NCBI RefSeq assembly: GCF_013394855.1
Contig: NZ_JABMLK010000001.1
Span: 1,879,501-1,943,500 of the forward strand
Origin: Limnobaculum xujianqingii
Lineage (GTDB): Bacteria; Pseudomonadota; Gammaproteobacteria; Enterobacterales; Enterobacteriaceae
Direction of reading: 5' to 3'
DNA length: 64,000 bases
A program made the position numbers and the translations under genes. The notes beneath the pieces were generated by a model. That model saw only the letters and a program-made list of their open reading frames with translations, did no database searches and was not told where the DNA came from. Below are positions 1 to 64,000 of this stretch, in pieces (the first letter of the stretch is position 1; every line of letters starts with the position of its first letter).

Positions 1-428
1 GAATTCTCTTTCGCCAGCATAATTCCGCGTTCACGCATTACCTGCCGTAATGGTACCGTCAGCTTGCGACAAAACTTTAACAGTTCTTTGCCTTCATTAG
101 TATCAGGTACTTCTACCCGCACTTCACCGGCATTTTCTACCACGCCCTGTATCATTCCAACGATAGGGGAAACACGGTCTTCTACCGGTAAATCTTTCAA
201 CAGATCGCCAACAACCAACATTTGACGGGCAAAAATTAGCGAACTAAAAGGAAGCTCTTTTATCAGACGATCCGCATCTTCATGCTGATAACATTCAAAC
301 AGCACATAGCCACTATTATCTTTGACCCGGGGAAAACCATATACTTCCAGCTTCGCCGCTTTTTCTGCAATCTCTGCCGCACATTCTTTCTCGAATCCCG
401 GGCGGCAATACAACGCTACTTTATTCAC
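1..428 (-). CDS. rlmM: 23S rRNA 2'-O-ribose methyltransferase RlmM, N-terminal part (cut by window edge)
   Basis: About 142 codons of the N-terminus are present; the methyltransferase domain lies beyond the window. The translation begins [20 protein letters not shown] and continues with motifs such as [11 protein letters not shown] and [15 protein letters not shown], matching the THUMP-like N-terminal region of E. coli RlmM, which methylates C2498 of 23S rRNA. The start is GTG at 426-428. It overlaps the ygdD stop by one base (TAGTG), so the two genes are translationally coupled, as in E. coli. The assignment rests on remembered family similarity and matching gene order. Confidence 0.93.
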
Positions 429-820
429 TATTCAACCTTTTTACTCAGGCGTAATGCACCAACCAGCAGCAGAGCCCAACCAATTAAAAAACAAAAACCG
501 CCAAGTGGCGTGATATAAGGCCACATGCCAATAGAAGTCAGCGCCAGCCAATACAGGCTTCCGCTAAACAGCACAGTACCTACAACAAGAAAAGCCGCGC
601 TACGTCGAAACCAAATGTTATCCCGAACCTGAACAGCAACCCCTAACGCCAGTAATGCCAGAGTATGCATTCCCTGATATTCAAGACCGGTGCGCAACCA
701 TGCCATTTGCTTAACGTCCAGAATCTTACTTAAACCGTGAGCACCAAACGCACCAAGAGATACAAAAATAAAGCCGCTTATGGCGGCAAGTACCAGAATC
801 CAACGACTATTCATTGTCAT
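428..820 (-). CDS. ygdD: DUF423 inner-membrane protein YgdD
   Basis: A 130-residue, four-helix hydrophobic protein of the DUF423 family, function unknown. Visible marks are the N-terminal [19 protein letters not shown] segment, [14 protein letters not shown], and [14 protein letters not shown], all typical of YgdD. Its length is that of the family (E. coli 131). A second in-frame ATG two codons in (MNSR) may be the true start. It lies between gcvA and rlmM on the same strand and overlaps rlmM by one base, the standard enterobacterial arrangement. Confidence 0.92.
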
Positions 821-915
821 TTATACCTTTAAATGTAAGCGTTATAGCCAAACCTGCTGGAATTCTACCGGTAAATCTAACTTTATATAATCACTGTTTT
901 AATTTTTGATGAGAT

Positions 916-1830
916 CTATTCTTCATAGCGCAGATAAACACTCTGCTGTTCACTGCTGGCAAGTGCCAGAATCCACTCGCGAAAAGAAGCAATTTTCCCC
1001 AATTCAGCCTGGCTCTCATGACATACCAGATAGAAGGCATTTTTACTGGCTAATGCATGATTAAATGGACAAACCAAACGGCCTGATTCAATTTCTGCTA
1101 ATGCCAGAACGTTATTCACCAACGCCACCCCCTGACCGTGAACAGCGGCCTGAACCACCATTGCTGTATGGCTAAAAATCGGCCCCTGCTGCACATTGAT
1201 ATGCTGCAAACCTAATTGTCGAATATATGCCTGCCAGTCCCGTCGGGATGCATCATGCAACAAGGTATGATGCTCCAGCGCCTCCGATGTAGTCAACGGA
1301 TGAGCCCCCATCATCAATGTAGGTGAACATACCGGAATCAAATACTCCGCATACAGTGACTCAACCCTTAATCCTGACCAGTTGCCGCGACCATAAAAAA
1401 TCGCCACATCCACATCATCGGAAATTTTCCATTCATCGCGATCAATTGCCTGAATTCGTACATCAATCTCCGGATGAAGCTGATGAAACCCCGACAGGCG
1501 TGGTACCAACCACTGGATAGCAAAACTGGTTGGAACACTAACCGTTAACGCACCTTTCGCACTGCGCGCCTGTAGTTTGCGTGTAGCTTCATTAAGAGAG
1601 GCGAATATCTCTTTTATGTCTAAATAATAACTCTGCCCCTCTTCCGTCAGTAAAAGGGAACGATTACGACGCCGAAAAAGTTTAAGGCCGAGAAAATCTT
1701 CCAACGACTTAATTTGATGACTAACTGCGGCCTGCGTCACAAAAAGCTCTTCTGAAGCTTTAGTAAAGCTAAGGTGGCGAGCAGCAGAGTCAAACACCCT
1801 CAACGCATTTAATGGAGGTAATCGCTTCAT
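916..1830 (-). CDS. gcvA: LysR-type regulator of the glycine cleavage operon, GcvA
   Basis: A LysR-family activator/repressor of gcvTHP and activator of the divergent sRNA gene gcvB. An N-terminal winged helix (MKRLPPLNALRVFDSAARHL, then FVTQAAVSHQIKSLEDFLGL) is followed by the effector domain, including LHDASRRDWQAYIRQLGLQH. The open frame extends 22 codons upstream, but the ATG at 1828-1830 matches the family start, gives the usual 304 residues and has GGGAAG upstream. The shared gcvA/gcvB intergenic region at 1831-1970 should hold the GcvA sites. Confidence 0.95.
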   Translation of the reverse strand: MKRLPPLNALRVFDSAARHLSFTKASEELFVTQAAVSHQIKSLEDFLGLKLFRRRNRSLLLTEEGQSYYLDIKEIFASLNEATRKLQARSAKGALTVSVPTSFAIQWLVPRLSGFHQLHPEIDVRIQAIDRDEWKISDDVDVAIFYGRGNWSGLRVESLYAEYLIPVCSPTLMMGAHPLTTSEALEHHTLLHDASRRDWQAYIRQLGLQHINVQQGPIFSHTAMVVQAAVHGQGVALVNNVLALAEIESGRLVCPFNHALASKNAFYLVCHESQAELGKIASFREWILALASSEQQSVYLRYEE

Positions 1831-1970
1831 AAGATTGATAATACTTCCCGGCCATGGTGATAATATGTGAATTACTTGGCTATTTGGGTCATTCACGCAT
1901 TAGTTTTTCTAATGCGTTACATTATAAATTGTCCGTTGTACATATACCAGCAAATACCTATAGTGATGGC

Positions 1971-2185
1971 ACTTCCTAAGCCGGAACGAAAAATGTGTTT
2001 TTTGAATGAAGGGCGCATTTTGGCTTTGTGGTTGTGATGTTGTGTTTGCTAATTTTCCTGACATTTGTCAGGTGCAATCATTAATTCACTGATTTCTTTG
2101 GGTTAATGATGATTTTATTTTCTGAACATTTACCCTGTCTGTCCATAGTGATTACAGTAGCACCGCCAAGGCGGTGCTTTTTTTT
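1971..2185 (+). ncRNA. gcvB: GcvB small regulatory RNA
   Basis: Divergent from gcvA, exactly where GcvB lies in E. coli. The 5' end ACTTCCTAAGCCGGAACGAA matches the GcvB start, followed by the GU-rich seed R1 (GGTTGTGATGTTGTGTTTGC at 2030-2049). The conserved stretch CATTTACCCTGTCTGTCC follows, and the 3' end is a terminator (stem GCACCGCC/GGCGGTGC at 2160-2178) with an eight-T tail. The central part differs from E. coli, as is usual. GcvB is an Hfq-dependent repressor of amino-acid and peptide transporter mRNAs. The 5' end is inferred from homology. Confidence 0.95.
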
Positions 2186-2214
2186 ATTCTGTTTTCGGTC
2201 AAACAGCGGCGTAA

Positions 2215-2439
2215 TTAGTATGGCTGTTTAACATACTCTTTCATCTCGCTCTGTTTTATCTGCTTTTCACCATCAAAGCGGGTTTCATAAGTCACCATAC
2301 CGGTACTCTCATCAACCTGTGGCTCTCCCACCGTGATAACTTTAGTGCCATCTTGCATGGTCATCTCATAATGGCTGGAACAGCCAGCTAAACCTAACGT
2401 GAGAGCCAGCGCAGCGGAGGCAAGAATAAAACGTTTCAT
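2215..2439 (-). CDS. ygdI: Small lipoprotein of the YgdI/YgdR (DUF903) family
   Basis: A 74-residue protein with a lipoprotein signal peptide and lipobox LAGC (Cys20). The mature part contains the DUF903 hallmarks: YEMTMQDGTKVITVGEPQ and STGMVTYETRFDGEKQIKQ. It is predicted to be anchored in the membrane; function is unknown. It sits next to gcvB, as ygdI does in E. coli. The stop lies about 30 bases beyond the GcvB terminator, so the two transcripts converge. Confidence 0.9.
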   Translation of the reverse strand: MKRFILASAALALTLGLAGCSSHYEMTMQDGTKVITVGEPQVDESTGMVTYETRFDGEKQIKQSEMKEYVKQPY

Positions 2440-2712
2440 AAACTATTCCTTACGGTTAAACAGGTTGTACCCTAAATAATTCCGGGGCAGGAACGCAACC
2501 AACGCACCTGCAACTTGAAGTACGGCGGGTATATTACGCTTGGTAAAAGCCATACCACCATCTTAAATCTCTTTAACTATCTTCTGAAAAGCGTCTGACT
2601 GCAAATAAAATTAGCGGCAATTAATAGTGTTCTTTCAACTCGCTGCTAGTACAATCAAAGTTATTGCAGACAAATGCTACCAACATTTAATACCCACAGT
2701 GAATGGCCTCCT

Positions 2713-3915
2713 ATGAAATCGTTTAATCCTGATTTATTCCGTCAACAGTTTCCTGCACTCAGTGAAGCAGGCTGTTATCTGGACAGTGCAGCAACGGCAC
2801 TTAAGCCCCTGTCAGTGATTAACGCCACCAAAGAGTACTATGCTCATAATGGCGCCACAGTGCATCGTAGTGCCCATACTGCAGCTCAACACGCTACCGA
2901 GCTGTTTGATAACGCCCGTCTGTTGGTGGCTCAACTACTTAATGCTTCCAGTGAACGACAGATCGTCTGGACCAAAGGCACGACAGAAGCCATCAACTTA
3001 GTTGCTCAAAGCTATGCACGACCACGCCTGCAACCGGGCGATGAGATTATTGTCACCGAATCAGAGCACCACTCGAACCTTATTCCCTGGCTAATGGTTG
3101 CCAAACAGACCGGTGCTAAAGTGATTAAATTACCACTTAATAAGTGGTTTATGCCCGACCTGAGTCAGTTGCCAGCGTTATTAAGTAGCAAAACTAAAGT
3201 GCTGGCTATTGGTCATATGTCTAACGTCACGGGTGGTTGTCCGGACCTGCGTCTGGCCATCACGCTGGCCCACCAAAATGGCACCATTGTTATGGTTGAT
3301 GGTGCTCAAGGTGTGGTGCACTCGCCTCCGGATGTTCAACAATTAGATGTCGATTTCTATGCCTTTTCTGCCCATAAGCTATACGGCCCAACCGGTATTG
3401 GTGCGCTGTATGGTAAAGCAGAGCTATTGGCCGAAATGTCTCCCTGGCAGGGAGGCGGAAAAATGCTAACTCAGGCGTCCTTTCACGGATTTGAAGCACA
3501 ACCGGTTCCTGAATGTTTTGAGGCGGGTACACCTAATATTGCCGGTGTAATCGGCGTTGGTGCAGCTTTGTCATGGCTAAATACTCAGGATATTGCTGAA
3601 GCAGAACGCTATGCCTGTTCACTGGCTCAAGCCGCCTACGATCAGTTGTCATCAATACCCGGCTTTATTAGTTATCGGGCACCCGGCAGCAGCCTGCTGG
3701 CGTTTAATATTGAAGGTTTTCACCACAGTGATGTTGCTACTTTGCTTTCAGAACAAGGCGTGGCAATTCGTTCCGGACAGCATTGTGCCCAACCGCTGCT
3801 GGATGCCATGGGAGTCAGTGGTACCCTGAGAGCTTCATTCGCCCCTTACAACCAATTGGCTGATGTCGATCGATTATACGATGCGTTAACCCACGCACTT
3901 TCACTACTGGAGTAA
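2713..3915 (+). CDS. csdA: Cysteine desulfurase CsdA
   Basis: A PLP-dependent class V aminotransferase-fold desulfurase that removes sulfur from cysteine as an enzyme-bound persulfide and hands it to CsdE. PLP lysine is Lys222 in FSAHKLYGPTG; catalytic cysteine is Cys358 in SGQHCAQPLL. VDGAQGVVH carries the PLP-contacting Asp/Gln. The frame opens 13 codons earlier, but MKSFNPDLFRQQFPAL aligns with the E. coli N-terminus and gives 400 residues (E. coli 401), so the ATG at 2713 is chosen although no clear Shine-Dalgarno precedes it. csdE follows after two bases. Confidence 0.96.
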   Translation: MKSFNPDLFRQQFPALSEAGCYLDSAATALKPLSVINATKEYYAHNGATVHRSAHTAAQHATELFDNARLLVAQLLNASSERQIVWTKGTTEAINLVAQSYARPRLQPGDEIIVTESEHHSNLIPWLMVAKQTGAKVIKLPLNKWFMPDLSQLPALLSSKTKVLAIGHMSNVTGGCPDLRLAITLAHQNGTIVMVDGAQGVVHSPPDVQQLDVDFYAFSAHKLYGPTGIGALYGKAELLAEMSPWQGGGKMLTQASFHGFEAQPVPECFEAGTPNIAGVIGVGAALSWLNTQDIAEAERYACSLAQAAYDQLSSIPGFISYRAPGSSLLAFNIEGFHHSDVATLLSEQGVAIRSGQHCAQPLLDAMGVSGTLRASFAPYNQLADVDRLYDALTHALSLLE

Positions 3916-3917
3916 TC

Positions 3918-4352
3918 ATGCTGGCCCCACACCCTTTTGGCACCGATATTGGTACCGAACAATTACTCAGTCTATTTAGTGATAAAAAACAGTGGGAAGA
4001 CCGCTATCGCCAGCTTATCCAACTGTCAAAACAGTTACCTCCGCTACCGGAAGAACTAAAACAACAGCATCTGGAACTGAAAGGTTGTGAAAACCGGGTC
4101 TGGCTGGGACACCAACTCAATGAAGATGGTACTTTGCACTTCTACGGTGACAGTGAAGGACGAATTGTGAAAGGAATTCTGGCAATCCTGCTTGCTCAAA
4201 TTGAAGGACAAACACCAAAACACGTAGTGAAACTTGACCTGATGCAATTATTTGATCGGTTGGGAATTCACCAACAGCTCAGCGCTTCTCGCTCTCAGGG
4301 GTTGGATTCACTGGTTAACACCATAAAGAAAATAGCCCTTCTCTATATATAA
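3918..4352 (+). CDS. csdE: Sulfur acceptor protein CsdE
   Basis: A SufE-like sulfur acceptor (144 residues) that stimulates CsdA and passes sulfur onward, in E. coli together with TcdA/CsdL. The acceptor cysteine is Cys57 in KGCENRVWLG. Other conserved parts are QWEDRYRQLIQLSKQLP, FYGDSEGRIVKGILAILL and the C-terminal LSASRSQGL. It starts two bases after the csdA stop and is co-transcribed with it. Confidence 0.96.
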   Translation: MLAPHPFGTDIGTEQLLSLFSDKKQWEDRYRQLIQLSKQLPPLPEELKQQHLELKGCENRVWLGHQLNEDGTLHFYGDSEGRIVKGILAILLAQIEGQTPKHVVKLDLMQLFDRLGIHQQLSASRSQGLDSLVNTIKKIALLYI

Positions 4353-4401
4353 TATTGTGATGTTTTATTTACTCGCACTAACGTTATATCAAGGATGAAT
4401 A

Positions 4402-4914
4402 ATGAAAATTACCCAGGCACTACTGCTATCAATCTTATTAAGTTTCACTGCACATGCCAGCATTGAAATGACGACGGTTGAACCAATACCAGGGCGGTTC
4501 TCTATGGATATTCCCAAAGGTTTCACTCGAATAGCCGATGATATGCTCAAATCAGAAGCTTCGTCAGAAGATGGACCTTCGATTGCCTATAGCAATGAAT
4601 CTAATACGGTCAATATCATTATCACCCATCCCCAAATGCCTCTGGATGACGATAATATGGGATTAATGAAAAGTATTATGCTGATGGGTATGAGAAGTTA
4701 CCAACCTCAGGCCAAAGAAGTAATGGTTGATAATAAAAAAGCCTACATTTTTGATTTCGTCACACATGATGAAAAAGTCGATACACAAAACATGATGCTC
4801 ATGATCCCTTTCGACGGCAGGGCACTTCTTATCGTATTTAACATTTCAAAAGAAGAAAAAGAAAAATATATGGGAATCGGGAGATCTTCATTAATGTCAC
4901 TACAGTTTAAATAG
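4402..4914 (+). CDS. Exported protein of unknown function, possibly DcrB-like
   Basis: A 170-residue protein with a cleavable signal peptide (about residues 1-19, ending AHA-S) and no lipobox, so probably periplasmic. The mature chain begins with a strand segment (RFSMDIPKGFTRI) and ends in a Met-rich stretch, KIYIF-like strands and a helix, an order reminiscent of the Mog1/PsbP fold of DcrB, but I see no diagnostic motif. AAGGA precedes the ATG by about 8 bases. It sits between csdE and the convergent tcdA and is not part of this locus in E. coli. Confidence 0.6.
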   Translation: MKITQALLLSILLSFTAHASIEMTTVEPIPGRFSMDIPKGFTRIADDMLKSEASSEDGPSIAYSNESNTVNIIITHPQMPLDDDNMGLMKSIMLMGMRSYQPQAKEVMVDNKKAYIFDFVTHDEKVDTQNMMLMIPFDGRALLIVFNISKEEKEKYMGIGRSSLMSLQFK

Positions 4915-4930
4915 CACGTTAAGAGTATAT

Positions 4931-4967
4931 AGTCTGTAAAAACAGAAAATCACCTGTTCTACAGACT
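4931..4967. terminator. Hairpin between convergent genes
   Basis: An inverted repeat AGTCTGTA (4931-4938) / TACAGACT (4960-4967), with inner pairing AACAG/CTGTT, sits in the 66-base gap between the exported-protein gene and convergent tcdA. No long T-run follows on either strand, so it is a weak or factor-assisted bidirectional terminator at best. Confidence 0.5.
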
Positions 4968-4980
4968 CATAATTTACTCG

Positions 4981-5787
4981 CTACTGATTTCTTGCCGCTT
5001 TGGCCAACATCTTTTTCAGCACATGGGATACGGCAACAAAACCAAATGATGCAGTAACCATAGTAATTGCACCAAATCCTGAAGCACAATCCATTCTTTT
5101 CGGTCCTTCTGCGGTACTTTTTACCGCACACACGCTACCGTCAGCCTGCGGATAAACTAATTGCTCGGTTGAAAATACACAATCAATACCCAGCTTACCT
5201 TTGCCATTCTTCACTACACCAAAATCACTTTTCAAACGTTCACGAAGTTTAGCGGCTAATGGGTCTTGAATGGTTTTTGCCAAATCAGCTACCTGGATCT
5301 GTGTCGGATCGATCTGACCACCAGCCCCTCCGGTGGTCACTACCGGAATTTTATTGCGGCGACAGTAAGCCAGTAATGCGGCTTTAGGGCGAACGCTATC
5401 AATAGCATCAATAACATAGTCAAACTGCTTAGTCAGATATTCCGCCACGTTATCGGCAGTAATAAAATCATCAATACAGGTCACTTCACATTCCGGATTA
5501 ATTTCCGCAATCCGTAGAGCCATCACTTCGCCTTTAGGTTGCCCTACCGTTTGACGCAATGCGTGAATTTGGCGGTTAGTATTGGTAACACAGACATCAT
5601 CCATGTCAATCAAGGTGAGATGACCAATACCACTGCGAGCCAATGCTTCTGCTGCCCAGGAACCTACGCCACCAATACCAATTACACAAACATGAGCCTG
5701 TGAAAAAAGCGTCAACGCAGACTGCCCATACAGACGAGCAACACCGCTAAAACGTTGTAAATAGGCATCAGAATAGACCGCAGACAT
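4981..5787 (-). CDS. tcdA: tRNA threonylcarbamoyladenosine dehydratase TcdA (CsdL)
   Basis: An E1-like adenylating enzyme that cyclises t6A37 in tRNAs to the hydantoin form, receiving help from CsdA/CsdE. The nucleotide-binding motif is VIGIGGVGSWAAEALARSG, followed by LIDMDDVCVTNTNRQ and the CAIDSVRPKAALLAYC-type segment. The open frame extends 17 codons further, but MSAVYSDAYLQRF at 5785-5787 matches the family N-terminus, gives the family length (268) and has GAGG just upstream. It lies on the opposite strand to csdAE, as in E. coli. Confidence 0.95.
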   Translation of the reverse strand: MSAVYSDAYLQRFSGVARLYGQSALTLFSQAHVCVIGIGGVGSWAAEALARSGIGHLTLIDMDDVCVTNTNRQIHALRQTVGQPKGEVMALRIAEINPECEVTCIDDFITADNVAEYLTKQFDYVIDAIDSVRPKAALLAYCRRNKIPVVTTGGAGGQIDPTQIQVADLAKTIQDPLAAKLRERLKSDFGVVKNGKGKLGIDCVFSTEQLVYPQADGSVCAVKSTAEGPKRMDCASGFGAITMVTASFGFVAVSHVLKKMLAKAARNQ

Positions 5788-5872
5788 GGTGACCTCATAT
5801 TGGGTATAGATTGGGTTGCCAGATAAACCGACCCGCAAACCAAAAACAGATTTGATAACGATATATATGCTA

Positions 5873-5901
5873 CGGGGAGTAGGATATATCCCTACTCCCC
5901 G
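5873..5901. terminator. Perfect 11-bp inverted repeat between mltA and tcdA
   Basis: The arms CGGGGAGTAGG (5873-5883) and CCTACTCCCCG (5891-5901) are perfectly complementary around a 7-base loop. Both flanking genes are on the minus strand, so the hairpin lies downstream of mltA and upstream of tcdA. No T-tract follows on the minus strand, so it may be an RNA-stabilising 3' end or a weak terminator rather than a classical one. Confidence 0.55.
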
Positions 5902-5969
5902 CCAGTAAGTTTAATGGATTTAGCAACAAGAGAAAAATAACCTGATGCTAAATTTTCCGTGATAATCGC

Positions 5970-7082
5970 TTAGTTCGATGCCGATGAAAGCGGTGAATCA
6001 GTCGGAGCGCTCAACACCCATACCCGACCATAGTGGTTATAAAAACCTGCGGCATGCCCGGCTTCATCACCAATCCCCTGATAAATATCAAAGTGATGGC
6101 CTTTAATCGCCCCACCGACATCCAGCGCAATCATCAGACGCATTTCATACTTACCGGTAAATTTGCCATTATTATCCAGCAAAGGAACCTCAGCCAGAAT
6201 AGTGGTACCCGGTGGAATCAATGTTTTATCCGAAGCTACCGATGCTTTGGCAATTAATGGAACCGCACTTGCCCCTTTCACCGGAGCAGAATGTCTTGGC
6301 TTAAAGAACACAAATGAAGGGTTCTGCTCTAACAACTCCCTGACTTCCGCTTCACTATGCTGCTCGGTCCAACGTTTGATGGCCTGCATAGACATCTCTT
6401 CACGGGGTACTTCATTACGGTCTATCAGTACCTTACCAATGCTATTATAAGCACGCCCGTTTTTACCCGAATAAGCAAAGAATACCAGAGGTGTGCCATC
6501 GCCGAAATCAATGTAGGCACTGCCCTGCACTTCCATCATGAAGTTATCCACTAATGAATTGCTGTAGGCCAATTCCAGATTTAAACCATCCAGCGCACCG
6601 GCATAGATACCAGCACGATCGGGTAAGCGACGCATTTTTTTACTTTTCTTTGGCATCGAGTATAGCGGGTATTTAAACTCGCCCTGACGAGTATGACGGG
6701 CATGGATTACTGGCGTGTAATAACCGGTAAACTGAACGTTTCCATAGTTATCCACCCCTTCCATTTGATAAGCGCCAAGTTTGAACTGGGATAACTGAGG
6801 GCCTTCTGCACCAGAAACCATCCACTGGAAAATGGCCTGATAAGTATCGCGATGTTTGTTATATAACGACGGAGAAACCTGACTAATTTCATAAACCTGT
6901 TGTGCAAAGTCTTTGCCATTAACCGGTTTATTTTTAGCATTTGGATTATTGACTAAACCAAATGTATGACTCAACTTACCATCTTTATATTGCTGTCCAC
7001 GATCGGTCGGCCGTGACTCACATCCTGCGAGTAACGCAATAACGACACCACCCAGTATAAATTTTACCCAACGTCCTTTCAT
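5970..7082 (-). CDS. mltA: Membrane-bound lytic murein transglycosylase A
   Basis: A lipoprotein (lipobox LAGC, Cys21) anchored in the outer membrane that cleaves the MurNAc-GlcNAc bond, forming 1,6-anhydro ends. The MltA domain (VQFTGYYTPVIHARHT, DRAGIYAGAL, FGDGTPLVFFAYSGKNGR) is followed by the 3D domain with the acidic cluster ALDVGGAIKGHHFDIYQG, containing the catalytic Asp. The 370 residues match the family. It lies upstream of tcdA on the same strand, in the E. coli order. Confidence 0.95.
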   Translation of the reverse strand: MKGRWVKFILGGVVIALLAGCESRPTDRGQQYKDGKLSHTFGLVNNPNAKNKPVNGKDFAQQVYEISQVSPSLYNKHRDTYQAIFQWMVSGAEGPQLSQFKLGAYQMEGVDNYGNVQFTGYYTPVIHARHTRQGEFKYPLYSMPKKSKKMRRLPDRAGIYAGALDGLNLELAYSNSLVDNFMMEVQGSAYIDFGDGTPLVFFAYSGKNGRAYNSIGKVLIDRNEVPREEMSMQAIKRWTEQHSEAEVRELLEQNPSFVFFKPRHSAPVKGASAVPLIAKASVASDKTLIPPGTTILAEVPLLDNNGKFTGKYEMRLMIALDVGGAIKGHHFDIYQGIGDEAGHAAGFYNHYGRVWVLSAPTDSPLSSASN

Positions 7083-7294
7083 TATATCGCCGCCTACCTT
7101 TGATTAACCGCTGATCTGTTGCTGTCGAACAATATCAAAGCCATCAGTATAAAGGAAAGCACTCATAAAAAAAGTGACGATAACTAAATGATGAAAAGTT
7201 AATCAATCGTAAAATTCAAACCTACTTTTTTGTTATTTTAAAGAAAAATAGCTTGCAACCTGAACCACAGAGAGTATTATGCGCCTCCTACGGA

Positions 7295-7371
<77 letters not shown>

Positions 7372-7437
7372 ACTTAATACTATGCCAAGGTATTAAGGCA
7401 GAAACATCTTCTGTTGTAGTATCAAGTCTTTTTCGGA

Positions 7438-7514
<77 letters not shown>

Positions 7515-7645
7515 ATCCGAATCGTTAATATCCTTACTATCCCTTTCAGCTCTTATTTTCTCACTATCCTTATATTCACTTTCTCTGTGCTACGCTTAAA
7601 TTCAATCTGTTTGAATTTTGGTTGTTTATACGGGTAACTTAATCA

Positions 7646-7987
7646 ATGAAAATGTCCCCATTCGCTTTTAGCCTGACGGACTGGAGCAATGTAGAAAAAA
7701 CTGAACATCAGGGCGAAACCGGTACAGCCTGGTGGCAAACTCGTTTTTTTGGTGAAGAGCAAAATAAAATTCGTGTGCGTATGGTTGAGTATTCTGCTGA
7801 ATATCTTGCCGATCACTGGTGCAGTAAAGGACACGTATTATTCTGTCTGGAGGGGGAGCTGGAAACGACTCTCGATGATGGACGTAAGTTCGTGCTAACG
7901 CCGGGAGTAAGCTATCAGGTTGGTGATAATGCTGAAGCACACCAGTCCTATACTAAAACCGGTGCCCGCCTGCTGATTGTTGATTAA
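7646..7987 (+). CDS. Small cupin-fold protein, DHCW-motif type
   Basis: A 113-residue single-domain cupin. The segment [20 protein letters not shown], with [19 protein letters not shown] following, gives the two cupin half-motifs, including DHWC, as in the family annotated as DHCW-motif cupins. Ligand and function are unknown; the His/Cys residues could bind a metal. The stop overlaps the convergent amiC stop by four bases (7984-7987). Confidence 0.8.
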
Positions 7988-9225
7988 TATTTAATTGTTG
8001 AGAAATAGGCCTTAATACCGGCAAAAACCGACTCAGCGATCTGCTGCTGGAATTTTGCCGTTTTCAGCTTGCGCTCTTCTTCCAGATTGGAGATAAACGC
8101 AGTCTCAATCAGAATTGATGGAATATCCGGTGCCTTAAGCACGGCAAATCCCGCTTGCTCAATTTTATTCTTATGCAGCTTGTTTACTCGTCCCATCCGG
8201 GTCAGCACCTCTTTACCAAATTTAAGGCTACTGTTGATGGTGGCAGTCTGCACCAGATCAAAAATCGTGTGGTCGAGATAACGGTCACCGCTTTTACTCA
8301 CTCCACCTATCTGATCCGCCTCATTCTGAGTTTGTGCCAGATATTTAGCCGCATTACTGGTTGCTCCTTTGGTTGACAAAGCAAACACTGAAGAACCATT
8401 AGCTGAACGGTTGGTAAAAGCATCAGCGTGAATCGAAATAAACAGATCTGCCTTTTGTGCCTGAGCTTTTGCTACCCGCACTTTCAACGGAATAAACACG
8501 TCTTCATTGCGAGTCATATAGACCTTCATTCCCGGTTCTTTTTGAATCAGGGTACGTAAACGGCGTGCAATTTGCAGCACGATATTCTTCTCTTTGGTGC
8601 CTCGTTTGCCGATAGCGCCAGGGTCCTCTCCACCGTGTCCCGGATCGAGCATGATAACCAGAGGGCGGTCTCGCCCCGCTTTCCCTGCCTGCGGAGCAGC
8701 AGCTGGCTGATCTTTTTCCAACTCGCCCAAATTATACTCTTTCAGCAATGCCAGCAGCGGATCGTCCGGTTCTGAAGATCCACCGTTAGCCGGATACAGA
8801 TCAACCACCAGACGGTTTTTAAACTCGGCAATCGGTTTTAAGGTAAACAGATTAGGATTAATATTTTGCTTTAATTCCAGCACCAACCGAACGGTATTGG
8901 GATCATGTTGCCCTACTCGTGCCAGTTTCAGGTAAGGATCGTTATTTTGTACCTGACCAGAAACTGCTTTTAACACACTGTTTAAATGGACATTCTCAAT
9001 ATCAATCACCAAACGATTGGGATTGGATAACGCAAACTGCTTATATTTTAATGGAACCGTCGATTCCAGCGTTACCCGCGTATAGGTCGAAGAAGGCCAT
9101 ACGCGCACAGCAACAACGCTGGCCGCAGAGGCAGCAATGCCAACGCCACTTACACTCAATAACCACGTCGCAGCGGCTCCCTGCAACAAACGGCGGCGTA
9201 AATAATTGGGCTTAGAGCTAGACAT
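7984..9225 (-). CDS. amiC: N-acetylmuramoyl-L-alanine amidase AmiC
   Basis: A periplasmic zinc amidase that splits septal peptidoglycan during daughter-cell separation. It has a twin-arginine (Tat) signal ([16 protein letters not shown]), an AMIN domain (about residues 40-150) that targets the septum, a linker, and an amidase_3 catalytic domain starting at [16 protein letters not shown] (zinc His), with SIHADAF and the catalytic Glu near [10 protein letters not shown]. It has 413 residues (E. coli 417). The E. coli enzyme needs NlpD for activation. Confidence 0.95.
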
Positions 9226-9485
9226 GATTCTCCGAAATAAAACAAACGACTGTTGTACCGATAAAATAAAGCTGGCGTAAAACTCTACCGAAGTGAAGCT
9301 GCTCTGTCACGTTTTACATGCGTGTTATCTGCTTGTGAGCATAACTTTGATATGAAAATACGTGAAAATAAGCACATAATGCTTAAACTCGCCGAAGACT
9401 AATCAATTTTATTCAGTTCGTCTATTGAATAATCACTCACTAAATCGCTTTTGACTGAATTTTCTACTTGCCAGAACACACCAAA

Positions 9486-9523
9486 TAGAATAAAAATACA
9501 AAAATTACGAATTATTATGCATT
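9486..9523 (+). promoter_or_regulatory. Tandem ARG boxes (ArgR operator) of argA
   Basis: Two 18-bp imperfect palindromes, TAGAATAAAAATACAAAA (9486-9503) and TACGAATTATTATGCATT (9506-9523), separated by two bases, stand directly before the argA ribosome binding site. Both resemble the E. coli argA ARG boxes in sequence and spacing. Arginine-bound ArgR should repress here. The rest of the 308-base amiC-argA gap holds the divergent promoters; a further ArgR-like half site is at 9423-9438. Confidence 0.75.
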
Positions 9524-9533
9524 GAGGTTAATC

Positions 9534-10859
9534 ATGAAGGAGCGCAGTACTGAATTGGTTGAAGGCTTTCGCCATTCGGTTCCTTACATAAATGCCCACC
9601 GAGGGAAGACCTTTGTCATCATGTTAGGTGGCGAGGCCATTGAGCATGATAATTTTGGCAATATCATCAGTGATATCGGTTTGCTCCATAGTCTGGGGAT
9701 TCAACTGGTGGTGGTCTATGGTGCCCGTCCGCAAATCGATGCCAACCTGGCGGTACACAATAAACCTTCGGTTTATCACAAACACACCAGAGTAACCGAT
9801 GCAGAATCACTGGAGCTGGTAAAACAGGCCGCCGGCCGTCTTCAGTTAGATATCACTGCTCGCCTTTCTATGAGTCTGAATAATACTCCATTACAGGGTG
9901 CCCATATCAACGTCGTCAGCGGTAATTTTGTTATCTCCCAACCGTTAGGTGTAGATGATGGTATCGACTACTGCCATAGCGGACGCATACGCCGGATTGA
10001 TGAAGAAGCTATTCAGCGCCAGTTAAGCAGTGGTGCTATCGTCCTGTTGGGACCCGTCGCGGTTTCTGTTACCGGAGAGAGTTTCAATCTCACTTCAGAA
10101 GAAGTGGCAACTCAGCTGGCCATCAAACTGAAAGCTGAGAAAATGATTGGTTTCTGCTCTTCCCAAGGGGTGGAAGACGAAAAGGGAAAAATCCTACCGG
10201 AACTGTTCCCTAATGATGCACAAACCTATCTGGATCAGCACGAATCCCAAGGGGATTACAACTCTGGGACCGTACGCTTCCTGCGGGGTGCCATCAAAGC
10301 CTGTCGTAGCGGCGTTCGCCGTTGCCACCTGATTAGCTATCAGGAAAGTGGTGCGTTGCTACAGGAGTTATTCTCTCGCGACGGTATTGGTACGCAAATC
10401 GTTATGGAGAGTGCGGAACAAGTGCGCCGGGCGACCATTCGCGATATTGGCGGTATTTTGGAGCTGATCCGCCCACTGGAACAACAAGGCATATTAGTTC
10501 GCCGCTCAAGAGAACAGTTAGAGATGGAAATCGATAAATTTACTATCATTGAACGGGATAATATGACCATTGCCTGTGCAGCGCTCTACCCTTTCCCGGA
10601 AGAGAAAATTGGAGAAATGGCCTGCGTTGCCGTTCATCCCAACTACCGCAGTTCATTACGCGGTGAAATATTGCTGGAGAAAATCAGCGGGCAAGCGCGC
10701 CTTATGGGGCTGGAAAAACTGTTTGTGCTTACAACCCACAGTATTCACTGGTTCCAGGAACGTGGGTTTATGCCAGCTGATATTGATGTTCTACCGATGA
10801 AAAAGCAGGCTTTATATAATTACCAGCGGCGATCTAAAATTTTGGTTACGCCAGTTTAA
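9534..10859 (+). CDS. argA: N-acetylglutamate synthase ArgA
   Basis: The first enzyme of arginine synthesis, acetylating glutamate with acetyl-CoA and inhibited by arginine. An amino-acid-kinase-like domain ([36 protein letters not shown]) covers about residues 1-290. A GNAT domain follows ([44 protein letters not shown]). The frame opens four codons upstream, but [18 protein letters not shown] matches the E. coli start and is preceded by GAGG. The mature length is 441 residues (E. coli 443). Confidence 0.96.
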
Positions 10860-10877
10860 GTTTTGGTGGTTCTGTTT

Positions 10878-10917
10878 AGCTTTCCCCGATGGTCTGAAGC
10901 CATCGAGGAAAGCTTTT
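10878..10917 (+). terminator. Rho-independent terminator of argA
   Basis: Stem AGCTTTCC...CGATGG pairs with CCATCG...GGAAAGCT around TCTGAAG, followed by TTTT, 19 bases after the argA stop. Confidence 0.8.
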
Positions 10918-11035
10918 CATATTGCTGGCAAACTTATCTATTTCAATTTCAGTGAACATTCTGGCCGAAAGGACCACATGTCTGTTTCAGAATACATCCA
11001 CTACACTTTTTATATAACCAATCAAACATTCATTT

Positions 11036-11054
11036 GATAATAATACTCATTTAC
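11036..11054 (+). promoter_or_regulatory. Fur box before the siderophore-binding gene
   Basis: GATAATAATACTCATTTAC matches 15 of 19 positions of the consensus GATAATGATAATCATTATC. It lies about 90 bases upstream of the broken lipoprotein gene, consistent with iron repression. The match was counted by eye. Confidence 0.7.
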
Positions 11055-11141
11055 ATTGATGCTACACACCCATCTCAGGTACACTCTGCATAGTAACAAA
11101 GCTATCCCTCTGATTATCCTGACGAATAGAAAGGTTATATA

Positions 11142-12103
11142 ATGAAAAAATCTTATCTCTGTTGGCTACTGCTACGCTAGCGGGCTGTGACCAGAAATCA
11201 TCAACCAGTGATGCTATAACACCAGCGACTACTCAAGCTCCTGTGCAACCAATCGTTGAGCCAGAAACCAATACCATTAAGGTCGATCATCCACAGGGAA
11301 CGACTGAAGTGCATAAAAATCCAAATAATGTTGTGACTTTTGATTTTGGTACGTTGGACACTTTAGATGCGTTGGGTGTAACTTCAATTCGTGCTCTGCC
11401 AACCAAAAGTATCCCGTCTTATTTGTCGAAGTATGCCAACAACAGCATGATTAATGCCGGTAATATGAAGCAGCCGGACCTGGAAGCTATTAAACAATTA
11501 AGTCCTGAACTGATTATTATCACTGGCCGTCAGGGAAAATCTTATGAATCGTTAAACCAAATAGCACCCACCCTGAACTTAAGCCTCAACAATAAACTCT
11601 ATCTGGACTCATTTAAGAAAAATGTCCTGACCCTTGGGCAAATCTTTGGCAAAACTGAACAGGCAGAAAATGGCCTGGCTGTACTGGATAAGAAAATAGC
11701 TGAGTCCAGAAAGAAAGCCGAAGCCTCTGGTCAAAGTGCAATCGTGCTGGTGCACTACAATGGTAAACTTTCTGCTTCGGCGACTAATGGCTATGCCACC
11801 ATTATTCATCAAGTGCTGGGGATTAAAAAAGCGGATATTAATCTGGGAGAAGAGCGCCAGGCCGGTACTCCGGATTACTTGCTGGAAAAAAATCCTGACA
11901 TCATCTTTATTGTCGACCGCAATGAAGCTATTGGCGAAGGTAAAATAGACCGTAGCCTGATGGAAGATGAGAAAATTAAGCAAACTAATGCGTTTCGTAA
12001 AGGCAAAATTGTCTACCTTAAACCTGACTTATGGTATCTGTCCGGCGGTGGACTGGAGAGTTTAAGTTTACAAATAGACGAAGTGAATACTGCGATTCAA
12101 TAA
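11142..12103 (+). pseudogene. Siderophore ABC transporter substrate-binding lipoprotein (YclQ/FatB-like), frameshifted at the start
   Basis: The natural start is the ATG at 11142, after AAAGG. It is followed by six A's and reads into a stop after 12 codons. With seven A's it would read MKKILSLLATATLAGCDQ, a complete lipoprotein signal with lipobox LAGC, and run on in the long frame to 12103. One base has therefore been lost from the A-run, or the frame is restored by slippage or a TTG start at 11162. The body is a type III periplasmic-binding fold (NNVVTFDFGTLDTLDALGV, PDLEAIKQLSPELIIITGRQ, YLSGGGLESL) typical of catecholate/petrobactin binding proteins. No permease or ATPase gene is adjacent. 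Confidence 0.8.
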
Positions 12104-12112
12104 TATTCACCA

Positions 12113-12144
12113 ATGGCCGGTTAACACCGGCCATCATTATTTTT
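12113..12144 (+). terminator. Terminator after the siderophore-binding gene
   Basis: Stem ATGGCCGGT (12113-12121) / ACCGGCCAT (12126-12134) with a tetraloop, then CATTATTTTT. The T-run abuts the stop of convergent recD. Confidence 0.8.
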
Positions 12145-14017
12145 ACCCTTGAACAACGAGTAAATCATTTCCCTGTAAACGTTCAGCTAACCCGCTATGA
12201 CGTTCTGTTGGAGTAGCAATAGCCGATAGCAGAATATTCTCATTGGCAAACAGCGTCAGTTTCTGACGTGCTCTGGTAATTGCGGTATACACCAGTTCCC
12301 GACTAAGCAAAGGCGTAAAGGTATCCGGCAGTACCAGTACCGTATGGTCAAACTCCGAGCCCTGAGATTTATGTACTGTCATCACATAAGCGGTTTCACA
12401 ATCAGGCAACCGACTTGGTTGTATTGCTTTTAACGAACCATCAGGAAGTTGAAAATAAACCCTCATCTCCCCCTCTGAGGTCATTAACGCGATACCAATA
12501 TCTCCGTTATACAAACCCAGCGAGCTGTCATTGCGATTAATCATGACTGGACGTCCCGGATACCAGAGTCCGGTACTATCACCTGATTTGTTAATTAAGC
12601 GCTTACTTTGCAGCGCTTGTTCAATCCGAATATTTAGTCCTTCAACGCCAAAAGGCCCACTGCGTAATGCACACAACAAACGGAACTGGTTAAATTGCGC
12701 CAGAATATTCTGAGGCTGACCAGATTTAATCTGACTGAGATAGTCCCGGTAGCCATCAACGCATACGTCCAACAGATGTAAATAATCCTCTGGAGTTTTA
12801 ACCGAAAACCAGCCTAAATCATCATAATCATGACTAAAACAACCAATAGCAGCTCGCCCTTCACCCTGATTAACCGCCAATGCCAATTGACCAATACCTG
12901 AGTGTTGGTGGAAACGATAGCTCTTCTTCAAAAGACATAAATTGTCTCTGACAGCTACCGCTTGCGGTAAATCCACTGGTGAAATATCAAAACCGGTCAG
13001 GCTTGATAGCTCACCGGCACGCTGTCGACTGTAGCCTTGTTCTGCAAATCGGCAAATATCCCCCAAAACTGCACCCGCCTCGACGGAAGCCAGTTGGTCC
13101 CGATCCCCGAGCAGAATCAGGCGAGCATGCTCAGGCAAAGCTTCTATCAAACGCGCCATCATCGGCAAGTCGACCATTGAAGCCTCGTCCACAATCAGCA
13201 CATCAAGATGTAGAGGGTTATCTTTGTGATAGCGTAAACGACGACTGTTAGACTGAACCCCTAACAAACGATGAAGCGTGGAGGCCTCGTTTGGCATCTG
13301 CTGGCGCCAACTATCTGCCAGTTGTAATCCCTGAATCGCTTGTCCTAACGATTCGGTTAACCGTGCTGCGGCTTTTCCCGTTGGTGCCGACAGTGCGATA
13401 CGTAAGCGCTTCTCCCCGGCAAGCTGCAACAGCACTGCCAGTAATCTTGCAACCGTTGTCGTTTTCCCGGTTCCCGGTCCGCCCGAAATAATCGAAACCT
13501 GACGGGTTACCGCAACCGCTGCTGCTACTTTTTGCCAGTTAATATCATCTGTAGAGGGTGGGAAATACTTGTCCAGTACGGGGCGCAAAACGTCAGTAGC
13601 CTGTTGTGTCAGGCTATCAGACATATCACTTTGGTGCAGGAAGAAGCTGGCAATTAAGCCTTCATCCCGCCACATTCGTTGCAGGTAGAGCCGATCATGC
13701 TGCAAAACCAGAGGTGCAGGTATATCGCCATTGGTAACTGCAGGTGCTGACTCCAACGCCAGTATTAAATCAGCAAACTGTGGATTTCCAGCTTTGTGCC
13801 AAACTTCTGCTGCCAGCTCGGTATGCCGGCCATCAAACAGCGTCACCTGATTAAAATGGCGTAAAAACAGACATACATGACCCGCGCCAGTTTCAGCGCT
13901 CAAATTGGCAATGAGCAATGCCAGACAAGGGTTATCTCCGGCTAATAAACGGGCTAACTGGATATCCAGAGGTCTCAGGAGGGAAGCATCCACGGCTTTT
14001 TGCAACAAACTAAACAT
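12143..14017 (-). CDS. recD: Exonuclease V subunit RecD (5'-3' helicase)
   Basis: The fast 5'-3' helicase of RecBCD. Walker A is IISGGPGTGKTTTVARLL; Walker B is VLIVDEASMVDLPMM, followed by LILLGDRDQLASVEAG (motif III) and the C-terminal UvrD-like AYVMTVHKSQGSEFDHTVLV. It has 624 residues (E. coli 608). The ATG overlaps the recB stop by one base (TGATG), so translation is coupled and subunits are made in step. Confidence 0.96.
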   Translation of the reverse strand: MFSLLQKAVDASLLRPLDIQLARLLAGDNPCLALLIANLSAETGAGHVCLFLRHFNQVTLFDGRHTELAAEVWHKAGNPQFADLILALESAPAVTNGDIPAPLVLQHDRLYLQRMWRDEGLIASFFLHQSDMSDSLTQQATDVLRPVLDKYFPPSTDDINWQKVAAAVAVTRQVSIISGGPGTGKTTTVARLLAVLLQLAGEKRLRIALSAPTGKAAARLTESLGQAIQGLQLADSWRQQMPNEASTLHRLLGVQSNSRRLRYHKDNPLHLDVLIVDEASMVDLPMMARLIEALPEHARLILLGDRDQLASVEAGAVLGDICRFAEQGYSRQRAGELSSLTGFDISPVDLPQAVAVRDNLCLLKKSYRFHQHSGIGQLALAVNQGEGRAAIGCFSHDYDDLGWFSVKTPEDYLHLLDVCVDGYRDYLSQIKSGQPQNILAQFNQFRLLCALRSGPFGVEGLNIRIEQALQSKRLINKSGDSTGLWYPGRPVMINRNDSSLGLYNGDIGIALMTSEGEMRVYFQLPDGSLKAIQPSRLPDCETAYVMTVHKSQGSEFDHTVLVLPDTFTPLLSRELVYTAITRARQKLTLFANENILLSAIATPTERHSGLAERLQGNDLLVVQG

Positions 14018-17000
14018 CAGGCGAGCTCCTCCTGACCGCTAAATAATCGATCTAATCCATCAACTAATGCCCATTCAGGTCGACAATGGAATACACCTTG
14101 TCCTGGCTTATCTCTCTCAATGCCACGCAGAAAAAGATAGAACACGCCGCCAAAATGGCGCTGATAATCGTAATCAGCAATGCGGTGACGTAAGTAACGG
14201 TGAAGTGCCAGCGAATAAAGCTGATACTGGAGATCGTAACGGTGATCGCACATGGCATCAGCCATTGCCTGAGAGGTATAGGATTCAGCGCTTTCCCCTA
14301 ACCAGTTAGACTTATAATCCAACAGGTAATAGCGCCCCTGCCAGCAAAATACCAGGTCGATAAACCCTTTTAACATACCCTGAACCTGCCGGAAAACCAG
14401 CTCCGGGCAGCGGGCAGACAGTGGATCATAATGCTTAACCAAAGCGTCTAAACGTTCCGCCTGTAACAACGAGCTGATGGGTAAATAGAATTGGAGTTCG
14501 GCCTGACGCTCAGCGGCTGAAATATTCTTTAAGCATATCCCCTGCTCATCCAATGGCGAAGAGAGAATGGTCTCTAACCACTGTTGCAGAACAGGCGTCC
14601 AGTGGCTTTCCAGTCCTTGTAACTGCACTTTTTCGTTTAATTCATCACTGCCTATCGGCTGAGTAAAATCGAAACTCTCCAGCAGATCATGCAGAAATGT
14701 TCCCGGAGCAGCGCCTTTCGGAAAAGTATGAGGGGATAATAGCAGCTGTGAAGTTTCACCTCTTTCTCCCGCAGCATCGGTATCAAAGCGCGGTAATAAG
14801 TCATAGTGGTGGGAAGTTCCCTGCTGCTGTAAACCTGAATAACTGGTAACGCGCCAGCTGTTTTGTCGCTGACCGGTGAAAGTACGGGCTACCAGTAGCT
14901 CTGGCTGTAATTTATTATCTTGCCACAGCGCTGCATCCATCTCAGTAGCCGAATGAAGCTGAATGCCATCATGCTGTTCCAGCATCTGCAAAGCATCCGC
15001 TAAAAAAGCAGCATTACCGGGTTGTCCGCGCTGTAGTAAATATCCCATAGCACTACGATGTATATCAGAATTTCCCTGCCGCCGGTTTCCGGAATAAAGC
15101 GGCGTTACACCAATGCTGCAATGGTAGACAGAGCGAGTGAGCGCCACATAAAGCAGACGCAAATCTTCAGCCAGACGCTCTTCCTCAGCCAGAGTTAGCG
15201 AATCCTCACTTTGCTGTAAATCCAACATGGCCGAGAAAGTTTCACGATCGTGGTAAAGCGCCTGATTCTGCTGTCGGAAACCGCAAATAAAGGGCAACCA
15301 AACGAGTGGATACTCTAATCCTTTTGATTTATGGATGGTTACCACTCTCACCAGATTGCGATCGCTCTCCAATCTCAGTTGTTGGCTATCGGAACGATCG
15401 TTAGGCTGAGTAATCTGTTGTGCTAACCAACGTACCAGTGAGTGTTCACTCTCCAGCTTTAACGAGGCCTCTTGTAACAATTCACCAATGTGCATAATGT
15501 CAGTTAAGCGGCGTTCACCACCCAGCGTCACCAGCAGATTTTCTGCCAGTTGTCGTTGTGACATGACTTCTCGTAACATAGGCAATACGCCGCGTTTTAA
15601 CCAAAGTTGGCGATAGCTGCTGAACTCTTCCACTAGCTGGTCCCATTCCCGCTCATCCCGATTGATATCGTCAATCTGGCGGGCATCCAGCCCCAGCAGG
15701 CTACTGGCTAAAGCACTGCGTAACGTTCTCTCTTTTTCCGGAGCCAAAACCGCCTGTAATAGCCACAGAACGTCTTTAGCTTCTGGTGTGGCAAACACAC
15801 TCTCGCGGTTAGATAAATAGACAGAGGGTATCCCCAACGCGCTTAAAGCATCTCTTACCAGCGAAGCTTCTTTACCGGTGCGAACTAAAATAGCAATATC
15901 GGCCGCTGCTACTGGTTGACGCTGTGTAGCACTCACTAACCAGGCTCGCTGCTGCTGGCCCGCCGTTAACCACTCCCGAATCTGCACCGCACAACAACGA
16001 GCCATAAATTGCTGGTACTCATTCAGACCACAGCCTTCTCCCGGTTGTAGCCACAAAGAGACGGCAGGCTGGTTATCACCATCCAACTCAAAGCTCAGAT
16101 GCTGATTTTTTTCTGCCGCATTAACCGGTATAAAAGGAATTTGCTGAAAAATAAAAGGAGCGGGCAATTGTTGAAACAGCTGATTAACTGAACCCACCAT
16201 AGATGCAGAAGATCGCCAGTTCGTCTCCATCGTGTAGTGGTTGCTTACTTCATTTCTGGCCTGCATGTAGGTGAAAATATCTGCGCCACGAAAGGCATAA
16301 ATCGCCTGTTTAGGGTCTCCTATCAGTAATAACCCGGTATCTTCGCGGCCACCATACAGCTTATGGAATATACGGTACTGCTGTGGGTCGGTATCCTGAA
16401 ATTCATCAATCATCGCCACCGGATAGCGCTGCCTGATAGCCTGTGCCAGCGCTTCTGCTCCGGAGCGTTGTAAAGCAGAATCTAATCGACTCAACAGATC
16501 ATCAAACCCCATTTCAGCACGCCGACGTTTCTCTTGTTGAACCGACAGGCGAACTTCACTTATGGCTTTTGACAAGATTAAATCGCGTAGAGTCAAAGGC
16601 TCAGAATAGATCAAATCAACAGCAGTAAACAAAGGGTCTACCGGCGCTTCACCCTTTTTGGTTTTTTCATACAGTACCGATTGACGAAAATTATTCAGCT
16701 CTTTTGGTAATGTATAATCCTGAGTCTCTTGCTCTGCCCATAAATTAACTTTTTGCAGCCAGTTAGGCAGATGTTTAGTGCTATAACTGCGTTTATCTAC
16801 ACCAGACTGACTGATTAATGATTCCAGCCCGGAAAATGCCTCTCGCCACTGCTGTTTTAATGCCTCGATGCGTTCAATAATCTGCTGATGCCTTAACAGA
16901 ATATCGTCCTGAGACGGCGGCTGACGTAATTGCGGGGCTTCGCCTTGTAAATAAGGCATCACGTCCGCCAGTAAACGCTCCGGGCCGCTCCACTCGGTGC

Positions 17001-17553
17001 TTATCGCTTGTGCAACAGGTAAAGGTAAGGGGTAACAATGACGACGCCAGAAATCCGCTACCGCCTGACGCCTTAAAGGAAGCTCATCTTCAATTAGCGA
17101 TTGCTCAAACAAAACGCCTGATTCAAAGGCATTATGGCTCAGCATACGCTGACAAAATCCGTGGATAGTATAAATTGCCGCTTCATCCATTTGGCGCTCA
17201 GCTGCCAATAACAGATCGCTTGCTTCTTCTTTGTCCGCTAACTCTGATAACAATTGCGACAGCAGCGGATCGCTGCTGTCATTACGAATACAGGCAATAC
17301 GCAAGCGATGAATATTATCCCGGATACGGTTGCGTAGTTCTTCTGTTGCCGCTTCGGTAAAAGTTACGACCAGTATTTCCTCTACTGAAAGTTTACGAGA
17401 ATAGGCCGCTTGCTGCCCCAAGCCCAGTAATAAACGCAGGTAAAGCACGGCAAGAGTATAGGTTTTTCCCGTTCCTGCCGATGCTTCAATCAAACGCTCC
17501 CCAAACAGGGGGAGCGTTAGTGGATCAAGCCTTAAAGGCTGTGTAACCGTCAT
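14017..17553 (-). CDS. recB: Exonuclease V subunit RecB (helicase-nuclease)
   Basis: A 3'-5' SF1 helicase with a C-terminal nuclease domain. Walker A is LIEASAGTGKTYTLAVLYLR, DEFQDTDPQQYRIF is motif II, VTIHKSKGLEYPLVWLPF is motif V. The nuclease centre is visible in MLKGFIDLVF and YYLLDYKSNWLG (Asp, Asp, Lys). A GTG at 17559 would overlap ptrA by four bases, but the ATG at 17551-17553 has GAAGG at proper spacing and is preferred, giving 1178 residues (E. coli 1180). Confidence 0.96.
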   Translation of the reverse strand: MTVTQPLRLDPLTLPLFGERLIEASAGTGKTYTLAVLYLRLLLGLGQQAAYSRKLSVEEILVVTFTEAATEELRNRIRDNIHRLRIACIRNDSSDPLLSQLLSELADKEEASDLLLAAERQMDEAAIYTIHGFCQRMLSHNAFESGVLFEQSLIEDELPLRRQAVADFWRRHCYPLPLPVAQAISTEWSGPERLLADVMPYLQGEAPQLRQPPSQDDILLRHQQIIERIEALKQQWREAFSGLESLISQSGVDKRSYSTKHLPNWLQKVNLWAEQETQDYTLPKELNNFRQSVLYEKTKKGEAPVDPLFTAVDLIYSEPLTLRDLILSKAISEVRLSVQQEKRRRAEMGFDDLLSRLDSALQRSGAEALAQAIRQRYPVAMIDEFQDTDPQQYRIFHKLYGGREDTGLLLIGDPKQAIYAFRGADIFTYMQARNEVSNHYTMETNWRSSASMVGSVNQLFQQLPAPFIFQQIPFIPVNAAEKNQHLSFELDGDNQPAVSLWLQPGEGCGLNEYQQFMARCCAVQIREWLTAGQQQRAWLVSATQRQPVAAADIAILVRTGKEASLVRDALSALGIPSVYLSNRESVFATPEAKDVLWLLQAVLAPEKERTLRSALASSLLGLDARQIDDINRDEREWDQLVEEFSSYRQLWLKRGVLPMLREVMSQRQLAENLLVTLGGERRLTDIMHIGELLQEASLKLESEHSLVRWLAQQITQPNDRSDSQQLRLESDRNLVRVVTIHKSKGLEYPLVWLPFICGFRQQNQALYHDRETFSAMLDLQQSEDSLTLAEEERLAEDLRLLYVALTRSVYHCSIGVTPLYSGNRRQGNSDIHRSAMGYLLQRGQPGNAAFLADALQMLEQHDGIQLHSATEMDAALWQDNKLQPELLVARTFTGQRQNSWRVTSYSGLQQQGTSHHYDLLPRFDTDAAGERGETSQLLLSPHTFPKGAAPGTFLHDLLESFDFTQPIGSDELNEKVQLQGLESHWTPVLQQWLETILSSPLDEQGICLKNISAAERQAELQFYLPISSLLQAERLDALVKHYDPLSARCPELVFRQVQGMLKGFIDLVFCWQGRYYLLDYKSNWLGESAESYTSQAMADAMCDHRYDLQYQLYSLALHRYLRHRIADYDYQRHFGGVFYLFLRGIERDKPGQGVFHCRPEWALVDGLDRLFSGQEELA

Positions 17554-17555
17554 TA

Positions 17556-20435
17556 TCACTGAACCTTCACCGGTAAGGTTTTCTGTAGTGATGAAGCATC
17601 TTTATACACATCCCAACCTTTTAGTTCTGCATATTGGGTTTTCAGATCGCCCTGCCCCATGATTTGAGACAATACTGCCAGCCCTTTACGCTCCATCACT
17701 GCCTGTTGATAGAAGGTCTGAATATCCTGTTTGGTCAGCTTTTTCACCTGTTCCAATACTTTTTTACGCGTATCAAAGCGGTCATTACCACGGCTGAAAT
17801 CATTAAGATAAAGAGCCGTCTCCTCATCCATGGTTTGTGGACGCTGTTCCAGTTCATTAACTAACGCCTGACGATACTGATTAAAATCTTTATCGCTGAG
17901 GGCCGAAAGTTTCTTATCTGCCATTTGATAGAAATTCAGATAACGCTCTTCCAAATGAGCCGGAGTCTGATTATTACTTTGCAATAAGAATCCAACCCCC
18001 CATTGGCGACCAACGGTCATTGGGAAAGCAAATACCGCATAGCCAAGCTGCTCTTCCGTTCTTAACTGATTATAAAACCACGGCTGAATAATCTGGGTTA
18101 ACAGGCTGCTGCGCGCCATGCTATTCACTTCATCATAACCGTCAGGAATATACACCGCCGCCAGCGCCGAATCGGTACTGCTGCCTGCCTTCATCAGGTT
18201 AGCCTGCTGGGTTTTCTCTACCACTACATTCTGGCCATGCCACCAGCCGGAGCCCTGACAACCAAGCTGTTTACTAATGTTCAACGCCATAGTTTTCACC
18301 TGTTCCTGAGTCATATCACCCAGTACAAACATTTCCGGTGAACTGTTCGCCAGCAGTTGATTGCGGTATTGAATAATGTCATCAACGGTAATATCAGACA
18401 TCAGCTTACGGCGTTCATCACGCTCAGTGTAAGGAACCTGAGAAATCGCTCTGACTGGTTGCAGCGCCAGCTCATAAGCCTTGCCTTTCTCTGCCGCCTC
18501 CATCTGATCGCGATACCACGATTTAGCCTGCTCCAGCTCTTCTGGCGTTACGGTAAAGCTGCGATATTGCTCCAGTAACGCACTAACCAGACGAGGTAAA
18601 TGCTGGCTGAAACCTGATGCAGAAAACTGCAAACCATTATTGGCGGAAAAAGAGAAACTGATCCCCCCAACTGAAGCCTGATAGCTCAGTTGAGACAATG
18701 CCTGTTCAGACAAATAATCCGTTAAGGCAAACATCACCTGATTGCGAGCGCTGTCCTGCGCTTTCGCATTACGTAAAGCCAGCGTCACATTTACTTTCGG
18801 GTCATCGGCAAAGTATTTACTCGGGATATACCAGGCCCGATTATTGGCTTCGTTTAGCACCAACTGAGGTTGTTTAGCTTTATTTTCTGCCACCAGATTA
18901 AAATTATCCGGGATATACGGGTTCAGCGCCGGGAGACTCAGTGTGATTTGCTTCTCTGCTGCCTTCCAGAGTTCAATCTGTTCAGGTTTAATTCGATCGA
19001 CCTGATAAGGTGCATCGACAAAATAGGCTGTCTTATTGTGAGGTTCATCCGGGCTAATAAACCATATACGAGCGGCTTCTGGTGTCATTTCATCCAGACG
19101 TGCTGCAATGGCTTTTGGATCGTATTTGTCCGCCAGATAATCAGAATCCAAAATATTTGGAATTGGAATATTCAGCATGGTGTCGGATAACCATTCGACG
19201 TAATCCATATCGCGGGTAATGGATGGATAGCGAAAATCCAGTTTTAACACATGGGCAATTTCATCAAAATAGTCTTTGCGAATACCTTCCTGACGAATCA
19301 TTTTCAGATAATCAAACACTGCTGCAATCACCTTATCGCGATTAGCTTGTCCTTTATCCGTTAACGAAATACCGATACTGAATACGCCACCGTTGCGATC
19401 AACTACCGGGTTAACACCAGCACCAATACTATCTGCCAGACCCTGCTTGCGTAGCCAGTCCGATAGCGTATTCTCACTGCGGTTACCAATTAAATAACTT
19501 ATGTAGGTATCGGTTTTACTACGAAACTCTGCCACATTGTTAGCAATACGAAACTCAATACGCAGCTGTTTACGAGGTTGTGCTGGCACATAGTGAATAA
19601 TCAGCCCTTTCTCTTTTTCAGTGGCTGCTGGTACGGTAATCGCTGGAACCGTTGCGTTATGGTTGTTGATTCGACCATAAGTGTCGTTTGCCAGTTTGGC
19701 TAAATCAGCTAAAGACTGATTGCCATATAAAACCCCAACCATCAGATTGGCAGAATAATAACGTTGATAAAAAGCTTTCAGTTCATCCTGTAATTTACTG
19801 CCTGGCTTATCTTTTAGCGTTTCCAGATTACCACCGGAAAAACGTGAAGTTGGATGAGCGGGGTTTAGGGTTTCAGAACCCACTTGCCCAATACGCATGC
19901 CATCACGCGAACGGGCCATGGTTAACTCTGCATTTACTGCGTTACGCTCACGATCGGCATATACCGGATCCAATAAAGGTTCAGCAATAGCATCAGCCAG
20001 TCGATCAACCGCTGGTGCCAGGGCATCGTTTTCTACTTCAAGATAGAATGCCGTACGGTAAGACGCGGTGCTGGCGTTATGACTGCCGCCGTGTTTTTTA
20101 AGAAATTCAGAGATGCTATCCGGCTCCGGATAACGCTTTGAACCCATCAGAACCATATGTTCCAGATAGTGAGCCAGTCCCAACTGACTGTCAGGGTCTT
20201 CCAAAGAGCCTACCGGTAAAGCCAGAGCCGCCAGTGATTTGCTGGCCAGATTGTCGGATACCAGTAATACCGTCATGCCATTATCTAATTTAATTGCCTG
20301 ATACTCGCGAGCATCTCCCGCACTTTTTTGTATTTCCTCAGGCAGTGGCTTCCAACCCTGAGCCGCAAATGTCAGAGGGGCCCAACAAGACAACATCAGT
20401 ATGGTGCCTGCGATCCAGGCATGTAACTTACGCAT
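17556..20435 (-). CDS. ptrA: Pitrilysin (protease III)
   Basis: A periplasmic M16 zinc endopeptidase of small peptides and denatured proteins. It has a cleavable signal peptide (about residues 1-24, WAPLTFAAQG) and the inverted zinc motif in LGLAHYLEHMVLMGS (HxxEH), with the third ligand in ERNAVNAELTMARSRDGMR. Four M16 modules follow; QPWFYNQLRTEEQLGYAVFAF lies in the last. The open frame extends 26 codons upstream, but MRKLHAWIAG has GAAGG and yields 959 residues (E. coli 962). It sits inside the rec operon, as in E. coli. Confidence 0.96.
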   Translation of the reverse strand: MRKLHAWIAGTILMLSCWAPLTFAAQGWKPLPEEIQKSAGDAREYQAIKLDNGMTVLLVSDNLASKSLAALALPVGSLEDPDSQLGLAHYLEHMVLMGSKRYPEPDSISEFLKKHGGSHNASTASYRTAFYLEVENDALAPAVDRLADAIAEPLLDPVYADRERNAVNAELTMARSRDGMRIGQVGSETLNPAHPTSRFSGGNLETLKDKPGSKLQDELKAFYQRYYSANLMVGVLYGNQSLADLAKLANDTYGRINNHNATVPAITVPAATEKEKGLIIHYVPAQPRKQLRIEFRIANNVAEFRSKTDTYISYLIGNRSENTLSDWLRKQGLADSIGAGVNPVVDRNGGVFSIGISLTDKGQANRDKVIAAVFDYLKMIRQEGIRKDYFDEIAHVLKLDFRYPSITRDMDYVEWLSDTMLNIPIPNILDSDYLADKYDPKAIAARLDEMTPEAARIWFISPDEPHNKTAYFVDAPYQVDRIKPEQIELWKAAEKQITLSLPALNPYIPDNFNLVAENKAKQPQLVLNEANNRAWYIPSKYFADDPKVNVTLALRNAKAQDSARNQVMFALTDYLSEQALSQLSYQASVGGISFSFSANNGLQFSASGFSQHLPRLVSALLEQYRSFTVTPEELEQAKSWYRDQMEAAEKGKAYELALQPVRAISQVPYTERDERRKLMSDITVDDIIQYRNQLLANSSPEMFVLGDMTQEQVKTMALNISKQLGCQGSGWWHGQNVVVEKTQQANLMKAGSSTDSALAAVYIPDGYDEVNSMARSSLLTQIIQPWFYNQLRTEEQLGYAVFAFPMTVGRQWGVGFLLQSNNQTPAHLEERYLNFYQMADKKLSALSDKDFNQYRQALVNELEQRPQTMDEETALYLNDFSRGNDRFDTRKKVLEQVKKLTKQDIQTFYQQAVMERKGLAVLSQIMGQGDLKTQYAELKGWDVYKDASSLQKTLPVKVQ

Positions 20436-20591
20436 TAAATTTCCTTCTGGAATGACCGAATAACAACCAATACAGACAATGGACAACATTACAGATCGTT
20501 GCACCTGCCCCACGCATCAGGCAAAACTTGCTCCTCTGCCCACCACGTCCAACTATGAATTGGACAGTCCGGTCGCTGAGGGTTCACTTTT

Positions 20592-23500
20592 TTAATCAGA
20601 TTTTTCTAATCGATAATGCATTAACGTTAGTAAATAGAGCTGACTGTCGCTAATAATCTGTTGATAATGTTTGTCGTCTAATACTCTGAACAATCTCATC
20701 AGGTAAGGATCTTCTCCTTCACCACTAACCTGTGGGCCACCTTGCCACGTTTGAATCAGCTTCTGTCTGGCTTTTTGCTGTGTTGGCTCATCCCAAACGA
20801 TTTGGCCAGCAGATACATCATAGCAACTTTCCAGCCAGGCCCATGCACTCTTTGGTAACAATAACAACGGTGAATTTAGCCCCTGTTGATACCCTTTAAG
20901 CCACTCAGAGAGATGCTTCTCTGCCTCTTCCACACTAAATGAGGCAAAACGCCACTCGGTTCCGTCCCGACCATACATTCGACTTTGGCCCTGACCGCCA
21001 CTCATGCAGTAAACCAAATGCTCTAACCAAAGAGATATACCATCAGCCACCGTTAGTTTTGCTGGCCGCCAGCGTAACAAACCATCCTGTTGTACCTGAT
21101 TTAACCAGCCGCTAACCGTAATACCATCGATCTGCTTTTCAAACTCAATATTGTCAAAAGGTAATTTTTGCTGTTTTACCCGTTCCGCTAATTCAGTCAT
21201 ATCCTGCATCTGCCCTTGCCAGAATAGTTCACCGAAAGCACCAAATGGCAGTGCACCCGCAGAGCGAAAACGGGCAAATAACTGTTCGGGATCCTTTTCT
21301 TCAATCAAACAGTTAAGCAATAGGGTATTAAGCTGATAGCGTTGCAAATTTTCTACTAAAAATGGTTCTTCATCCGGAAGCTCTGGCTCATCAAACGTAA
21401 AATTCACATTCAACCGTTGCTGAAAGAACGCTCGTACCGGGTTACGGTAAAAACGACGCAGTTCATCCAGTTCGACTTGCTCCAGAATAACTTCATCCAG
21501 CGGTTGTCCAAACTCACCATGAGCCACTCCCCGACGTTCTGCTGCCGGTAACCATTCACTGGCGTAACTTTGTTGTTCACTACCCTGAATAAAATTCTGT
21601 TCGCTAAACGGTACCCGGGCATGGTGACATAGCAGATGTTGATATACCGCCTCCGCGCTCTTCTCCAAATCGCTGGCTATATCTTCTGCCAGTACATGAC
21701 TTTGAGCGATGTATTCCAGTAATTCTGTTACCAGAACGGAAGGATAGCGCGGGCTGTTATCCTGAATAGACTGACCAATGTAGCTGATATACAGTTTTTG
21801 CTGGGCTGACAACAAAGCCTCAAGAAACAGGTAACGGTCATCATCGCGCCGACTACGATCTCCTTTACGCGGTTGCACTGCCATCAGGTCAAAACCCAGT
21901 GGAGGTAATGTGCGTGGATAAACGCCATCATTCATCCCCAGCAGACATACCACCTTAAAAGGGATCGAGCGCATAGGCATCAGAGTACAAAAATTTATCG
22001 GGCCGGCTAAAAAGCGTTGGCTTATGCGTTCATTATCCAGTCGGGAAGCCAAATCATCTTTTAAAATGGTTAGTGGAATTTCCTGACTATAGTTAGCCTC
22101 CAGACCAAAACCAATTTGCTTTTGCCACTGTTGTTCAATCAACGCCAGTACCGGCTCAGTGTCTAAATCGGTAATGAAAAATGCTTCGGTCAGTTCATGG
22201 CAATATGGCAGCCACTCCGCCAGAGTGTGAGATTCCATCAGGCGCTTACGCCAGACAGACAGTTGCATCAAAAATTCAGCCAGCTGTCCTGCTAAAGCAG
22301 CAATAAGACCGCTGGATTCATCGTAGGGTAAAACGCCCTGATAGTCGCCACTCTGGCTATCCATTGCATAGCCTAATAGCATACGGGTCAAACCAAAGCG
22401 CCAGGTATGCTGACCTGTTGGTGGTAAGTCAAAATCGCTGACCATGTCATCATCCAGCCCCCAGCGAATACCCGCTTCTTCAACCCATTGTCTTAATACG
22501 CGCAACCCTTCTTCATCGATTTGAAAACGCTGGGCTAATGCAGGTACCTCCAGCAGCGTCAGAATATCTTCCGCACTAAAACGACTTTCAGGTAAGTCCA
22601 ACAACATTAAAAATGCGCTGAGAACCGGATGCGCCTGACTGGCACTGCGGTCAGAAATAGCATAAGGCAAATAGCGATCTGTCGGAGCATTACCAAAAAC
22701 CGCCTCAACGTATGGCGTGTAGTTATCGATATCCGCCACCATCACAATGATGTCCCGCAGCGTCAGAGTTGGATCATCATCCAGCATAGCCAATAACCGA
22801 TCATACAGTACCTCAACTTCCCGCTGGGCACTGTGGCACACGTGAATACTGATAGAACGATCGTGAGGATCGAGCAACTGCTTATCCTGACTATTCAGTG
22901 GAGAGTTCGGACTGTTAATCACCAGAGCCCGATCTTCTAGCTGGAGAATATCTCGCTGAATCCGATGTAGTAGCCACTCCTGTTCAATATCAACAAAGGC
23001 ATCAACCTCCTGCATTTTATCCAGTTGTGCCAGCAGATAGAGGTTATCGCGCCCAAGTTTGCCCCAACTGGCCAGAAGAGGATTACTCAGCTGCTGATTA
23101 CCCTGCTCATCAAACAATGAATCGGCCAGCTCCGGATGACGAAATAGCGCAATATTCTGTTGATTATTTATCTTGTTGCGCTTGCGAGCCTGAAGTTTAG
23201 CCAGAAAGGCATAATCCTGAATGTCCCCCCAATAATAACGACAAGGATTGGTAAACATCAGGTGAATATCAATATGCTGTCCCAGAGCCTGCAAAGCCTG
23301 CAAATACACCGGAGGCAGCGCAGAAATCCCGCAAATAAATACTCTGGAGGGGAGTTTATCCGGTGAAAAGTCAGGATGATTAAGGGTATCAATAAAACGT
23401 TGATACAGGTTTGCCCGGTGCCAGCCTGGCTGTTGTAAAGCATGAGTATATTCGGACAGCGCTCGCCAGAGAGGAGCCTGCCAGATCTGGGCTTCATTTA

Positions 23501-23972
23501 AGCCATCTACCAGCTCATGTTGCTCCCAGCTACGCAACCATTCAGGTCGATAGACTAAGTACTGATCAAACAGGTCTGCAATACGCCCGGCTAACTGATG
23601 ACGCTTACGCAGATCTTCGTCATCACTTAAATAGCGTGATAGTGCGCCAAATTCAGGTTGTTGCAGCATTGAAGGCAGCAACCACATTAACTTCCAGGTC
23701 ATGGCATCTTTACTGAATGCACTCTCCTTCGGTATACCGGGTAAAACCTGTTGAAACATCTGCCAGATAAACGATGCCGGCAGCGGAAACTCTATATTTG
23801 CGGCAATACCTAACTCAGTTGCCAGTTCAATTCGCAACCACTGCGCCATACCGTGGCTCTGAACCAGAATAATCTCTCGTTCAAAGGGATTCGATAACGG
23901 TTTACCGGCAATCAACGCGGTCGTCAGCGTTTTTAACAGGTCAAGCTGGTTTGAGTGGTAAACCGTAAACAT
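20592..23972 (-). CDS. recC: Exonuclease V subunit RecC (Chi recognition)
   Basis: The structural subunit that splits the strands and reads Chi. It has 1126 residues (E. coli 1122), starting MFTVYHSNQLDLLKTL. Conserved parts include GMAQWLRIELATELGIAANI, RVFICGISALPPVYLQALQA, LPYAISDRSASQAHPVL and FKVVCLLGMNDGVYPRTLPP. It is transcribed with ptrA, recB and recD; the recC-ptrA gap of 156 bases may hold a secondary promoter. Confidence 0.96.
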   Translation of the reverse strand: MFTVYHSNQLDLLKTLTTALIAGKPLSNPFEREIILVQSHGMAQWLRIELATELGIAANIEFPLPASFIWQMFQQVLPGIPKESAFSKDAMTWKLMWLLPSMLQQPEFGALSRYLSDDEDLRKRHQLAGRIADLFDQYLVYRPEWLRSWEQHELVDGLNEAQIWQAPLWRALSEYTHALQQPGWHRANLYQRFIDTLNHPDFSPDKLPSRVFICGISALPPVYLQALQALGQHIDIHLMFTNPCRYYWGDIQDYAFLAKLQARKRNKINNQQNIALFRHPELADSLFDEQGNQQLSNPLLASWGKLGRDNLYLLAQLDKMQEVDAFVDIEQEWLLHRIQRDILQLEDRALVINSPNSPLNSQDKQLLDPHDRSISIHVCHSAQREVEVLYDRLLAMLDDDPTLTLRDIIVMVADIDNYTPYVEAVFGNAPTDRYLPYAISDRSASQAHPVLSAFLMLLDLPESRFSAEDILTLLEVPALAQRFQIDEEGLRVLRQWVEEAGIRWGLDDDMVSDFDLPPTGQHTWRFGLTRMLLGYAMDSQSGDYQGVLPYDESSGLIAALAGQLAEFLMQLSVWRKRLMESHTLAEWLPYCHELTEAFFITDLDTEPVLALIEQQWQKQIGFGLEANYSQEIPLTILKDDLASRLDNERISQRFLAGPINFCTLMPMRSIPFKVVCLLGMNDGVYPRTLPPLGFDLMAVQPRKGDRSRRDDDRYLFLEALLSAQQKLYISYIGQSIQDNSPRYPSVLVTELLEYIAQSHVLAEDIASDLEKSAEAVYQHLLCHHARVPFSEQNFIQGSEQQSYASEWLPAAERRGVAHGEFGQPLDEVILEQVELDELRRFYRNPVRAFFQQRLNVNFTFDEPELPDEEPFLVENLQRYQLNTLLLNCLIEEKDPEQLFARFRSAGALPFGAFGELFWQGQMQDMTELAERVKQQKLPFDNIEFEKQIDGITVSGWLNQVQQDGLLRWRPAKLTVADGISLWLEHLVYCMSGGQGQSRMYGRDGTEWRFASFSVEEAEKHLSEWLKGYQQGLNSPLLLLPKSAWAWLESCYDVSAGQIVWDEPTQQKARQKLIQTWQGGPQVSGEGEDPYLMRLFRVLDDKHYQQIISDSQLYLLTLMHYRLEKSD

Positions 23973-24331
23973 CCGGGCTCCTGAAGTTGTATAACGTCCC
24001 GTTTTAGCTAAAAAATCGGGTTAATGTCATTGATATAACTATTTGCTGGGCACAATTCTCAATCTTCTTACCGATGGTGTAAAGCAGGCAATAGATAACT
24101 CTTTATTTACACTGTCAATCCGTGTGCCGTTGCCAGTATTATCAACCTTACCTTAAACCATAGCACGAACCATTGTCCTTCATCTGATTGAGGCTGCTAT
24201 ATTAGTTAGCGTACTTACCAATCATGCTATCAGCGAACTTTGACTGCACGGTGATATTTAACAAATTTCGAGCGTTATCGAAAAAATAATTCTGTCGCGT
24301 AGCTTACTTTGTATATCCGGAGGTGTCAGAC
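23973..24331. other. Divergent intergenic region recC / old-yellow-enzyme
   Basis: About 360 bases with no open frame worth calling. It must hold the recC promoter (minus) and that of the flavoprotein gene (plus). An imperfect palindrome TTAGTTAGCGTACTTACCAA at 24202-24221 could be an operator of the flavoprotein gene; GGAGG at 24319-24323 is its ribosome binding site. Confidence 0.4.
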
Positions 24332-25429
24332 ATGAGCCAGTTATTTACCCCCATTAAGCTGGGGCCCGTTGTATTGCCGAACCGTATTGTTATTGCACCC
24401 ATGTGCCAATATTCCGCCATAGAAGGTAAAGCAACGGAATGGCATACCATTCATCTTGGTCAGTTAGCCTTCTCCGGTTCAGGATTATTGATTGTTGAAG
24501 CCACCGCGGTTGAACCGGAAGGTCGTATATCTCCCGGAGATCTGGGGCTATGGAACGATGAAACAGAACAGGCATTAGCCACCACCATACAGGCAGTGAA
24601 GAAGTATTCTGCTATGCCATTAGGTATCCAGCTTGCCCATGCGGGTCGAAAAGCATCAATGCCGGCTCCATGGCAACCGGGCCCGGCAGTAACACCAGAA
24701 AATGGAGGCTGGCAGCCGGTAGCTCCTTCAGCTATTCCATTTGACAAACATTCTGCACAACCAAAAGAGCTGACTCAGGAACGTATCGCATCAATTATTG
24801 CTTCATTTGCCCACTCGGCTAAACGGGCTGATAAACTGGGATTTGAAGTCATCGAAATCCATGCCGCCCACGGCTATCTGTTGCATGAGTTTTTATCTCC
24901 CATTTCAAACCATCGTGAAGATGAGTACGGCGGCTCACTGGAAAATCGTATGCGTCTGACGCTTGAGGTTTTCTCGGCGATTCGTAAGGTATTGCCAGAG
25001 AATAAAGCCGTTGGCGTGCGGATTTCTGCCAGCGACTGGGTGGAAAATGGCTGGGATCTACCTCAGTCACTAATCCTTTGCCATAAACTGAAAGAACTGG
25101 GCTGCGACTATATTCATGTATCCAGTGGTGGTCTGTCAGCCCAGCAACATATTCCTCTCAGCCCTAACTATCAGGTTCCCTTTGCCCGTAAAATTAAAGC
25201 TGAGGTAGGAATGCCTACTATTGCCGTAGGTCTGATTACTGAACCTGAACAGGCTGAAGCTATTATTGCCACAGGTGAAGCGGATATGGTCGCTCTGGCC
25301 AGAGGTATTTTATATAACCCTCACTGGCCATGGCATGCTGCTGCGGCACTTGGCGCACAGGTTAGCGTACCAAAGCAGTATTGGCGTTCACAGCCTCATC
25401 GGGTCAAGAGACTGTTTACTGAGGATTAA
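24332..25429 (+). CDS. NADPH dehydrogenase of the old yellow enzyme family (YqjM/NamA-like)
   Basis: An FMN ene-reductase acting on activated C=C bonds or nitro compounds. It is of the YqjM class: the active-site Cys is in IAPMCQYSA, the substrate-binding His pair in IHAAHGYLLHEFLSP, and FMN-phosphate contacts in MVALARGILYNPHWP. An in-frame GTG lies 9 bases upstream, but GGAGG is spaced eight bases from the ATG at 24332, so that start is used (365 residues). No redox partner or regulator adjoins. The physiological substrate is unknown; YqjM-type enzymes often respond to electrophile stress. Confidence 0.9.
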   Translation: MSQLFTPIKLGPVVLPNRIVIAPMCQYSAIEGKATEWHTIHLGQLAFSGSGLLIVEATAVEPEGRISPGDLGLWNDETEQALATTIQAVKKYSAMPLGIQLAHAGRKASMPAPWQPGPAVTPENGGWQPVAPSAIPFDKHSAQPKELTQERIASIIASFAHSAKRADKLGFEVIEIHAAHGYLLHEFLSPISNHREDEYGGSLENRMRLTLEVFSAIRKVLPENKAVGVRISASDWVENGWDLPQSLILCHKLKELGCDYIHVSSGGLSAQQHIPLSPNYQVPFARKIKAEVGMPTIAVGLITEPEQAEAIIATGEADMVALARGILYNPHWPWHAAAALGAQVSVPKQYWRSQPHRVKRLFTED

Positions 25430-25496
25430 TACATTCTTAACCGCTTTTATCACTCATGATTCACATGATGGTGAAAGCGGTTAGTAAAATTATTGG

Positions 25497-25838
25497 CTAT
25501 TGATTTCCTTGCTCATCACATTGCCACTTCTCCAGTTCAACCCCTTGCGTTGCCGATATAATCACCTGCGCTATAATTTTCAGACAGCCATCTCCCATAG
25601 AACTAGTCTGAATGTTCAGATGCCACTGCCCTGATTTAAGTCTGGGTTCCTGCTCAATGGTCTCAGGGTAGATATCTAACGCCTGAGCTGCCAATCGCCA
25701 TGCATATTGGCTATCGGTATAAAAATTGAATTGGGCCAATAATACCTGTTGATAACGTAACAGCCCCATAATGGTAATGGAAAACAGTAACATTGAGATA
25801 AGGACTTCCAACAGGCTGAATCCACCCTGTCGCGACAT
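25497..25838 (-). CDS. ppdC: Pseudopilin-like protein PpdC
   Basis: Prepilin with a short basic leader and cleavage site QGG-FSLLEVLISMLLFS, so a substrate for prepilin peptidase. The rest is a small domain with two Cys (GDGCLK and EKWQCDEQ). The frame extends further, overlapping ygdB by 13 bases, but MSRQGG at 25838 gives the E. coli-like leader and a two-base gap. It is the last of four genes ppdA-ppdB-ygdB-ppdC. Such minor pilins prime type IV pilus or type II secretion pseudopili; no assembly ATPase is present here. Confidence 0.85.
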   Translation of the reverse strand: MSRQGGFSLLEVLISMLLFSITIMGLLRYQQVLLAQFNFYTDSQYAWRLAAQALDIYPETIEQEPRLKSGQWHLNIQTSSMGDGCLKIIAQVIISATQGVELEKWQCDEQGNQ

Positions 25839-25840
25839 CT

Positions 25841-26311
25841 TTAAGGGGAGCATTCTGCGGGCACCTTGAGTGGGCAAAAATCTATTTTCCCACGCGAGAA
25901 TGGTTGTAGCTTTATACCTTCGGGAGAAAGTTGGCCGCCAAACCTGCCAGCTAACTGAAACAGTACCAGTGGTGGCTGGTTATTTCCCATGCGCCCCTCT
26001 CCCCGAACAAGAGTGTCAGTATCATTAAGTTGGCGAATACAGGATGAGAGTTGATGATTTTCTGCTTTTCGACATTGCCACTCACTGCTTAGCCCTGCCC
26101 AACGCTGAGATAACGCCCAGGAAAGTGAAGAGAGTGCCTGATGATAGGCACGAAAATAACGCCGCTCATCCGCATAAATCTTTACCTGAATCAGCAACTG
26201 TTCACTCTGCCCTTTAAGCATTAAGGTACCAAATAACATCAACAACATGACCATAACAATGGTGCTATACCCTTGCTGACTACGTATTAAACAGATTCGA
26301 CTCCTCAGCAT
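25841..26311 (-). CDS. ygdB: YgdB (DUF2509) pilus-associated protein
   Basis: A 156-residue protein with an N-terminal prepilin-like leader and hydrophobic helix (SQQGYSTIVMVMLLMLFGTL; Gly-Tyr junction, lacking the usual Glu5). The Cys-containing end FCPLKVPAECSP matches E. coli YgdB (FCPLKERALCQLP). It is probably a GspK/PilX-like minor component that works with PpdA, B and C. One base separates it from ppdB. Confidence 0.85.
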   Translation of the reverse strand: MLRSRICLIRSQQGYSTIVMVMLLMLFGTLMLKGQSEQLLIQVKIYADERRYFRAYHQALSSLSWALSQRWAGLSSEWQCRKAENHQLSSCIRQLNDTDTLVRGEGRMGNNQPPLVLFQLAGRFGGQLSPEGIKLQPFSRGKIDFCPLKVPAECSP

Positions 26312-26312
26312 T

Positions 26313-26918
26313 TCAGCTCATACTCCGTACTCTTAACGTTAAACGTCGCTTCACTGATGGCCAACGTTTCCAGTGACCTTCTAACGCTATCAGATAATAG
26401 GTTGTGTCTTTCCCGGAACTGTTCAACGATCTGCCTACAGACTGAGCAGAAAAATGAGTAATCACGATTTCAGCGGGGTCTAATAACTTCTCCCATCCGT
26501 TACCATGACAATCTTTGGCACTGCGATGTTGCTCAATACTGTTATTTAACCAACGATAGGCAAAATGTTCCGCCGCGGTAGAATCAACAGGATCGATTAC
26601 GCCATTATGGTTAAGGTCATAACGGATGATAATGCAACTACCTACGGCCGATTGTGAATGTTGACTGATAGAAACCGCTTCAGATACCCGCTCCTTGCCA
26701 TCCTTAAACAGAAATCCTGCCCGACGTAAGTCCTTTGCTATGGTCATGAGTACCTGTTGCATAGATTGCTCCAGACGGTACAAGCGATATAAGGTCAAAC
26801 TCTGCCGCTGTAATGCAGGGTACATAGCGGAAACGCTGACTATCATCATGCTGCCGATCAGCATTGCCATTAGCATCTCCGTTAATGAAAAACCTCTCTG
26901 CGAATTTTCGCCTAACAC
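26313..26918 (-). CDS. ppdB: Pseudopilin-like protein PpdB
   Basis: 201 residues, prepilin leader LGENSQRG-FSLTEMLMAMLIG with Glu5 of the mature chain present. LRRAGFLFKDGKE and the Ca-loop-like DLNHNGVIDPVD resemble PilW/GspJ-type minor pilins; YDLNHNG corresponds to WDANSNG of E. coli PpdB. The first codon is GTG, and it overlaps the ppdA stop by seven bases. Confidence 0.87.
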   Translation of the reverse strand: MLGENSQRGFSLTEMLMAMLIGSMMIVSVSAMYPALQRQSLTLYRLYRLEQSMQQVLMTIAKDLRRAGFLFKDGKERVSEAVSISQHSQSAVGSCIIIRYDLNHNGVIDPVDSTAAEHFAYRWLNNSIEQHRSAKDCHGNGWEKLLDPAEIVITHFSAQSVGRSLNSSGKDTTYYLIALEGHWKRWPSVKRRLTLRVRSMS

Positions 26919-27430
26919 GAAACGATACCGGGCAGATACGGCTGCTGACCATTGATACTTTCGCTACAACGGCGTAGCCGCCCTTTGGCAGACAGAATAA
27001 CCCTCACTCTTCCCGCCTGATTAGAAACCACTATATGTCCGGTACCTGCGGTATTACGTATGCCGTAAAAACCAAAGCCAATATCCGAGTGGCTGACCTC
27101 CAAACCAAGCGATGGCTCTGGCAGAATAAAACGTAATCCACTGTCGCTATCGCATTCACCATCACGCTTTGTTTGACTGGCAGTCACACAGCCCCTTGCC
27201 CCCAGCTTGCCCACCTGCAGCAGATAGGTTTGATTACGCCAGTTAGCCGCCGCCTGAACCCGGGTTAAAAATGCCAATAGCCCCGCACTGCTTTGTTCTA
27301 ATACAGCTCGTTGTCGGTAATTCTGCCAACTGGAAATCCCCGTTGATGAGAGAATGGCCGTAATAGCTATTACCAGTAAGATTTCAATTAACGTCATACC
27401 ACGTTGTCCATCAGGTAAATATCGTTTCAT
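26912..27430 (-). CDS. ppdA: Pseudopilin-like protein PpdA (GspH/FimT-like)
   Basis: 172 residues from the ATG at 27430, with leader DGQRG-MTLIEILLVIAITA, a prepilin peptidase site with Met as first mature residue. The globular part with Cys pairs (GARGCVTAS, DGECDSDSG) is of GspH/FimT type. The open frame goes 11 codons upstream, but the shorter start gives a normal leader. It is the first gene of the four-gene set and follows thyA, as in E. coli. Confidence 0.87.
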   Translation of the reverse strand: MKRYLPDGQRGMTLIEILLVIAITAILSSTGISSWQNYRQRAVLEQSSAGLLAFLTRVQAAANWRNQTYLLQVGKLGARGCVTASQTKRDGECDSDSGLRFILPEPSLGLEVSHSDIGFGFYGIRNTAGTGHIVVSNQAGRVRVILSAKGRLRRCSESINGQQPYLPGIVSC

Positions 27431-27560
27431 AACCCAACGGTAAAACAGCGTCGAACAGGACAACAGAAGGAGAAGAAAAAGATGGGAAATATCGCCAGAA
27501 AATTTGATGTAACAGCATGACAGTTAAATAAATTTTCGAGCCATATCGCAATAAACTGAA

Positions 27561-27597
27561 TAAAAAAATCCCCGACTGGGTTGGCCATATCGGGGAT
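27561..27597 (-). terminator. Rho-independent terminator of thyA
   Basis: Stem ATCCCCGA (27568-27575) / TCGGGGAT (27590-27597); on the minus strand it is followed by seven T's. It lies 23 bases past the thyA stop and separates it from ppdA. Confidence 0.88.
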
Positions 27598-27619
27598 GGA
27601 AGGTTAACTGGTTTTTTAA

Positions 27620-28414
27620 CTAAATCGCCACCGGCGCCTTAATCCCTGGATGCGGGTCATAACCCTCAATCTCAAAATCATCAAACTGATAATCAAAAAT
27701 AGAAGCTGGTTTACGCTTAATCACCAGTTTTGGCAACGCTCGCGGTTCGCGGCTTAGCTGCAAATGGGTCTGCTCCATATGGTTCATATACAGATGGGTA
27801 TCCCCACCGGTCCAGACGAAATCACCCACTTCCAGATCGCACTGCTGCGCCATCATATGAACCAGCAATGCATAGCTGGCGATATTAAATGGTAAACCCA
27901 GGAATACGTCGCAAGAACGCTGATAAAGCTGACAAGATAGCTTGCCATCCGCCACATAGAACTGGAAGAAAGCATGACAAGGTGCCAACGCCATCTGGTC
28001 CAATTCACCAACGTTCCAGGCAGAAACAATAATACGGCGCGAGTCCGGATCCTGTTTCAGTTGCTCAACCACTTTGGTAATTTGGTCAATCTGGCGGCCA
28101 TCTGCTGCGCCCCAGGCGCGCCATTGCTTACCATAAACTGGCCCTAAATCGCCGTTATCATCTGCCCATTCGTCCCAAATAGAGACATTATTTTCATGCA
28201 GATAAGCAACGTTAGTTTCACCTTTCAGGAACCATAACAGTTCATGAATAATCGAGCGAATATGGCAACGCTTGGTTGTCACCAGCGGAAAACCATCCTG
28301 CAAATTGAAACGCATCTGATGACCAAAGATCGACAGCGTACCGGTACCGGTGCGGTCAGATTTATTTGTGCCCTCATTCAGGACTTTTTGCATTAATTCC
28401 AGATACTGTTTCAT
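27620..28414 (-). CDS. thyA: Thymidylate synthase
   Basis: Converts dUMP to dTMP using methylene-tetrahydrofolate. It has 264 residues, as in E. coli. The catalytic Cys is in [12 protein letters not shown]; the phosphate-binding Arg motif [20 protein letters not shown] and folate-site [13 protein letters not shown] are intact. It starts seven bases after lgt and shares its transcript. Confidence 0.97.
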
Positions 28415-28421
28415 GGTTATC

Positions 28422-29300
28422 CTATGCTTGTTGTTTCGAAGTCTGCGGACGGCGGTACGCCCAAACCATCATCAAAATACCGATAATGATCATTGGTAAA
28501 GAGAGTAATTGCCCCATACTGAAGAAGTTACTAAACAGCCCCAGTTGAGCATCCGGCTGGCGGAAGAATTCAATAATGAAACGGAATGAACCATAACCAA
28601 TCAGGAACAGACCTGACACGCTACCAATCGGGCGTTTTTTCTGGATAAACAGGTTCAGAATCACAAACAGAACGATACCTTCCAGACACATCTCGTACAG
28701 TTGAGACATGTGGCGCGGTAACATCCCATCTTGCATAAAGGGTAACCACTGAGGATTCTGAGCGGCAAATACTTGATCCGCTGCTCTTGAAGTAGGGAAA
28801 CGCATGGCCCACGAGAAGTCTGTTACTCGTCCCCACAACTCGCCATTAATAAAGTTACCTAAGCGCCCAACGCCTAAACCAAACGGGATCAGCGGAGCGA
28901 TAAAGTCGGAAACCTGAAAGAAAGTGCGTTTAGTCCGGTGAGCAAACCAAAACATCACCGCAATCACCCCAAGCAAACCACCGTGGAATGACATTCCACC
29001 TTCCCATACCTTAAACAGATAGAGTGGGTTGGCTAAAAAGCTGGGGAAGTCATAAAACAGAACATATCCTAACCGACCACCAACAAAGACACCCAGGAAA
29101 CCGGTATACAACATGGTTTCTACTTCATCTTTAGTCCAGCCACTACCCGGTTGCTTAGCCCGACGATTTGCCAGCCATAGGGCAAAAACAAACCCTATCA
29201 GATACATCATGCCGTACCAGCGCAAGGAGAGGGGTAATGTAGGTTCTAAAGAAAAAATGACCGGGTCAAATTTAGGAAATTCCAAAAAATTAGAGTTCAT
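28422..29300 (-). CDS. lgt: Prolipoprotein diacylglyceryl transferase
   Basis: A polytopic inner-membrane enzyme that transfers diacylglycerol to the lipobox Cys. Lgt motifs are [25 protein letters not shown], and the signature [18 protein letters not shown] with essential Arg and Asn; [10 protein letters not shown] follows. ATG at 29298-29300 is used rather than the GTG one codon before. It has 292 residues (E. coli 291). The upstream neighbour is rppH, not ptsP. Confidence 0.96.
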
Positions 29301-29480
29301 CACTCACCATTTAGTACGAGTTCAATATTGGATTGGGGTTAAGTTGACACTGTCCGACTTAAAAATAAGTCCGAATCTGGCTATCATATCATAGCCGGGA
29401 AAACATTCATCAGAACAGGCCAGTTATTCACGTTCATTTACTTTTCAACATATCAACTGACAAACGCTTATCCCGGCAGG

Positions 29481-29516
29481 CTAAAATAAATTAGCCCCAC
29501 AATATTGTGAGGCTAA
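29481..29516 (-). terminator. Terminator of rppH
   Basis: Long inverted repeat TTAGCC..CACAATATTGTG..GGCTAA (29491-29516), with TTTATTTTA following on the minus strand. It would separate rppH from lgt-thyA, so lgt must have its own promoter in 29301-29480. Confidence 0.8.
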
Positions 29517-29535
29517 CGGATTCATTCACCTGCCC

Positions 29536-30063
29536 TCATCCCTTTTTACGGCGATGGGGTGGATGGGTTCGCGGAGGTTTTGCTTCCTGCAATAACATCA
29601 CTACCGGTGAGAACTCTTTCATCACACGACGATAAACATCACGTTTAAAAGAGACTACCTGACGAACCGGATACCAGTAACTAACCCAGCGCCAGCCATC
29701 AAACTCCGGCGTACCGCTGCGTTGCATGTTGATATCTGCTTCACTGCTTAACAGCTGTAACAAAAACCATTTTTGCTTCTGACCAATACAAACGGGCTTG
29801 GTATCCCAACGCACCAAACGTTTAGGTAACTTATATCGTAACCAGTTTCGTGTATAACTCAGGATGCGCACATCTTTTCGACTCAGTCCAACTTCCTCGA
29901 AAAGCTCTCGGTACATTGCCTGTTCTGGCGTTTCGCCGGGGTTTATTCCCCCTTGAGGAAACTGCCAGGAATGTTGACCAAAACGTCTGGCCCACAAAAC
30001 TTGTCCTTGTTTATTACAAATTACGATACCAACATTCGGGCGGTAGCCATCATCATCGATCAC
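29536..30063 (-). CDS. rppH: RNA pyrophosphohydrolase RppH
   Basis: A Nudix hydrolase that removes pyrophosphate from mRNA 5' ends and so opens them to RNase E decay. The Nudix box is intact: [20 protein letters not shown] plus VGL. The C-terminal tail is basic (PPHRRKKG), as in E. coli. It has 175 residues (E. coli 176). Normally ptsP follows; here a terminator and lgt do. Confidence 0.96.
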
Positions 30064-30772
30064 TGGACTACCTCAAATAAGCATAAATCTTAAAGATAGC
30101 CTGATTGTTTCATACTACGCACAAGCGGTAAACCTCTGCTTTATGTCTGTGATGTGATAATCAACCTGAGAATAACTTGACACGATGCACAAAGTTATGA
30201 ACAGAAATGTGTTGCCAATCGTCAGGTTATTCACTTTTACTGTGGATATCTATGTGAAGAACCAGATAACAATGTGGGTAGAACTTTCTTAAACTCATTA
30301 TTTAAGAAGTAAGTAAAATTAAATAAAACAATTATATTTCAATATAATAATGAGTTTTACACAGTCAAAAAAATTCATTTAGTCAACTTTATACTATCCG
30401 CTAATTTATTCATGCACAAAAAATGTCCTCCGCCGTTTTTATCCACAGTACCTGATAAAAACTTGAACAACATCCCGGCTTATGCGTAAAAAAAACCTTT
30501 CGTCAAGGTAAAAAATCGTACTCAGGATTGGCATTTTTATAGTTATCCAAGGAAGCTGTGGATAACATAGTGTAAGATCCTGTTCACTGTCGGTGGCTTA
30601 TCGCATATAAATTCCGATATGATAGATAAACTTTGTCAGTAAAAAATAAAAATAATTTTATAAATCATGTCATTATAATAGTTATCCTCAAATATTTGAC
30701 GACTAATAAGTCTGCTGAAAATTATTGTTTGATTATTGAACAGAAAATTGAATAAACAGAAATGGGCCTTTG
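30064..30772. other. AT-rich divergent region between rppH and mutH with several DnaA-box-like sites
   Basis: About 700 bases without a credible gene. Perfect DnaA 9-mers occur as TTATCCACA at 30439-30447 and TGTGGATAA at 30557-30565. Near matches are TTATCCAAG (30543), TGTGGATAT (30241), TTATTCACT (30228) and TTATGAACA (30195). The stretch 30290-30420 is very AT-rich. Promoters of rppH and mutH must also lie here. Confidence 0.55.
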
Positions 30773-31459
30773 ATGTACAACAATCCACTGCCACCAAACA
30801 CTCCTGACAGCGAACAACAGCTGTATCAGCGTGCACTCGCACTGGCGGGTTATACCATGAAAGAACTGGCAGAAGCCGCCGGATTGCCCATTCCCGAAAA
30901 TCTGAAACGGGACAAAGGCTGGGTTGGTATGCTGCTGGAACACTATCTTGGTGCCTGCGCTGGCAGCAAAGCAGAACAAGACTTCCCGCATCTGGGTGTG
31001 GAATTAAAAACCATACCGGTAAATGCACAGGGTAAACCGCTGGAAACAACCTTTGTTTGTGTAGCTCCTCTGATTGGCAATATTGGGATTACCTGGGAAA
31101 ATAGCTATCTGCGCAAAAAACTGCGCCGGGTTCTTTGGGTACCGGTAGAAGGAGAACGGAATAAGCCCTTAGCTCAGCGTCGTGTAGGTACCGCTTTATT
31201 ATGGAGCCCCGATAACCATGAAGAGCAACAGTTAAGGCGTGATTGGGAAGAGCTAATGGATTTAATTGTCTTAGGCAAAGTGGAATCAATCACTGCTCGT
31301 CATGGAGAAATATTACAAATACGCCCCAAAGCAGCAAATAGCCGGGCTTTAACAGAAGCCATTGGTGAATTCGGGCAACCCATTACTACACTACCGCGCG
31401 GGTTTTATTTGAAAAAAGAATTCACCGCAACACTATTATCAAAACACTTCAAAATATAA
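30773..31459 (+). CDS. mutH: DNA mismatch repair endonuclease MutH
   Basis: Nicks the unmethylated strand at hemimethylated GATC when activated by MutL. The catalytic triad is exactly at Asp70, Glu77 and Lys79 ([15 protein letters not shown]). Other conserved parts are [20 protein letters not shown] and [16 protein letters not shown] lies one codon upstream; the ATG is used (228 residues, E. coli 229). Its presence implies Dam methylation. Confidence 0.97.
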
Positions 31460-31875
31460 GTAACAACTTATATATGTAAAAGATTTAATATCATTAAAAA
31501 CAAATATCACCTTATTAATATAAGACATAACCACATTTAGGTAATAGAATCAGTCGGCAATTACCACAATCCCACCTCATCAAAACTAAATTTAATCACC
31601 CAAAAAACAATAAGATATAACAGCAACGCTTTATGATATTAAATAAAATATAGAAAGCATTATGACCATAGTGTATTATTTTTCACGAAATTACTATATA
31701 CACTAATAACTTAATAGTTTATTGAAAGATACTATGGGATTAATACCCTGCTTAGCTAAAGGGAAGGATTTGTTTTTTCAAAAAACAGATTGGCTTTATT
31801 TAAAATTCATTATAATAAAGCCTTCTCATATTTAATCAGCAAACTATTAGCCACCTAAGTAAAAGGACTTCAAAT
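31460..31875. other. Leader/promoter region of the fimbrial operon
   Basis: A 416-base, very AT-rich stretch between mutH and the major fimbrin gene. A stem GGCTTTATT (31792-31800) / AATAAAGCC (31814-31822) lies 54 bases before the fimbrin ATG and could be a leader hairpin or weak terminator. I found no inverted-repeat pair of the fimS type and no recombinase gene, so phase inversion is not supported. Confidence 0.45.
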
Positions 31876-32409
31876 ATGAAAAAAGCAACGCTTATCGCTT
31901 TAGCGACTCTTTCACTTGCCTATACAACATCAGCCAGTGCCAATAATACAGTTAAATTTTTGGGTGAAGTCAGTACTCAGACCTGTACTGTTGATATTAA
32001 CGGTATTGCAAGCAACCCTATGATATTACTACCTACTGTTCCTACCAGCGCGTTAGCTACTCAGGGTAAAACTGCTGGTGCAACGAAATTTACGGTAAAC
32101 CTGACTGGTTGCACATCAGAAAGTAGCACAACAACCATTAAAACTGTTTTCCTGGCTAACAACGTAACCACTAACGGTAACTTAGGTAATACCGGCAGCG
32201 CGACCGATGTTTCCATTAATCTGCTCGATTCCGATGGTGTTACTACTTTGGACTTCACTTCTGGATTTGCCACGACTTCAGCGATGACGCTACCCAGCAA
32301 TGCCAACTCTACCTCTCAAGAGCTAACTGCACAGTATTATGCTGAGAACGGCCCGGTATCCGCTGGTTCAGTGATTACCAGCGCACAGTACGCCATCACT
32401 TATCCATAA
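31876..32409 (+). CDS. Major fimbrial subunit (type 1 pilin family)
   Basis: A 177-residue pilin with a Sec signal ending SASA-NNT. The mature protein has the FimA-type Cys pair (TQTCTVDING and NLTGCTSES), the N-terminal donor strand region, and the C-terminal beta-zipper with penultimate Tyr-like ending SAQYAITYP. It would be secreted by Sec, folded on the chaperone and polymerised at the usher. AAAGGA precedes the ATG. It is first in a five-gene operon. Confidence 0.92.
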   Translation: MKKATLIALATLSLAYTTSASANNTVKFLGEVSTQTCTVDINGIASNPMILLPTVPTSALATQGKTAGATKFTVNLTGCTSESSTTTIKTVFLANNVTTNGNLGNTGSATDVSINLLDSDGVTTLDFTSGFATTSAMTLPSNANSTSQELTAQYYAENGPVSAGSVITSAQYAITYP

Positions 32410-32422
32410 TTAACCGTTAAAT

Positions 32423-32476
32423 ATTAACTCCGGGGTAAGAGTGGGAATAATTCCCGAAGGATTCCCCGGAGTTAAT
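32423..32476 (+). promoter_or_regulatory. Large intercistronic stem-loop after the major fimbrin
   Basis: ATTAACTCCGGGG (32423-32435) pairs perfectly with CCCCGGAGTTAAT (32464-32476), enclosing a second hairpin GGGAATAATTCCC. No T-run follows, so transcription probably continues. Such structures after the first fimbrial gene stabilise its mRNA and keep pilin more abundant than chaperone, usher and adhesin. Confidence 0.7.
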
Positions 32477-32507
32477 AGCGTAATATTTCTTTACAGGAAG
32501 CAAAGCA

Positions 32508-33248
32508 ATGTCGTTACTCTACAGATTATTAAAGCGCAGCAAGGCAGTATTACTGTGCGCTTTAGTCGTCAGTCAATATAGTCATGCCAGCGTTATCATG
32601 AATGGTAACCGCATCATCTACCCCGCTTCCGCTAAAGAAAAGACGTTACAGTTTACCAATCAGGACCCACATCCTAATTTGGTACAGATATGGCTGGATA
32701 TTAATAATCCAAACTCAAATCCATCAACAGCCGATGCACCGTTTGTGGCTACACCACAGGTGTTTCGTATGGAACCTAATTCAGGTCAAGCCGTCAGATT
32801 GATGTTTACTGGCGCAGGATTGCCACAGGACCGCGAGTCAGTATTCTATTTTAACTTTCAGCAAATTCCGTCAGTGAAGTCATCGGATAAAGATAAAAAC
32901 AAATTGCTGCTTTTAGTCTCTAATCGACTCAAAGTTTTTTATCGCCCCAATTCACTACCTGGATCGTCGGATAAAATTGGTGATGAACTGATTTTTTCGG
33001 TGAAAAAAATTCAGGGGAAAACGCATCTGGTGGTGAATAACCCAACCGCCTATCACGCCAATTTTACTCAGGCCACCATCACTACTGCCGGTAAATCCGT
33101 CAGTGTCACCGATATCACCATGGTTGCCCCTAAATCAGAGATATCCTGGCCGCTAAAATCAGCCATTAGCGTGAATAATTCATCCGTTCTCCAGTATAAG
33201 TTGGTGAATGATTACGGTGTTGAAATCAAAGGGAAGTATCAATTCTGA
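32508..33248 (+). CDS. Periplasmic fimbrial chaperone 1
   Basis: A PapD/FimC-type chaperone of 246 residues, signal peptide to about residue 27 (SQYSHA-SVIM). Two Ig-like domains: G1 strand region FRMEPNSGQAVRLMFTG and the signature DRESVFYFNFQQIP; the second domain contains LVVNNPTAYHANFT. The family Arg/Lys pair that anchors the pilin C-terminus is visible (NRIIYP and RLKVFYRP). AGGAAG precedes the ATG. It lies directly before the usher. Confidence 0.92.
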   Translation: MSLLYRLLKRSKAVLLCALVVSQYSHASVIMNGNRIIYPASAKEKTLQFTNQDPHPNLVQIWLDINNPNSNPSTADAPFVATPQVFRMEPNSGQAVRLMFTGAGLPQDRESVFYFNFQQIPSVKSSDKDKNKLLLLVSNRLKVFYRPNSLPGSSDKIGDELIFSVKKIQGKTHLVVNNPTAYHANFTQATITTAGKSVSVTDITMVAPKSEISWPLKSAISVNNSSVLQYKLVNDYGVEIKGKYQF

Positions 33249-33278
33249 TTGCCCAACTACACAGGAAGTGTAGAGACG

Positions 33279-35876
33279 ATGGATTATTTAACCAAATACG
33301 TTTACTGGTTCAGGCAACATAGTCTGTTGTTATCAATGATGACAGGAATGGCATATACCCATGCATCCTATGCTGATACCCCACAGGTTGATGTCAATGA
33401 TGACGAATACAGCTTTGATGAATCCCTGCTTAAAGGCAGCAATCTGGCAATACCAGATATCTCTCGTTTTAATAAAGTAGAAAGCATTATTCCAGGGCAG
33501 TATCAGGTAGATATCTATCTCAACAACGTATTTGTCGGTAGCAATAATGTTACTTTTGTTAGCTCTGACAGTAATAAAGTTTTGCCCTGTTTCTCCAGAG
33601 AACTATTAATTAAAACCGGAGTTCGTGAATCCGCCATAGACAAAAATACGCAGAATATAACGCATGAAAATGACTGTATTATTCTCGAGCAACAAATTGA
33701 CGGTGCCAGCAGCCATTTTCAGTTTACCGAATTACGCCTGAATTTAAGCATACCGCAAAAGTTAATGAACCACCGCCCACGGGGATATATCAGCTCTGAC
33801 TCTCTCTCCAGCGGAGAAACCATCGGTTTCGTTAACTACAGCCTGAACCAGTATCATGTAGCCTATAAAAACAGCGCCTCCAGCGATCTTGACTCTACCT
33901 ACGCTAACATCAATGCCGGTGCCAACTTAGGACTATGGCGCTACCGCCAGCAATCTTTTTATAGCAATCAGACCGGCCAGGAAAGTCGCTTCACCACAAC
34001 GCGTCGCTACGTGCAGCGTGCTATAGCACCATTAGGCAGTGAAATGATGCTTGGTGAGGGTTTTACCAGCGGACGTTATTTTTCTGGTCTGGGTTATCGA
34101 GGGCTCGAACTGGCTTCCGACGATCGTATGCTACCGGAATCACAGCGTGGTTATGCTCCATCGGTACATGGTATTGCTAAAACCAATGCCAATGTGGTTA
34201 TTCGTCAGGGTGAAAATATTATCTACCAATCCACTGTGGCCCCCGGCCCTTTTGAGATTAGTGATTTAAATGCAACCAACTATGCTGGCGATCTGGATGT
34301 TAGCGTAACGGAAGCTGACGGCAGCGTCAGTACATTTCGGGTACCTTTTTCTGCAGTATCCGAGTCATTACGGCCAAATATTTCACGCTACTCTCTGGTG
34401 GTGGGTAAAACCCGCTATGTTGGAGATAGCGATCTGTTTGGTGAGGCTAGCTATCGCCGGGGTATCAGTAACGCTATCACCGCCAACAGTGCTTTTCGTT
34501 TAGCTGATGGTTATCAGGCAACCATGCTTGGAGGCGTTTATACCAGCCAGCTAGGTGCATTTGGCCTTGATGCCACCTATTCCCGCGCTCAGCTACCAAA
34601 TAGTAACGATCAATCAGGCTGGATGTTCCATCTTTCCTATAGCAAAACCTACAGCCCAACCAACACCACTCTCTCCATCGGCGGATACCAGTACTCCACC
34701 AATGGCTATCGTGAATTAAACGATGTGCTGGGCGTTCGTCAGGCCGAAAAATCGGGAGATGACTGGCAGTCATCAACCTACATGCAAAAAACTCGCCTTG
34801 AAGGCTCAATTAATCAGTCTCTCGATTGGGCTGGCAATATCTATCTCTCCGCTTCAACCCAAAATTATCGCGGGGGAAAAGCCAGAGATAAACAACTACA
34901 GCTTGGGTATTCTAAGGTGTTCCAGAATGGTGTTTCATTGAACCTGTCGGTCGCCCGAACCCATAACGGCGGCTATTATAATAACCCCTACAATAACAAC
35001 GAGGGCTATAGCCAAAATGATAACAATAGCGCTTCTGAAACCAACACCGCGTTTTCTATCTCAATTCCGCTGGGACAAAGTTCTTACGCACCAATACTTA
35101 CCGGTACGCTAAATCGCTCAGGTAATTCGGGAACGGCTTATCAAACATCGTTATCCGGTACCATGGGAGAAAAGCGAGACATTAGTTATGGTGTGAATGT
35201 CTCTACTGACAGTCGCCAGCACCAGACGGTATGGAACGGTAACTTGCAGACCCGTAGTTCCGTTGCCACACTGGGAGCATCAGCCTCAACCGCCAGTGAT
35301 TACTGGCAGGCTTCAGGTTCTGTTCAGGGGGCAATGGCATTGCATAGCGGTGGTATTACCCTTGGTCCTTATGTTGGCGATACCTTTGCGCTGGTCGAAG
35401 CTAAAGGTGCTAAAGGCGCCAGCGTAATGGGCGGACAAGGCGCTAAAATTGATACTTTTGGTTATGCTTTAGTCCCTGCGTTAACGCCTTATCGCTACAA
35501 TACTATCGCTCTGGACCCCGAAGGTATGGACAGCCGCAGTGAATTGCAGGATGCACAAAAACGCATTGCGCCCTATGCCGGTGCTACCGTAAAAGTGAAC
35601 TTTAAAACGTTATCTGGGTATGCTCTGTTAATCACCGTACAGCGGCCTGAAGGCAGTGAGCCAATACCTATGGGAGCCGATGTGTATGACCAGCAAGATA
35701 AAGTTATTGGAATGGTCGGACAGGGTAATCAGGCCTATCTCCGCTCAAACGATATCGACGGATATCTTAGCGTCCGCTGGGGAACGCAGCCCGACCAACA
35801 GTGTCGATTACATTATGACCTGTCAGAACATGATACTGACAAACCACTGATAGTATTAACCGGTCAATGCCAATAA
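33279..35876 (+). CDS. Outer-membrane fimbrial usher
   Basis: A 24-strand barrel usher. A long signal ends near YTHASYA-DTPQ; the N-terminal chaperone-binding domain follows (PGQYQVDIYLNNVFVG), then the barrel with plug, for example RGYAPSVHGIAKTNANVVIR. The C-terminal domains hold the Cys pair QQCRLHYDL and TGQCQ. A TTG opens the frame 10 codons earlier, immediately after the chaperone stop, but AGGAAG is placed for the ATG at 33279 (865 residues, usual length). The adhesin frame overlaps its end. Confidence 0.93.
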   Translation: MDYLTKYVYWFRQHSLLLSMMTGMAYTHASYADTPQVDVNDDEYSFDESLLKGSNLAIPDISRFNKVESIIPGQYQVDIYLNNVFVGSNNVTFVSSDSNKVLPCFSRELLIKTGVRESAIDKNTQNITHENDCIILEQQIDGASSHFQFTELRLNLSIPQKLMNHRPRGYISSDSLSSGETIGFVNYSLNQYHVAYKNSASSDLDSTYANINAGANLGLWRYRQQSFYSNQTGQESRFTTTRRYVQRAIAPLGSEMMLGEGFTSGRYFSGLGYRGLELASDDRMLPESQRGYAPSVHGIAKTNANVVIRQGENIIYQSTVAPGPFEISDLNATNYAGDLDVSVTEADGSVSTFRVPFSAVSESLRPNISRYSLVVGKTRYVGDSDLFGEASYRRGISNAITANSAFRLADGYQATMLGGVYTSQLGAFGLDATYSRAQLPNSNDQSGWMFHLSYSKTYSPTNTTLSIGGYQYSTNGYRELNDVLGVRQAEKSGDDWQSSTYMQKTRLEGSINQSLDWAGNIYLSASTQNYRGGKARDKQLQLGYSKVFQNGVSLNLSVARTHNGGYYNNPYNNNEGYSQNDNNSASETNTAFSISIPLGQSSYAPILTGTLNRSGNSGTAYQTSLSGTMGEKRDISYGVNVSTDSRQHQTVWNGNLQTRSSVATLGASASTASDYWQASGSVQGAMALHSGGITLGPYVGDTFALVEAKGAKGASVMGGQGAKIDTFGYALVPALTPYRYNTIALDPEGMDSRSELQDAQKRIAPYAGATVKVNFKTLSGYALLITVQRPEGSEPIPMGADVYDQQDKVIGMVGQGNQAYLRSNDIDGYLSVRWGTQPDQQCRLHYDLSEHDTDKPLIVLTGQCQ

Positions 35877-35902
35877 CAGAATTGAGTAGAGTAACAATTA
35901 CT

Positions 35903-37252
35903 ATGAAAAATCATCACTCTCTATTTTCCAGCTATCCTGCTATTGCTATCGCGCTGATAACGTTACTCTGGTCAAATCTGTCTGAAGCACAGTGCAGAAG
36001 GGTCACACCCCATATCGATTCCGGATGTGATAGTTGTGGTCTTGGGCTGGGATTGGGTAAAGTTAATATCACCGATAATTACCTGCAGCCAGTCGGTACG
36101 CCTTTAGGTAGCTCAGTGGTTAATTTCACCTCAGCAACCAAATATCCCGATCCCAATAAAGTGCTTTACCAGTGCGATCTGACTGATAAAGACGATATCT
36201 ATGAAGTTTTTGCCACCAACGGTGATGACCGGGTCGGTGGATATTATGAACAAGGCATCAACGATGGTTATCCGGGATACTACGCCACCTATATTCCCTA
36301 TGTAGCAATTAAGCTAACGCATCTGAACTCAGGCATTGTATTCAGCCGTACCTGGCAGTCGGCCCCACTGACCAACTACGAAGTTGTCGGTGACAAAATC
36401 AATATTCGGGTAAGAGACCTCAGTCCGGTACGCTCCGAATTAATTAAAATCAGCACACTACCAGGAAGAGGAAAAAGTAATTACTGTGGCTATTCTGCCT
36501 CTAATCCACTCACTGGCATGGCATCGACCACCGGGCCATCAACCTATACCTGTATTCAGCCTAATGGCTATATTCTATTTTCAGGGCCGGGCATTGCGGC
36601 ACAAACCCCGGGAACGGACAGCGCTGACGAATTTGGTACCTGGGGCACCGGGCGTTGGAATGCAATGGGAATGGGAACGGCACCGCAATCAACCATCACT
36701 TATACGGCAACCTGCGTCGCCCGTAACGTTACTCCATTAGTCATATTTCCAATCATTTCGGCGGCACAGCTCAATAATGGAGAGACGGTACAAAGCAATT
36801 TGAATATTACTATTGAATGCAGTAACTCTGCGGTTTCCGGTGTAGCCACGGGCAACACGGCGATGGGATTACAAACGTCTCTGGAAGGTTATAACGCTGC
36901 CCAACAGTTAGGTTTGGTGAACAACAGTGGCGGAGTCAGCTATTTGCTCTCCAGTGGCTATGGTACTGACAGTTCAATTGCAACCGGAGTAGGGATCAGG
37001 CTGCAAAATGCCAGCACCGGTGTCAGAATGAATTTTCTCGGCTGGACCGCCTGTACCTCCTCCGGTTGCCCAAGCGGAGACAGTGCCGGATGGTATCCGG
37101 TATTAGCCGGAGCCAGTGGTAGCGGCAGTAACGCCAGCGGTTACAATAACTATACCACTACCCTTCAGGCCACATTAGAGAAGCTACCGGGGAAAACAGC
37201 AACCGCCGGAAAAGTAGATGCCACAGCCTATGTACTGGTTAAAGTACAATAA
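35903..37252 (+). CDS. Two-domain fimbrial tip adhesin candidate
   Basis: 449 residues with signal peptide (SNLSEA-QC). An unusually Cys- and Gly-rich N-terminus (DSGCDSCGLGLGLG) begins a receptor-binding domain of about 250 residues. A pilin domain follows, ending TAYVLVKVQ. The size, twice that of the fimbrin, and the position after the usher indicate an adhesin. The ligand cannot be told. An upstream ATG at 35867, overlapping the usher stop, is an alternative start; 35903 gives a normal signal peptide. Confidence 0.8.
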   Translation: MKNHHSLFSSYPAIAIALITLLWSNLSEAQCRRVTPHIDSGCDSCGLGLGLGKVNITDNYLQPVGTPLGSSVVNFTSATKYPDPNKVLYQCDLTDKDDIYEVFATNGDDRVGGYYEQGINDGYPGYYATYIPYVAIKLTHLNSGIVFSRTWQSAPLTNYEVVGDKINIRVRDLSPVRSELIKISTLPGRGKSNYCGYSASNPLTGMASTTGPSTYTCIQPNGYILFSGPGIAAQTPGTDSADEFGTWGTGRWNAMGMGTAPQSTITYTATCVARNVTPLVIFPIISAAQLNNGETVQSNLNITIECSNSAVSGVATGNTAMGLQTSLEGYNAAQQLGLVNNSGGVSYLLSSGYGTDSSIATGVGIRLQNASTGVRMNFLGWTACTSSGCPSGDSAGWYPVLAGASGSGSNASGYNNYTTTLQATLEKLPGKTATAGKVDATAYVLVKVQ

Positions 37253-37253
37253 C

Positions 37254-38042
37254 ATGATGAATAATATGGTAAATCGAATGAAGAGATATAGTCTGACACT
37301 ACTACTCTATCTGGGATTCATTTATGGGCTGACATCAGCTAATGCAGGTATTATGCCGTCATCAACACGTGTTATTTATCAGGAAGGTACTACCGAACAG
37401 AGCCTGATGCTGGCCAATACCAATCCTTATCCTGTGATGGTCCAAACCTGGATTGATAACGGTGAAATCGATGGAACCCCGGAAAAAGCCGATGCACCCT
37501 ATATCGCTTTACCCGCCGTATTTCGTATGCAGCCAAATACCATGCAGGGCCTACGTATTATTTATAACCAGCGACCACTACCAAAAGATCGTGAATCCGT
37601 ATTTTGGCTCAATCTGTATGAAGTTCCTCCCACTAAGTCTGAACAGTCATCGCCTTCATCCAAAGTAAAAATGACCATGAATACTCAGATGAAGATTTTC
37701 TACCGCCCCAAAAGTCTGAAAGAAAAGCCACAAAACTGGGCGCAGAATATGCAATTTTCGCTATTTCGCCGTGGAGATCTACTGGTTGTTCGCTGTACCA
37801 ACCCAACCCCCTACTTTGCCTCTTTCGCATCCCTCAAGTTAGAGATATCTGGCAAACCCTATGCCAGCGAACAGAAACTGGACATGATGACCCCGCCCTT
37901 TGGACGGGCAGAATATGAGTTTAAACACCCCACAATGCGCAATGTATCCGGCACGGTAAACTTACAGTTTCAGCTAATTGATGATAATGGATTTAATCAG
38001 GCGGGAAGTCAGACTGTAACGGTCAATACCGTAGAGCGGTAA
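37254..38042 (+). CDS. Periplasmic fimbrial chaperone 2
   Basis: A second PapD-like chaperone, clearly different from the first (about half the residues match in the best blocks). Signal peptide ends SANA-GIMP. Domain marks are STRVIYQEG, FRMQPNTMQGLRIIYN, DRESVFWLNLYEVPP and MKIFYRPKSLKEKP. Several ATGs are possible (37254, 37257, 37278); 37254 starts one base after the adhesin stop. A dedicated chaperone next to the adhesin suggests that tip and shaft subunits use separate chaperones. Confidence 0.88.
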   Translation: MMNNMVNRMKRYSLTLLLYLGFIYGLTSANAGIMPSSTRVIYQEGTTEQSLMLANTNPYPVMVQTWIDNGEIDGTPEKADAPYIALPAVFRMQPNTMQGLRIIYNQRPLPKDRESVFWLNLYEVPPTKSEQSSPSSKVKMTMNTQMKIFYRPKSLKEKPQNWAQNMQFSLFRRGDLLVVRCTNPTPYFASFASLKLEISGKPYASEQKLDMMTPPFGRAEYEFKHPTMRNVSGTVNLQFQLIDDNGFNQAGSQTVTVNTVER

Positions 38043-38088
38043 TCAGATGACTTTATTGAGATTAAAAAACGTTTATTGAATGGAAAAT

Positions 38089-38121
38089 CTTCTGCCGCGC
38101 GTTTAAATAACGCGGCAGAAG
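38089..38121. terminator. Bidirectional terminator between fimbrial operon and lplT
   Basis: Arms CTTCTGCCGCG (38089-38099) and CGCGGCAGAAG (38111-38121) are perfectly complementary. TTT follows on the plus strand and ATTTT on the minus strand, serving convergent operons. Confidence 0.8.
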
Positions 38122-38131
38122 TTTAGCAAGG

Positions 38132-39334
38132 TTACCCTCTCTGACGCCGTAGTTGTACCAACCACAGACCGCCAATAGATACCACCATCAGTCCACCAAA
38201 CACACAGCCAATGGCGACTACCGGCATATCCACTTTAACAGCCAGAGTATAAAGCCCCAGCATCAGTAACATAGCGGTATTCTCACCGAAGTTTTGTACC
38301 GCAACTGCGTTGCCTGCACCAACAGTCTGTTTTCCCCGATGCTGCAACAACGTATTCAACGGTACAATAAAGAACCCACCAAAAATACCGATCACCATCA
38401 GAATGGCATAAGAGAGAGACAGGCTACCCTGTAATACAAAAACGACGACACCAACACCCAATAAAATCCCGGCAGGAATACAGCGGTTTACCGTATCCAG
38501 GGTAATCCACTTCGCTGCAGCAGCAGCACCAATCACGATACCAACCGCCACCATGGCGTTAAGTAGTGTTGGTGTCAGTAACCCTTCAATATGCAAAGCA
38601 ATGGGTACCCACAGGATCAACAGAAAACGCAGAGTAATACCCGCGCCCCAGAACAGGCTGGTACCGACCAGAGACATACGGGTACCCTGATCATTCCACA
38701 ATACCTTCGCGGAGTCGGCGAAACGTAGCACCATCTCCTTCAAATTCCAGCGCATCCCCGGACGAGCAGGTTGTAAACGGGGAATAAAACAGTTTGCCAC
38801 TACCGCACCGGCATAAACTGCGCAACACACCGCCAGCGCCAGATAAGGGCTAATATCCACCAGCCAACCTCCGGCTAAAGATCCCACCAGAATTGCTGCC
38901 AGCGTTGAAGACTCAATCAAACCATTGGCTTTCACTAACTGATCGCCATGGGTAATTTCGCCAAGAATACCGTACTTCGCCGGAGAGTAAGCCGTTGCGC
39001 CAATTCCTACCAGGGTATAGCCAAAAAATGGATCTAAACCGCCAATAATAATGGCCGCGCCCAACAGTTTGATACCGTTGGCAACCATCATCACTCGCCC
39101 TTTAGAGAAGCTATCGGCAATTTGCCCGACAAACGGAGCCAGCACCACATAAGCCACAATAAACAGCATTTGTAGTGTCGAGTGGCTCCAGAGGGGGTAA
39201 GCTTTTTGAATCAATACACCCAGCGTGGCAAAAAACAACGCACTATCGCCGAAGGCCGATAAAAACTGTGCGCTGGTGACCGCCACCATTGCACGGTTCA
39301 GCAATGGTTTTGGCGTCACATCAATTGTGGTCAT
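38132..39334 (-). CDS. lplT: Lysophospholipid transporter LplT
   Basis: A major-facilitator flippase with 12 hydrophobic segments (400 residues; E. coli 397) that brings lysophosphatidylethanolamine to the inner leaflet for reacylation by Aas. Conserved parts are [39 protein letters not shown] and [14 protein letters not shown]. Its start overlaps the aas stop by four bases (ATGA), as in E. coli. Confidence 0.95.
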
Positions 39335-41487
39335 AATGACTCCACGGCCTCTTCAGCCAGTTTACGCAGGGAAACAAAATCTGGCTTACCGCTGCCCAGC
39401 AGAGGAAGAGATTTAAGTACGCGAATATCGCGCGGTACCGCCAACGCAGGTAAACCCAATTCCTGAGCCGCACGGTTTAAAGCATCACGGGCTAAATCAG
39501 GCGTAGTGGTAAACAGAACGATAGACTCACCTTTTGAGACATCACTACGCACCGTTGCCGCATGCTCTGCATCCGGAGCCACTTTCTTGGCTATGGCTTC
39601 AACGCTTTCTAGTGAAACCATCTCACCCGCTACCTTAGCAAAGCGCTTAACCCGGCCTTTAATGGTACAGAAGCCATCATTATCAAATGAGACGATATCG
39701 CCGGTGTCATACCAGCCAGCTTCCATTTCGCCTTGAGCATTTTCTGCCGTTGGTGTCTCCAGCACTCCCGGATTCTCAACCCGCAGATAGCCCTTCATAA
39801 TATTCGGTCCCATGACCTGTAAACGACCACCGTCTTCAATACCTGGTACGGTAATCAGCCGCGAATGGATACCCGGCAGTAATTTACCAACGGTATGGGA
39901 TTTAGCCGCCATTGGTACGTTAATCGCCAGTACCGGGGCACACTCCGTTACGCCATAGCCTTCAAGAATACGGATACCAAACTTCTCCTGCCATAGTTCA
40001 CGTGTGGCAGTAGACAGCTTCTCGGCTCCGGCCACCACATAACGCAGTCGGGCAAAGTCATAAGGATGAGCAAAGCGGGCATAGTTATTCAAAAAGGTTG
40101 GTGTACCAAACATCACATTACAGTTCTGGTCATATACCAGTTCAGGCACCACCCGATAATGGAGCGGGCTGGGATAAAGAAAGATTCGGCTGCCGGTCAT
40201 TAATGGCGTCAGCAATCCTGCCGTCAGGCCAAAGGCATGGAATAGCGGCAAGGCAGACATAAACTTATCCTGCGCGGTAAAATCAGCCACGGTACGAATT
40301 TGTTCAACGTTTGCTAACAGGCTATCGTGAGAATGGACCACCCCTTTCGGATTGCCTTCTGAACCGGAGGTAAACAGAATAATTGCCGCATCCTCAGGTT
40401 TCTGCTTTACCATTGCCATACGAGGAAACAGCAGGTGTTTCATTACCCAGAATTTATCTTCTCCGGTGACGGTATCTTTCAGATCTTCAAGGAAATACCA
40501 TTTAGCACCGGTAACCTGTTCCGCCAGATAGGTGAGTTTCCCTTTCTCAAGAAATTGACGGGAGGTAACGATGGTCTTTATTTGCGCCGCTTTTAGCGCA
40601 CTTTCCAGGCCATTTACACCGGCGGTATAGTTCAGCATTGCCGGAACCCGACCACTCAACGAACAGCCAAAAATGGTTGCGGCGGTCACTACCGTATTAG
40701 GCAACAGTAATCCTACATGCTCCCCCGGTTCACTCAGTTTGCTGATAATTCGACTCAAGCCCAGCGACTTCTTCAACAGGGTGCGATATGAGTCATTTTT
40801 CATTGAAATATCAGCAATACAGGTCTTACCGATACCATAGCGTGTATGTGCTTCCAGCAGTGCTTCATATAACGTCATGCGCTGACGGGTTGCCATACGG
40901 GCATCCATCATGACTTGATGCAGACAAACGCCTGCCAGTTTACGACGCTGAGCCGCCTTTGGTGCATCCGGCATAGGAACCCGGGTTGGCGGCAGCACAT
41001 GAATATTAACCTGCGGAAACAGACGCAGTTTAAATACGCCTTTCAAACGGCTCAGAAAACTAAATTCCAGGCCTTCCAGCCAGACAGGTATCACCGTTGC
41101 CTGAGAACGTGCCGCCACAAAAGCCGCCCCGTCATAAATCTTCATTAAGGAACCGGTAACGGTAATACGCCCTTCCGGGAAAATAACAATCGGACGCCCG
41201 TGCTCAATTTGTCGCACCAGAGTTTTAATTGACATGGGTTTGGAAGGATCGAGGGGTACAATATCCACATAGGGCATTAATATGCGGATAAACCAGCGCT
41301 CGGTGTACAAGCTGTAAACAGCAAAAACCGGTTTAACTGGTAAGAATAACGCCAGCAGAATGCCATCAATAAAGGAGAGATGGTTTGGGGTTATCAGTAT
41401 ACGTTCCTGTTTAAAGCAATCCGTATCGCCATAAACACGTACGCGAAAACATAAGCGGCATAAAGCTCTTAAAATCCGTAAAACCAT
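39331..41487 (-). CDS. aas: Bifunctional acyl-ACP synthetase / 2-acyl-GPE acyltransferase Aas
   Basis: Reacylates lysophosphatidylethanolamine. The N-terminal PlsC-like domain has [12 protein letters not shown] (HX4D box, here NHLSFID) and [14 protein letters not shown]. The C-terminal AMP-forming domain has [29 protein letters not shown] and [14 protein letters not shown]. The frame opens 15 codons upstream; the ATG at 41487 has GGGAGA, matches the family start and gives 718 residues (E. coli 719). Confidence 0.96.
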
Positions 41488-41616
41488 TACTATCTCCCTA
41501 TCGGACAACGCGATATGCGTTGATACCTCCATTTCCAGGTTAAGACAATCTATTTCTATTGCTGTTCGCGATTAATCGTTTGATCGAATAAAAAACCAGC
41601 AATAACTTCCCGAAGT

Positions 41617-41707
41617 AAAAAAAAACCTACGCATCCGCGTAGGTCGGTGTAATCCAGTAAATGGTTCTGACGTTGCCGCCAGAGATTCACCAATAAATAC
41701 CTCTGGG
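41617..41707 (-). ncRNA. omrA: OmrA/OmrB-type small RNA (single copy)
   Basis: On the minus strand, in the aas-galR gap where E. coli carries omrA and omrB. The 5' end CCCAGAGGTATTTATTGGTG matches the conserved Omr seed region, and the 3' end is the terminator CCTACGC-GGA-TGCGTAGG with nine T's; the internal part is different. Omr RNAs are OmpR-induced and repress outer-membrane and curli/flagellar mRNAs through the 5' seed. E. coli has two tandem copies; only one is seen here. Confidence 0.9.
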
Positions 41708-41856
41708 ATCTCAAATCTAGTCCATGGTATAGCAGACATCCAGCCAGAAAAGGCTACATAAGCGTACAAAGTGTAACGAAGCATGTAATTTTTGAATTTT
41801 CGTCAATTTTGTGACATTCCATATTGCTAATACCCCTGTTTTCCGTGAGACTTCAC

Positions 41857-41874
41857 GATGTAAACGTTTTCTTT
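41857..41874 (+). promoter_or_regulatory. GalR-type operator before galR
   Basis: CGATGTAAACGTTTTCTT contains TGTAAACGTTTTC, about 13 of 16 matches to the GalR/GalS consensus GTGTAANCGNTTNCAC, with the central CG. It lies 24 bases before the galR ATG and suggests autoregulation. Confidence 0.6.
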
Positions 41875-41897
41875 TATTCGGGCTGGCGGAGTAAATT

Positions 41898-42896
41898 ATG
41901 GCAACCATTAAAGACGTAGCAAAACTGGCAGGCGTTTCTGTTGCCACAGTCTCCCGCGTCATTAATAACTCGCCAAAAGCCCGGGGTGCTACCCGAGATG
42001 CAGTACTCAACGCCATGGAGCAGTTGCAATACCATCCAAATGCCAATGCCAGAGCCCTGGCCCGCCAAACTACCGGCACCATCGGCCTGATTGTTTCCGA
42101 TGTTTCCGATCCTTTCTTCGGTACCATGGTAAAAGCCACTGAACAGGTCGCCAGCGACAGCGGTAACTTTCTGCTGATTGGCAATGGCTATCATGATGAA
42201 CATAAAGAACGTCAAGCCATTGAACAGCTTATCCGCCATCAGTGCGCTGCGTTAGTGGTTCATGCCAAGGCGATGAGTGATGAGGAATTGCGAGGATTGA
42301 TGAACCATATTCCCGGTATGGTGCTGATTAATCGTATTCTTTCCGGACTGGAATCCCGCTGTATCGCTCTAGACGATCGCTACGGTTCTCATCTCGCTAC
42401 CCAATATCTGATTCAACAAGGCCACCGTAATATCGGCATTATCTGTTCCGATCATAAGATATCCGATGCTGAGGATCGCCTTCAGGGCTATCTGGATGCC
42501 CTGAAGGAACACCAAATCACTATCAATACTAAACGTATCGCCTACGCTTCACCGGATGAAAGTGGTGGAGAGAAAGCCCTGATAGAGCTGCTGGAAAGAA
42601 ACCAACAGCTTACCGCCGTGGTTTGCTATAACGACACTATGGCCGCAGGTGCCCTCTCGGTGCTCAGCGATAATAATATTCAGGTACCTGAACAAATATC
42701 GTTGATTGGTTTTGATGATGTACTCATTGCTCGCTATCTGCGTCCCGGACTAACCACTATTCGCTATCCAGTGGTATCTATGGCAAAGCAGGCTGCAGAA
42801 TTGGCGTTAGCGCTGGCACAGGGAAAGACCTTATCCGATGTCACTAATTTGTTTCACCCTACCTTGGTAAAAAGACATTCGGTGACACAGCGATGA
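41898..42896 (+). CDS. galR: Galactose operon repressor GalR
   Basis: A LacI-family repressor, 332 residues. The helix-turn-helix and hinge are MATIKDVAKLAGVSVATVSR and YHPNANARALARQTT, typical of GalR/GalS; the sugar-binding domain has SDPFFGTMVKATEQVA, CIALDDRYG and IGFDDVLIARYLRP. Its place next to omr and aas supports GalR rather than GalS. lysA/lysR, the next genes in E. coli, are not present. Confidence 0.92.
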   Translation: MATIKDVAKLAGVSVATVSRVINNSPKARGATRDAVLNAMEQLQYHPNANARALARQTTGTIGLIVSDVSDPFFGTMVKATEQVASDSGNFLLIGNGYHDEHKERQAIEQLIRHQCAALVVHAKAMSDEELRGLMNHIPGMVLINRILSGLESRCIALDDRYGSHLATQYLIQQGHRNIGIICSDHKISDAEDRLQGYLDALKEHQITINTKRIAYASPDESGGEKALIELLERNQQLTAVVCYNDTMAAGALSVLSDNNIQVPEQISLIGFDDVLIARYLRPGLTTIRYPVVSMAKQAAELALALAQGKTLSDVTNLFHPTLVKRHSVTQR

Positions 42897-43153
42897 TAAA
42901 CCAGCAAGTTAGCCTGGTTAGTTTACGTACGCTACACAGTTAACCACCAAGCTAAATACTGCGATCCACATTCCTGATTTCTATTCCTGAGCTTTTCTCT
43001 TTTTTTATTCACCGCATAATTTCCTTCTATACCAGAAGGTGTATTCACTTATATGGATAAGATAAACGGATCACTTCCTGAAAATTCCATCATCAAAATA
43101 AAGTGTGATGCTTTTATGAGTATTACCATGTTAAAGTTAATAGGAGTTATTAA

Positions 43154-43426
43154 ATGTTATTAAACGAGGTAATTCTTATGGGCTCTTACACTAAACAGAC
43201 CATCAGTGCTCAAATTCCTGTTGAGCTGGCCCTCGCCGTTGAGAATCTGGCTATAGAGCTGGACCGTTCAAAAAGCTGGATTATAAAAGAGGCGTTACTC
43301 TCAATGCTGGCAGAAAGAGAGCGGCGACATCAAAACGTGCTGGCAGGCCTTGCAGATGTAGATGCGGGTCGTGTGGTTAGTCATTCAGACATGGTGGATT
43401 TTACCAACCGTCTCAAGAACGGCTAA
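43154..43426 (+). CDS. Antitoxin, ribbon-helix-helix (CopG/ParD-like)
   Basis: A 90-residue protein whose N-terminal part (SYTKQTISAQIPVELALAVE) forms the RHH strand and whose DRSKSWIIKEALLSMLAER is the second helix. The acidic C-terminal tail would wrap the toxin. AGGAG fits the ATG at 43154; GAGG fits an inner ATG at 43178. The toxin gene follows after three bases. It is expected to bind its own promoter in the 257-base gap after galR. Confidence 0.87.
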   Translation: MLLNEVILMGSYTKQTISAQIPVELALAVENLAIELDRSKSWIIKEALLSMLAERERRHQNVLAGLADVDAGRVVSHSDMVDFTNRLKNG

Positions 43427-43429
43427 TAA

Positions 43430-43705
43430 ATGGAAATTTACTGGACGCTTAAAGCTCAGGACGATCTGGAACGTCTTTATCGTTTTGCCCTTCAATATAA
43501 CCGGCAACATGCTGATGATATTTTAGATCGCCTGATAACGGGATGTTCTGATCTTATGATCTGTCCCGCAATTGGCGTACCGCAAACGCGGTATGAACCT
43601 CGCGAAGTGAGAAAGGTTTTGTTCGATGACTACGAGGTCCATTATGAAGTTAAAGACAATGAAATTTTCATTGTGGATCTCTGGCATACCAAAGAAGAAC
43701 GCTGA
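43430..43705 (+). CDS. RelE/ParE-family toxin
   Basis: A 91-residue ParE/RelE fold: WTLKAQDDLERLYRFALQYN as the N-terminal strand and helix, then GVPQTRYEPREVRKVLFDDYEVHYEV-like strands, and a C-terminal VDLWHTKEER with the WHTR-like motif of ParE (gyrase) toxins. Whether it poisons gyrase or ribosomes cannot be told from the sequence. Addiction modules of this kind often mark variable chromosomal sites, here the galR downstream junction. Confidence 0.87.
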   Translation: MEIYWTLKAQDDLERLYRFALQYNRQHADDILDRLITGCSDLMICPAIGVPQTRYEPREVRKVLFDDYEVHYEVKDNEIFIVDLWHTKEER

Positions 43706-43881
43706 CTTTTAAGTAATAGCCCCTGCTTAAAGTGCTGTTTGAGCGCAAATCTATACCTCCATCTCAATAATTCCCCTTAGTGACACGATTCATTTATCAC
43801 TATTGAACATCAAGATTTTACAATTAATAAACATCAATATAAAAATTATAACATTTGGCATATCTATACCTGTGAGGTTTT

Positions 43882-45783
43882 ATGAACTGGCGGATAGGTA
43901 TCGGTGGCCGGCTATTGTTTGCTTTCTCGCTGTTAGCAACCATGACCCTGATTGCTACCGGTTTAAGTTTCCGTAGCCATGCGGAACTCGAATCACGCCT
44001 GTCGGATCTACATCAGAATCATATCGGTGCTTTATTTGCTGCTACTCAGCTTAATGACCAGAGTCGGCAAATTGTTAGTCAGGCTTCAGCACTGTCAATG
44101 GCGGAACGCCAAAGTGAACGAGAGCAGGTTAAAGATGAACTGCTCAATACGCTCAATCAAATGGAAGATTGGATGAGGCAGTTGCCCGACAAGCAACGCT
44201 ATTTTCTGGAATTGAATACCCAGATCCGACAGACCATAATGGTGCTATATCAAGTAACCACTCAGCGGGCAGCCTTTGCTGCCAGCGCACACCAACACAG
44301 CCAAAAATTGAATGAAACCTTCGAAGACTGGCGACAAACATTAACCCCTTCGAACATAACCAGCCAGCTCTGGTATCTTGAGTTAGCCTTTCTGGCTGGC
44401 TATGTAGAGAAAGTCTCTGCAGCACAGAGCTTCAACGAGCTGGACTATACTTTTTTGCGTATTGAAGAGATAAGTAAACATATCGCCGAATCCGCTGAAA
44501 AAGATAAAACTCTGCAAAAGGACAAGTATCAGCAGTTGCTCAGCCTGTTAGCCAAAATATCACGCGACGGCTCGATGTTTCATGATAAGAACCAGGAACT
44601 GGATCTCTCTTATCAACAATCATTTTTGGTACTCAACAACCAACGCCATGTTCAGCAGTTGGCCCGACAAATATCCTATTACAGTCATCAAATTAATCAG
44701 GTGATTGATAATGAACTATCGGAGGCTACGCAATCCGTCGCGCAGGCAAGCCGCCTCACTCTGGGATTATCGCTGTTAAGCCTGATAATGGTTATTACCC
44801 TCTCCTGGCTATATGTACGTCGCAATATTCTGACTCGTATTCGTACATTGCAGGCCAATATGCAGGCTATTGCCAATGGACGGCTTAATACTCCAATTAT
44901 CATCAGCGGTAATGATGAAATCAGCGGAATGGCTCAGGATTTGGTTTTTTTTCAGCAATCCGCGCTGCTGGCAGAACAAACCCACCGCCAACTGCAGTCA
45001 GAGATGGATGAACGCCATCAGGCCGAACAACAGTTAATGCATACCCAGAGAGAACTGGTACAGGCAGGTAAACTGGCTGCACTGGGCCAACTTAGCGTTT
45101 CTATCACTCATGAGATCAACCAACCGTTAGCGGCCATGCGTAACTATATCTTTAGCCTTGAGCATTATTTACAACAGAACAACGTGCCGCAGATTCGGCG
45201 AAAGATCGATCAGGTTGGCGAACTATTGGATAAGGTGAACAATATCACCCACAATCTGAAAAGCTTTGCCCGTAGAGCAGATAACGATCTCTCCCCGGTA
45301 CATCTGCACACCGTAATTAATGCGGCAACCGGGCTACTGCAGGTTGATAATAAGGGGATTAAATTACAGATACAGCCACTGTGCCAGAATCAATCAGGGC
45401 AACAAATAGATACCGTCTGGGTTGCGGCAGAAGCTATACGTCTGGAGCAGGTACTGATCAACTTACTCTCAAATGCCATTGATGCATTGCATGCCGTTTC
45501 CGAACCGGAAATCGTTCTGACCTGGCGTACTCTGGATCATTGGGTTGAATTACTGGTGATTGATAATGGCTGTGGCATTGAACCAGAACATACTGAACGT
45601 ATTTTTGACCCTTTCTTCTCGCTGAAATCAACCACCAATGGCCTCGGACTGGGGCTATCCATCAGTTATAACATCGTTCAGGACCTGTGCGGTCAGTTAA
45701 AGCTTATTAACAGCTACGCGGGCTATACCTGCTTTTCACTGAAGCTACTGCACTCAATAGCTCCGGTTGCTGCCAGTCATTAG
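43882..45783 (+). CDS. Membrane sensor histidine kinase (PgtB/DctB-like)
   Basis: 633 residues: TM1 at about 11-31, a long, largely helical periplasmic domain (about 32-290), TM2 at about 292-312, HAMP (RRNILTRIRTLQANMQAIAN), a coiled coil, and the dimerisation/phosphoacceptor box SVSITHEINQPLAAMRNY with His410. The ATPase domain has N box NLLSNAIDAL, G1 DNGCGI and G2 GLGLGLSIS. The SITHEINQPL form is typical of partners of NtrC-type regulators. Nine bases separate it from the regulator gene. Confidence 0.9.
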   Translation: MNWRIGIGGRLLFAFSLLATMTLIATGLSFRSHAELESRLSDLHQNHIGALFAATQLNDQSRQIVSQASALSMAERQSEREQVKDELLNTLNQMEDWMRQLPDKQRYFLELNTQIRQTIMVLYQVTTQRAAFAASAHQHSQKLNETFEDWRQTLTPSNITSQLWYLELAFLAGYVEKVSAAQSFNELDYTFLRIEEISKHIAESAEKDKTLQKDKYQQLLSLLAKISRDGSMFHDKNQELDLSYQQSFLVLNNQRHVQQLARQISYYSHQINQVIDNELSEATQSVAQASRLTLGLSLLSLIMVITLSWLYVRRNILTRIRTLQANMQAIANGRLNTPIIISGNDEISGMAQDLVFFQQSALLAEQTHRQLQSEMDERHQAEQQLMHTQRELVQAGKLAALGQLSVSITHEINQPLAAMRNYIFSLEHYLQQNNVPQIRRKIDQVGELLDKVNNITHNLKSFARRADNDLSPVHLHTVINAATGLLQVDNKGIKLQIQPLCQNQSGQQIDTVWVAAEAIRLEQVLINLLSNAIDALHAVSEPEIVLTWRTLDHWVELLVIDNGCGIEPEHTERIFDPFFSLKSTTNGLGLGLSISYNIVQDLCGQLKLINSYAGYTCFSLKLLHSIAPVAASH

Positions 45784-45791
45784 GAGTAAAT

Positions 45792-47162
45792 ATGAATATT
45801 GAAGTAATCATTATTGATGATGAGCCCTGCATGACTGAAAGCCTGGCGGAAATGTTAACCATCGCAGGTTTCCTGCCCAGAGCTTTTGGCCAAGCCCGTC
45901 ATGCACTGGAATATCTGGCGCTCAGTCGGGAATGCATTGTACTCAGCGACATTCGCATGCCGGAAATGGATGGATTGGCTTTGTTGTCTGCTATTCAGCA
46001 ACTCGACAGCCAACTGCCGGTGATCCTGATGAGTGGTCATGCAGACATTCCTCTGGCTATTCAGGCAATGAAGCAAGGGGCGCAGGATTTTCTGGAGAAG
46101 CCCATCAAAACCGAGCAACTATTTCAGCAGCTGCATCTGGCTTTGAATCGCCGTCAGGCTTATCTGCAAATGCATCATAAACCTGCAGATAATGAGTATC
46201 TGACCCAGAAAATCATTGGTCGTTCTTCAGCCATTCAACATCTGCGCCAGCAGGTATCCGTACTGGCGCAGGCTCAGGTTGATACCCTGATTTATGGTGA
46301 AACTGGCAGCGGCAAAGACGTGGTGGCTGAAGCTATTCATCACAGCGGCCCCCGGACTCATAAGCCGTTTATTGCCATTAACTGTGGTGCTATGCCAGAA
46401 AATCTGCTGGAAAGTGAGCTGTTTGGCCATGAAGCGGGTTCTTTTACCGGTGCTCAAAAACGACATATTGGCAAAATAGAGGCAGCTAACGGGGGAACCT
46501 TATTCCTTGATGAAATCGAAAGTATGCCACTGGCAGCCCAGATTCGCCTGCTGCGCGTATTACAAACCCGCACTATTGAACGCGTAGGCAGCCACCAGCT
46601 TATTCCGGTGGATATTCATGTGCTAGCTGCCAGTAAGATGGACCTCACCCATCTCAGTCGTCAGGGGCTATTTCGTAGCGATCTGCTTTACCGATTAAAC
46701 GTTGCCAATTTACATATTCCTCCGCTACGGGAACGGGAGAATGACATCCTGCTACTGTTTGAATATTTCTGCCAGCAGGCTGCCCGGCAATATCAAAGGG
46801 AAGTTCCTTCAATTAAACCCAGTCAGCAAAACAAGCTGCTTAACTATTTGTGGCCCGGCAATGTGCGGGAACTGATTAACGTGGCCAACCGCTATGTGTT
46901 AGGCATTTCTGGCGATGGCATCAATCTGAATGAAGAGAACCTCAGCGCTACCGCAGAGTCTGAGCTGAACGACCTTGAATATCATCTTGATAGTTATGAA
47001 AAGAGCATTCTGATTTCGACACTGGAAACCTGTGCAGGGGAGCTTAGTGAAGTGGCGATGCGCCTCAATCTGACGCGCAAGACCCTGTATCGAAAAATGA
47101 AGAAGCATGGACTGGATAAGCGTTACTTTCAGGATCTGGATGGGACAATGTTGTCTTCCTGA
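45792..47162 (+). CDS. Sigma-54-dependent response regulator (DctD/PgtA-like)
   Basis: 456 residues. The receiver domain has acidic pair DDEP, phosphoacceptor Asp53 in LSDIRMPEMDG and Lys105. The AAA+ domain has Walker A GETGSGKD (169-176) and the sigma-54 contact loop GSFTGA (216-221; the canonical form is GAFTGA), then GGTLFLDEIESM. A Fis-type helix-turn-helix ends the chain (LTRKTLYRKMKKHGL). All the parts of an active enhancer-binding protein are present. Its last codons overlap one of two palindromes likely to be its own binding sites, and the transporter operon follows. Confidence 0.92.
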   Translation: MNIEVIIIDDEPCMTESLAEMLTIAGFLPRAFGQARHALEYLALSRECIVLSDIRMPEMDGLALLSAIQQLDSQLPVILMSGHADIPLAIQAMKQGAQDFLEKPIKTEQLFQQLHLALNRRQAYLQMHHKPADNEYLTQKIIGRSSAIQHLRQQVSVLAQAQVDTLIYGETGSGKDVVAEAIHHSGPRTHKPFIAINCGAMPENLLESELFGHEAGSFTGAQKRHIGKIEAANGGTLFLDEIESMPLAAQIRLLRVLQTRTIERVGSHQLIPVDIHVLAASKMDLTHLSRQGLFRSDLLYRLNVANLHIPPLRERENDILLLFEYFCQQAARQYQREVPSIKPSQQNKLLNYLWPGNVRELINVANRYVLGISGDGINLNEENLSATAESELNDLEYHLDSYEKSILISTLETCAGELSEVAMRLNLTRKTLYRKMKKHGLDKRYFQDLDGTMLSS

Positions 47163-47188
47163 TCCGAATAAAAAGGACAAAATTGTCC
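47143..47188 (+). promoter_or_regulatory. Two tandem palindromes, likely enhancer sites for the sigma-54 activator
   Basis: GGACAAAATTGTCC at 47175-47188 is a perfect 14-bp palindrome. GGACAATGTTGTCT at 47143-47156, inside the last codons of the regulator gene, is the same motif with small changes. Centres are 32 bases apart, about three helical turns, so the two sites lie on one DNA face. The nearer is about 70-90 bases upstream of the -24 element, usual for activator sites. Confidence 0.75.
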
Positions 47189-47250
47189 ATTAATCCTGAC
47201 TCTGGTACCAAGAACTCCCGAATATCCATAAGATTTTGTTAATTTAATGT

Positions 47251-47266
47251 TGGCATTGTTATTGCA
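47251..47266 (+). promoter_or_regulatory. Sigma-54 (-24/-12) promoter of the phn-type transporter operon
   Basis: TGGCATTGTTATTGCA matches the consensus TGGCAC-N5-TTGCW with exact GG/GC spacing and one change (C to T). Expected transcription start is about 47278, leaving a leader of about 90 bases before phnD. Confidence 0.85.
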
Positions 47267-47369
47267 AAGTTAAATATGAATTCCCCAAAAATGCATGATG
47301 TGACGATCGCGACAGGACGTCTTAATAAAAATAACGACTACCCTAACCCGCATGAATGAGGATGTAACA

Positions 47370-48431
47370 ATGACCAAAATGACAACCAGAATCTTATTTT
47401 ACTGGCTGACCGCACAAATGATCCTGGCGGCTGGACTGCTGTTTTCATCCGCCATGGCAGCTGACTGTAGTAACAGAGGCGATCTGGACGATCGCTACTG
47501 TGATGAAAACCGCGACATGGTGGCAGATACGCCAACCGATCCTAAAGAACTAAAAAATCCCGGAACCTTAGTATTCAGCTACACGCCAGTAGAAGATCCC
47601 GCTGTGTATAAAGATGCCTTCGCTGACTTCCAGAAATACCTGTCTGATAAAACCGGTAAAAAAGTGATCTATTACTCTGTTCACTCAAACTCGGCTCAGG
47701 TTGAAGCAATGCGTTCCGGCCGTCTGCATATTGCCGGATTCTCTACCGGGCCAACGGGTTATGCCGTTAACTTAGCCGGTTATGTACCTATCGCGGTTAA
47801 AGGCACAGAAAAAGAGTTTCAGGGCTACAACCTGATTGTGCTGGTAAAAGCCGATAGCCCCTACAAAACTATGGACGACCTGAAAGGTAAAGTAGTGGCT
47901 CACACCTCTGTTTCTTCCAACTCGGGTAATCTGGCCCCTCGCGCTCTGTTCCCAAAAATCGGCATCACTCCGGATGAAGACTACAAAGTAGTTTACTCTG
48001 GTAAACACGACCAGTCAGTTATGGGTGTCCTTAGCGGTGACTATGACGCAGCACCTGTCGCATCAGATGTTTATGAGCGTATGGTTGAAGCTGGCCGAGT
48101 GAAAGCCAAAGACTTTCGCACCATCTATACCAGCGCTCGCTTCCCAACTTCTGCCTTTGGTTACGCGTACGATCTGGACCCTGAACTGGTAGCTAAAATA
48201 AAAGCGGCTTTTACTTCTTACCGCTTCCCACCAGAAATGCAGGAAACTTTCGGTGGAGCCGATCGCTTTTACCCAATTAACTATAAAGATGACTGGCAGG
48301 TAGTACGTGATATCGCCTTTGCTACCGGCACCGCCTACAGCAAAAACGGCCTGCAACAGTTAGCTGAAAAAGAAGCCGCTGACGCTGCAAAAAAACGTCA
48401 GGCTGAATCTGCTGGTGCCAAAGCACAGTAA
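47370..48431 (+). CDS. phnD: Phosphonate/phosphite-type ABC transporter substrate-binding protein
   Basis: 353 residues with a Sec signal ending SSAMA-ADCS, no lipobox. The mature N-terminus carries two Cys (DCSNRGDLDDRYCDEN), likely a disulfide, before a type II binding fold: FSYTPVEDPAVYKDAFADF, HSNSAQVEAMRSGRLHIAGF, and phosphate-loop-like HTSVSSNSGNLAPRALF. The Ser/Thr-rich loop is typical of PhnD/PtxB/HtxB proteins; the ligand (phosphonate, phosphite or organophosphate) cannot be told. The last 25 residues are a Lys/Ala-rich tail. Start is at 47370 because GAGG fits it; an ATG at 47352 lacks one. Confidence 0.9.
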   Translation: MTKMTTRILFYWLTAQMILAAGLLFSSAMAADCSNRGDLDDRYCDENRDMVADTPTDPKELKNPGTLVFSYTPVEDPAVYKDAFADFQKYLSDKTGKKVIYYSVHSNSAQVEAMRSGRLHIAGFSTGPTGYAVNLAGYVPIAVKGTEKEFQGYNLIVLVKADSPYKTMDDLKGKVVAHTSVSSNSGNLAPRALFPKIGITPDEDYKVVYSGKHDQSVMGVLSGDYDAAPVASDVYERMVEAGRVKAKDFRTIYTSARFPTSAFGYAYDLDPELVAKIKAAFTSYRFPPEMQETFGGADRFYPINYKDDWQVVRDIAFATGTAYSKNGLQQLAEKEAADAAKKRQAESAGAKAQ

Positions 48432-48503
48432 TCCGCAGCTCCCCTTATATTCATTATCATCAATCGGGATAGCCTTGTGCTATCCCGCAGGAGGCCTGTT
48501 ACC

Positions 48504-49298
48504 ATGTCGATGCCATCGTCCCTTTCACCACAGAATTCACTACACAATTACCTCAGCATTCGGCAGCTTAATCATGCCTATCGGGCAGGAAAACCAATTC
48601 TGAAAGATATCAACATTGATATCGACCAGCCCGGTATCGTCGCCATTATTGGTCCATCGGGCACCGGAAAAAGTACCCTGTTACGCTGTATTAATCGTCT
48701 GATTACTCCCACTACCGGTGAGATTCTGTTTCAGCATGCAGATTTGGTTAAAGTTCAGGGTAAAGCCTTGCGTCATCTGCGTCGCCAGATAGGCATGGTG
48801 TTTCAGGAATATAATCTAGTAGAGCGCCTGAGCGTTATTGAAAACGTATTAACCGGACGTCTTGGCTATATGAATGCCTGGCAGGCCTGGCGGCGTAAAT
48901 TTTTGCAGGAAGATATCGATCGCGCCTTTGAGCTATTAGGCCACGTTGGGTTAACAGAATTCGCCACCCAACGAGCAGATAGTCTGTCCGGAGGCCAGCG
49001 CCAGCGAGTAGGCATCGCCAGAGCATTAATGCAGAATCCTCATATTCTGCTTGCCGATGAGCCAACCTCATCATTAGACCCCAAAACCGCAGTAGAAATT
49101 ATGGAACTTATGGATAAGCTGGCGGCCAGCAAAGGTATTCCTACTCTGGTGAATATTCATGACGTAAAACTGGCCCAGCGTTTTGCCAAACGCATCATTG
49201 GTATGAGCGGCGGACGCGTAGTTTACGACGGCCCGGCTCAGGGCATTACCGATACTCACCTGAAAGAAATCTACGGGGGTGAGTCATGGCTAGTGTAA
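48504..49298 (+). CDS. phnC: Phosphonate-type ABC transporter ATPase
   Basis: 264 residues. Walker [11 protein letters not shown]-loop [14 protein letters not shown], signature [15 protein letters not shown], Walker [15 protein letters not shown]-loop [11 protein letters not shown]. The [19 protein letters not shown] segment is characteristic of PhnC. AGGAGG precedes the ATG. The stop overlaps the first permease start by 13 bases. Confidence 0.94.
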
Positions 49299-50074
49299 CC
49301 CCACATTTAAATCCGTTTAAAACTAATTGGCTGATGCGCGTCGGAACCCTGGTGGTCGCGGGATATATTCTGTATGCATTCAGCAATATGGGTCTTAATT
49401 TCCAGCGTATGGCTATCGGTATGGAACACGCCGAACGCCTGCTCAGCCGTATGTTCCCACCCAATTTTGAACGTTGGGAACTATTGCTACACGATCTGAT
49501 GGAAAGCCTGCAAATAGCGATCATTGCCAGCGCTGTCGGCATTATCATTTCTCTGTTTGTCGGGCTATTTGCCGCCCGCAATCTGATGCCCAATATTATC
49601 AGCGCACCGGCACGAGTTATCATTGCCATTTGCCGTACTTTCCATCCGGTGATTATTGCTATTTTATTTGTAAAATCCGTTGGTTTTGGTGCACTGGCAG
49701 GGATTCTGACCCTCATCGTGGCTTCTATCGGTTTTATCGCCAAACTGTTTGCCGAAGCGATTGAAGAAATATCACTTAAGCAGGTGGAAGCCATTCGGGC
49801 TACCGGAGCCAGTTTTGTCAGCCTGATTTTGTTTGCAGTACTACCGCAGGTTTTTTCCCGTTTTATTGGTTTTTCAACCTACCAGTTAGACTCAAACCTG
49901 CGTAACTCAACCATGGTTGGCCTGGTAGGTGCTGGCGGTCTGGGTGGCACGCTATTCTCCGCCTTCCAGCGCTTTGATTATGATTTTGTCACCGCCATTT
50001 TGCTCACCATTATTGCTCTAATCCTGTTGGGTGAAGCCCTGTCTAATCTGGTACGGAGGGTCTTTTCATCATGA
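49286..50074 (+). CDS. phnE: Phosphonate-type ABC transporter permease 1
   Basis: 262 residues with about six membrane segments; PhnE-type features are [20 protein letters not shown], the EAA loop [21 protein letters not shown], and [18 protein letters not shown]. It overlaps both neighbours (13 bases with phnC, 4 with the second permease), so the transporter is translationally coupled. Confidence 0.92.
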
Positions 50075-50916
50075 CAGCCTTACCTGTAACTTCCTCACCT
50101 CAAACGGACGCTATGACTATGAATACTGCTCCGGCCAAATATCAGCGTTTTACGCCGCTACAACGAGCTGCACGCTATTTAGTCTATGTCATCATGCTGG
50201 CATCATTGTTTGCTTCATTAAGAACCGTTGAGGTCATTCCTGAGTTTCTTTACGACGCTCCTACTCAGATGGCCGATATGTTTGAACGCATGTGGCCACT
50301 GGATATCGCAGCTTATCCAGGGACCATTCATCAGGCATTAATGGAAACCCTGAATATTGCCACCCTGGGTACTTTGCTTTGCCTGATTCTGGCAGTGCCA
50401 TTAGCTCTGCTAAATGCCCGAAATGTGATGCCGTCAAGAATTGTTAACTGGCTGGCACAAACCTGTCTGGTCACCTCCCGCTCGGTTAACTCACTGGTGT
50501 GGGCGCTGTTGTTTGTGGCTATTTTCGGCCCTGGCACAATTGCCGGTGTGCTGGCGGTGGCTCTGCGTTCCGTCGGTTTTGTTGGTAAACTGTTGGCAGA
50601 GGCGTTAGAAGAGATCAATATGGGCAGTATTGAAGCATTGAAAGCAACCGGGGCTTCAATGCCCAGTATTCTGGTAAAAGGTTACTGGCCACAGGTAGTC
50701 CCCGCTTTCTTCAGTATTGTGCTGTTTCGCTGGGATATTAACGTACGGGAATCTGCGGTGCTCGGTTTAGTAGGTGCAGGCGGCATTGGCGTAGTGCTTA
50801 ACGATGCAATGAACCTGTTCCAGTGGCAATTAGTAGCAACCATTCTGGTCAGTATTTTAGTGGTAGTTTTGTTAGCGGAATGGGTTGTTGTTCGCGTACG
50901 CAAAAAATTAATCTAA
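50071..50916 (+). CDS. phnE: Phosphonate-type ABC transporter permease 2
   Basis: 281 residues, a paralogue of the preceding permease with EAA loop EALKATGASMPSILVKGYWPQ and RESAVLGLVGAGGIGVVLND. The two PhnE copies likely form a heterodimer, as in phosphite/hypophosphite and some phosphonate systems. A hairpin GGGGAGAA/TTCTCCCC (50925-50945) follows, without a T-run. Confidence 0.92.
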   Translation: MTALPVTSSPQTDAMTMNTAPAKYQRFTPLQRAARYLVYVIMLASLFASLRTVEVIPEFLYDAPTQMADMFERMWPLDIAAYPGTIHQALMETLNIATLGTLLCLILAVPLALLNARNVMPSRIVNWLAQTCLVTSRSVNSLVWALLFVAIFGPGTIAGVLAVALRSVGFVGKLLAEALEEINMGSIEALKATGASMPSILVKGYWPQVVPAFFSIVLFRWDINVRESAVLGLVGAGGIGVVLNDAMNLFQWQLVATILVSILVVVLLAEWVVVRVRKKLI

Positions 50917-50983
50917 TCTGAATAGGGGAGAAAATTATTCTCCCCGAAAAAAACAGATAATCGATTAATACAGGAACGGTCTA

Positions 50984-51583
50984 ATGATTTTGAGAAACCA
51001 ATATTATGTACTGCGTCATGGTCACAGTTTAGCCAATCAACAAAAGATCATCGTTAGTGATATTCAGCATGGGCAACATGCCTATGGCTTGTCTCCGGTA
51101 GGTATCAATCAGGTTATCCAAACGCTGGAAAACTGGCCTTACCCTATTCCGGATTTGATTTTTCATTCTGACTTTAAACGCACATCCGAAACCGCCGGAA
51201 TTGTTGCCGACTATTTTAATCGTCAGGCTAAACCAAGCGCAGCACTACGAGAACGTCATTTCGGTGAGTTTGAACTGAGGGATGACAGCCACTATCCATT
51301 AGTCTGGAAGCATGACGAAGATAATCTTACGGATTCATTTGCTCAGGTAGAGCAACTCAGCGCCATTTGTGAACGTGAAATGGCATTTATCCAAACGCTG
51401 GAACAGCAATACTCTCAGAAAAAGATTTTGCTGGTTGGTCATGGCGATCCCTTACAGATTCTGTTGACCCATTTCCAACAGAAGCCCCTGAGCCAGCATC
51501 GGGATTTAGCCCCACTAATGACCGCAGAAGTCAGAAAGTTAAACGGAGAATTACAATCACAGGCTGCATTGAGTAATGCCTGA
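50984..51583 (+). CDS. Histidine phosphatase family protein
   Basis: 199 residues of the phosphoglycerate mutase/histidine phosphatase fold: nucleophile YYVLRHGHSLANQQ, second Arg in HSDFKRTSETA, Glu in LRERHFGEFELRDD, and second His in LLVGHGDPLQ. It starts 68 bases after the second permease and is likely co-transcribed. A cytoplasmic phosphatase after a transporter suggests that the imported compound is a phosphate ester or that a phosphorylated product is processed; this is inference. Confidence 0.85.
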   Translation: MILRNQYYVLRHGHSLANQQKIIVSDIQHGQHAYGLSPVGINQVIQTLENWPYPIPDLIFHSDFKRTSETAGIVADYFNRQAKPSAALRERHFGEFELRDDSHYPLVWKHDEDNLTDSFAQVEQLSAICEREMAFIQTLEQQYSQKKILLVGHGDPLQILLTHFQQKPLSQHRDLAPLMTAEVRKLNGELQSQAALSNA

Positions 51584-51624
51584 CAGGACCGGATTAAATT
51601 AACAGTGATGGCAATAAAGCAATC

Positions 51625-51658
51625 AGGGTGATGAAAAGTTAACTCTCTTCACCACCCT
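51625..51658. terminator. Hairpin between the convergent phosphatase and lipoprotein genes
   Basis: AGGGTG (51625-51630) pairs with CACCCT (51653-51658), with inner TGAA/TTCA pairing; short T/A runs flank it on both sides. Likely a bidirectional terminator. Confidence 0.55.
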
Positions 51659-51716
51659 AAAATTTATTAAGCTAATTTGTTAAGCAAAATAGCTAACCAA
51701 TAATTTCAACCGTTAC

Positions 51717-52472
51717 CTAACGGCCATAGCGCTCAAAAATCTCTTTCGCTGCTGCATCATAAGCCTGTGCTTTCAGCTCCATAATCTGTTTCAGATCTTT
51801 TGAATCGCGATTGTAACGACCACTAACCGCTGAGTTTTCAAACACTTCCGGCGTAAACGTCACCCAGCGTCCGCTCAGCACATCAATCAACGCAACCCGC
51901 AGTACAATACGCATATGTTGGGTTTCATCAGGCAAAACCCCACCTACAAACGGTACCCAGGAAACCACTTTAGTTACTTCGTTTTCCGAACCGCTTTCTA
52001 ACTGACCCCAGTAAACAATGATCTTATCCTGACCGCCATTAGCCGCCGTTGAACGTAGCAGGCGTGGGTAATCGGTGGTCTCTTCCGTTGCTGGTTGTGA
52101 GCTGTAACCACGATAACGTTGAGAGTTCGGCGGAATACCGGAGAAAACCGCCACTGAATAATATTCTTTCAGTGCCTTTTGCATTTCAGCATCCGGCGTC
52201 ATGGCGCCAGACTGAATCAATAAAATGGAGGAATCCTTCGGCAAGCGGAAGGTATAACGGGAATTATTTAATGCAGTCTTAATATCCGCATCGCTGATAC
52301 CCTGCTTTGGCATAGCGCCCAGTACATCCTGATCGGATAATTCTCCTGCATAAAACTGGTTACGCCCATTATCTGCGTTGGAAATAGAACGCACCGAACA
52401 GCCTGAAATTATCAGTGAACCCAAAACCACCAGCATCAATAAGCGACACTGTTGTGTTATCCATTGTTTCAT
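51717..52472 (-). CDS. Lipoprotein of unknown function
   Basis: 251 residues with lipobox IISGC (Cys25), mature residue +2 Ser, so predicted for the outer membrane. The N-terminal third (DQDVLGAMPKQGISDADIKT) is followed by a domain with SSILLIQSGAMTPDAEMQKAL, KIIVYWGQLESGSE and a helical C-terminus ending AAAKEIFERYGR. I do not recognise the family. The open frame runs 51 codons upstream into a repeat element, but AGGGAT fits the ATG at 52472. Confidence 0.75.
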   Translation of the reverse strand: MKQWITQQCRLLMLVVLGSLIISGCSVRSISNADNGRNQFYAGELSDQDVLGAMPKQGISDADIKTALNNSRYTFRLPKDSSILLIQSGAMTPDAEMQKALKEYYSVAVFSGIPPNSQRYRGYSSQPATEETTDYPRLLRSTAANGGQDKIIVYWGQLESGSENEVTKVVSWVPFVGGVLPDETQHMRIVLRVALIDVLSGRWVTFTPEVFENSAVSGRYNRDSKDLKQIMELKAQAYDAAAKEIFERYGR

Positions 52473-52522
52473 TGTTATCCCTAATTGGTTTTTATAGCTA
52501 AAAATAATTAAGTTTGGGGGAG

Positions 52523-52770
52523 ATTTCGTCCACAAACAGTCTCGTGTATGAATAAACCTTAGCGCAGGTGGCCGAGCAGGAGGCGCTAAGGCGAGCGCCT
52601 CCTGCACCTCCACGCCTTCGCACACGAATCCAGGTCGCTACGCGACTTCCCTCCGCCATCGTTCGGGCTTACGCACCGGCGCAGAGCCGCTCCCTACGTC
52701 GCTGCGCCTCGACTGGCATCCATGCCAGTCGTGCTACCCTCTCTCAGTTGTCGGCTGAATTCCAGTGCTC
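52523..52770 (+). repeat. Multi-hairpin repeat element, copy A
   Basis: This and the inverted copy B (59608-59935) share TTTCGTCCAC at the left end, GTGGCCG, CGCCTTCGCACACGAAT, CGGGCTTACGCACCGGCGCA, GTCGCTGCGCCTCG, CGTGCTACCCTCT and GAATTCCAGTGCTC at the right end. Hairpins are at 52577-52604 (11-bp perfect stem), 52634-52646 and 52711-52730 (9-bp stem). Past 52770 a purine-rich tail (GAAAGGTCAAAACCAAAGGA) resembles the tail of copy B. It carries no real gene; open frames through it are by-products. Confidence 0.85.
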
Positions 52771-52815
52771 AATAGAAAGGTCAAAACCAAAGGACACGAC
52801 CTCAATTCAAAAAAC

Positions 52816-54885
52816 CTACTTCCTCGCGGCAAGCGATCGCAACAACACCCCAATCGTAGTCCCATTATGCAACAGGGCACTCAGCGTCGGGGATAGCCGT
52901 CCCATCGCTGCTGCTAACATAATAGCGCTGTTAATCCACTCGGTTAGTTTGATGTTGCTGTTAACCAGTTTCATTGCATCAACCGACAGCTCACGAGCCG
53001 TGACTACGCCATGCAGGGAGTCTTGCAGCAGTACGGCATCCGCCGCCTGTTGAGCAAGTTCTGTGCTTTGGTTCATTGCCAGGCCAACATTTGCCTGAGT
53101 CAGTACCGGTGCATCATTAACGCCATCGCCAACAAACATCACCCGGCAGCCTTGTTCCTGCAATGACTGAACCACGCTAACTTTACTTTCCGGCGTTGCT
53201 TCAGCAAAGAACTGATCAATGCCCAGATCTTTAGCCATTTGCTCGGCCTTATGCTGCTTATCGCCGGTTAACAGAATGACATTCTTAATACCCAGCTCGC
53301 GCAGTTGGCTTATCACCTCAGCAGCTTCATCGCGCACATTATCCTGCAAGCCAATCATACCGACCAGTTGTTCATTAAGACTAATAAATAGCAGATGGCG
53401 GCCCTGCTCTTCCAACTCTTCGATCTGAGTCTGGAAAGGAGAGAAATCGATGTGGTAATGCTCTCGCAGGAAGTGGCGGCTACCAATAACCATACGGTTA
53501 CCGTCAAGCTCGGAAATCAATCCGTGGGCAATGACATATTCCACTTCACCATGATTAATGTGTGGTAGCTCGTGCTGCTGAGCAGCGCTGACTACCGCGC
53601 GCGCCAGAGGATGATTGCTATGCTCTTCTACCGAAGCAGCGATTGCCAGCAAGCGTTTAGCCCAGGTATGTTTCGGGTCAAAACTCACTACATCGGTAAC
53701 CAACATATCACCGTATGTCAACGTACCGGTTTTATCGAACACCACAGTATCAATGTCTGCCAGTTGCTCAATGGCACGGCCTCCTTTGAGCAATAGCCCG
53801 GAGGTTGCCGCTTTGTACATAACCGATTTAAACGCAATTGGCGTACTCAGCTTTAAGGCACAAGAATAATCGACTAAGAATACTGAGGCCAGACGATTCC
53901 AGTCGCGAGTCAGTGCAAATACGCCAGCACCAGCCCCTAGAGTAATCGCTACCCGACGGTCAGCCATTCTTTGGGTAACCTGCTGGGTTTCGCTACGTTG
54001 ACCGAGTGACTCGGTAATAAAGCGACGAATATTCGCCGTTGAAGACTCATCACCTACCCGCTCAGCGCGTACCGCAATGTTACCGTCCTGAACTTGCGTT
54101 CCGGCAAATACCCAGGCCCCTGCTTCACGACGTACAGGCACACTTTCCCCTGTCATGGATGCCTGATTGATTAAACCAATACCGCGCAATACGCTACCGT
54201 CGGCAGGAATACTGTCGCCAGGTCCCAGTAACATGACATCACCGTTTACCAGCTCTTCCGCATTGATTTCCTCACTTTCGCCATCGCGCTCAACCCAAAC
54301 TGAGTGGTATTGCGGCTGCATCAGCTCAGACAGCAACTCATCGGAGTGACGGCTGGTTTCTTGCTCAAAATATTCTCCCAGCGTCAGCAATGACTGGGTC
54401 AACATTGCCGTCCGATAATCACCGCGGGCAATCGACAGGCTCAGCGCCAAAGCGTCCAGCACTTCAACTTTCAGCTCTCGCTGGCACAGTGACTCAACGC
54501 CTTCGGCAATAGTAGGCGCCATTAAGGCAATCGCCGGTAATGCAGACCAGCGCTTAGGTAAAAACTGAGTTGCAGCCAAACCCGCCAGATTTAACAGATT
54601 ATCACCACCGCAATATTCCGCTTCGTACTCGCTGTCGGTGGCTGAATCCCAATCAATGGCATTCAGCTGTGTTAACAGCTTTTCCGCATCGGTTTTATTG
54701 GTGTGATAGGTTAGTACGGCAGAAGCCGCTGCCGGGCGCAGGCGCACCGTTTTCACTCCGGTGAAAGAGAGCAGATGGGTTTTAAGCCATCCTGCAACGT
54801 CTGGTTGCTCCCGCAACTGAACAATGCGCACTCTCAGTCGACCAGGAAGTTGGTGGACTGGCTTAACGGAATATGAATGGGTCAT
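52816..54885 (-). CDS. P1B-type metal ATPase with SCA motif (P1B-6/FezB-like)
   Basis: 689 residues. An N-terminal HMA_2-like domain (PVHQLPGRLRVRIV) lacks CxxC. The actuator loop has TGES (245-248); catalytic Asp384 is in VVFDKTGTLTYG; HP is at 425-426 (EEHSNHPLARA); the hinge is GDGVNDAP (586-593). The metal-site helix reads VDYSCALKLSTPIAF (341-346) instead of the CPC of Cu pumps or SPC of Co pumps. That SCA form I associate with the P1B-6 group, which includes FezB of ferrosomes. It is last in the cluster, eight bases after the small coiled-coil gene. Confidence 0.85.
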   Translation of the reverse strand: MTHSYSVKPVHQLPGRLRVRIVQLREQPDVAGWLKTHLLSFTGVKTVRLRPAAASAVLTYHTNKTDAEKLLTQLNAIDWDSATDSEYEAEYCGGDNLLNLAGLAATQFLPKRWSALPAIALMAPTIAEGVESLCQRELKVEVLDALALSLSIARGDYRTAMLTQSLLTLGEYFEQETSRHSDELLSELMQPQYHSVWVERDGESEEINAEELVNGDVMLLGPGDSIPADGSVLRGIGLINQASMTGESVPVRREAGAWVFAGTQVQDGNIAVRAERVGDESSTANIRRFITESLGQRSETQQVTQRMADRRVAITLGAGAGVFALTRDWNRLASVFLVDYSCALKLSTPIAFKSVMYKAATSGLLLKGGRAIEQLADIDTVVFDKTGTLTYGDMLVTDVVSFDPKHTWAKRLLAIAASVEEHSNHPLARAVVSAAQQHELPHINHGEVEYVIAHGLISELDGNRMVIGSRHFLREHYHIDFSPFQTQIEELEEQGRHLLFISLNEQLVGMIGLQDNVRDEAAEVISQLRELGIKNVILLTGDKQHKAEQMAKDLGIDQFFAEATPESKVSVVQSLQEQGCRVMFVGDGVNDAPVLTQANVGLAMNQSTELAQQAADAVLLQDSLHGVVTARELSVDAMKLVNSNIKLTEWINSAIMLAAAMGRLSPTLSALLHNGTTIGVLLRSLAARK

Positions 54886-54893
54886 CGGGGCAG

Positions 54894-55205
54894 TTACTCG
54901 CTGTCCTGATCTTTTTCGCGATAGTAATCCAGCTCGGCCTGCACGTCTGCCAGACGCTCTTTCAGCTCTTCCACTTCACCACGAACTGCACCCCAGGCTT
55001 TATTAGCCGTTGCACTAATACTTTTTTGTACATTGCGGTTAGACAGCAGATAAGCAATTGCCGCTCCGGCAACAATACCGGTAATCAGATGAGCCCGACT
55101 ATTGTCCGCACGATAAGGGGTTTGCGGCGCTGACTGATCCACGGGATAAGGCGCATAAGGATTGTAGTAAGGGTTATAGTAGTAAGGATTATTCGGCTGT
55201 TTCAT
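54894..55205 (-). CDS. Small Tyr/Pro-rich membrane protein with coiled coil (YtxH-like)
   Basis: 103 residues: a Tyr/Asn/Pro-rich N-terminus (YYYNPYYNPYAPYPVD), one hydrophobic glycine-rich segment (LITGIVAGAAIAYLLS), then an amphipathic helix ending in a charged coiled coil (EVEELKERLADVQAELDYY). The start overlaps the preceding MamC-like gene by 17 bases. No enzymatic motif is seen. The architecture suggests a membrane scaffold or curvature protein serving the ATPase compartment; this is inference. Confidence 0.75.
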   Translation of the reverse strand: MKQPNNPYYYNPYYNPYAPYPVDQSAPQTPYRADNSRAHLITGIVAGAAIAYLLSNRNVQKSISATANKAWGAVRGEVEELKERLADVQAELDYYREKDQDSE

Positions 55206-55503
55206 CTACGCCTCGCTTATTCATTGAGTCTAATAGGTACATTCCGGCAACGCCTGCGCTGAGTACCGTCAATAATGTCAGTACCGGACGGCCTGCGGTG
55301 GCGTTGGCTACCGTCATGGCAGCGCCACTCACTAAACCGGCTTTAGTGGCATCAATCAGAACTTTACTGGTTGCCTGTTCCAGCGTTTTCTCACCACGCT
55401 GATACTGACGCCACTGCTCAACGCCAGAAGCTGTTGCACCTACCAGAGCACCGGCAATCAGCGCCCGACTGGCAGGGTTCATGCGGTCGCTGTTATTACT
55501 CAT
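55189..55503 (-). CDS. MamC-like hydrophobic protein
   Basis: 104 residues with two glycine/alanine-rich membrane segments (ALIAGALVGATASGVE and LTLLTVLSAGVAGMYLLDSM) and a polar stretch between (RQYQRGEKTLEQATSKVLID). The layout and several positions recall MamC/Mms13 of magnetosomes, which has the same two-helix hairpin with a short charged loop. Remote similarity by eye only. Start ATG at 55503 overlaps the previous stop by eight bases (ATGAGTAA). It need not imply magnetite; MamC-like proteins may serve other iron-rich compartments. Confidence 0.65.
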   Translation of the reverse strand: MSNNSDRMNPASRALIAGALVGATASGVEQWRQYQRGEKTLEQATSKVLIDATKAGLVSGAAMTVANATAGRPVLTLLTVLSAGVAGMYLLDSMNKRGVDETAE

Positions 55504-56134
55504 CCGCTTTCTCCTGCTCACGATGGCGTTCTACCGACTCCTGAAAGCCTTCTTTACCAGCCTGAACCGTATCACGGAAAATAGCACCACTGGTCATTAC
55601 ACTCTCTTTTACGCTTTCCGCTGTGGTTTCTGCCTTCTCTTTCACTTTGCTACCACCACTTTTCAGCATGTCGCCAGCATTAGCAAAAGTTTGTAGCAGA
55701 GTATTACGTACGCTTTCATTACCTAAAATTAGCGCTGCCGCAGCGCCGATCATTGCGCCTTTCCAAAACTCTTTATCATCAACACCAATAGTACTGATGA
55801 TATTTTTAAATAATCCAGCCTGCTCTCCCATCAAGCCTTCAACCATGCCCTGCGCCTGTCCGCTCCAGTCAAAACCCGGGGCCATTTGCTGAGGCGCTGG
55901 CTGTTGAAACTGAGGGGGAAACTGTTGGTACTGTGGTGGCATTGGGTAGCCCATAGGCGGCTGACCACACATTGGATTCCACATTGGAGGATGAGGTGGC
56001 CACATCATCTGCGGCATTGGTTGCCCCTGCTGCTGAGGATAGGGAGGATAATAAGGATAACCGTAAGGCCCGTAAGGTGGCATCCCTTGATATTCAGGGA
56101 TTTCCTGATCGTTACTCTTTTTGTCTTTTCCCAT
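55496..56134 (-). CDS. Proline-rich membrane-associated protein with amphipathic C-terminus
   Basis: 212 residues. About 80 N-terminal residues are Pro/Tyr/Gln/Met-rich (for example PPYGPYGYPYYPPYPQQQGQ), probably disordered. Then comes a hydrophobic segment (KGAMIGAAAALILGNESVR) and a long amphipathic helix with KEKAETTAESVKESVMTSG, reminiscent of YtxH or apolipoprotein-like repeats. It contains one Met-Trp-Pro-Pro block and a single Cys. The likely role is scaffold or coat of a membrane compartment (inference). It lies between the HMA_2 gene and the MamC-like gene. Confidence 0.7.
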   Translation of the reverse strand: MGKDKKSNDQEIPEYQGMPPYGPYGYPYYPPYPQQQGQPMPQMMWPPHPPMWNPMCGQPPMGYPMPPQYQQFPPQFQQPAPQQMAPGFDWSGQAQGMVEGLMGEQAGLFKNIISTIGVDDKEFWKGAMIGAAAALILGNESVRNTLLQTFANAGDMLKSGGSKVKEKAETTAESVKESVMTSGAIFRDTVQAGKEGFQESVERHREQEKADE

Positions 56135-56148
56135 CTTCAGTTCCTCAC

Positions 56149-56481
56149 TTATTTAGACTCTGGCGGAGAGATAATTGGCAGAATTTCAGTTAACGCTTGC
56201 TCTGCAACCCGATCGTCATCACCAAACAGCTGTTCCAGTAACTTTGGCGGCAAACGTTTAGCGTCATACTCTAATAATAGACTTCCGGTTGCACTATTAA
56301 GGGTATAGCTACGTAAACAATTATCTTTGCCACAAAGCTCTTCTAATGCAGATAACTTACTTTTACTCAGTCCGGCCACCAGTTTATTGGTAAAACGCAA
56401 TCTGATGCGACCAGGGATATGGTGGGCAAGTTCAACGAAACGGCGTAGCGCCATTAACCCACTAAAACTATCAGAACTCAT
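56149..56481 (-). CDS. HMA_2-like small metal-domain protein
   Basis: 110 residues from the ATG at 56481 (AGGATG upstream). The segment VELAHHIPGRIRLRF matches the HPGR(I/L)R motif of the ATPase N-terminus and of the divergent gene at 56744, indicating one domain family (heavy-metal-associated type 2). Two Cys occur in LEELCGKDNCLRSY. It is the first gene of the minus-strand cluster. It may deliver metal to, or regulate, the ATPase, as proposed for FezC-type proteins (inference). Confidence 0.75.
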   Translation of the reverse strand: MSSDSFSGLMALRRFVELAHHIPGRIRLRFTNKLVAGLSKSKLSALEELCGKDNCLRSYTLNSATGSLLLEYDAKRLPPKLLEQLFGDDDRVAEQALTEILPIISPPESK

Positions 56482-56707
56482 TTCACATCCTAAAAAATCA
56501 ACCATTCTGCCGTAGCAGAAATAAGGTGCCATATTAGTTACGGCTATCATATGACGTGACCTGATGATTTAAAACACTTAAACACACTTGTTTGGAAGTA
56601 AATCGAACTTATGCCGGAAAAGAGAAAAAACGCAGCATAAAGAAGTAGAGATATTTCGCAGAAATTGGTTAATAACAGTACTGGACAGACCTCAAACATT
56701 AATGTAA

Positions 56708-56730
56708 ATTATTCTCGTTATCTTTATCAT
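56708..56730 (+). promoter_or_regulatory. Possible Fur box between the divergent HMA_2 genes
   Basis: Read on the minus strand, GATAAAGATAACGAGAATA gives tandem GATAA hexamers, about 13 of 19 consensus matches. It lies 14 bases before the ATG at 56744 and could silence both divergent units in iron-rich cells. Counted by eye; weaker than the other two Fur-like sites in this window. Confidence 0.4.
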
Positions 56731-56743
56731 TCAGGTGGCCACC

Positions 56744-57112
56744 ATGAGTAGTCCATATGTTCATCAGACACAAAACCGTGTTCGCATTCGCTCTGATTAT
56801 ATTCAACAGCACGCAGCTGAAGTAACAGATTTGATTGCAAAACTGGAGTTAGTGCCGGGAATCAAAGAGATTCAATACCGTCGCTACGCGGGTTCTGTGG
56901 CAATTCGTTTTGACAGCAAAGTAATCAGCGCCGCTGCTCTGCTGGAAACGGTAGAAAGTTATGGCTGGCTGGAAAACAGCGAAGAGCGCGACTTCATTAA
57001 TAATGCGGTGCGTCTGGGAGCTAAAACCTTACTGAAAGGTATTGCCTTAACTACGCTGAAGCGTACCTTAGGCGGTTCGTTGGTGAGTGCTGTAGCAGCC
57101 ATAGCCAGATAA
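56744..57112 (+). CDS. HMA_2-like protein, divergent to the P-type ATPase cluster
   Basis: 122 residues: SSPYVHQTQNRVRIRSDYIQ resembles the HMA_2 start, then AEVTDLIAKLELVPGIKEIQ, and a C-terminal hydrophobic region (LKGIALTTLKRTLGGSLVSA). Lacks Cys pairs. An in-frame GTG lies three codons upstream; CAGGTGG fits the ATG at 56744. It is transcribed away from the cluster across a 262-base shared promoter region and is followed by its own terminator. Confidence 0.75.
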   Translation: MSSPYVHQTQNRVRIRSDYIQQHAAEVTDLIAKLELVPGIKEIQYRRYAGSVAIRFDSKVISAAALLETVESYGWLENSEERDFINNAVRLGAKTLLKGIALTTLKRTLGGSLVSAVAAIAR

Positions 57113-57147
57113 AATAACGCATTCTGTTGCCTCTATTATTATTATAT

Positions 57148-57178
57148 AAGGGTCCACATTAATAAACGTGGGCCCTTT
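57148..57178 (+). terminator. Terminator of the divergent HMA_2 gene
   Basis: GGGTCCAC pairs with GTGGGCCC (one G-T pair), followed by TTTAATTT, 35 bases after the stop. Confidence 0.75.
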
Positions 57179-57349
57179 AATTTAATCAAACTGCCCCTCT
57201 CAGCCCTCTTAACCTTTTTATTAGCGCTTAGCCGATTATCAGATAAAGAAACTGCGCCTCCCGACACAGTCCTTTGCTGAACAGGTAGATATAATTGAGA
57301 CCTACGTATAAATAACTCCCAACGATTTGAAAAATAAGAAGGACAAAAT

Positions 57350-58186
57350 ATGAAAGTAGGCGTTATCGGTGCAGGTGCTATGGGTGCAGGCATTGCTCAG
57401 GTGTTTGCTGCTGCGGAAGGCTTTACGGTAGTTCTCGCTGATATTAAGCAAGAATTCGCAGATAAGGGAAAAAACAACATCATTACTTCACTAAACAAAT
57501 TAGTGGATAAAGATAAAATGACGGCAGACAGAGCCAAGGCCATCACCGCCAACATTACTCCCGGACTGCCCGAAAATGTTTTTGACTGCGACCTCATCAT
57601 TGAGGCTATCGTCGAAAATATAGAGGTTAAACGCCAGCTTTTTAACAATCTGAAAAGCATTTGCCAACCTGACGCCATTTTCGCCTCTAATACTTCTTCA
57701 CTCTCTATTACTGAACTGAGTGCCGGACTGGATCGTCAGGTTATTGGACTACACTTTTTTAACCCAGCTCCCGTGATGGCGCTGGTAGAAATCGTCGTGG
57801 GTTTAGGTACCACCGATGAGATGGTCAGCAAAATGCAGGAGATCGTTCAGCAGGTAGGTAAAGTCGCTGTTATCTCTAAAGATGCGCCGGGCTTTATCGT
57901 CAATCGCGTGCTGATTCCTATGGTTAATGAAGCCATTGGCATCTATGCCGATGGTACCGCCAGCGCGGAAGATATCGACACGGCAATGAAGCTGGGTGCC
58001 AATCATCCTATGGGGCCGCTGGCTTTGGGCGACTTAATTGGTCTGGATGTTTGTCTTGCCATTATGGAAGTACTTTATTCAGAAACCGGCGACTCAAAAT
58101 ATCGCCCTCATATTCTGTTGCGTAAGATGGTCAGAGGTGGAGCATTGGGGAGAAAGAGTAAGAAAGGATTTTATAGCTACGGCTGA
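57350..58186 (+). CDS. 3-hydroxybutyryl-CoA dehydrogenase
   Basis: 278 residues, single-module (S)-3-hydroxyacyl-CoA dehydrogenase. NAD motif VGVIGAGAMGAGIAQVFA; catalytic Ser/His in ASNTSSLSIT and GLHFFNPAPVMALVE; Glu/Asn in KDAPGFIVNRVLIPMVNEA; C-terminal NHPMGPLALGDLIGLD. It matches Hbd/PaaH-type enzymes acting on short chains. AGAAGGA precedes the ATG. No thiolase, crotonase or butyryl-CoA gene adjoins, so the pathway (short-chain acyl-CoA use, or fermentation) is open. Confidence 0.9.
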   Translation: MKVGVIGAGAMGAGIAQVFAAAEGFTVVLADIKQEFADKGKNNIITSLNKLVDKDKMTADRAKAITANITPGLPENVFDCDLIIEAIVENIEVKRQLFNNLKSICQPDAIFASNTSSLSITELSAGLDRQVIGLHFFNPAPVMALVEIVVGLGTTDEMVSKMQEIVQQVGKVAVISKDAPGFIVNRVLIPMVNEAIGIYADGTASAEDIDTAMKLGANHPMGPLALGDLIGLDVCLAIMEVLYSETGDSKYRPHILLRKMVRGGALGRKSKKGFYSYG

Positions 58187-58201
58187 TATCAAACTCCAGC
58201 A

Positions 58202-58247
58202 GACAGAGGCCCGATCGACCATGTCAATCGAGCCTCTGTGTTTTTTA
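58202..58247 (+). terminator. Terminator of the hydroxybutyryl-CoA dehydrogenase gene
   Basis: ACAGAGGC..CGAT pairs with ATCG..GCCTCTGT, followed by TTTTTT, starting 16 bases after the stop. Confidence 0.85.
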
Positions 58248-58309
58248 TAGCAGTATGACTATAGCAGTACTACCTCAATACAAATCTCATCGGCAGTAGA
58301 GTATCGATA

Positions 58310-58744
58310 TTAAGCAAAACGTTTAGCTGCGCACTGGCAAATACCGCCGCTTTTAGCCGGGCAACGTTTACAAGGTGGAGATTTAAAGGGCAAACGCAAA
58401 ATTGCCGGAGGTGCCATACTATTAGGCTGTATGCGCATATTACCGACACTTGCGGTTTTCGCTGGCTGACGTGATATTGGCGTGTTATAGCCTCCGTGAT
58501 CGAACCAGTCCAATAGCGGCTTCAATGGTTTTGAAACTTCAACCAGTACATTGCCCATCACTTCCTGAGAGAGTTCACTCCAGATTGAATCTGTGGATTC
58601 TGGTTTAGCGATCCGGGGATGTATATTTGGTAAAACCGCAGGACGAACAAGATTCTGAAGCGCACGATCCCCCGCCTTATTTTTGCTTCCGTGCTTAGAC
58701 GCTTTTTTACGTAATTTTTTCAGTGCCTTAAGGGCTGATGACAT
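58310..58744 (-). CDS. Small Cys-rich protein of unknown function, probably Fur-regulated
   Basis: 144 residues from the ATG at 58744 (a TTG six codons earlier is also open). Basic N-terminal helix (SSALKALKKLRKKASKHGSK), a central acidic part, and a C-terminal cluster PPCKRCPAKSGGICQCAAKR with four Cys (CxxC-x8-CxC by spacing), which could hold zinc or an Fe-S centre. Not a family I recognise. The strong Fur box just upstream suggests expression under iron shortage. Confidence 0.65.
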   Translation of the reverse strand: MSSALKALKKLRKKASKHGSKNKAGDRALQNLVRPAVLPNIHPRIAKPESTDSIWSELSQEVMGNVLVEVSKPLKPLLDWFDHGGYNTPISRQPAKTASVGNMRIQPNSMAPPAILRLPFKSPPCKRCPAKSGGICQCAAKRFA

Positions 58745-58764
58745 AAAATAGTGTGCCAGCAAAC

Positions 58765-58783
58765 AATAATGAGAATGATTATC
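58765..58783 (-). promoter_or_regulatory. Fur box upstream of the Cys-rich gene
   Basis: Read on the minus strand, GATAATCATTCTCATTATT matches 15 of 19 bases of GATAATGATAATCATTATC. It ends 20 bases before the ATG of the Cys-rich gene, and could also act on the divergent yecF-like gene at 58900. Confidence 0.72.
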
Positions 58784-58899
58784 TATATTATTAAGCAGTT
58801 TTCAATACTTTTCCACCAACAGATGCTCACGCCTGACGCAATACTTTGCTACCATATGTCCAAATTTAAATTGTCACATATATCGACACGGGACTAGTT

Positions 58900-59133
58900 A
58901 TGAACAATATCGATTTTCCAACCAGCGCGACACCGGAAGAGATGGCCAGAGAAATTTCCGGTCTGAAAGCAATTCTGACATTAATGCTGATCACCATGGG
59001 TCAGGCGGACGCGGGAAAAGTGATTCTGAAAATGGAACGACTGATTGCCGATCATCCGGATATGGCGGAAGCCGAAGCGTTTAAAGGTATCGTTCAGCAA
59101 ATGCGGCAGGCGTATCGTCAGGAAACGTGCTGA
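58900..59133 (+). CDS. yecF: DUF2594 protein YecF
   Basis: 77 residues, all-helical, with LKAILTLMLITMGQADAGKV and LKMERLI as in E. coli YecF ([20 protein letters not shown]). Function unknown. In E. coli it neighbours sdiA; here it stands alone between two unrelated genes. It has its own terminator (59149-59182). Confidence 0.88.
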   Translation: MNNIDFPTSATPEEMAREISGLKAILTLMLITMGQADAGKVILKMERLIADHPDMAEAEAFKGIVQQMRQAYRQETC

Positions 59134-59148
59134 TAGTTTTTTGTTTGG

Positions 59149-59182
59149 AAGCCCCGCGTTAGGTCTAACGCGGGGCTTTTTG
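59149..59182 (+). terminator. Terminator of yecF
   Basis: AAGCCCCGCGTTA pairs with TAACGCGGGGCTT around GGTC, followed by TTTT, 16 bases after the stop. Confidence 0.9.
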
Positions 59183-59359
59183 GTATTGTGTGTGGTGGGG
59201 GGGGTCAGAGGGATTGGCGTCTGAGGATATTCCGACTGAAAGCACGCCGATTATGCATCTTTTACTATTAGCTTCAGTGAATATTCCGGCCGTAAAAGCA
59301 ATTTACTCATAATTATCGTTGTGCTCGGCCGGTAGATCATCTGTACTTGAGATCTGAGT

Positions 59360-59466
59360 GCGTCGGGCCTAGCCCGCCTAGGGGCAGTTACAAAACACCT
59401 TTGGTGTTTTGCCCTTCGGGCCAGCGCTTGCGCCAAGTCGACCCCAACGGCGGCCTCTCCCGACGA
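59360..59466. repeat. Multi-hairpin element C
   Basis: A closed structure: outer stem GTCGGG (59362-59367) / CCCGAC (59459-59464), and inside it a run of small hairpins: CGGGC-CTA-GCCCG; CAAAACACC-TTT-GGTGTTTTG (59391-59411); GCCC-TTC-GGGC; GCGC-TT-GCGC. The style is the same as that of copies A and B, but the sequence is different. It has no plausible coding role. With copy B it fills the 812-base yecF-alx gap. Confidence 0.7.
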
Positions 59467-59539
59467 TTAGCTTTGGTTATAAGACCTACGAGCAACAGCA
59501 ACAATTATTCAAGGTAATACCCTTAATCCTAAATTATCT

Positions 59540-59607
59540 TATGACCTTCCTCTGTTGCCCTTTATCTTTTGACCTTCATTCTTTGGTCTTCGTCCTTTGA
59601 CCTTCAA
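59540..59607. repeat. Degenerate CTTTGACCTTC tandem repeat
   Basis: ATGACCTTCC, TTTTGACCTTCATT, TTTGGTCTTCGTCC and TTTGACCTTCAAG follow each other at intervals of about 16-20 bases, giving a pyrimidine-biased plus strand. A shorter version borders copy A (52771-52801). It therefore seems to belong to the end of the repeat element. Confidence 0.6.
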
Positions 59608-59935
59608 GAGCACTGGAATTCAGCTGACGACTGAAAGAGGGTAGCACGACCAGCAGGGATGCTGGGCGAGGCGCAGCGACGCCGGACAAAATTGCAGGAG
59701 CAATTTTGAACAGCACGAAGTGCTGGCCCAAAGGGCCGAGCCTCATGGATGAGGCGAGTACTCCGGCTCTGCGCCGGTGCGTAAGCCCGAATGAAGAAGA
59801 AAGGGAGTCGCCTAAGCGACCTGAATTCGTGTGCGAAGGCGCGGGGGGTGCAGGGGGGCATTCGCCCTAATGCCCCCTGCACGGCCACTCGCACAAATGT
59901 TCATCTAAACGCTGCACTATTTAGTGGACGAAACC
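59608..59935 (-). repeat. Multi-hairpin repeat element, copy B (inverted relative to A)
   Basis: Copy of element A in opposite orientation, longer by about 75 bases. The extra part is a string of four hairpins: GCCTCAT/ATGAGGC (59740-59755), GGCCC/GGGCC (59725-59737), AGCAC/GTGCT (59712-59724) and CAAAATTGC/GCAATTTTG (59687-59708). Shared hairpins are at 59650-59665, 59807-59820 and 59848-59882; their loops and stems differ from A with pairing kept. It ends 11 bases before the alx stop. Confidence 0.85.
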
Positions 59936-59945
59936 AACACTAAAC

Positions 59946-60935
59946 TCAATGCTTTTCATTATCTTGGCGATCATCCTCCAGACGATCATTCCTGTAATTC
60001 ACCCACCCATTAATCCCCAACGTCACCGCCAAAATCCCTCCAACGGTTCCCAGCGAAATCGCTATCGGAATATGATAAAAATCAACGATCAGCATCTTGA
60101 TGCCAATAAACACCAATATCACCGCCAGGCCATATTTCAACATAGAGAAGCGTTCCGCTACGTTAACCAGCAGGAAGTACATTGCCCGCAGGCCCAGAAT
60201 GGCAAACAGGTTTGATGTGAGTACAATAAAGGGGTCGGTAGTTACTGCGAAGATTGCCGGAATACTGTCTACGGCAAAAACAACATCACTGATTTCTACC
60301 AGAATCAGAACCAGAAACAGCGGTGTGGCAAACAGTACGCCGTTGCGACGGGTAAAGAAACGCTCTCCTTCCATATTATCGGTCATGCGAATATGGCTAC
60401 GGATCCATTTCACCAGCGGTTTATCACCAATATTGGATTCATCATCTTCGTTGACCAACGCCATCTTGATACCGGTGAACAACAGGAAGGCACCAAACAC
60501 ATACAATATCCAACTAAATTCAGAAATCAGCCAGCTACCGGTAAAGATCATGACGGCACGCAGAACGATGGCACCCAACACGCCATATACCAGCACACGC
60601 CGTTGTATAGCTACAGGAACAGAGAAATAGCTAAATATCATCAGCCAGACAAACACATTATCTACCGCCAGCGCTTTTTCAATTAGGTAGCCGGTGATAA
60701 AAGCCAGTGCCTGAGCATCAGCCACCTGCTGACCGGCGGTGTCTTTCAGATACCACCATAAACCAAGCGCAAATAGTAAAGAGAGCGTAATCCAGACGAA
60801 TGACCAGGCTGCAGCCTGTTTAAAAGACATCGCTCCGCCCTTCTTCTTGCCCTGTCCAAACAGGTCAATCATTAGCATCACGACAACGATAAGTGTAAAA
60901 CTACCCCACAATAACGGGGTTCCAATAGTATTCAT
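59946..60935 (-). CDS. alx: TerC-family membrane protein Alx
   Basis: 329 residues, about nine membrane segments. [16 protein letters not shown] and [20 protein letters not shown] carry the acidic residues of the two TerC repeats; [20 protein letters not shown] follows. It matches E. coli Alx (321 residues), an alkaline-pH-induced protein linked to Mn homeostasis. The upstream leader contains the yybP-ykoY riboswitch, consistent with Mn control. The C-terminal tail is charged ([14 protein letters not shown]). Confidence 0.95.
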
Positions 60936-61034
60936 TTGGGGTCTCCTCTGGCCTCTTATCTCAGCCTGCTGTTTAAAACTATAGTTGCTTTAAACAACTT
61001 CACTAACAGATACAGAAACCTAACCTTCAGACAT

Positions 61035-61072
61035 AAAAAAACGGCCAACGTCGGAAGACGCAGAGCCGCTGT
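61035..61072 (-). terminator. Riboswitch-controlled terminator of alx
   Basis: On the minus strand, CGGCTCTGCGTC-TTCC-GACGTTGGCCG is followed by seven T's, about 15 bases downstream of the aptamer and 100 bases before the alx start. It lies where a regulated transcription stop is expected. Confidence 0.75.
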
Positions 61073-61079
61073 TTTAGCT

Positions 61080-61205
61080 AGCTATAAGCGCACCTCGCCT
61101 TCCGGCAAGGTCTCACTTACAACCGAAGGTTGCCTGGTAACCGGATGTATATGCATACATCGTATTGACGATTAGCCAGCTTGGAAGTTACTCCCCTTTG
61201 CAAAG
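61080..61205 (-). promoter_or_regulatory. yybP-ykoY (Mn2+/pH) riboswitch of alx
   Basis: Minus-strand transcript carries the two conserved loops: AAAGGGGAGTAAC (61186-61200) and GAGACCTTGCC...GGCGAGGTGCGC (about 61085-61115), with stems between them, the signature of the PRE element of E. coli alx. In E. coli this RNA turns translation on with Mn2+ and alkaline pH. Here a terminator also follows. Confidence 0.92.
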
Positions 61206-61733
61206 CAAAAGATACGTATTCTCGTTACCAGAGTCAAGAGGGGGAAAAATTTAAATGATGCAAAAGCAGATTAAACGCTTCGAGTGGGCTGGTAATAAAT
61301 GAACCGATAACCTGATGAATAATATTTTCTTATTTAATTATATTATTTATTTGCACTTATTTTCTTATTGGTTCTATAATAAATATGTCCGATAGAAATA
61401 TAATAAAGTATCAACAATGAGCTGTTAAAAAATTAGAAATATTAAATATCAATTTTGATTCTTTATATATTTTCGACTTAATAAAAACCTCACAAAAAGT
61501 ATCATTACTGGTCTGTAACCCCTCCCCTGAAAATAAAATATCAATCCTGATTCTTTAAAACTTTTTATTCAAAAATGGTTTTGTGATCGAGATTGAGCAT
61601 TATTCTATTTTAATTTGTTAAAGTTCCTGCCGTGACGAACCCATACATTATTTCTTAATAAAAAGTTAGTTTATCACTGGTATTAATTTAATACCGCGGG
61701 ACCGTTTTAATAAAAATTTACTTTGGGGTATTT
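61206..61733. other. AT-rich promoter region of alx and sdaC
   Basis: About 530 bases without genes. It holds the alx promoter (minus) and a long leader for sdaC (plus). TGTGATCGAGATTGAGC at 61582-61598 is a half-match to a CRP site, reasonable for sdaC. GGGGTA at 61724-61729 is close to the sdaC ATG. Confidence 0.4.
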
Positions 61734-63035
61734 ATGGACACTACTCAAACCACAACAACCACAGCAAGTGTTGCACCAGCCTCCAGTTTAGGCTGGCGCA
61801 AATCTGACACCATGTGGATGCTGGGCCTGTACGGCACAGCAATCGGTGCAGGCGTATTATTCTTACCAATTAACGCAGGTATTGGCGGTCTTATTCCATT
61901 AATTATTATGGCTCTTATCGCTTTTCCTATGACCTATTTTTCTCACCGTGGATTAACTCGTTTTGTTCTTTCAGGTAAAAATCCTGGTGAAGATATTACT
62001 GAAGTAGTAGAAGAACATTTTGGTGTTGGCGCAGGTAAATTAATTACCCTATTGTATTTCTTCGCAATATATCCAATTCTGCTGGTTTATAGTGTTGCGA
62101 TTACTAATACCGTGGACAGCTTCATTGTTCACCAATTAAATCTACCATCACCACCGCGTGCTATTTTATCTTTAATTCTGATTGTGGGATTAATGACAAT
62201 TGTTCGCTTTGGTGAGCAGTTTATTGTTAAAGCAATGAGTATTCTGGTATTCCCATTCGTTGCCGTTCTGATGTTATTAGCTTTATATCTGATTCCAAAC
62301 TGGAGCAGCGCAATATTCGAAACTGCCAGTCTGTCATCAACCGCTTCTGCAACCGGTAATGGTCTGTTAATGACTCTGTGGCTGGCAATTCCGGTCATGG
62401 TGTTCTCTTTCAACCACTCACCAATTATCTCTGCATTTGCCGTCGCTAAGCGTGAAGAGTACGGTCAAAACGCAGAACGTAAATGTTCGCAAATTCTGGG
62501 TCGCAGCCACATCATGATGGTTCTGACCGTTATGTTCTTCGTATTCAGTTGCGTACTGAGCCTGTCTCCTGCGGATCTGGCTGCTGCGAAAGCACAGAAC
62601 ATTTCGATTCTGTCTTATCTGGCCAACCACTTTGATACTCCAATCATTGCTTATATCGCACCAGTGATTGCTTTCATTGCGATTACCAAATCATTCCTGG
62701 GCCACTATCTGGGTGCTCGTGAAGGTTTCAACGGTATGGTCATTAAATCTCTGCGCGGTAAAGGCAAGAGTATCGAAATCAACAAACTGAACCGTATCAC
62801 TGCACTGTTCATGTTAGTTACTACCTGGATCGTTGCAACACTGAACCCAAGCATTCTGGGTATGATTGAAACTCTGGGTGGCCCAATCATCGCCATGTTA
62901 CTGTTCCTGATGCCGATGTATGCCATTCATAAAGTTCCCGCTATGCGTAAATACAGCGGTCACATCAGCAACGTGTTTGTCGTACTGATGGGTCTGATTT
63001 CTATGTCAGCCATTGTTTACAGCCTTATCAGCTAA
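61734..63035 (+). CDS. sdaC: Serine/H+ symporter SdaC
   Basis: 433 residues, 11 hydrophobic segments of the HAAAP family. [39 protein letters not shown] and [20 protein letters not shown] are nearly identical to E. coli SdaC (429 residues). It imports L-serine for deamination by SdaB, whose gene follows after 33 bases. Confidence 0.96.
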
Positions 63036-63068
63036 CAGTCGTCCAACATGATGTTGTAAGGAGATTCC

Positions 63069-64000
63069 ATGATTAGCGTATTTGAAATTTTTAAAATTGG
63101 TATAGGTCCTTCCAGTTCCCATACAGTGGGTCCGATGGTAGCCGGTATCCGGTTTATTGAAGACCTGAAAAGTAAACAACTGGACAATCTGACCACCGAT
63201 ATTGTTGTTGATATCTACGGTTCTCTGTCACTGACAGGTAAAGGGCACCATACCGATATCGCGATCATCATGGGTCTGGCTGGCAACAAACCGGATACGG
63301 TAGAGGTCGACTCCATTCCTGGCTTTATTCAGCAGGTACATGAGACCGGCACCTTACCTATTCGCTGTGCTGACAATACGCTGCGTCGTGTTGGACTAAC
63401 GCTGAATTTCTCAGATAAGACGTTGCCGCTGCATGAAAATGGTCTGACGTTTCATGCTTACGACAACAATATTCTGCTCAGCAGCAAAACCTACTACTCT
63501 ACCGGCGGCGGTTTCGTGGTAGATGAAGAGAACTTTGGTAAGGAATCCACCGCTGAGGTGACAGTTCCTTACCCATTCTATTCAGCTAAAAACCTGCTTC
63601 GTCACTGCAAAGACAACTGTCTGTCCCTTTCTGCGGTAATGATGAAAAACGAAATTGCTCTGCACGGTAGAGAAGAGGTAGAGCGTTACATGGCGCTGGT
63701 ATGGGAAACCATGAAAGGCGCTATCCATCGTGGTATGAGTACAGAAGGTGTGTTGCCCGGCCCATTAAAGGTTCCGCGTCGGGCTTCTGCCCTGCACCGC
63801 ATACTACAAACTCATGACCGCTTATCCACCGATCCGATGACGGCGATGGACTGGGTCAACATGTTCGCCATGGCTGTAAGTGAAGAGAACGCCGCAGGTG
63901 GTCGCGTGGTTACTGCGCCAACCAACGGTGCTTGTGGCATCATTCCAGCGGTTCTGGCTTACTATGACCACTTCATTCAACCGGTTACACCGGAAGCTTA
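63069..64000 (+). CDS. sdaB: L-serine dehydratase SdaB, N-terminal part (cut by window edge)
   Basis: About 310 codons are present in one open frame to the window edge. [20 protein letters not shown] is the family start; [20 protein letters not shown] carries one of the Cys ligands of the 4Fe-4S cluster. It deaminates L-serine to pyruvate and ammonia. AAGGAG precedes the ATG. It is the second gene of the sdaCB operon, as in E. coli. Confidence 0.96.

Follow-up and report, generated by a model that had tools for sequence, protein, structure and literature searches.

The six-gene cluster at 52816-57112 of the window, the 64,000-nucleotide stretch of Limnobaculum xujianqingii DNA analysed here, is probably a gammaproteobacterial fez (ferrosome) gene cluster that works by the mechanism proposed below, a reading to which we give a probability of about 85%. 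Ferrosomes are small membrane-bound iron stores that have been shown in few organisms. Known fez operons include fezABC in D. magneticus and fezXAB in C. difficile, and S. putrefaciens has ferrosomes with a six-gene fez operon. The sequence comparisons support the ferrosome reading well; the novelty would be the placing of a known ferrosome-type cluster in the Enterobacterales together with a candidate extra part. All six open reading frames of the first-pass annotation were recovered; they are listed with a seventh gene and two putative Fur sites.

52816..54885, minus strand: predicted FezB-type P1B ATPase, 689 aa, with an HMA_2-like N terminus containing PGRLRVRI, the metal helix DYSCALKLS, DKTGT, and LLHNGTT as its last helix
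54894..55205, minus strand: Pro/Tyr-rich protein, 103 aa, with the hydrophobic stretch GAAIAYLLSN, a EELKERLADVQAE stretch and a weak YtxH match
55189..55503, minus strand: MamC-related protein, 104 aa from a conserved ATG; alternative start, GTG at 55521
55496..56134, minus strand: Pro/Tyr/Met/Gln-rich protein, 212 aa, with DDKEFWKGAMIGAAAAL
56149..56481, minus strand: HMA_2 protein, 110 aa from a conserved ATG, with AHHIPGRIRLR; start at 56550 in the list of open reading frames
56704..56722, no strand: weak Fur-box-like site in the divergent promoter, 14/19 to consensus
56744..57112, plus strand: divergent HMA_2 protein with HQTQNRVRIR; alternative start, GTG at 56735
58310..58744, minus strand: Cys-tail protein (seventh gene), 144 aa, C-terminal SPPCKRCPA..GGICQCAAKRFA
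58765..58783, no strand: strong Fur box of the Cys-tail gene, 16/19, equalled by 0 of 300 shuffles, 20 nt 5' of the ATG

Five of the genes form an operon, from which the second HMA_2 gene diverges. The conserved starts are probably 56481 (upstream HMA_2), 55503 (MamC-like) and 56744 (divergent HMA_2). With these adopted, the overlaps of 8-17 bases originally described hold at two of the four operon junctions (8 and 17 nt); the remaining two leave 14 and 8 nt between the genes. At 34.9 and 33.6 bits, the two small HMA proteins pass the HMA_2 (PF19991) gathering cut-off of 30 bits, which bears out their description as HMA_2-like; the N terminus of the ATPase scores 23.3 bits, below that cut-off. 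The proposed topologies are not secure, as neither Pro/Tyr-rich protein, described as single-span, has a segment above a Kyte-Doolittle mean of 1.6, and the supposedly two-helix MamC-like protein has one such segment, of 19 residues. Some orthologues of the 212-aa protein contain His runs or MHP repeats. Rfam gave no match at gathering score over 51000-61500, and promoter-like sites, at 4 versus 5.7 in shuffles, were no more frequent than expected.

The metal helix of the ATPase indeed contains SCALKL and not CPC or SPC. The protein has P-type domains. Of the NCBIfam P-type ATPase models, it passes the cut-offs of the heavy-metal and 'cadmium family' ones (367.5 bits versus 313.5 for the latter) but not that of the copper ATPases. 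Among 103 ATPase reading frames, the motif D-Y/F-S/A-C-A occurs in 85 (as DYACA in two), CPC in 16 and LACV in 2. One branch, with an SH-aLRT value of 99, splits 68 non-CPC rows from 16 CPC rows in a large tree, and a smaller, careful tree recovers the same split (14 versus 5 rows, support 100/99), in a comparison that holds no authentic FezB of D. magneticus, R. palustris, S. putrefaciens or C. difficile. On both trees the window ATPase, which has no CPC metal helix, falls on the non-CPC side and not with the Cu or Zn pumps, the grouping that the first-pass annotation had named as evidence against a ferrosome. Two six-gene relatives (L179 and L180) have DFACGIK instead of DYSCALK, yet fall inside the same clade. 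These results support a FezB-type (P1B-6) assignment apart from Cu/Zn pumps, where we take an SCA metal helix to be the mark of P1B-6, and FezB to be a P1B-6 ATPase.

The cluster belongs, as first proposed, to a family organized around such an ATPase with small hydrophobic and HMA-like partners. Enterobacterales account for 16 of the 80 relatives' loci that were kept, and in 14 of these 16 all five partner families have intact-looking frames, which argues that the cluster is more than a chance assembly; the cluster is broken in the other two (L038 and L047). A blastn search with the operon gave no match in 20,395 E. coli records. The same gene set recurs in Shewanella-like genomes, and the locus L179 has the six-gene set HMA, PY, PY, ATPase, HMA and FezC-like. 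Six fez genes (RPA2333-2338) are associated with ferrosomes in R. palustris, according to a published paper. Set beside these, the L179 genes lend support to the ferrosome reading. The idea that the cluster contains components undescribed in model clusters is unsupported as stated, because of the Shewanella-like gene set, the S. putrefaciens operon and the R. palustris genes. A recent mobile island was also considered and rejected: in four of five Budviciaceae loci the cluster has terC, DUF2594 and Cys-tail genes as neighbours (L027 is the exception), and the inverted repeats flanking the region belong to an element that has 44 genomic matches.

The link to iron comes from the wider family, which is tied to it by feoA, feoB, fur, ferritin-like DUF2202 and FezC-like neighbours and by Fur boxes. 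Among the 80 loci, a FeoB-type neighbour group occurs in 14, a FeoA-type group in 8 and Fur-type groups in 5 and 4, labels assigned by eye that may include strays; a Pfam scan of selected members confirmed three FeoB, two FeoA and three Fur proteins. The DUF2202 neighbour matched with an E value of 3.5e-10. In Clostridia and Spirochaetes, DUF6110 proteins adjoin the ATPase. DUF6110 is absent from the window cluster, and none of the window's reading frames read at 48.5-61 kb was recognized by eye as a feo gene. A 133-kb Arcobacter plasmid carries an operon of DUF2202, MamC-like, PY-like, ATPase and FezC-like genes that adjoins ChaN and TonB-receptor genes, indicating that a related set can reside on a plasmid.

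FezC is a DUF4405-like ferrosome cytochrome according to a published paper; it is present in some fez clusters and is not known to be necessary to every one. Of 14 Campylobacterota loci, 8 have a FezC-like gene, as does L039, according to a model built partly from five of those nine loci; its tenth match was an unrelated-looking reading frame in a control locus (L013, E 0.003). FezC-like genes are also found in L179, L180 and L185, and in L158 beside a gammaproteobacterial cluster. Among 18 gammaproteobacterial genomes searched, one (G547) has a FezC-like gene and 17, including the window genome, have none. Separately, an Azospirillum locus (L184) shows an HMA-FezC fusion by eye, to which the FezC model gave no match.

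The 104-residue protein does resemble MamC, though distantly. On the NCBIfam MamC model (NF038051), whose equivalog cut-off is 100 bits, it reaches 21.7 bits (E 1.9e-4), and 20 of 23 family members match at E<=0.01, the best at 2.4e-9; we regard the window protein as related to MamC and do not file it as MamC. An AlphaFold2 model from a 20-row alignment had a mean pLDDT of 51, too poor for use in a fold comparison. In six Campylobacterota loci, the MamC-like protein and the 103-aa type of Pro/Tyr-rich protein are one reading frame. MamC-like genes also occur apart from such clusters, and a MamC-like gene does not signify a magnetosome: the model also matches in 3 of 369 gammaproteobacterial genomes. 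Neither mam genes nor a P1B ATPase was recognized in the 9-14 kb around those three genes, and a 957-aa ATPase near the MamC-like gene of L113 has the Cation_ATPase N and C domains of other cation pumps and is not P1B. No magnetosome genes were recognized in the window cluster.

Published work, as reviewed, describes repression of the C. difficile fez genes (FezA/FezB) by Fur. At the divergent promoter of the window the match is weak (14/19, p 0.033; 10/14, p 0.24), although relatives show good sites; the corresponding promoter of a Shewanella-like genome matches the 15-mer palindrome at 14/14. Over 17 divergent promoters the Fur palindrome scored 184, better than every one of 120 permuted palindromes (mean 156.2, sd 6.1). 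An FNR-type pattern scored beside it had its top scores in Symbiopectobacterium-type loci.

The Cys-tail gene and its Fur box were overlooked in the earlier reading. The four Cys are retained in all 14 aligned sequences, and the gene accompanies that of the 212-aa protein in 10 of 10 genomes (from a sample of 295) and is absent from some cluster loci. Its Fur box is strong in all five Budviciaceae loci read, and the window's 43 other upstream stretches all fall short of 15/19. In other Gammaproteobacteria, 0 of 9 have the box at p<0.01 and two have it at p 0.02-0.03. The gene is likely to be under iron (Fur) control through predicted Fur binding, and its product is a candidate extra ferrosome part.

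The cluster could instead encode a plasma-membrane Fe(II) efflux pump with patch-gathering helper proteins and no vesicle, serving detoxification and not storage. Metal export from the cell is the usual job of P1B ATPases, and the DUF6110 neighbours show a weak match to DUF1490 (E 0.017 and 0.055), which we take to be the PacL family, a scaffold of mycobacterial efflux ATPases. The entry of Fe(II) for P1B-6 in the table of a published review would also suit such a pump. However, the Fur boxes would point to expression in iron shortage, which is the wrong sign for efflux, and the recurrence across phyla of FezC-like partners and several structural proteins also speaks against it; we consider this explanation improbable.

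More unlikely still is that the pump or compartment serves a different divalent metal (Zn, Co, Mn or Ni). The cadmium-family score of the ATPase would fit this, but the metal helix lacks CPC and iron genes are recurrent neighbours across phyla. The broken frames of two Symbiopectobacterium loci, the missing FezC-like gene and the weak box at the divergent promoter of the window might together suggest a decaying or idle ferrosome-cluster remnant in the Limnobaculum lineage. We give this the smallest chance of all, as every window frame is open, the ATPase is 96-98% identical in genus-mates and Budviciaceae keep the Fur box of the Cys-tail gene.

Under the ferrosome reading, we infer that the SCA-type ATPase would carry cytoplasmic Fe(II) into a membrane vesicle or inner-membrane invagination. 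The His/Arg-bearing HMA_2 proteins may pass iron on or assist in recruiting the pump, and the MamC-related and Pro/Tyr-rich proteins may coat or shape the vesicle and its mineral. Through Fur, iron shortage would switch on the five-gene operon, the divergent HMA_2 gene and the Cys-tail gene, so that returning iron could be captured.

A tentative extension, to which we give slightly less than even odds, is that gammaproteobacterial ferrosomes use a MamC-related protein (partner-fused in some Campylobacterota) and a Fur-controlled four-cysteine protein, the latter having gone unnoticed as a part because it lies one gene away in some genomes. If so, a protein that shapes mineral or membrane would be common to ferrosomes and magnetosomes by descent, and close relatives of E. 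coli in the Enterobacterales would serve as genetically tractable ferrosome hosts. Easily grown members with the compact conserved cluster (Pragia, Budvicia, Hafnia and Kluyvera) would permit direct assembly genetics, which could assign membrane bending, mineral nucleation and pump recruitment to single proteins. The MamC relationship offers a testable bridge towards magnetosome biology. The Cys-tail gene, preceded by a Fur box, gives one concrete candidate for a new part.

Among known systems, CopA and ZntA share the P1B architecture and the DKTGT and TGE motifs with the window ATPase but have a CPC metal helix and form a separate clade. PacL/DUF1490, presumably paired with mycobacterial metal-efflux P-ATPases, is similar in joining a small membrane protein to a P1B ATPase; it differs in that the match is weak and limited to DUF6110 neighbours in other phyla. 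The window protein resembles magnetosome MamC in being a homologous small Gly/Ala-rich protein next to a presumed iron-mineral system; it differs in scoring far under the MamC cut-off, and MamC-like genes elsewhere stand alone. Described fez operons, perhaps with the exception of that of S. putrefaciens, differ in that the window genome has no FezC-like gene and its cluster has MamC-related and Cys-tail proteins. With those operons the window cluster shares a single FezB-type P1B ATPase accompanied by HMA_2 and small hydrophobic proteins, putative Fur boxes and, in its relatives, an iron-gene context.

The six open reading frames proposed earlier as a ferrosome-type cluster are all present in the window, and the assignments of the P1B ATPase and of two HMA_2 proteins are backed by Pfam and NCBIfam. 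Both databases also back a relation of the MamC-like protein to MamC, but that relation is distant. The features discussed here, including a seventh, Cys-tail gene, are:

52816-57112: six-gene cluster encoding the ATPase, PY103 and PY212 (Pro/Tyr-rich proteins of 103 and 212 aa), the MamC-like protein and the upstream HMA_2 protein (all -), and the divergent HMA_2 protein (+)
52816-54885 (-): P1B ATPase
58310-58744 (-): Cys-tail gene, encoding a 144-aa protein
58765-58783: predicted Fur box of the Cys-tail gene

A dispersed element of ~175 bp, with 44 matches in the 4.76 Mb genome holding the window, flanks the region as inverted copies (52600-52770 and 59608-59850). The ATPase shares 96-98% identity with its counterparts in three genus-mates (G001-G003) and 98% with the Limnobaculum allomyrinae protein (L026).

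A related-locus search confirmed 479 relatives, of which the best 80 were analysed. Sixteen of these 80 loci are from Enterobacterales, comprising Budvicia, Pragia, Limnobaculum, Leminorella, Hafnia, Shimwellia, Kluyvera, Symbiopectobacterium and one Serratia-named contig. All five partners of the ATPase are found with intact-looking frames in 14 of the 16, and the cluster frames are broken in two Symbiopectobacterium loci (L038 and L047). On the contig named Serratia marcescens (L037), the ATPase is placed with its Symbiopectobacterium L036 counterpart in an 84-row tree; a wrong name for the contig or transfer of the cluster could account for this.

The other relatives among the best 80 come from Campylobacterota, Desulfovibrio, deltaproteobacterial bins, Spirochaetes, Clostridia and Sutterellaceae-type bins. 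Of the 14 Campylobacterota loci, 13 gave both a MamC-like and a PY103-like sequence in profile searches, with profiles built partly from some of the same proteins; the remaining one, L052, is on a contig that starts inside the ATPase. The two form a single ORF in six Campylobacterota loci (L045, L046, L049, L051, L053 and L080), which argues that they act together. MamC-like genes also occur in Gammaproteobacteria loci L110, L111, L112 and L114, with L110 and L112 exceeding the MamC cut-off, and no mam or P1B ATPase gene was recognised in the stretch read at these four loci. The excerpted text of one article uses MamC as a magnetosome marker (PMC12713370).

Within a Shewanella-like genus, 5 of 60 genomes have an ATPase match of 801-818 bits and the remainder reach at most 274 bits; L150, from this genus, holds the complete set in an order identical to that of the window, and MtrB was found in both genomes tested. 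Across 398 Proteobacteria genomes, eight have a match at E<=1e-85. L179 contains six genes in the order HMA, PY (Pro/Tyr-rich), PY103, ATPase, HMA and FezC-like (resembling FezC, the DUF4405-like ferrosome cytochrome), and L180 has the same set minus a called PY103. L182 reads feoA, feoB, PY, PY103, ATPase, HMA; L181 reads PY, ATPase, HMA; and L183 is cut by the contig end. Two His residues are invariant in the FezC-like proteins. Our guess is that the genomes with the six-gene set are alphaproteobacterial. Such operons also occur on a replicon of Azospirillum and on an Arcobacter plasmid of 133 kb, both with DYSCALKLA in the ATPase. On the plasmid (L185; Arcobacter sp. p133_LEO_107, CP134847) the operon lies beside ChaN and TonB-receptor genes, and the N-terminal part of the ATPase is a separate ORF.

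The metal helix reads D-Y/F-S/A-C-A in 85 of 103 ATPase ORFs, CPC, as in Cu/Zn-type pumps, in 16 and LACV in two; these ORFs come from partly overlapping loci, and the window's own copy is counted twice. The 84-row tree was built quickly and contains some long branches; it omits copies or near-copies (L001, L003, L005, L006 and L026) and subsamples the distant group L054-L103 to 26. It separates 68 non-CPC from 16 CPC rows with a branch support of 99. The gamma rows form one clade, neighboured by Campylobacterota and the L039/L041 pair. A careful tree of 19 rows, including later loci, again gave the non-CPC/CPC split (support 100/99) and placed the L179-L182 ATPases inside the non-CPC clade. 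Their metal helix is DFSCGIK (L181, L182) or DFACGIK (L179, L180) rather than DYSCALK, and the LHNG-T motif of the last helix is retained. L039 (2986-5214) and L041 (3073-5301) each encode, adjoining the SCA ATPase, another ATPase whose N-terminus has PGRMRVRV and whose metal helix is CPC. Membrane helices are unusually weak in the ATPases of the window, L029, L033 and L040, each with one 19-residue window of Kyte-Doolittle mean >=1.3; L069 and L090 have 3 such windows apiece, and three CPC pumps have 5 to 10.

Of 295 genomes sampled from the order, 10 have PY212 and 24 have the Cys-tail protein. All nine strong Cys-tail matches (E<=1e-12) fall within the ten PY212 genomes; the tenth, G424, has a weaker match (2e-5) beside the cluster, and the other 14 matches are weak (6e-7 to 6e-4) and mostly cover the Cys tail alone. 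The Cys-tail gene adjoins the divergent HMA_2 gene in eight of nine gamma loci mapped (L104, L150-L153 and L156-L158) and lies ~5 kb off in L154; the two are separated in the window by a gene for 3-hydroxyacyl-CoA dehydrogenase. The gene is not universal among loci with the cluster: within the available flanks of the 16 Enterobacterales loci it occurs only in L024, L025, L026 and L028, and it was not found in the 15 kb read around the cluster of G013, a genome outside the 295-genome sample. Pfam gives no match to the protein at E<=0.1.

Predicted Fur boxes were scored in 17 divergent promoters, picked to avoid most near-copies (L026, L032, L034, L035, L037, L038, L047, L152, L153, L155 and L159 were left out) and still related, so not independent. 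Against 150 shuffles per promoter, the best 19-mer score had p<=0.05 in 10 of the 17. The true palindrome scored highest in a set of 120 permuted palindromes, itself among them. The 15-mer match is 14/14 in L150 and 13/14 in L151; the window's divergent promoter reaches just 14/19 (19-mer) and 10/14 (15-mer). The predicted box of the window's Cys-tail gene scores 16/19, equalled by none of 300 shuffles, and 15/19 was not reached by any of 43 other upstream stretches from the window used as controls. This box is kept at 15-16/19 in all five Budviciaceae loci found to carry the gene, and no clear Fur box precedes it in nine other gamma loci (L155 excluded).

Iron genes recur around the best 80 of the 479 relatives: clustering of ORFs gave groups of FeoB type (14 loci), FeoA type (8 loci) and Fur type (5 and 4 loci), the groups being single-linkage and labelled by eye, with a few strays possible. 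Pfam confirms the scanned members for FeoB (L085, L040, L182), FeoA (L040, L039) and Fur (L040, L077, L095). A single run in L040 comprises fur, feoA, feoB, HMA_2, ferritin-like, weakly YtxH-like, MamC-like, PY-like and ATPase genes. A small-protein group in 21 of the 80 loci, which come chiefly from Clostridia and Spirochaetes and in part from deltaproteobacteria, is DUF6110 in all three members scanned (best E 8.1e-40).

The reading favoured here is a probable ferrosome whose assembly Fur would control and into whose vesicles the ATPase would move Fe(II). The parts and their co-inheritance are evident from the sequences; vesicle, mineral and transport direction are proposed by homology to ferrosome systems. 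The aligned HMA_2 proteins lack CxxC and retain one H and two R in 20 of 20, which would suit a hard-metal or adaptor role. His runs or MHP repeats in PY212 orthologues of several lineages are candidate iron-binding stretches. The L151-L153 counterparts, from close genomes, carry runs of MHP repeats and measure 206, 262 and 278 aa.

Among the matches listed from open-licence literature, whether for ferrosomes with MamC or for ferrosomes with Enterobacter, Kluyvera, Hafnia, Limnobaculum, Budvicia or Pragia, no report of ferrosomes in Enterobacterales was found; because this covers open-licence literature and the listed matches only, such silence is weak evidence for novelty. In 2022 Grant et al. 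reportedly described a fez operon of six genes in each of R. palustris and S. putrefaciens, and these are said to be sufficient in foreign hosts. Given these operons, the first-pass annotation's claim of undescribed components cannot be upheld. In the excerpted text of PMC12016538, the ferrosomes of R. palustris CGA009 are made from six fez genes.
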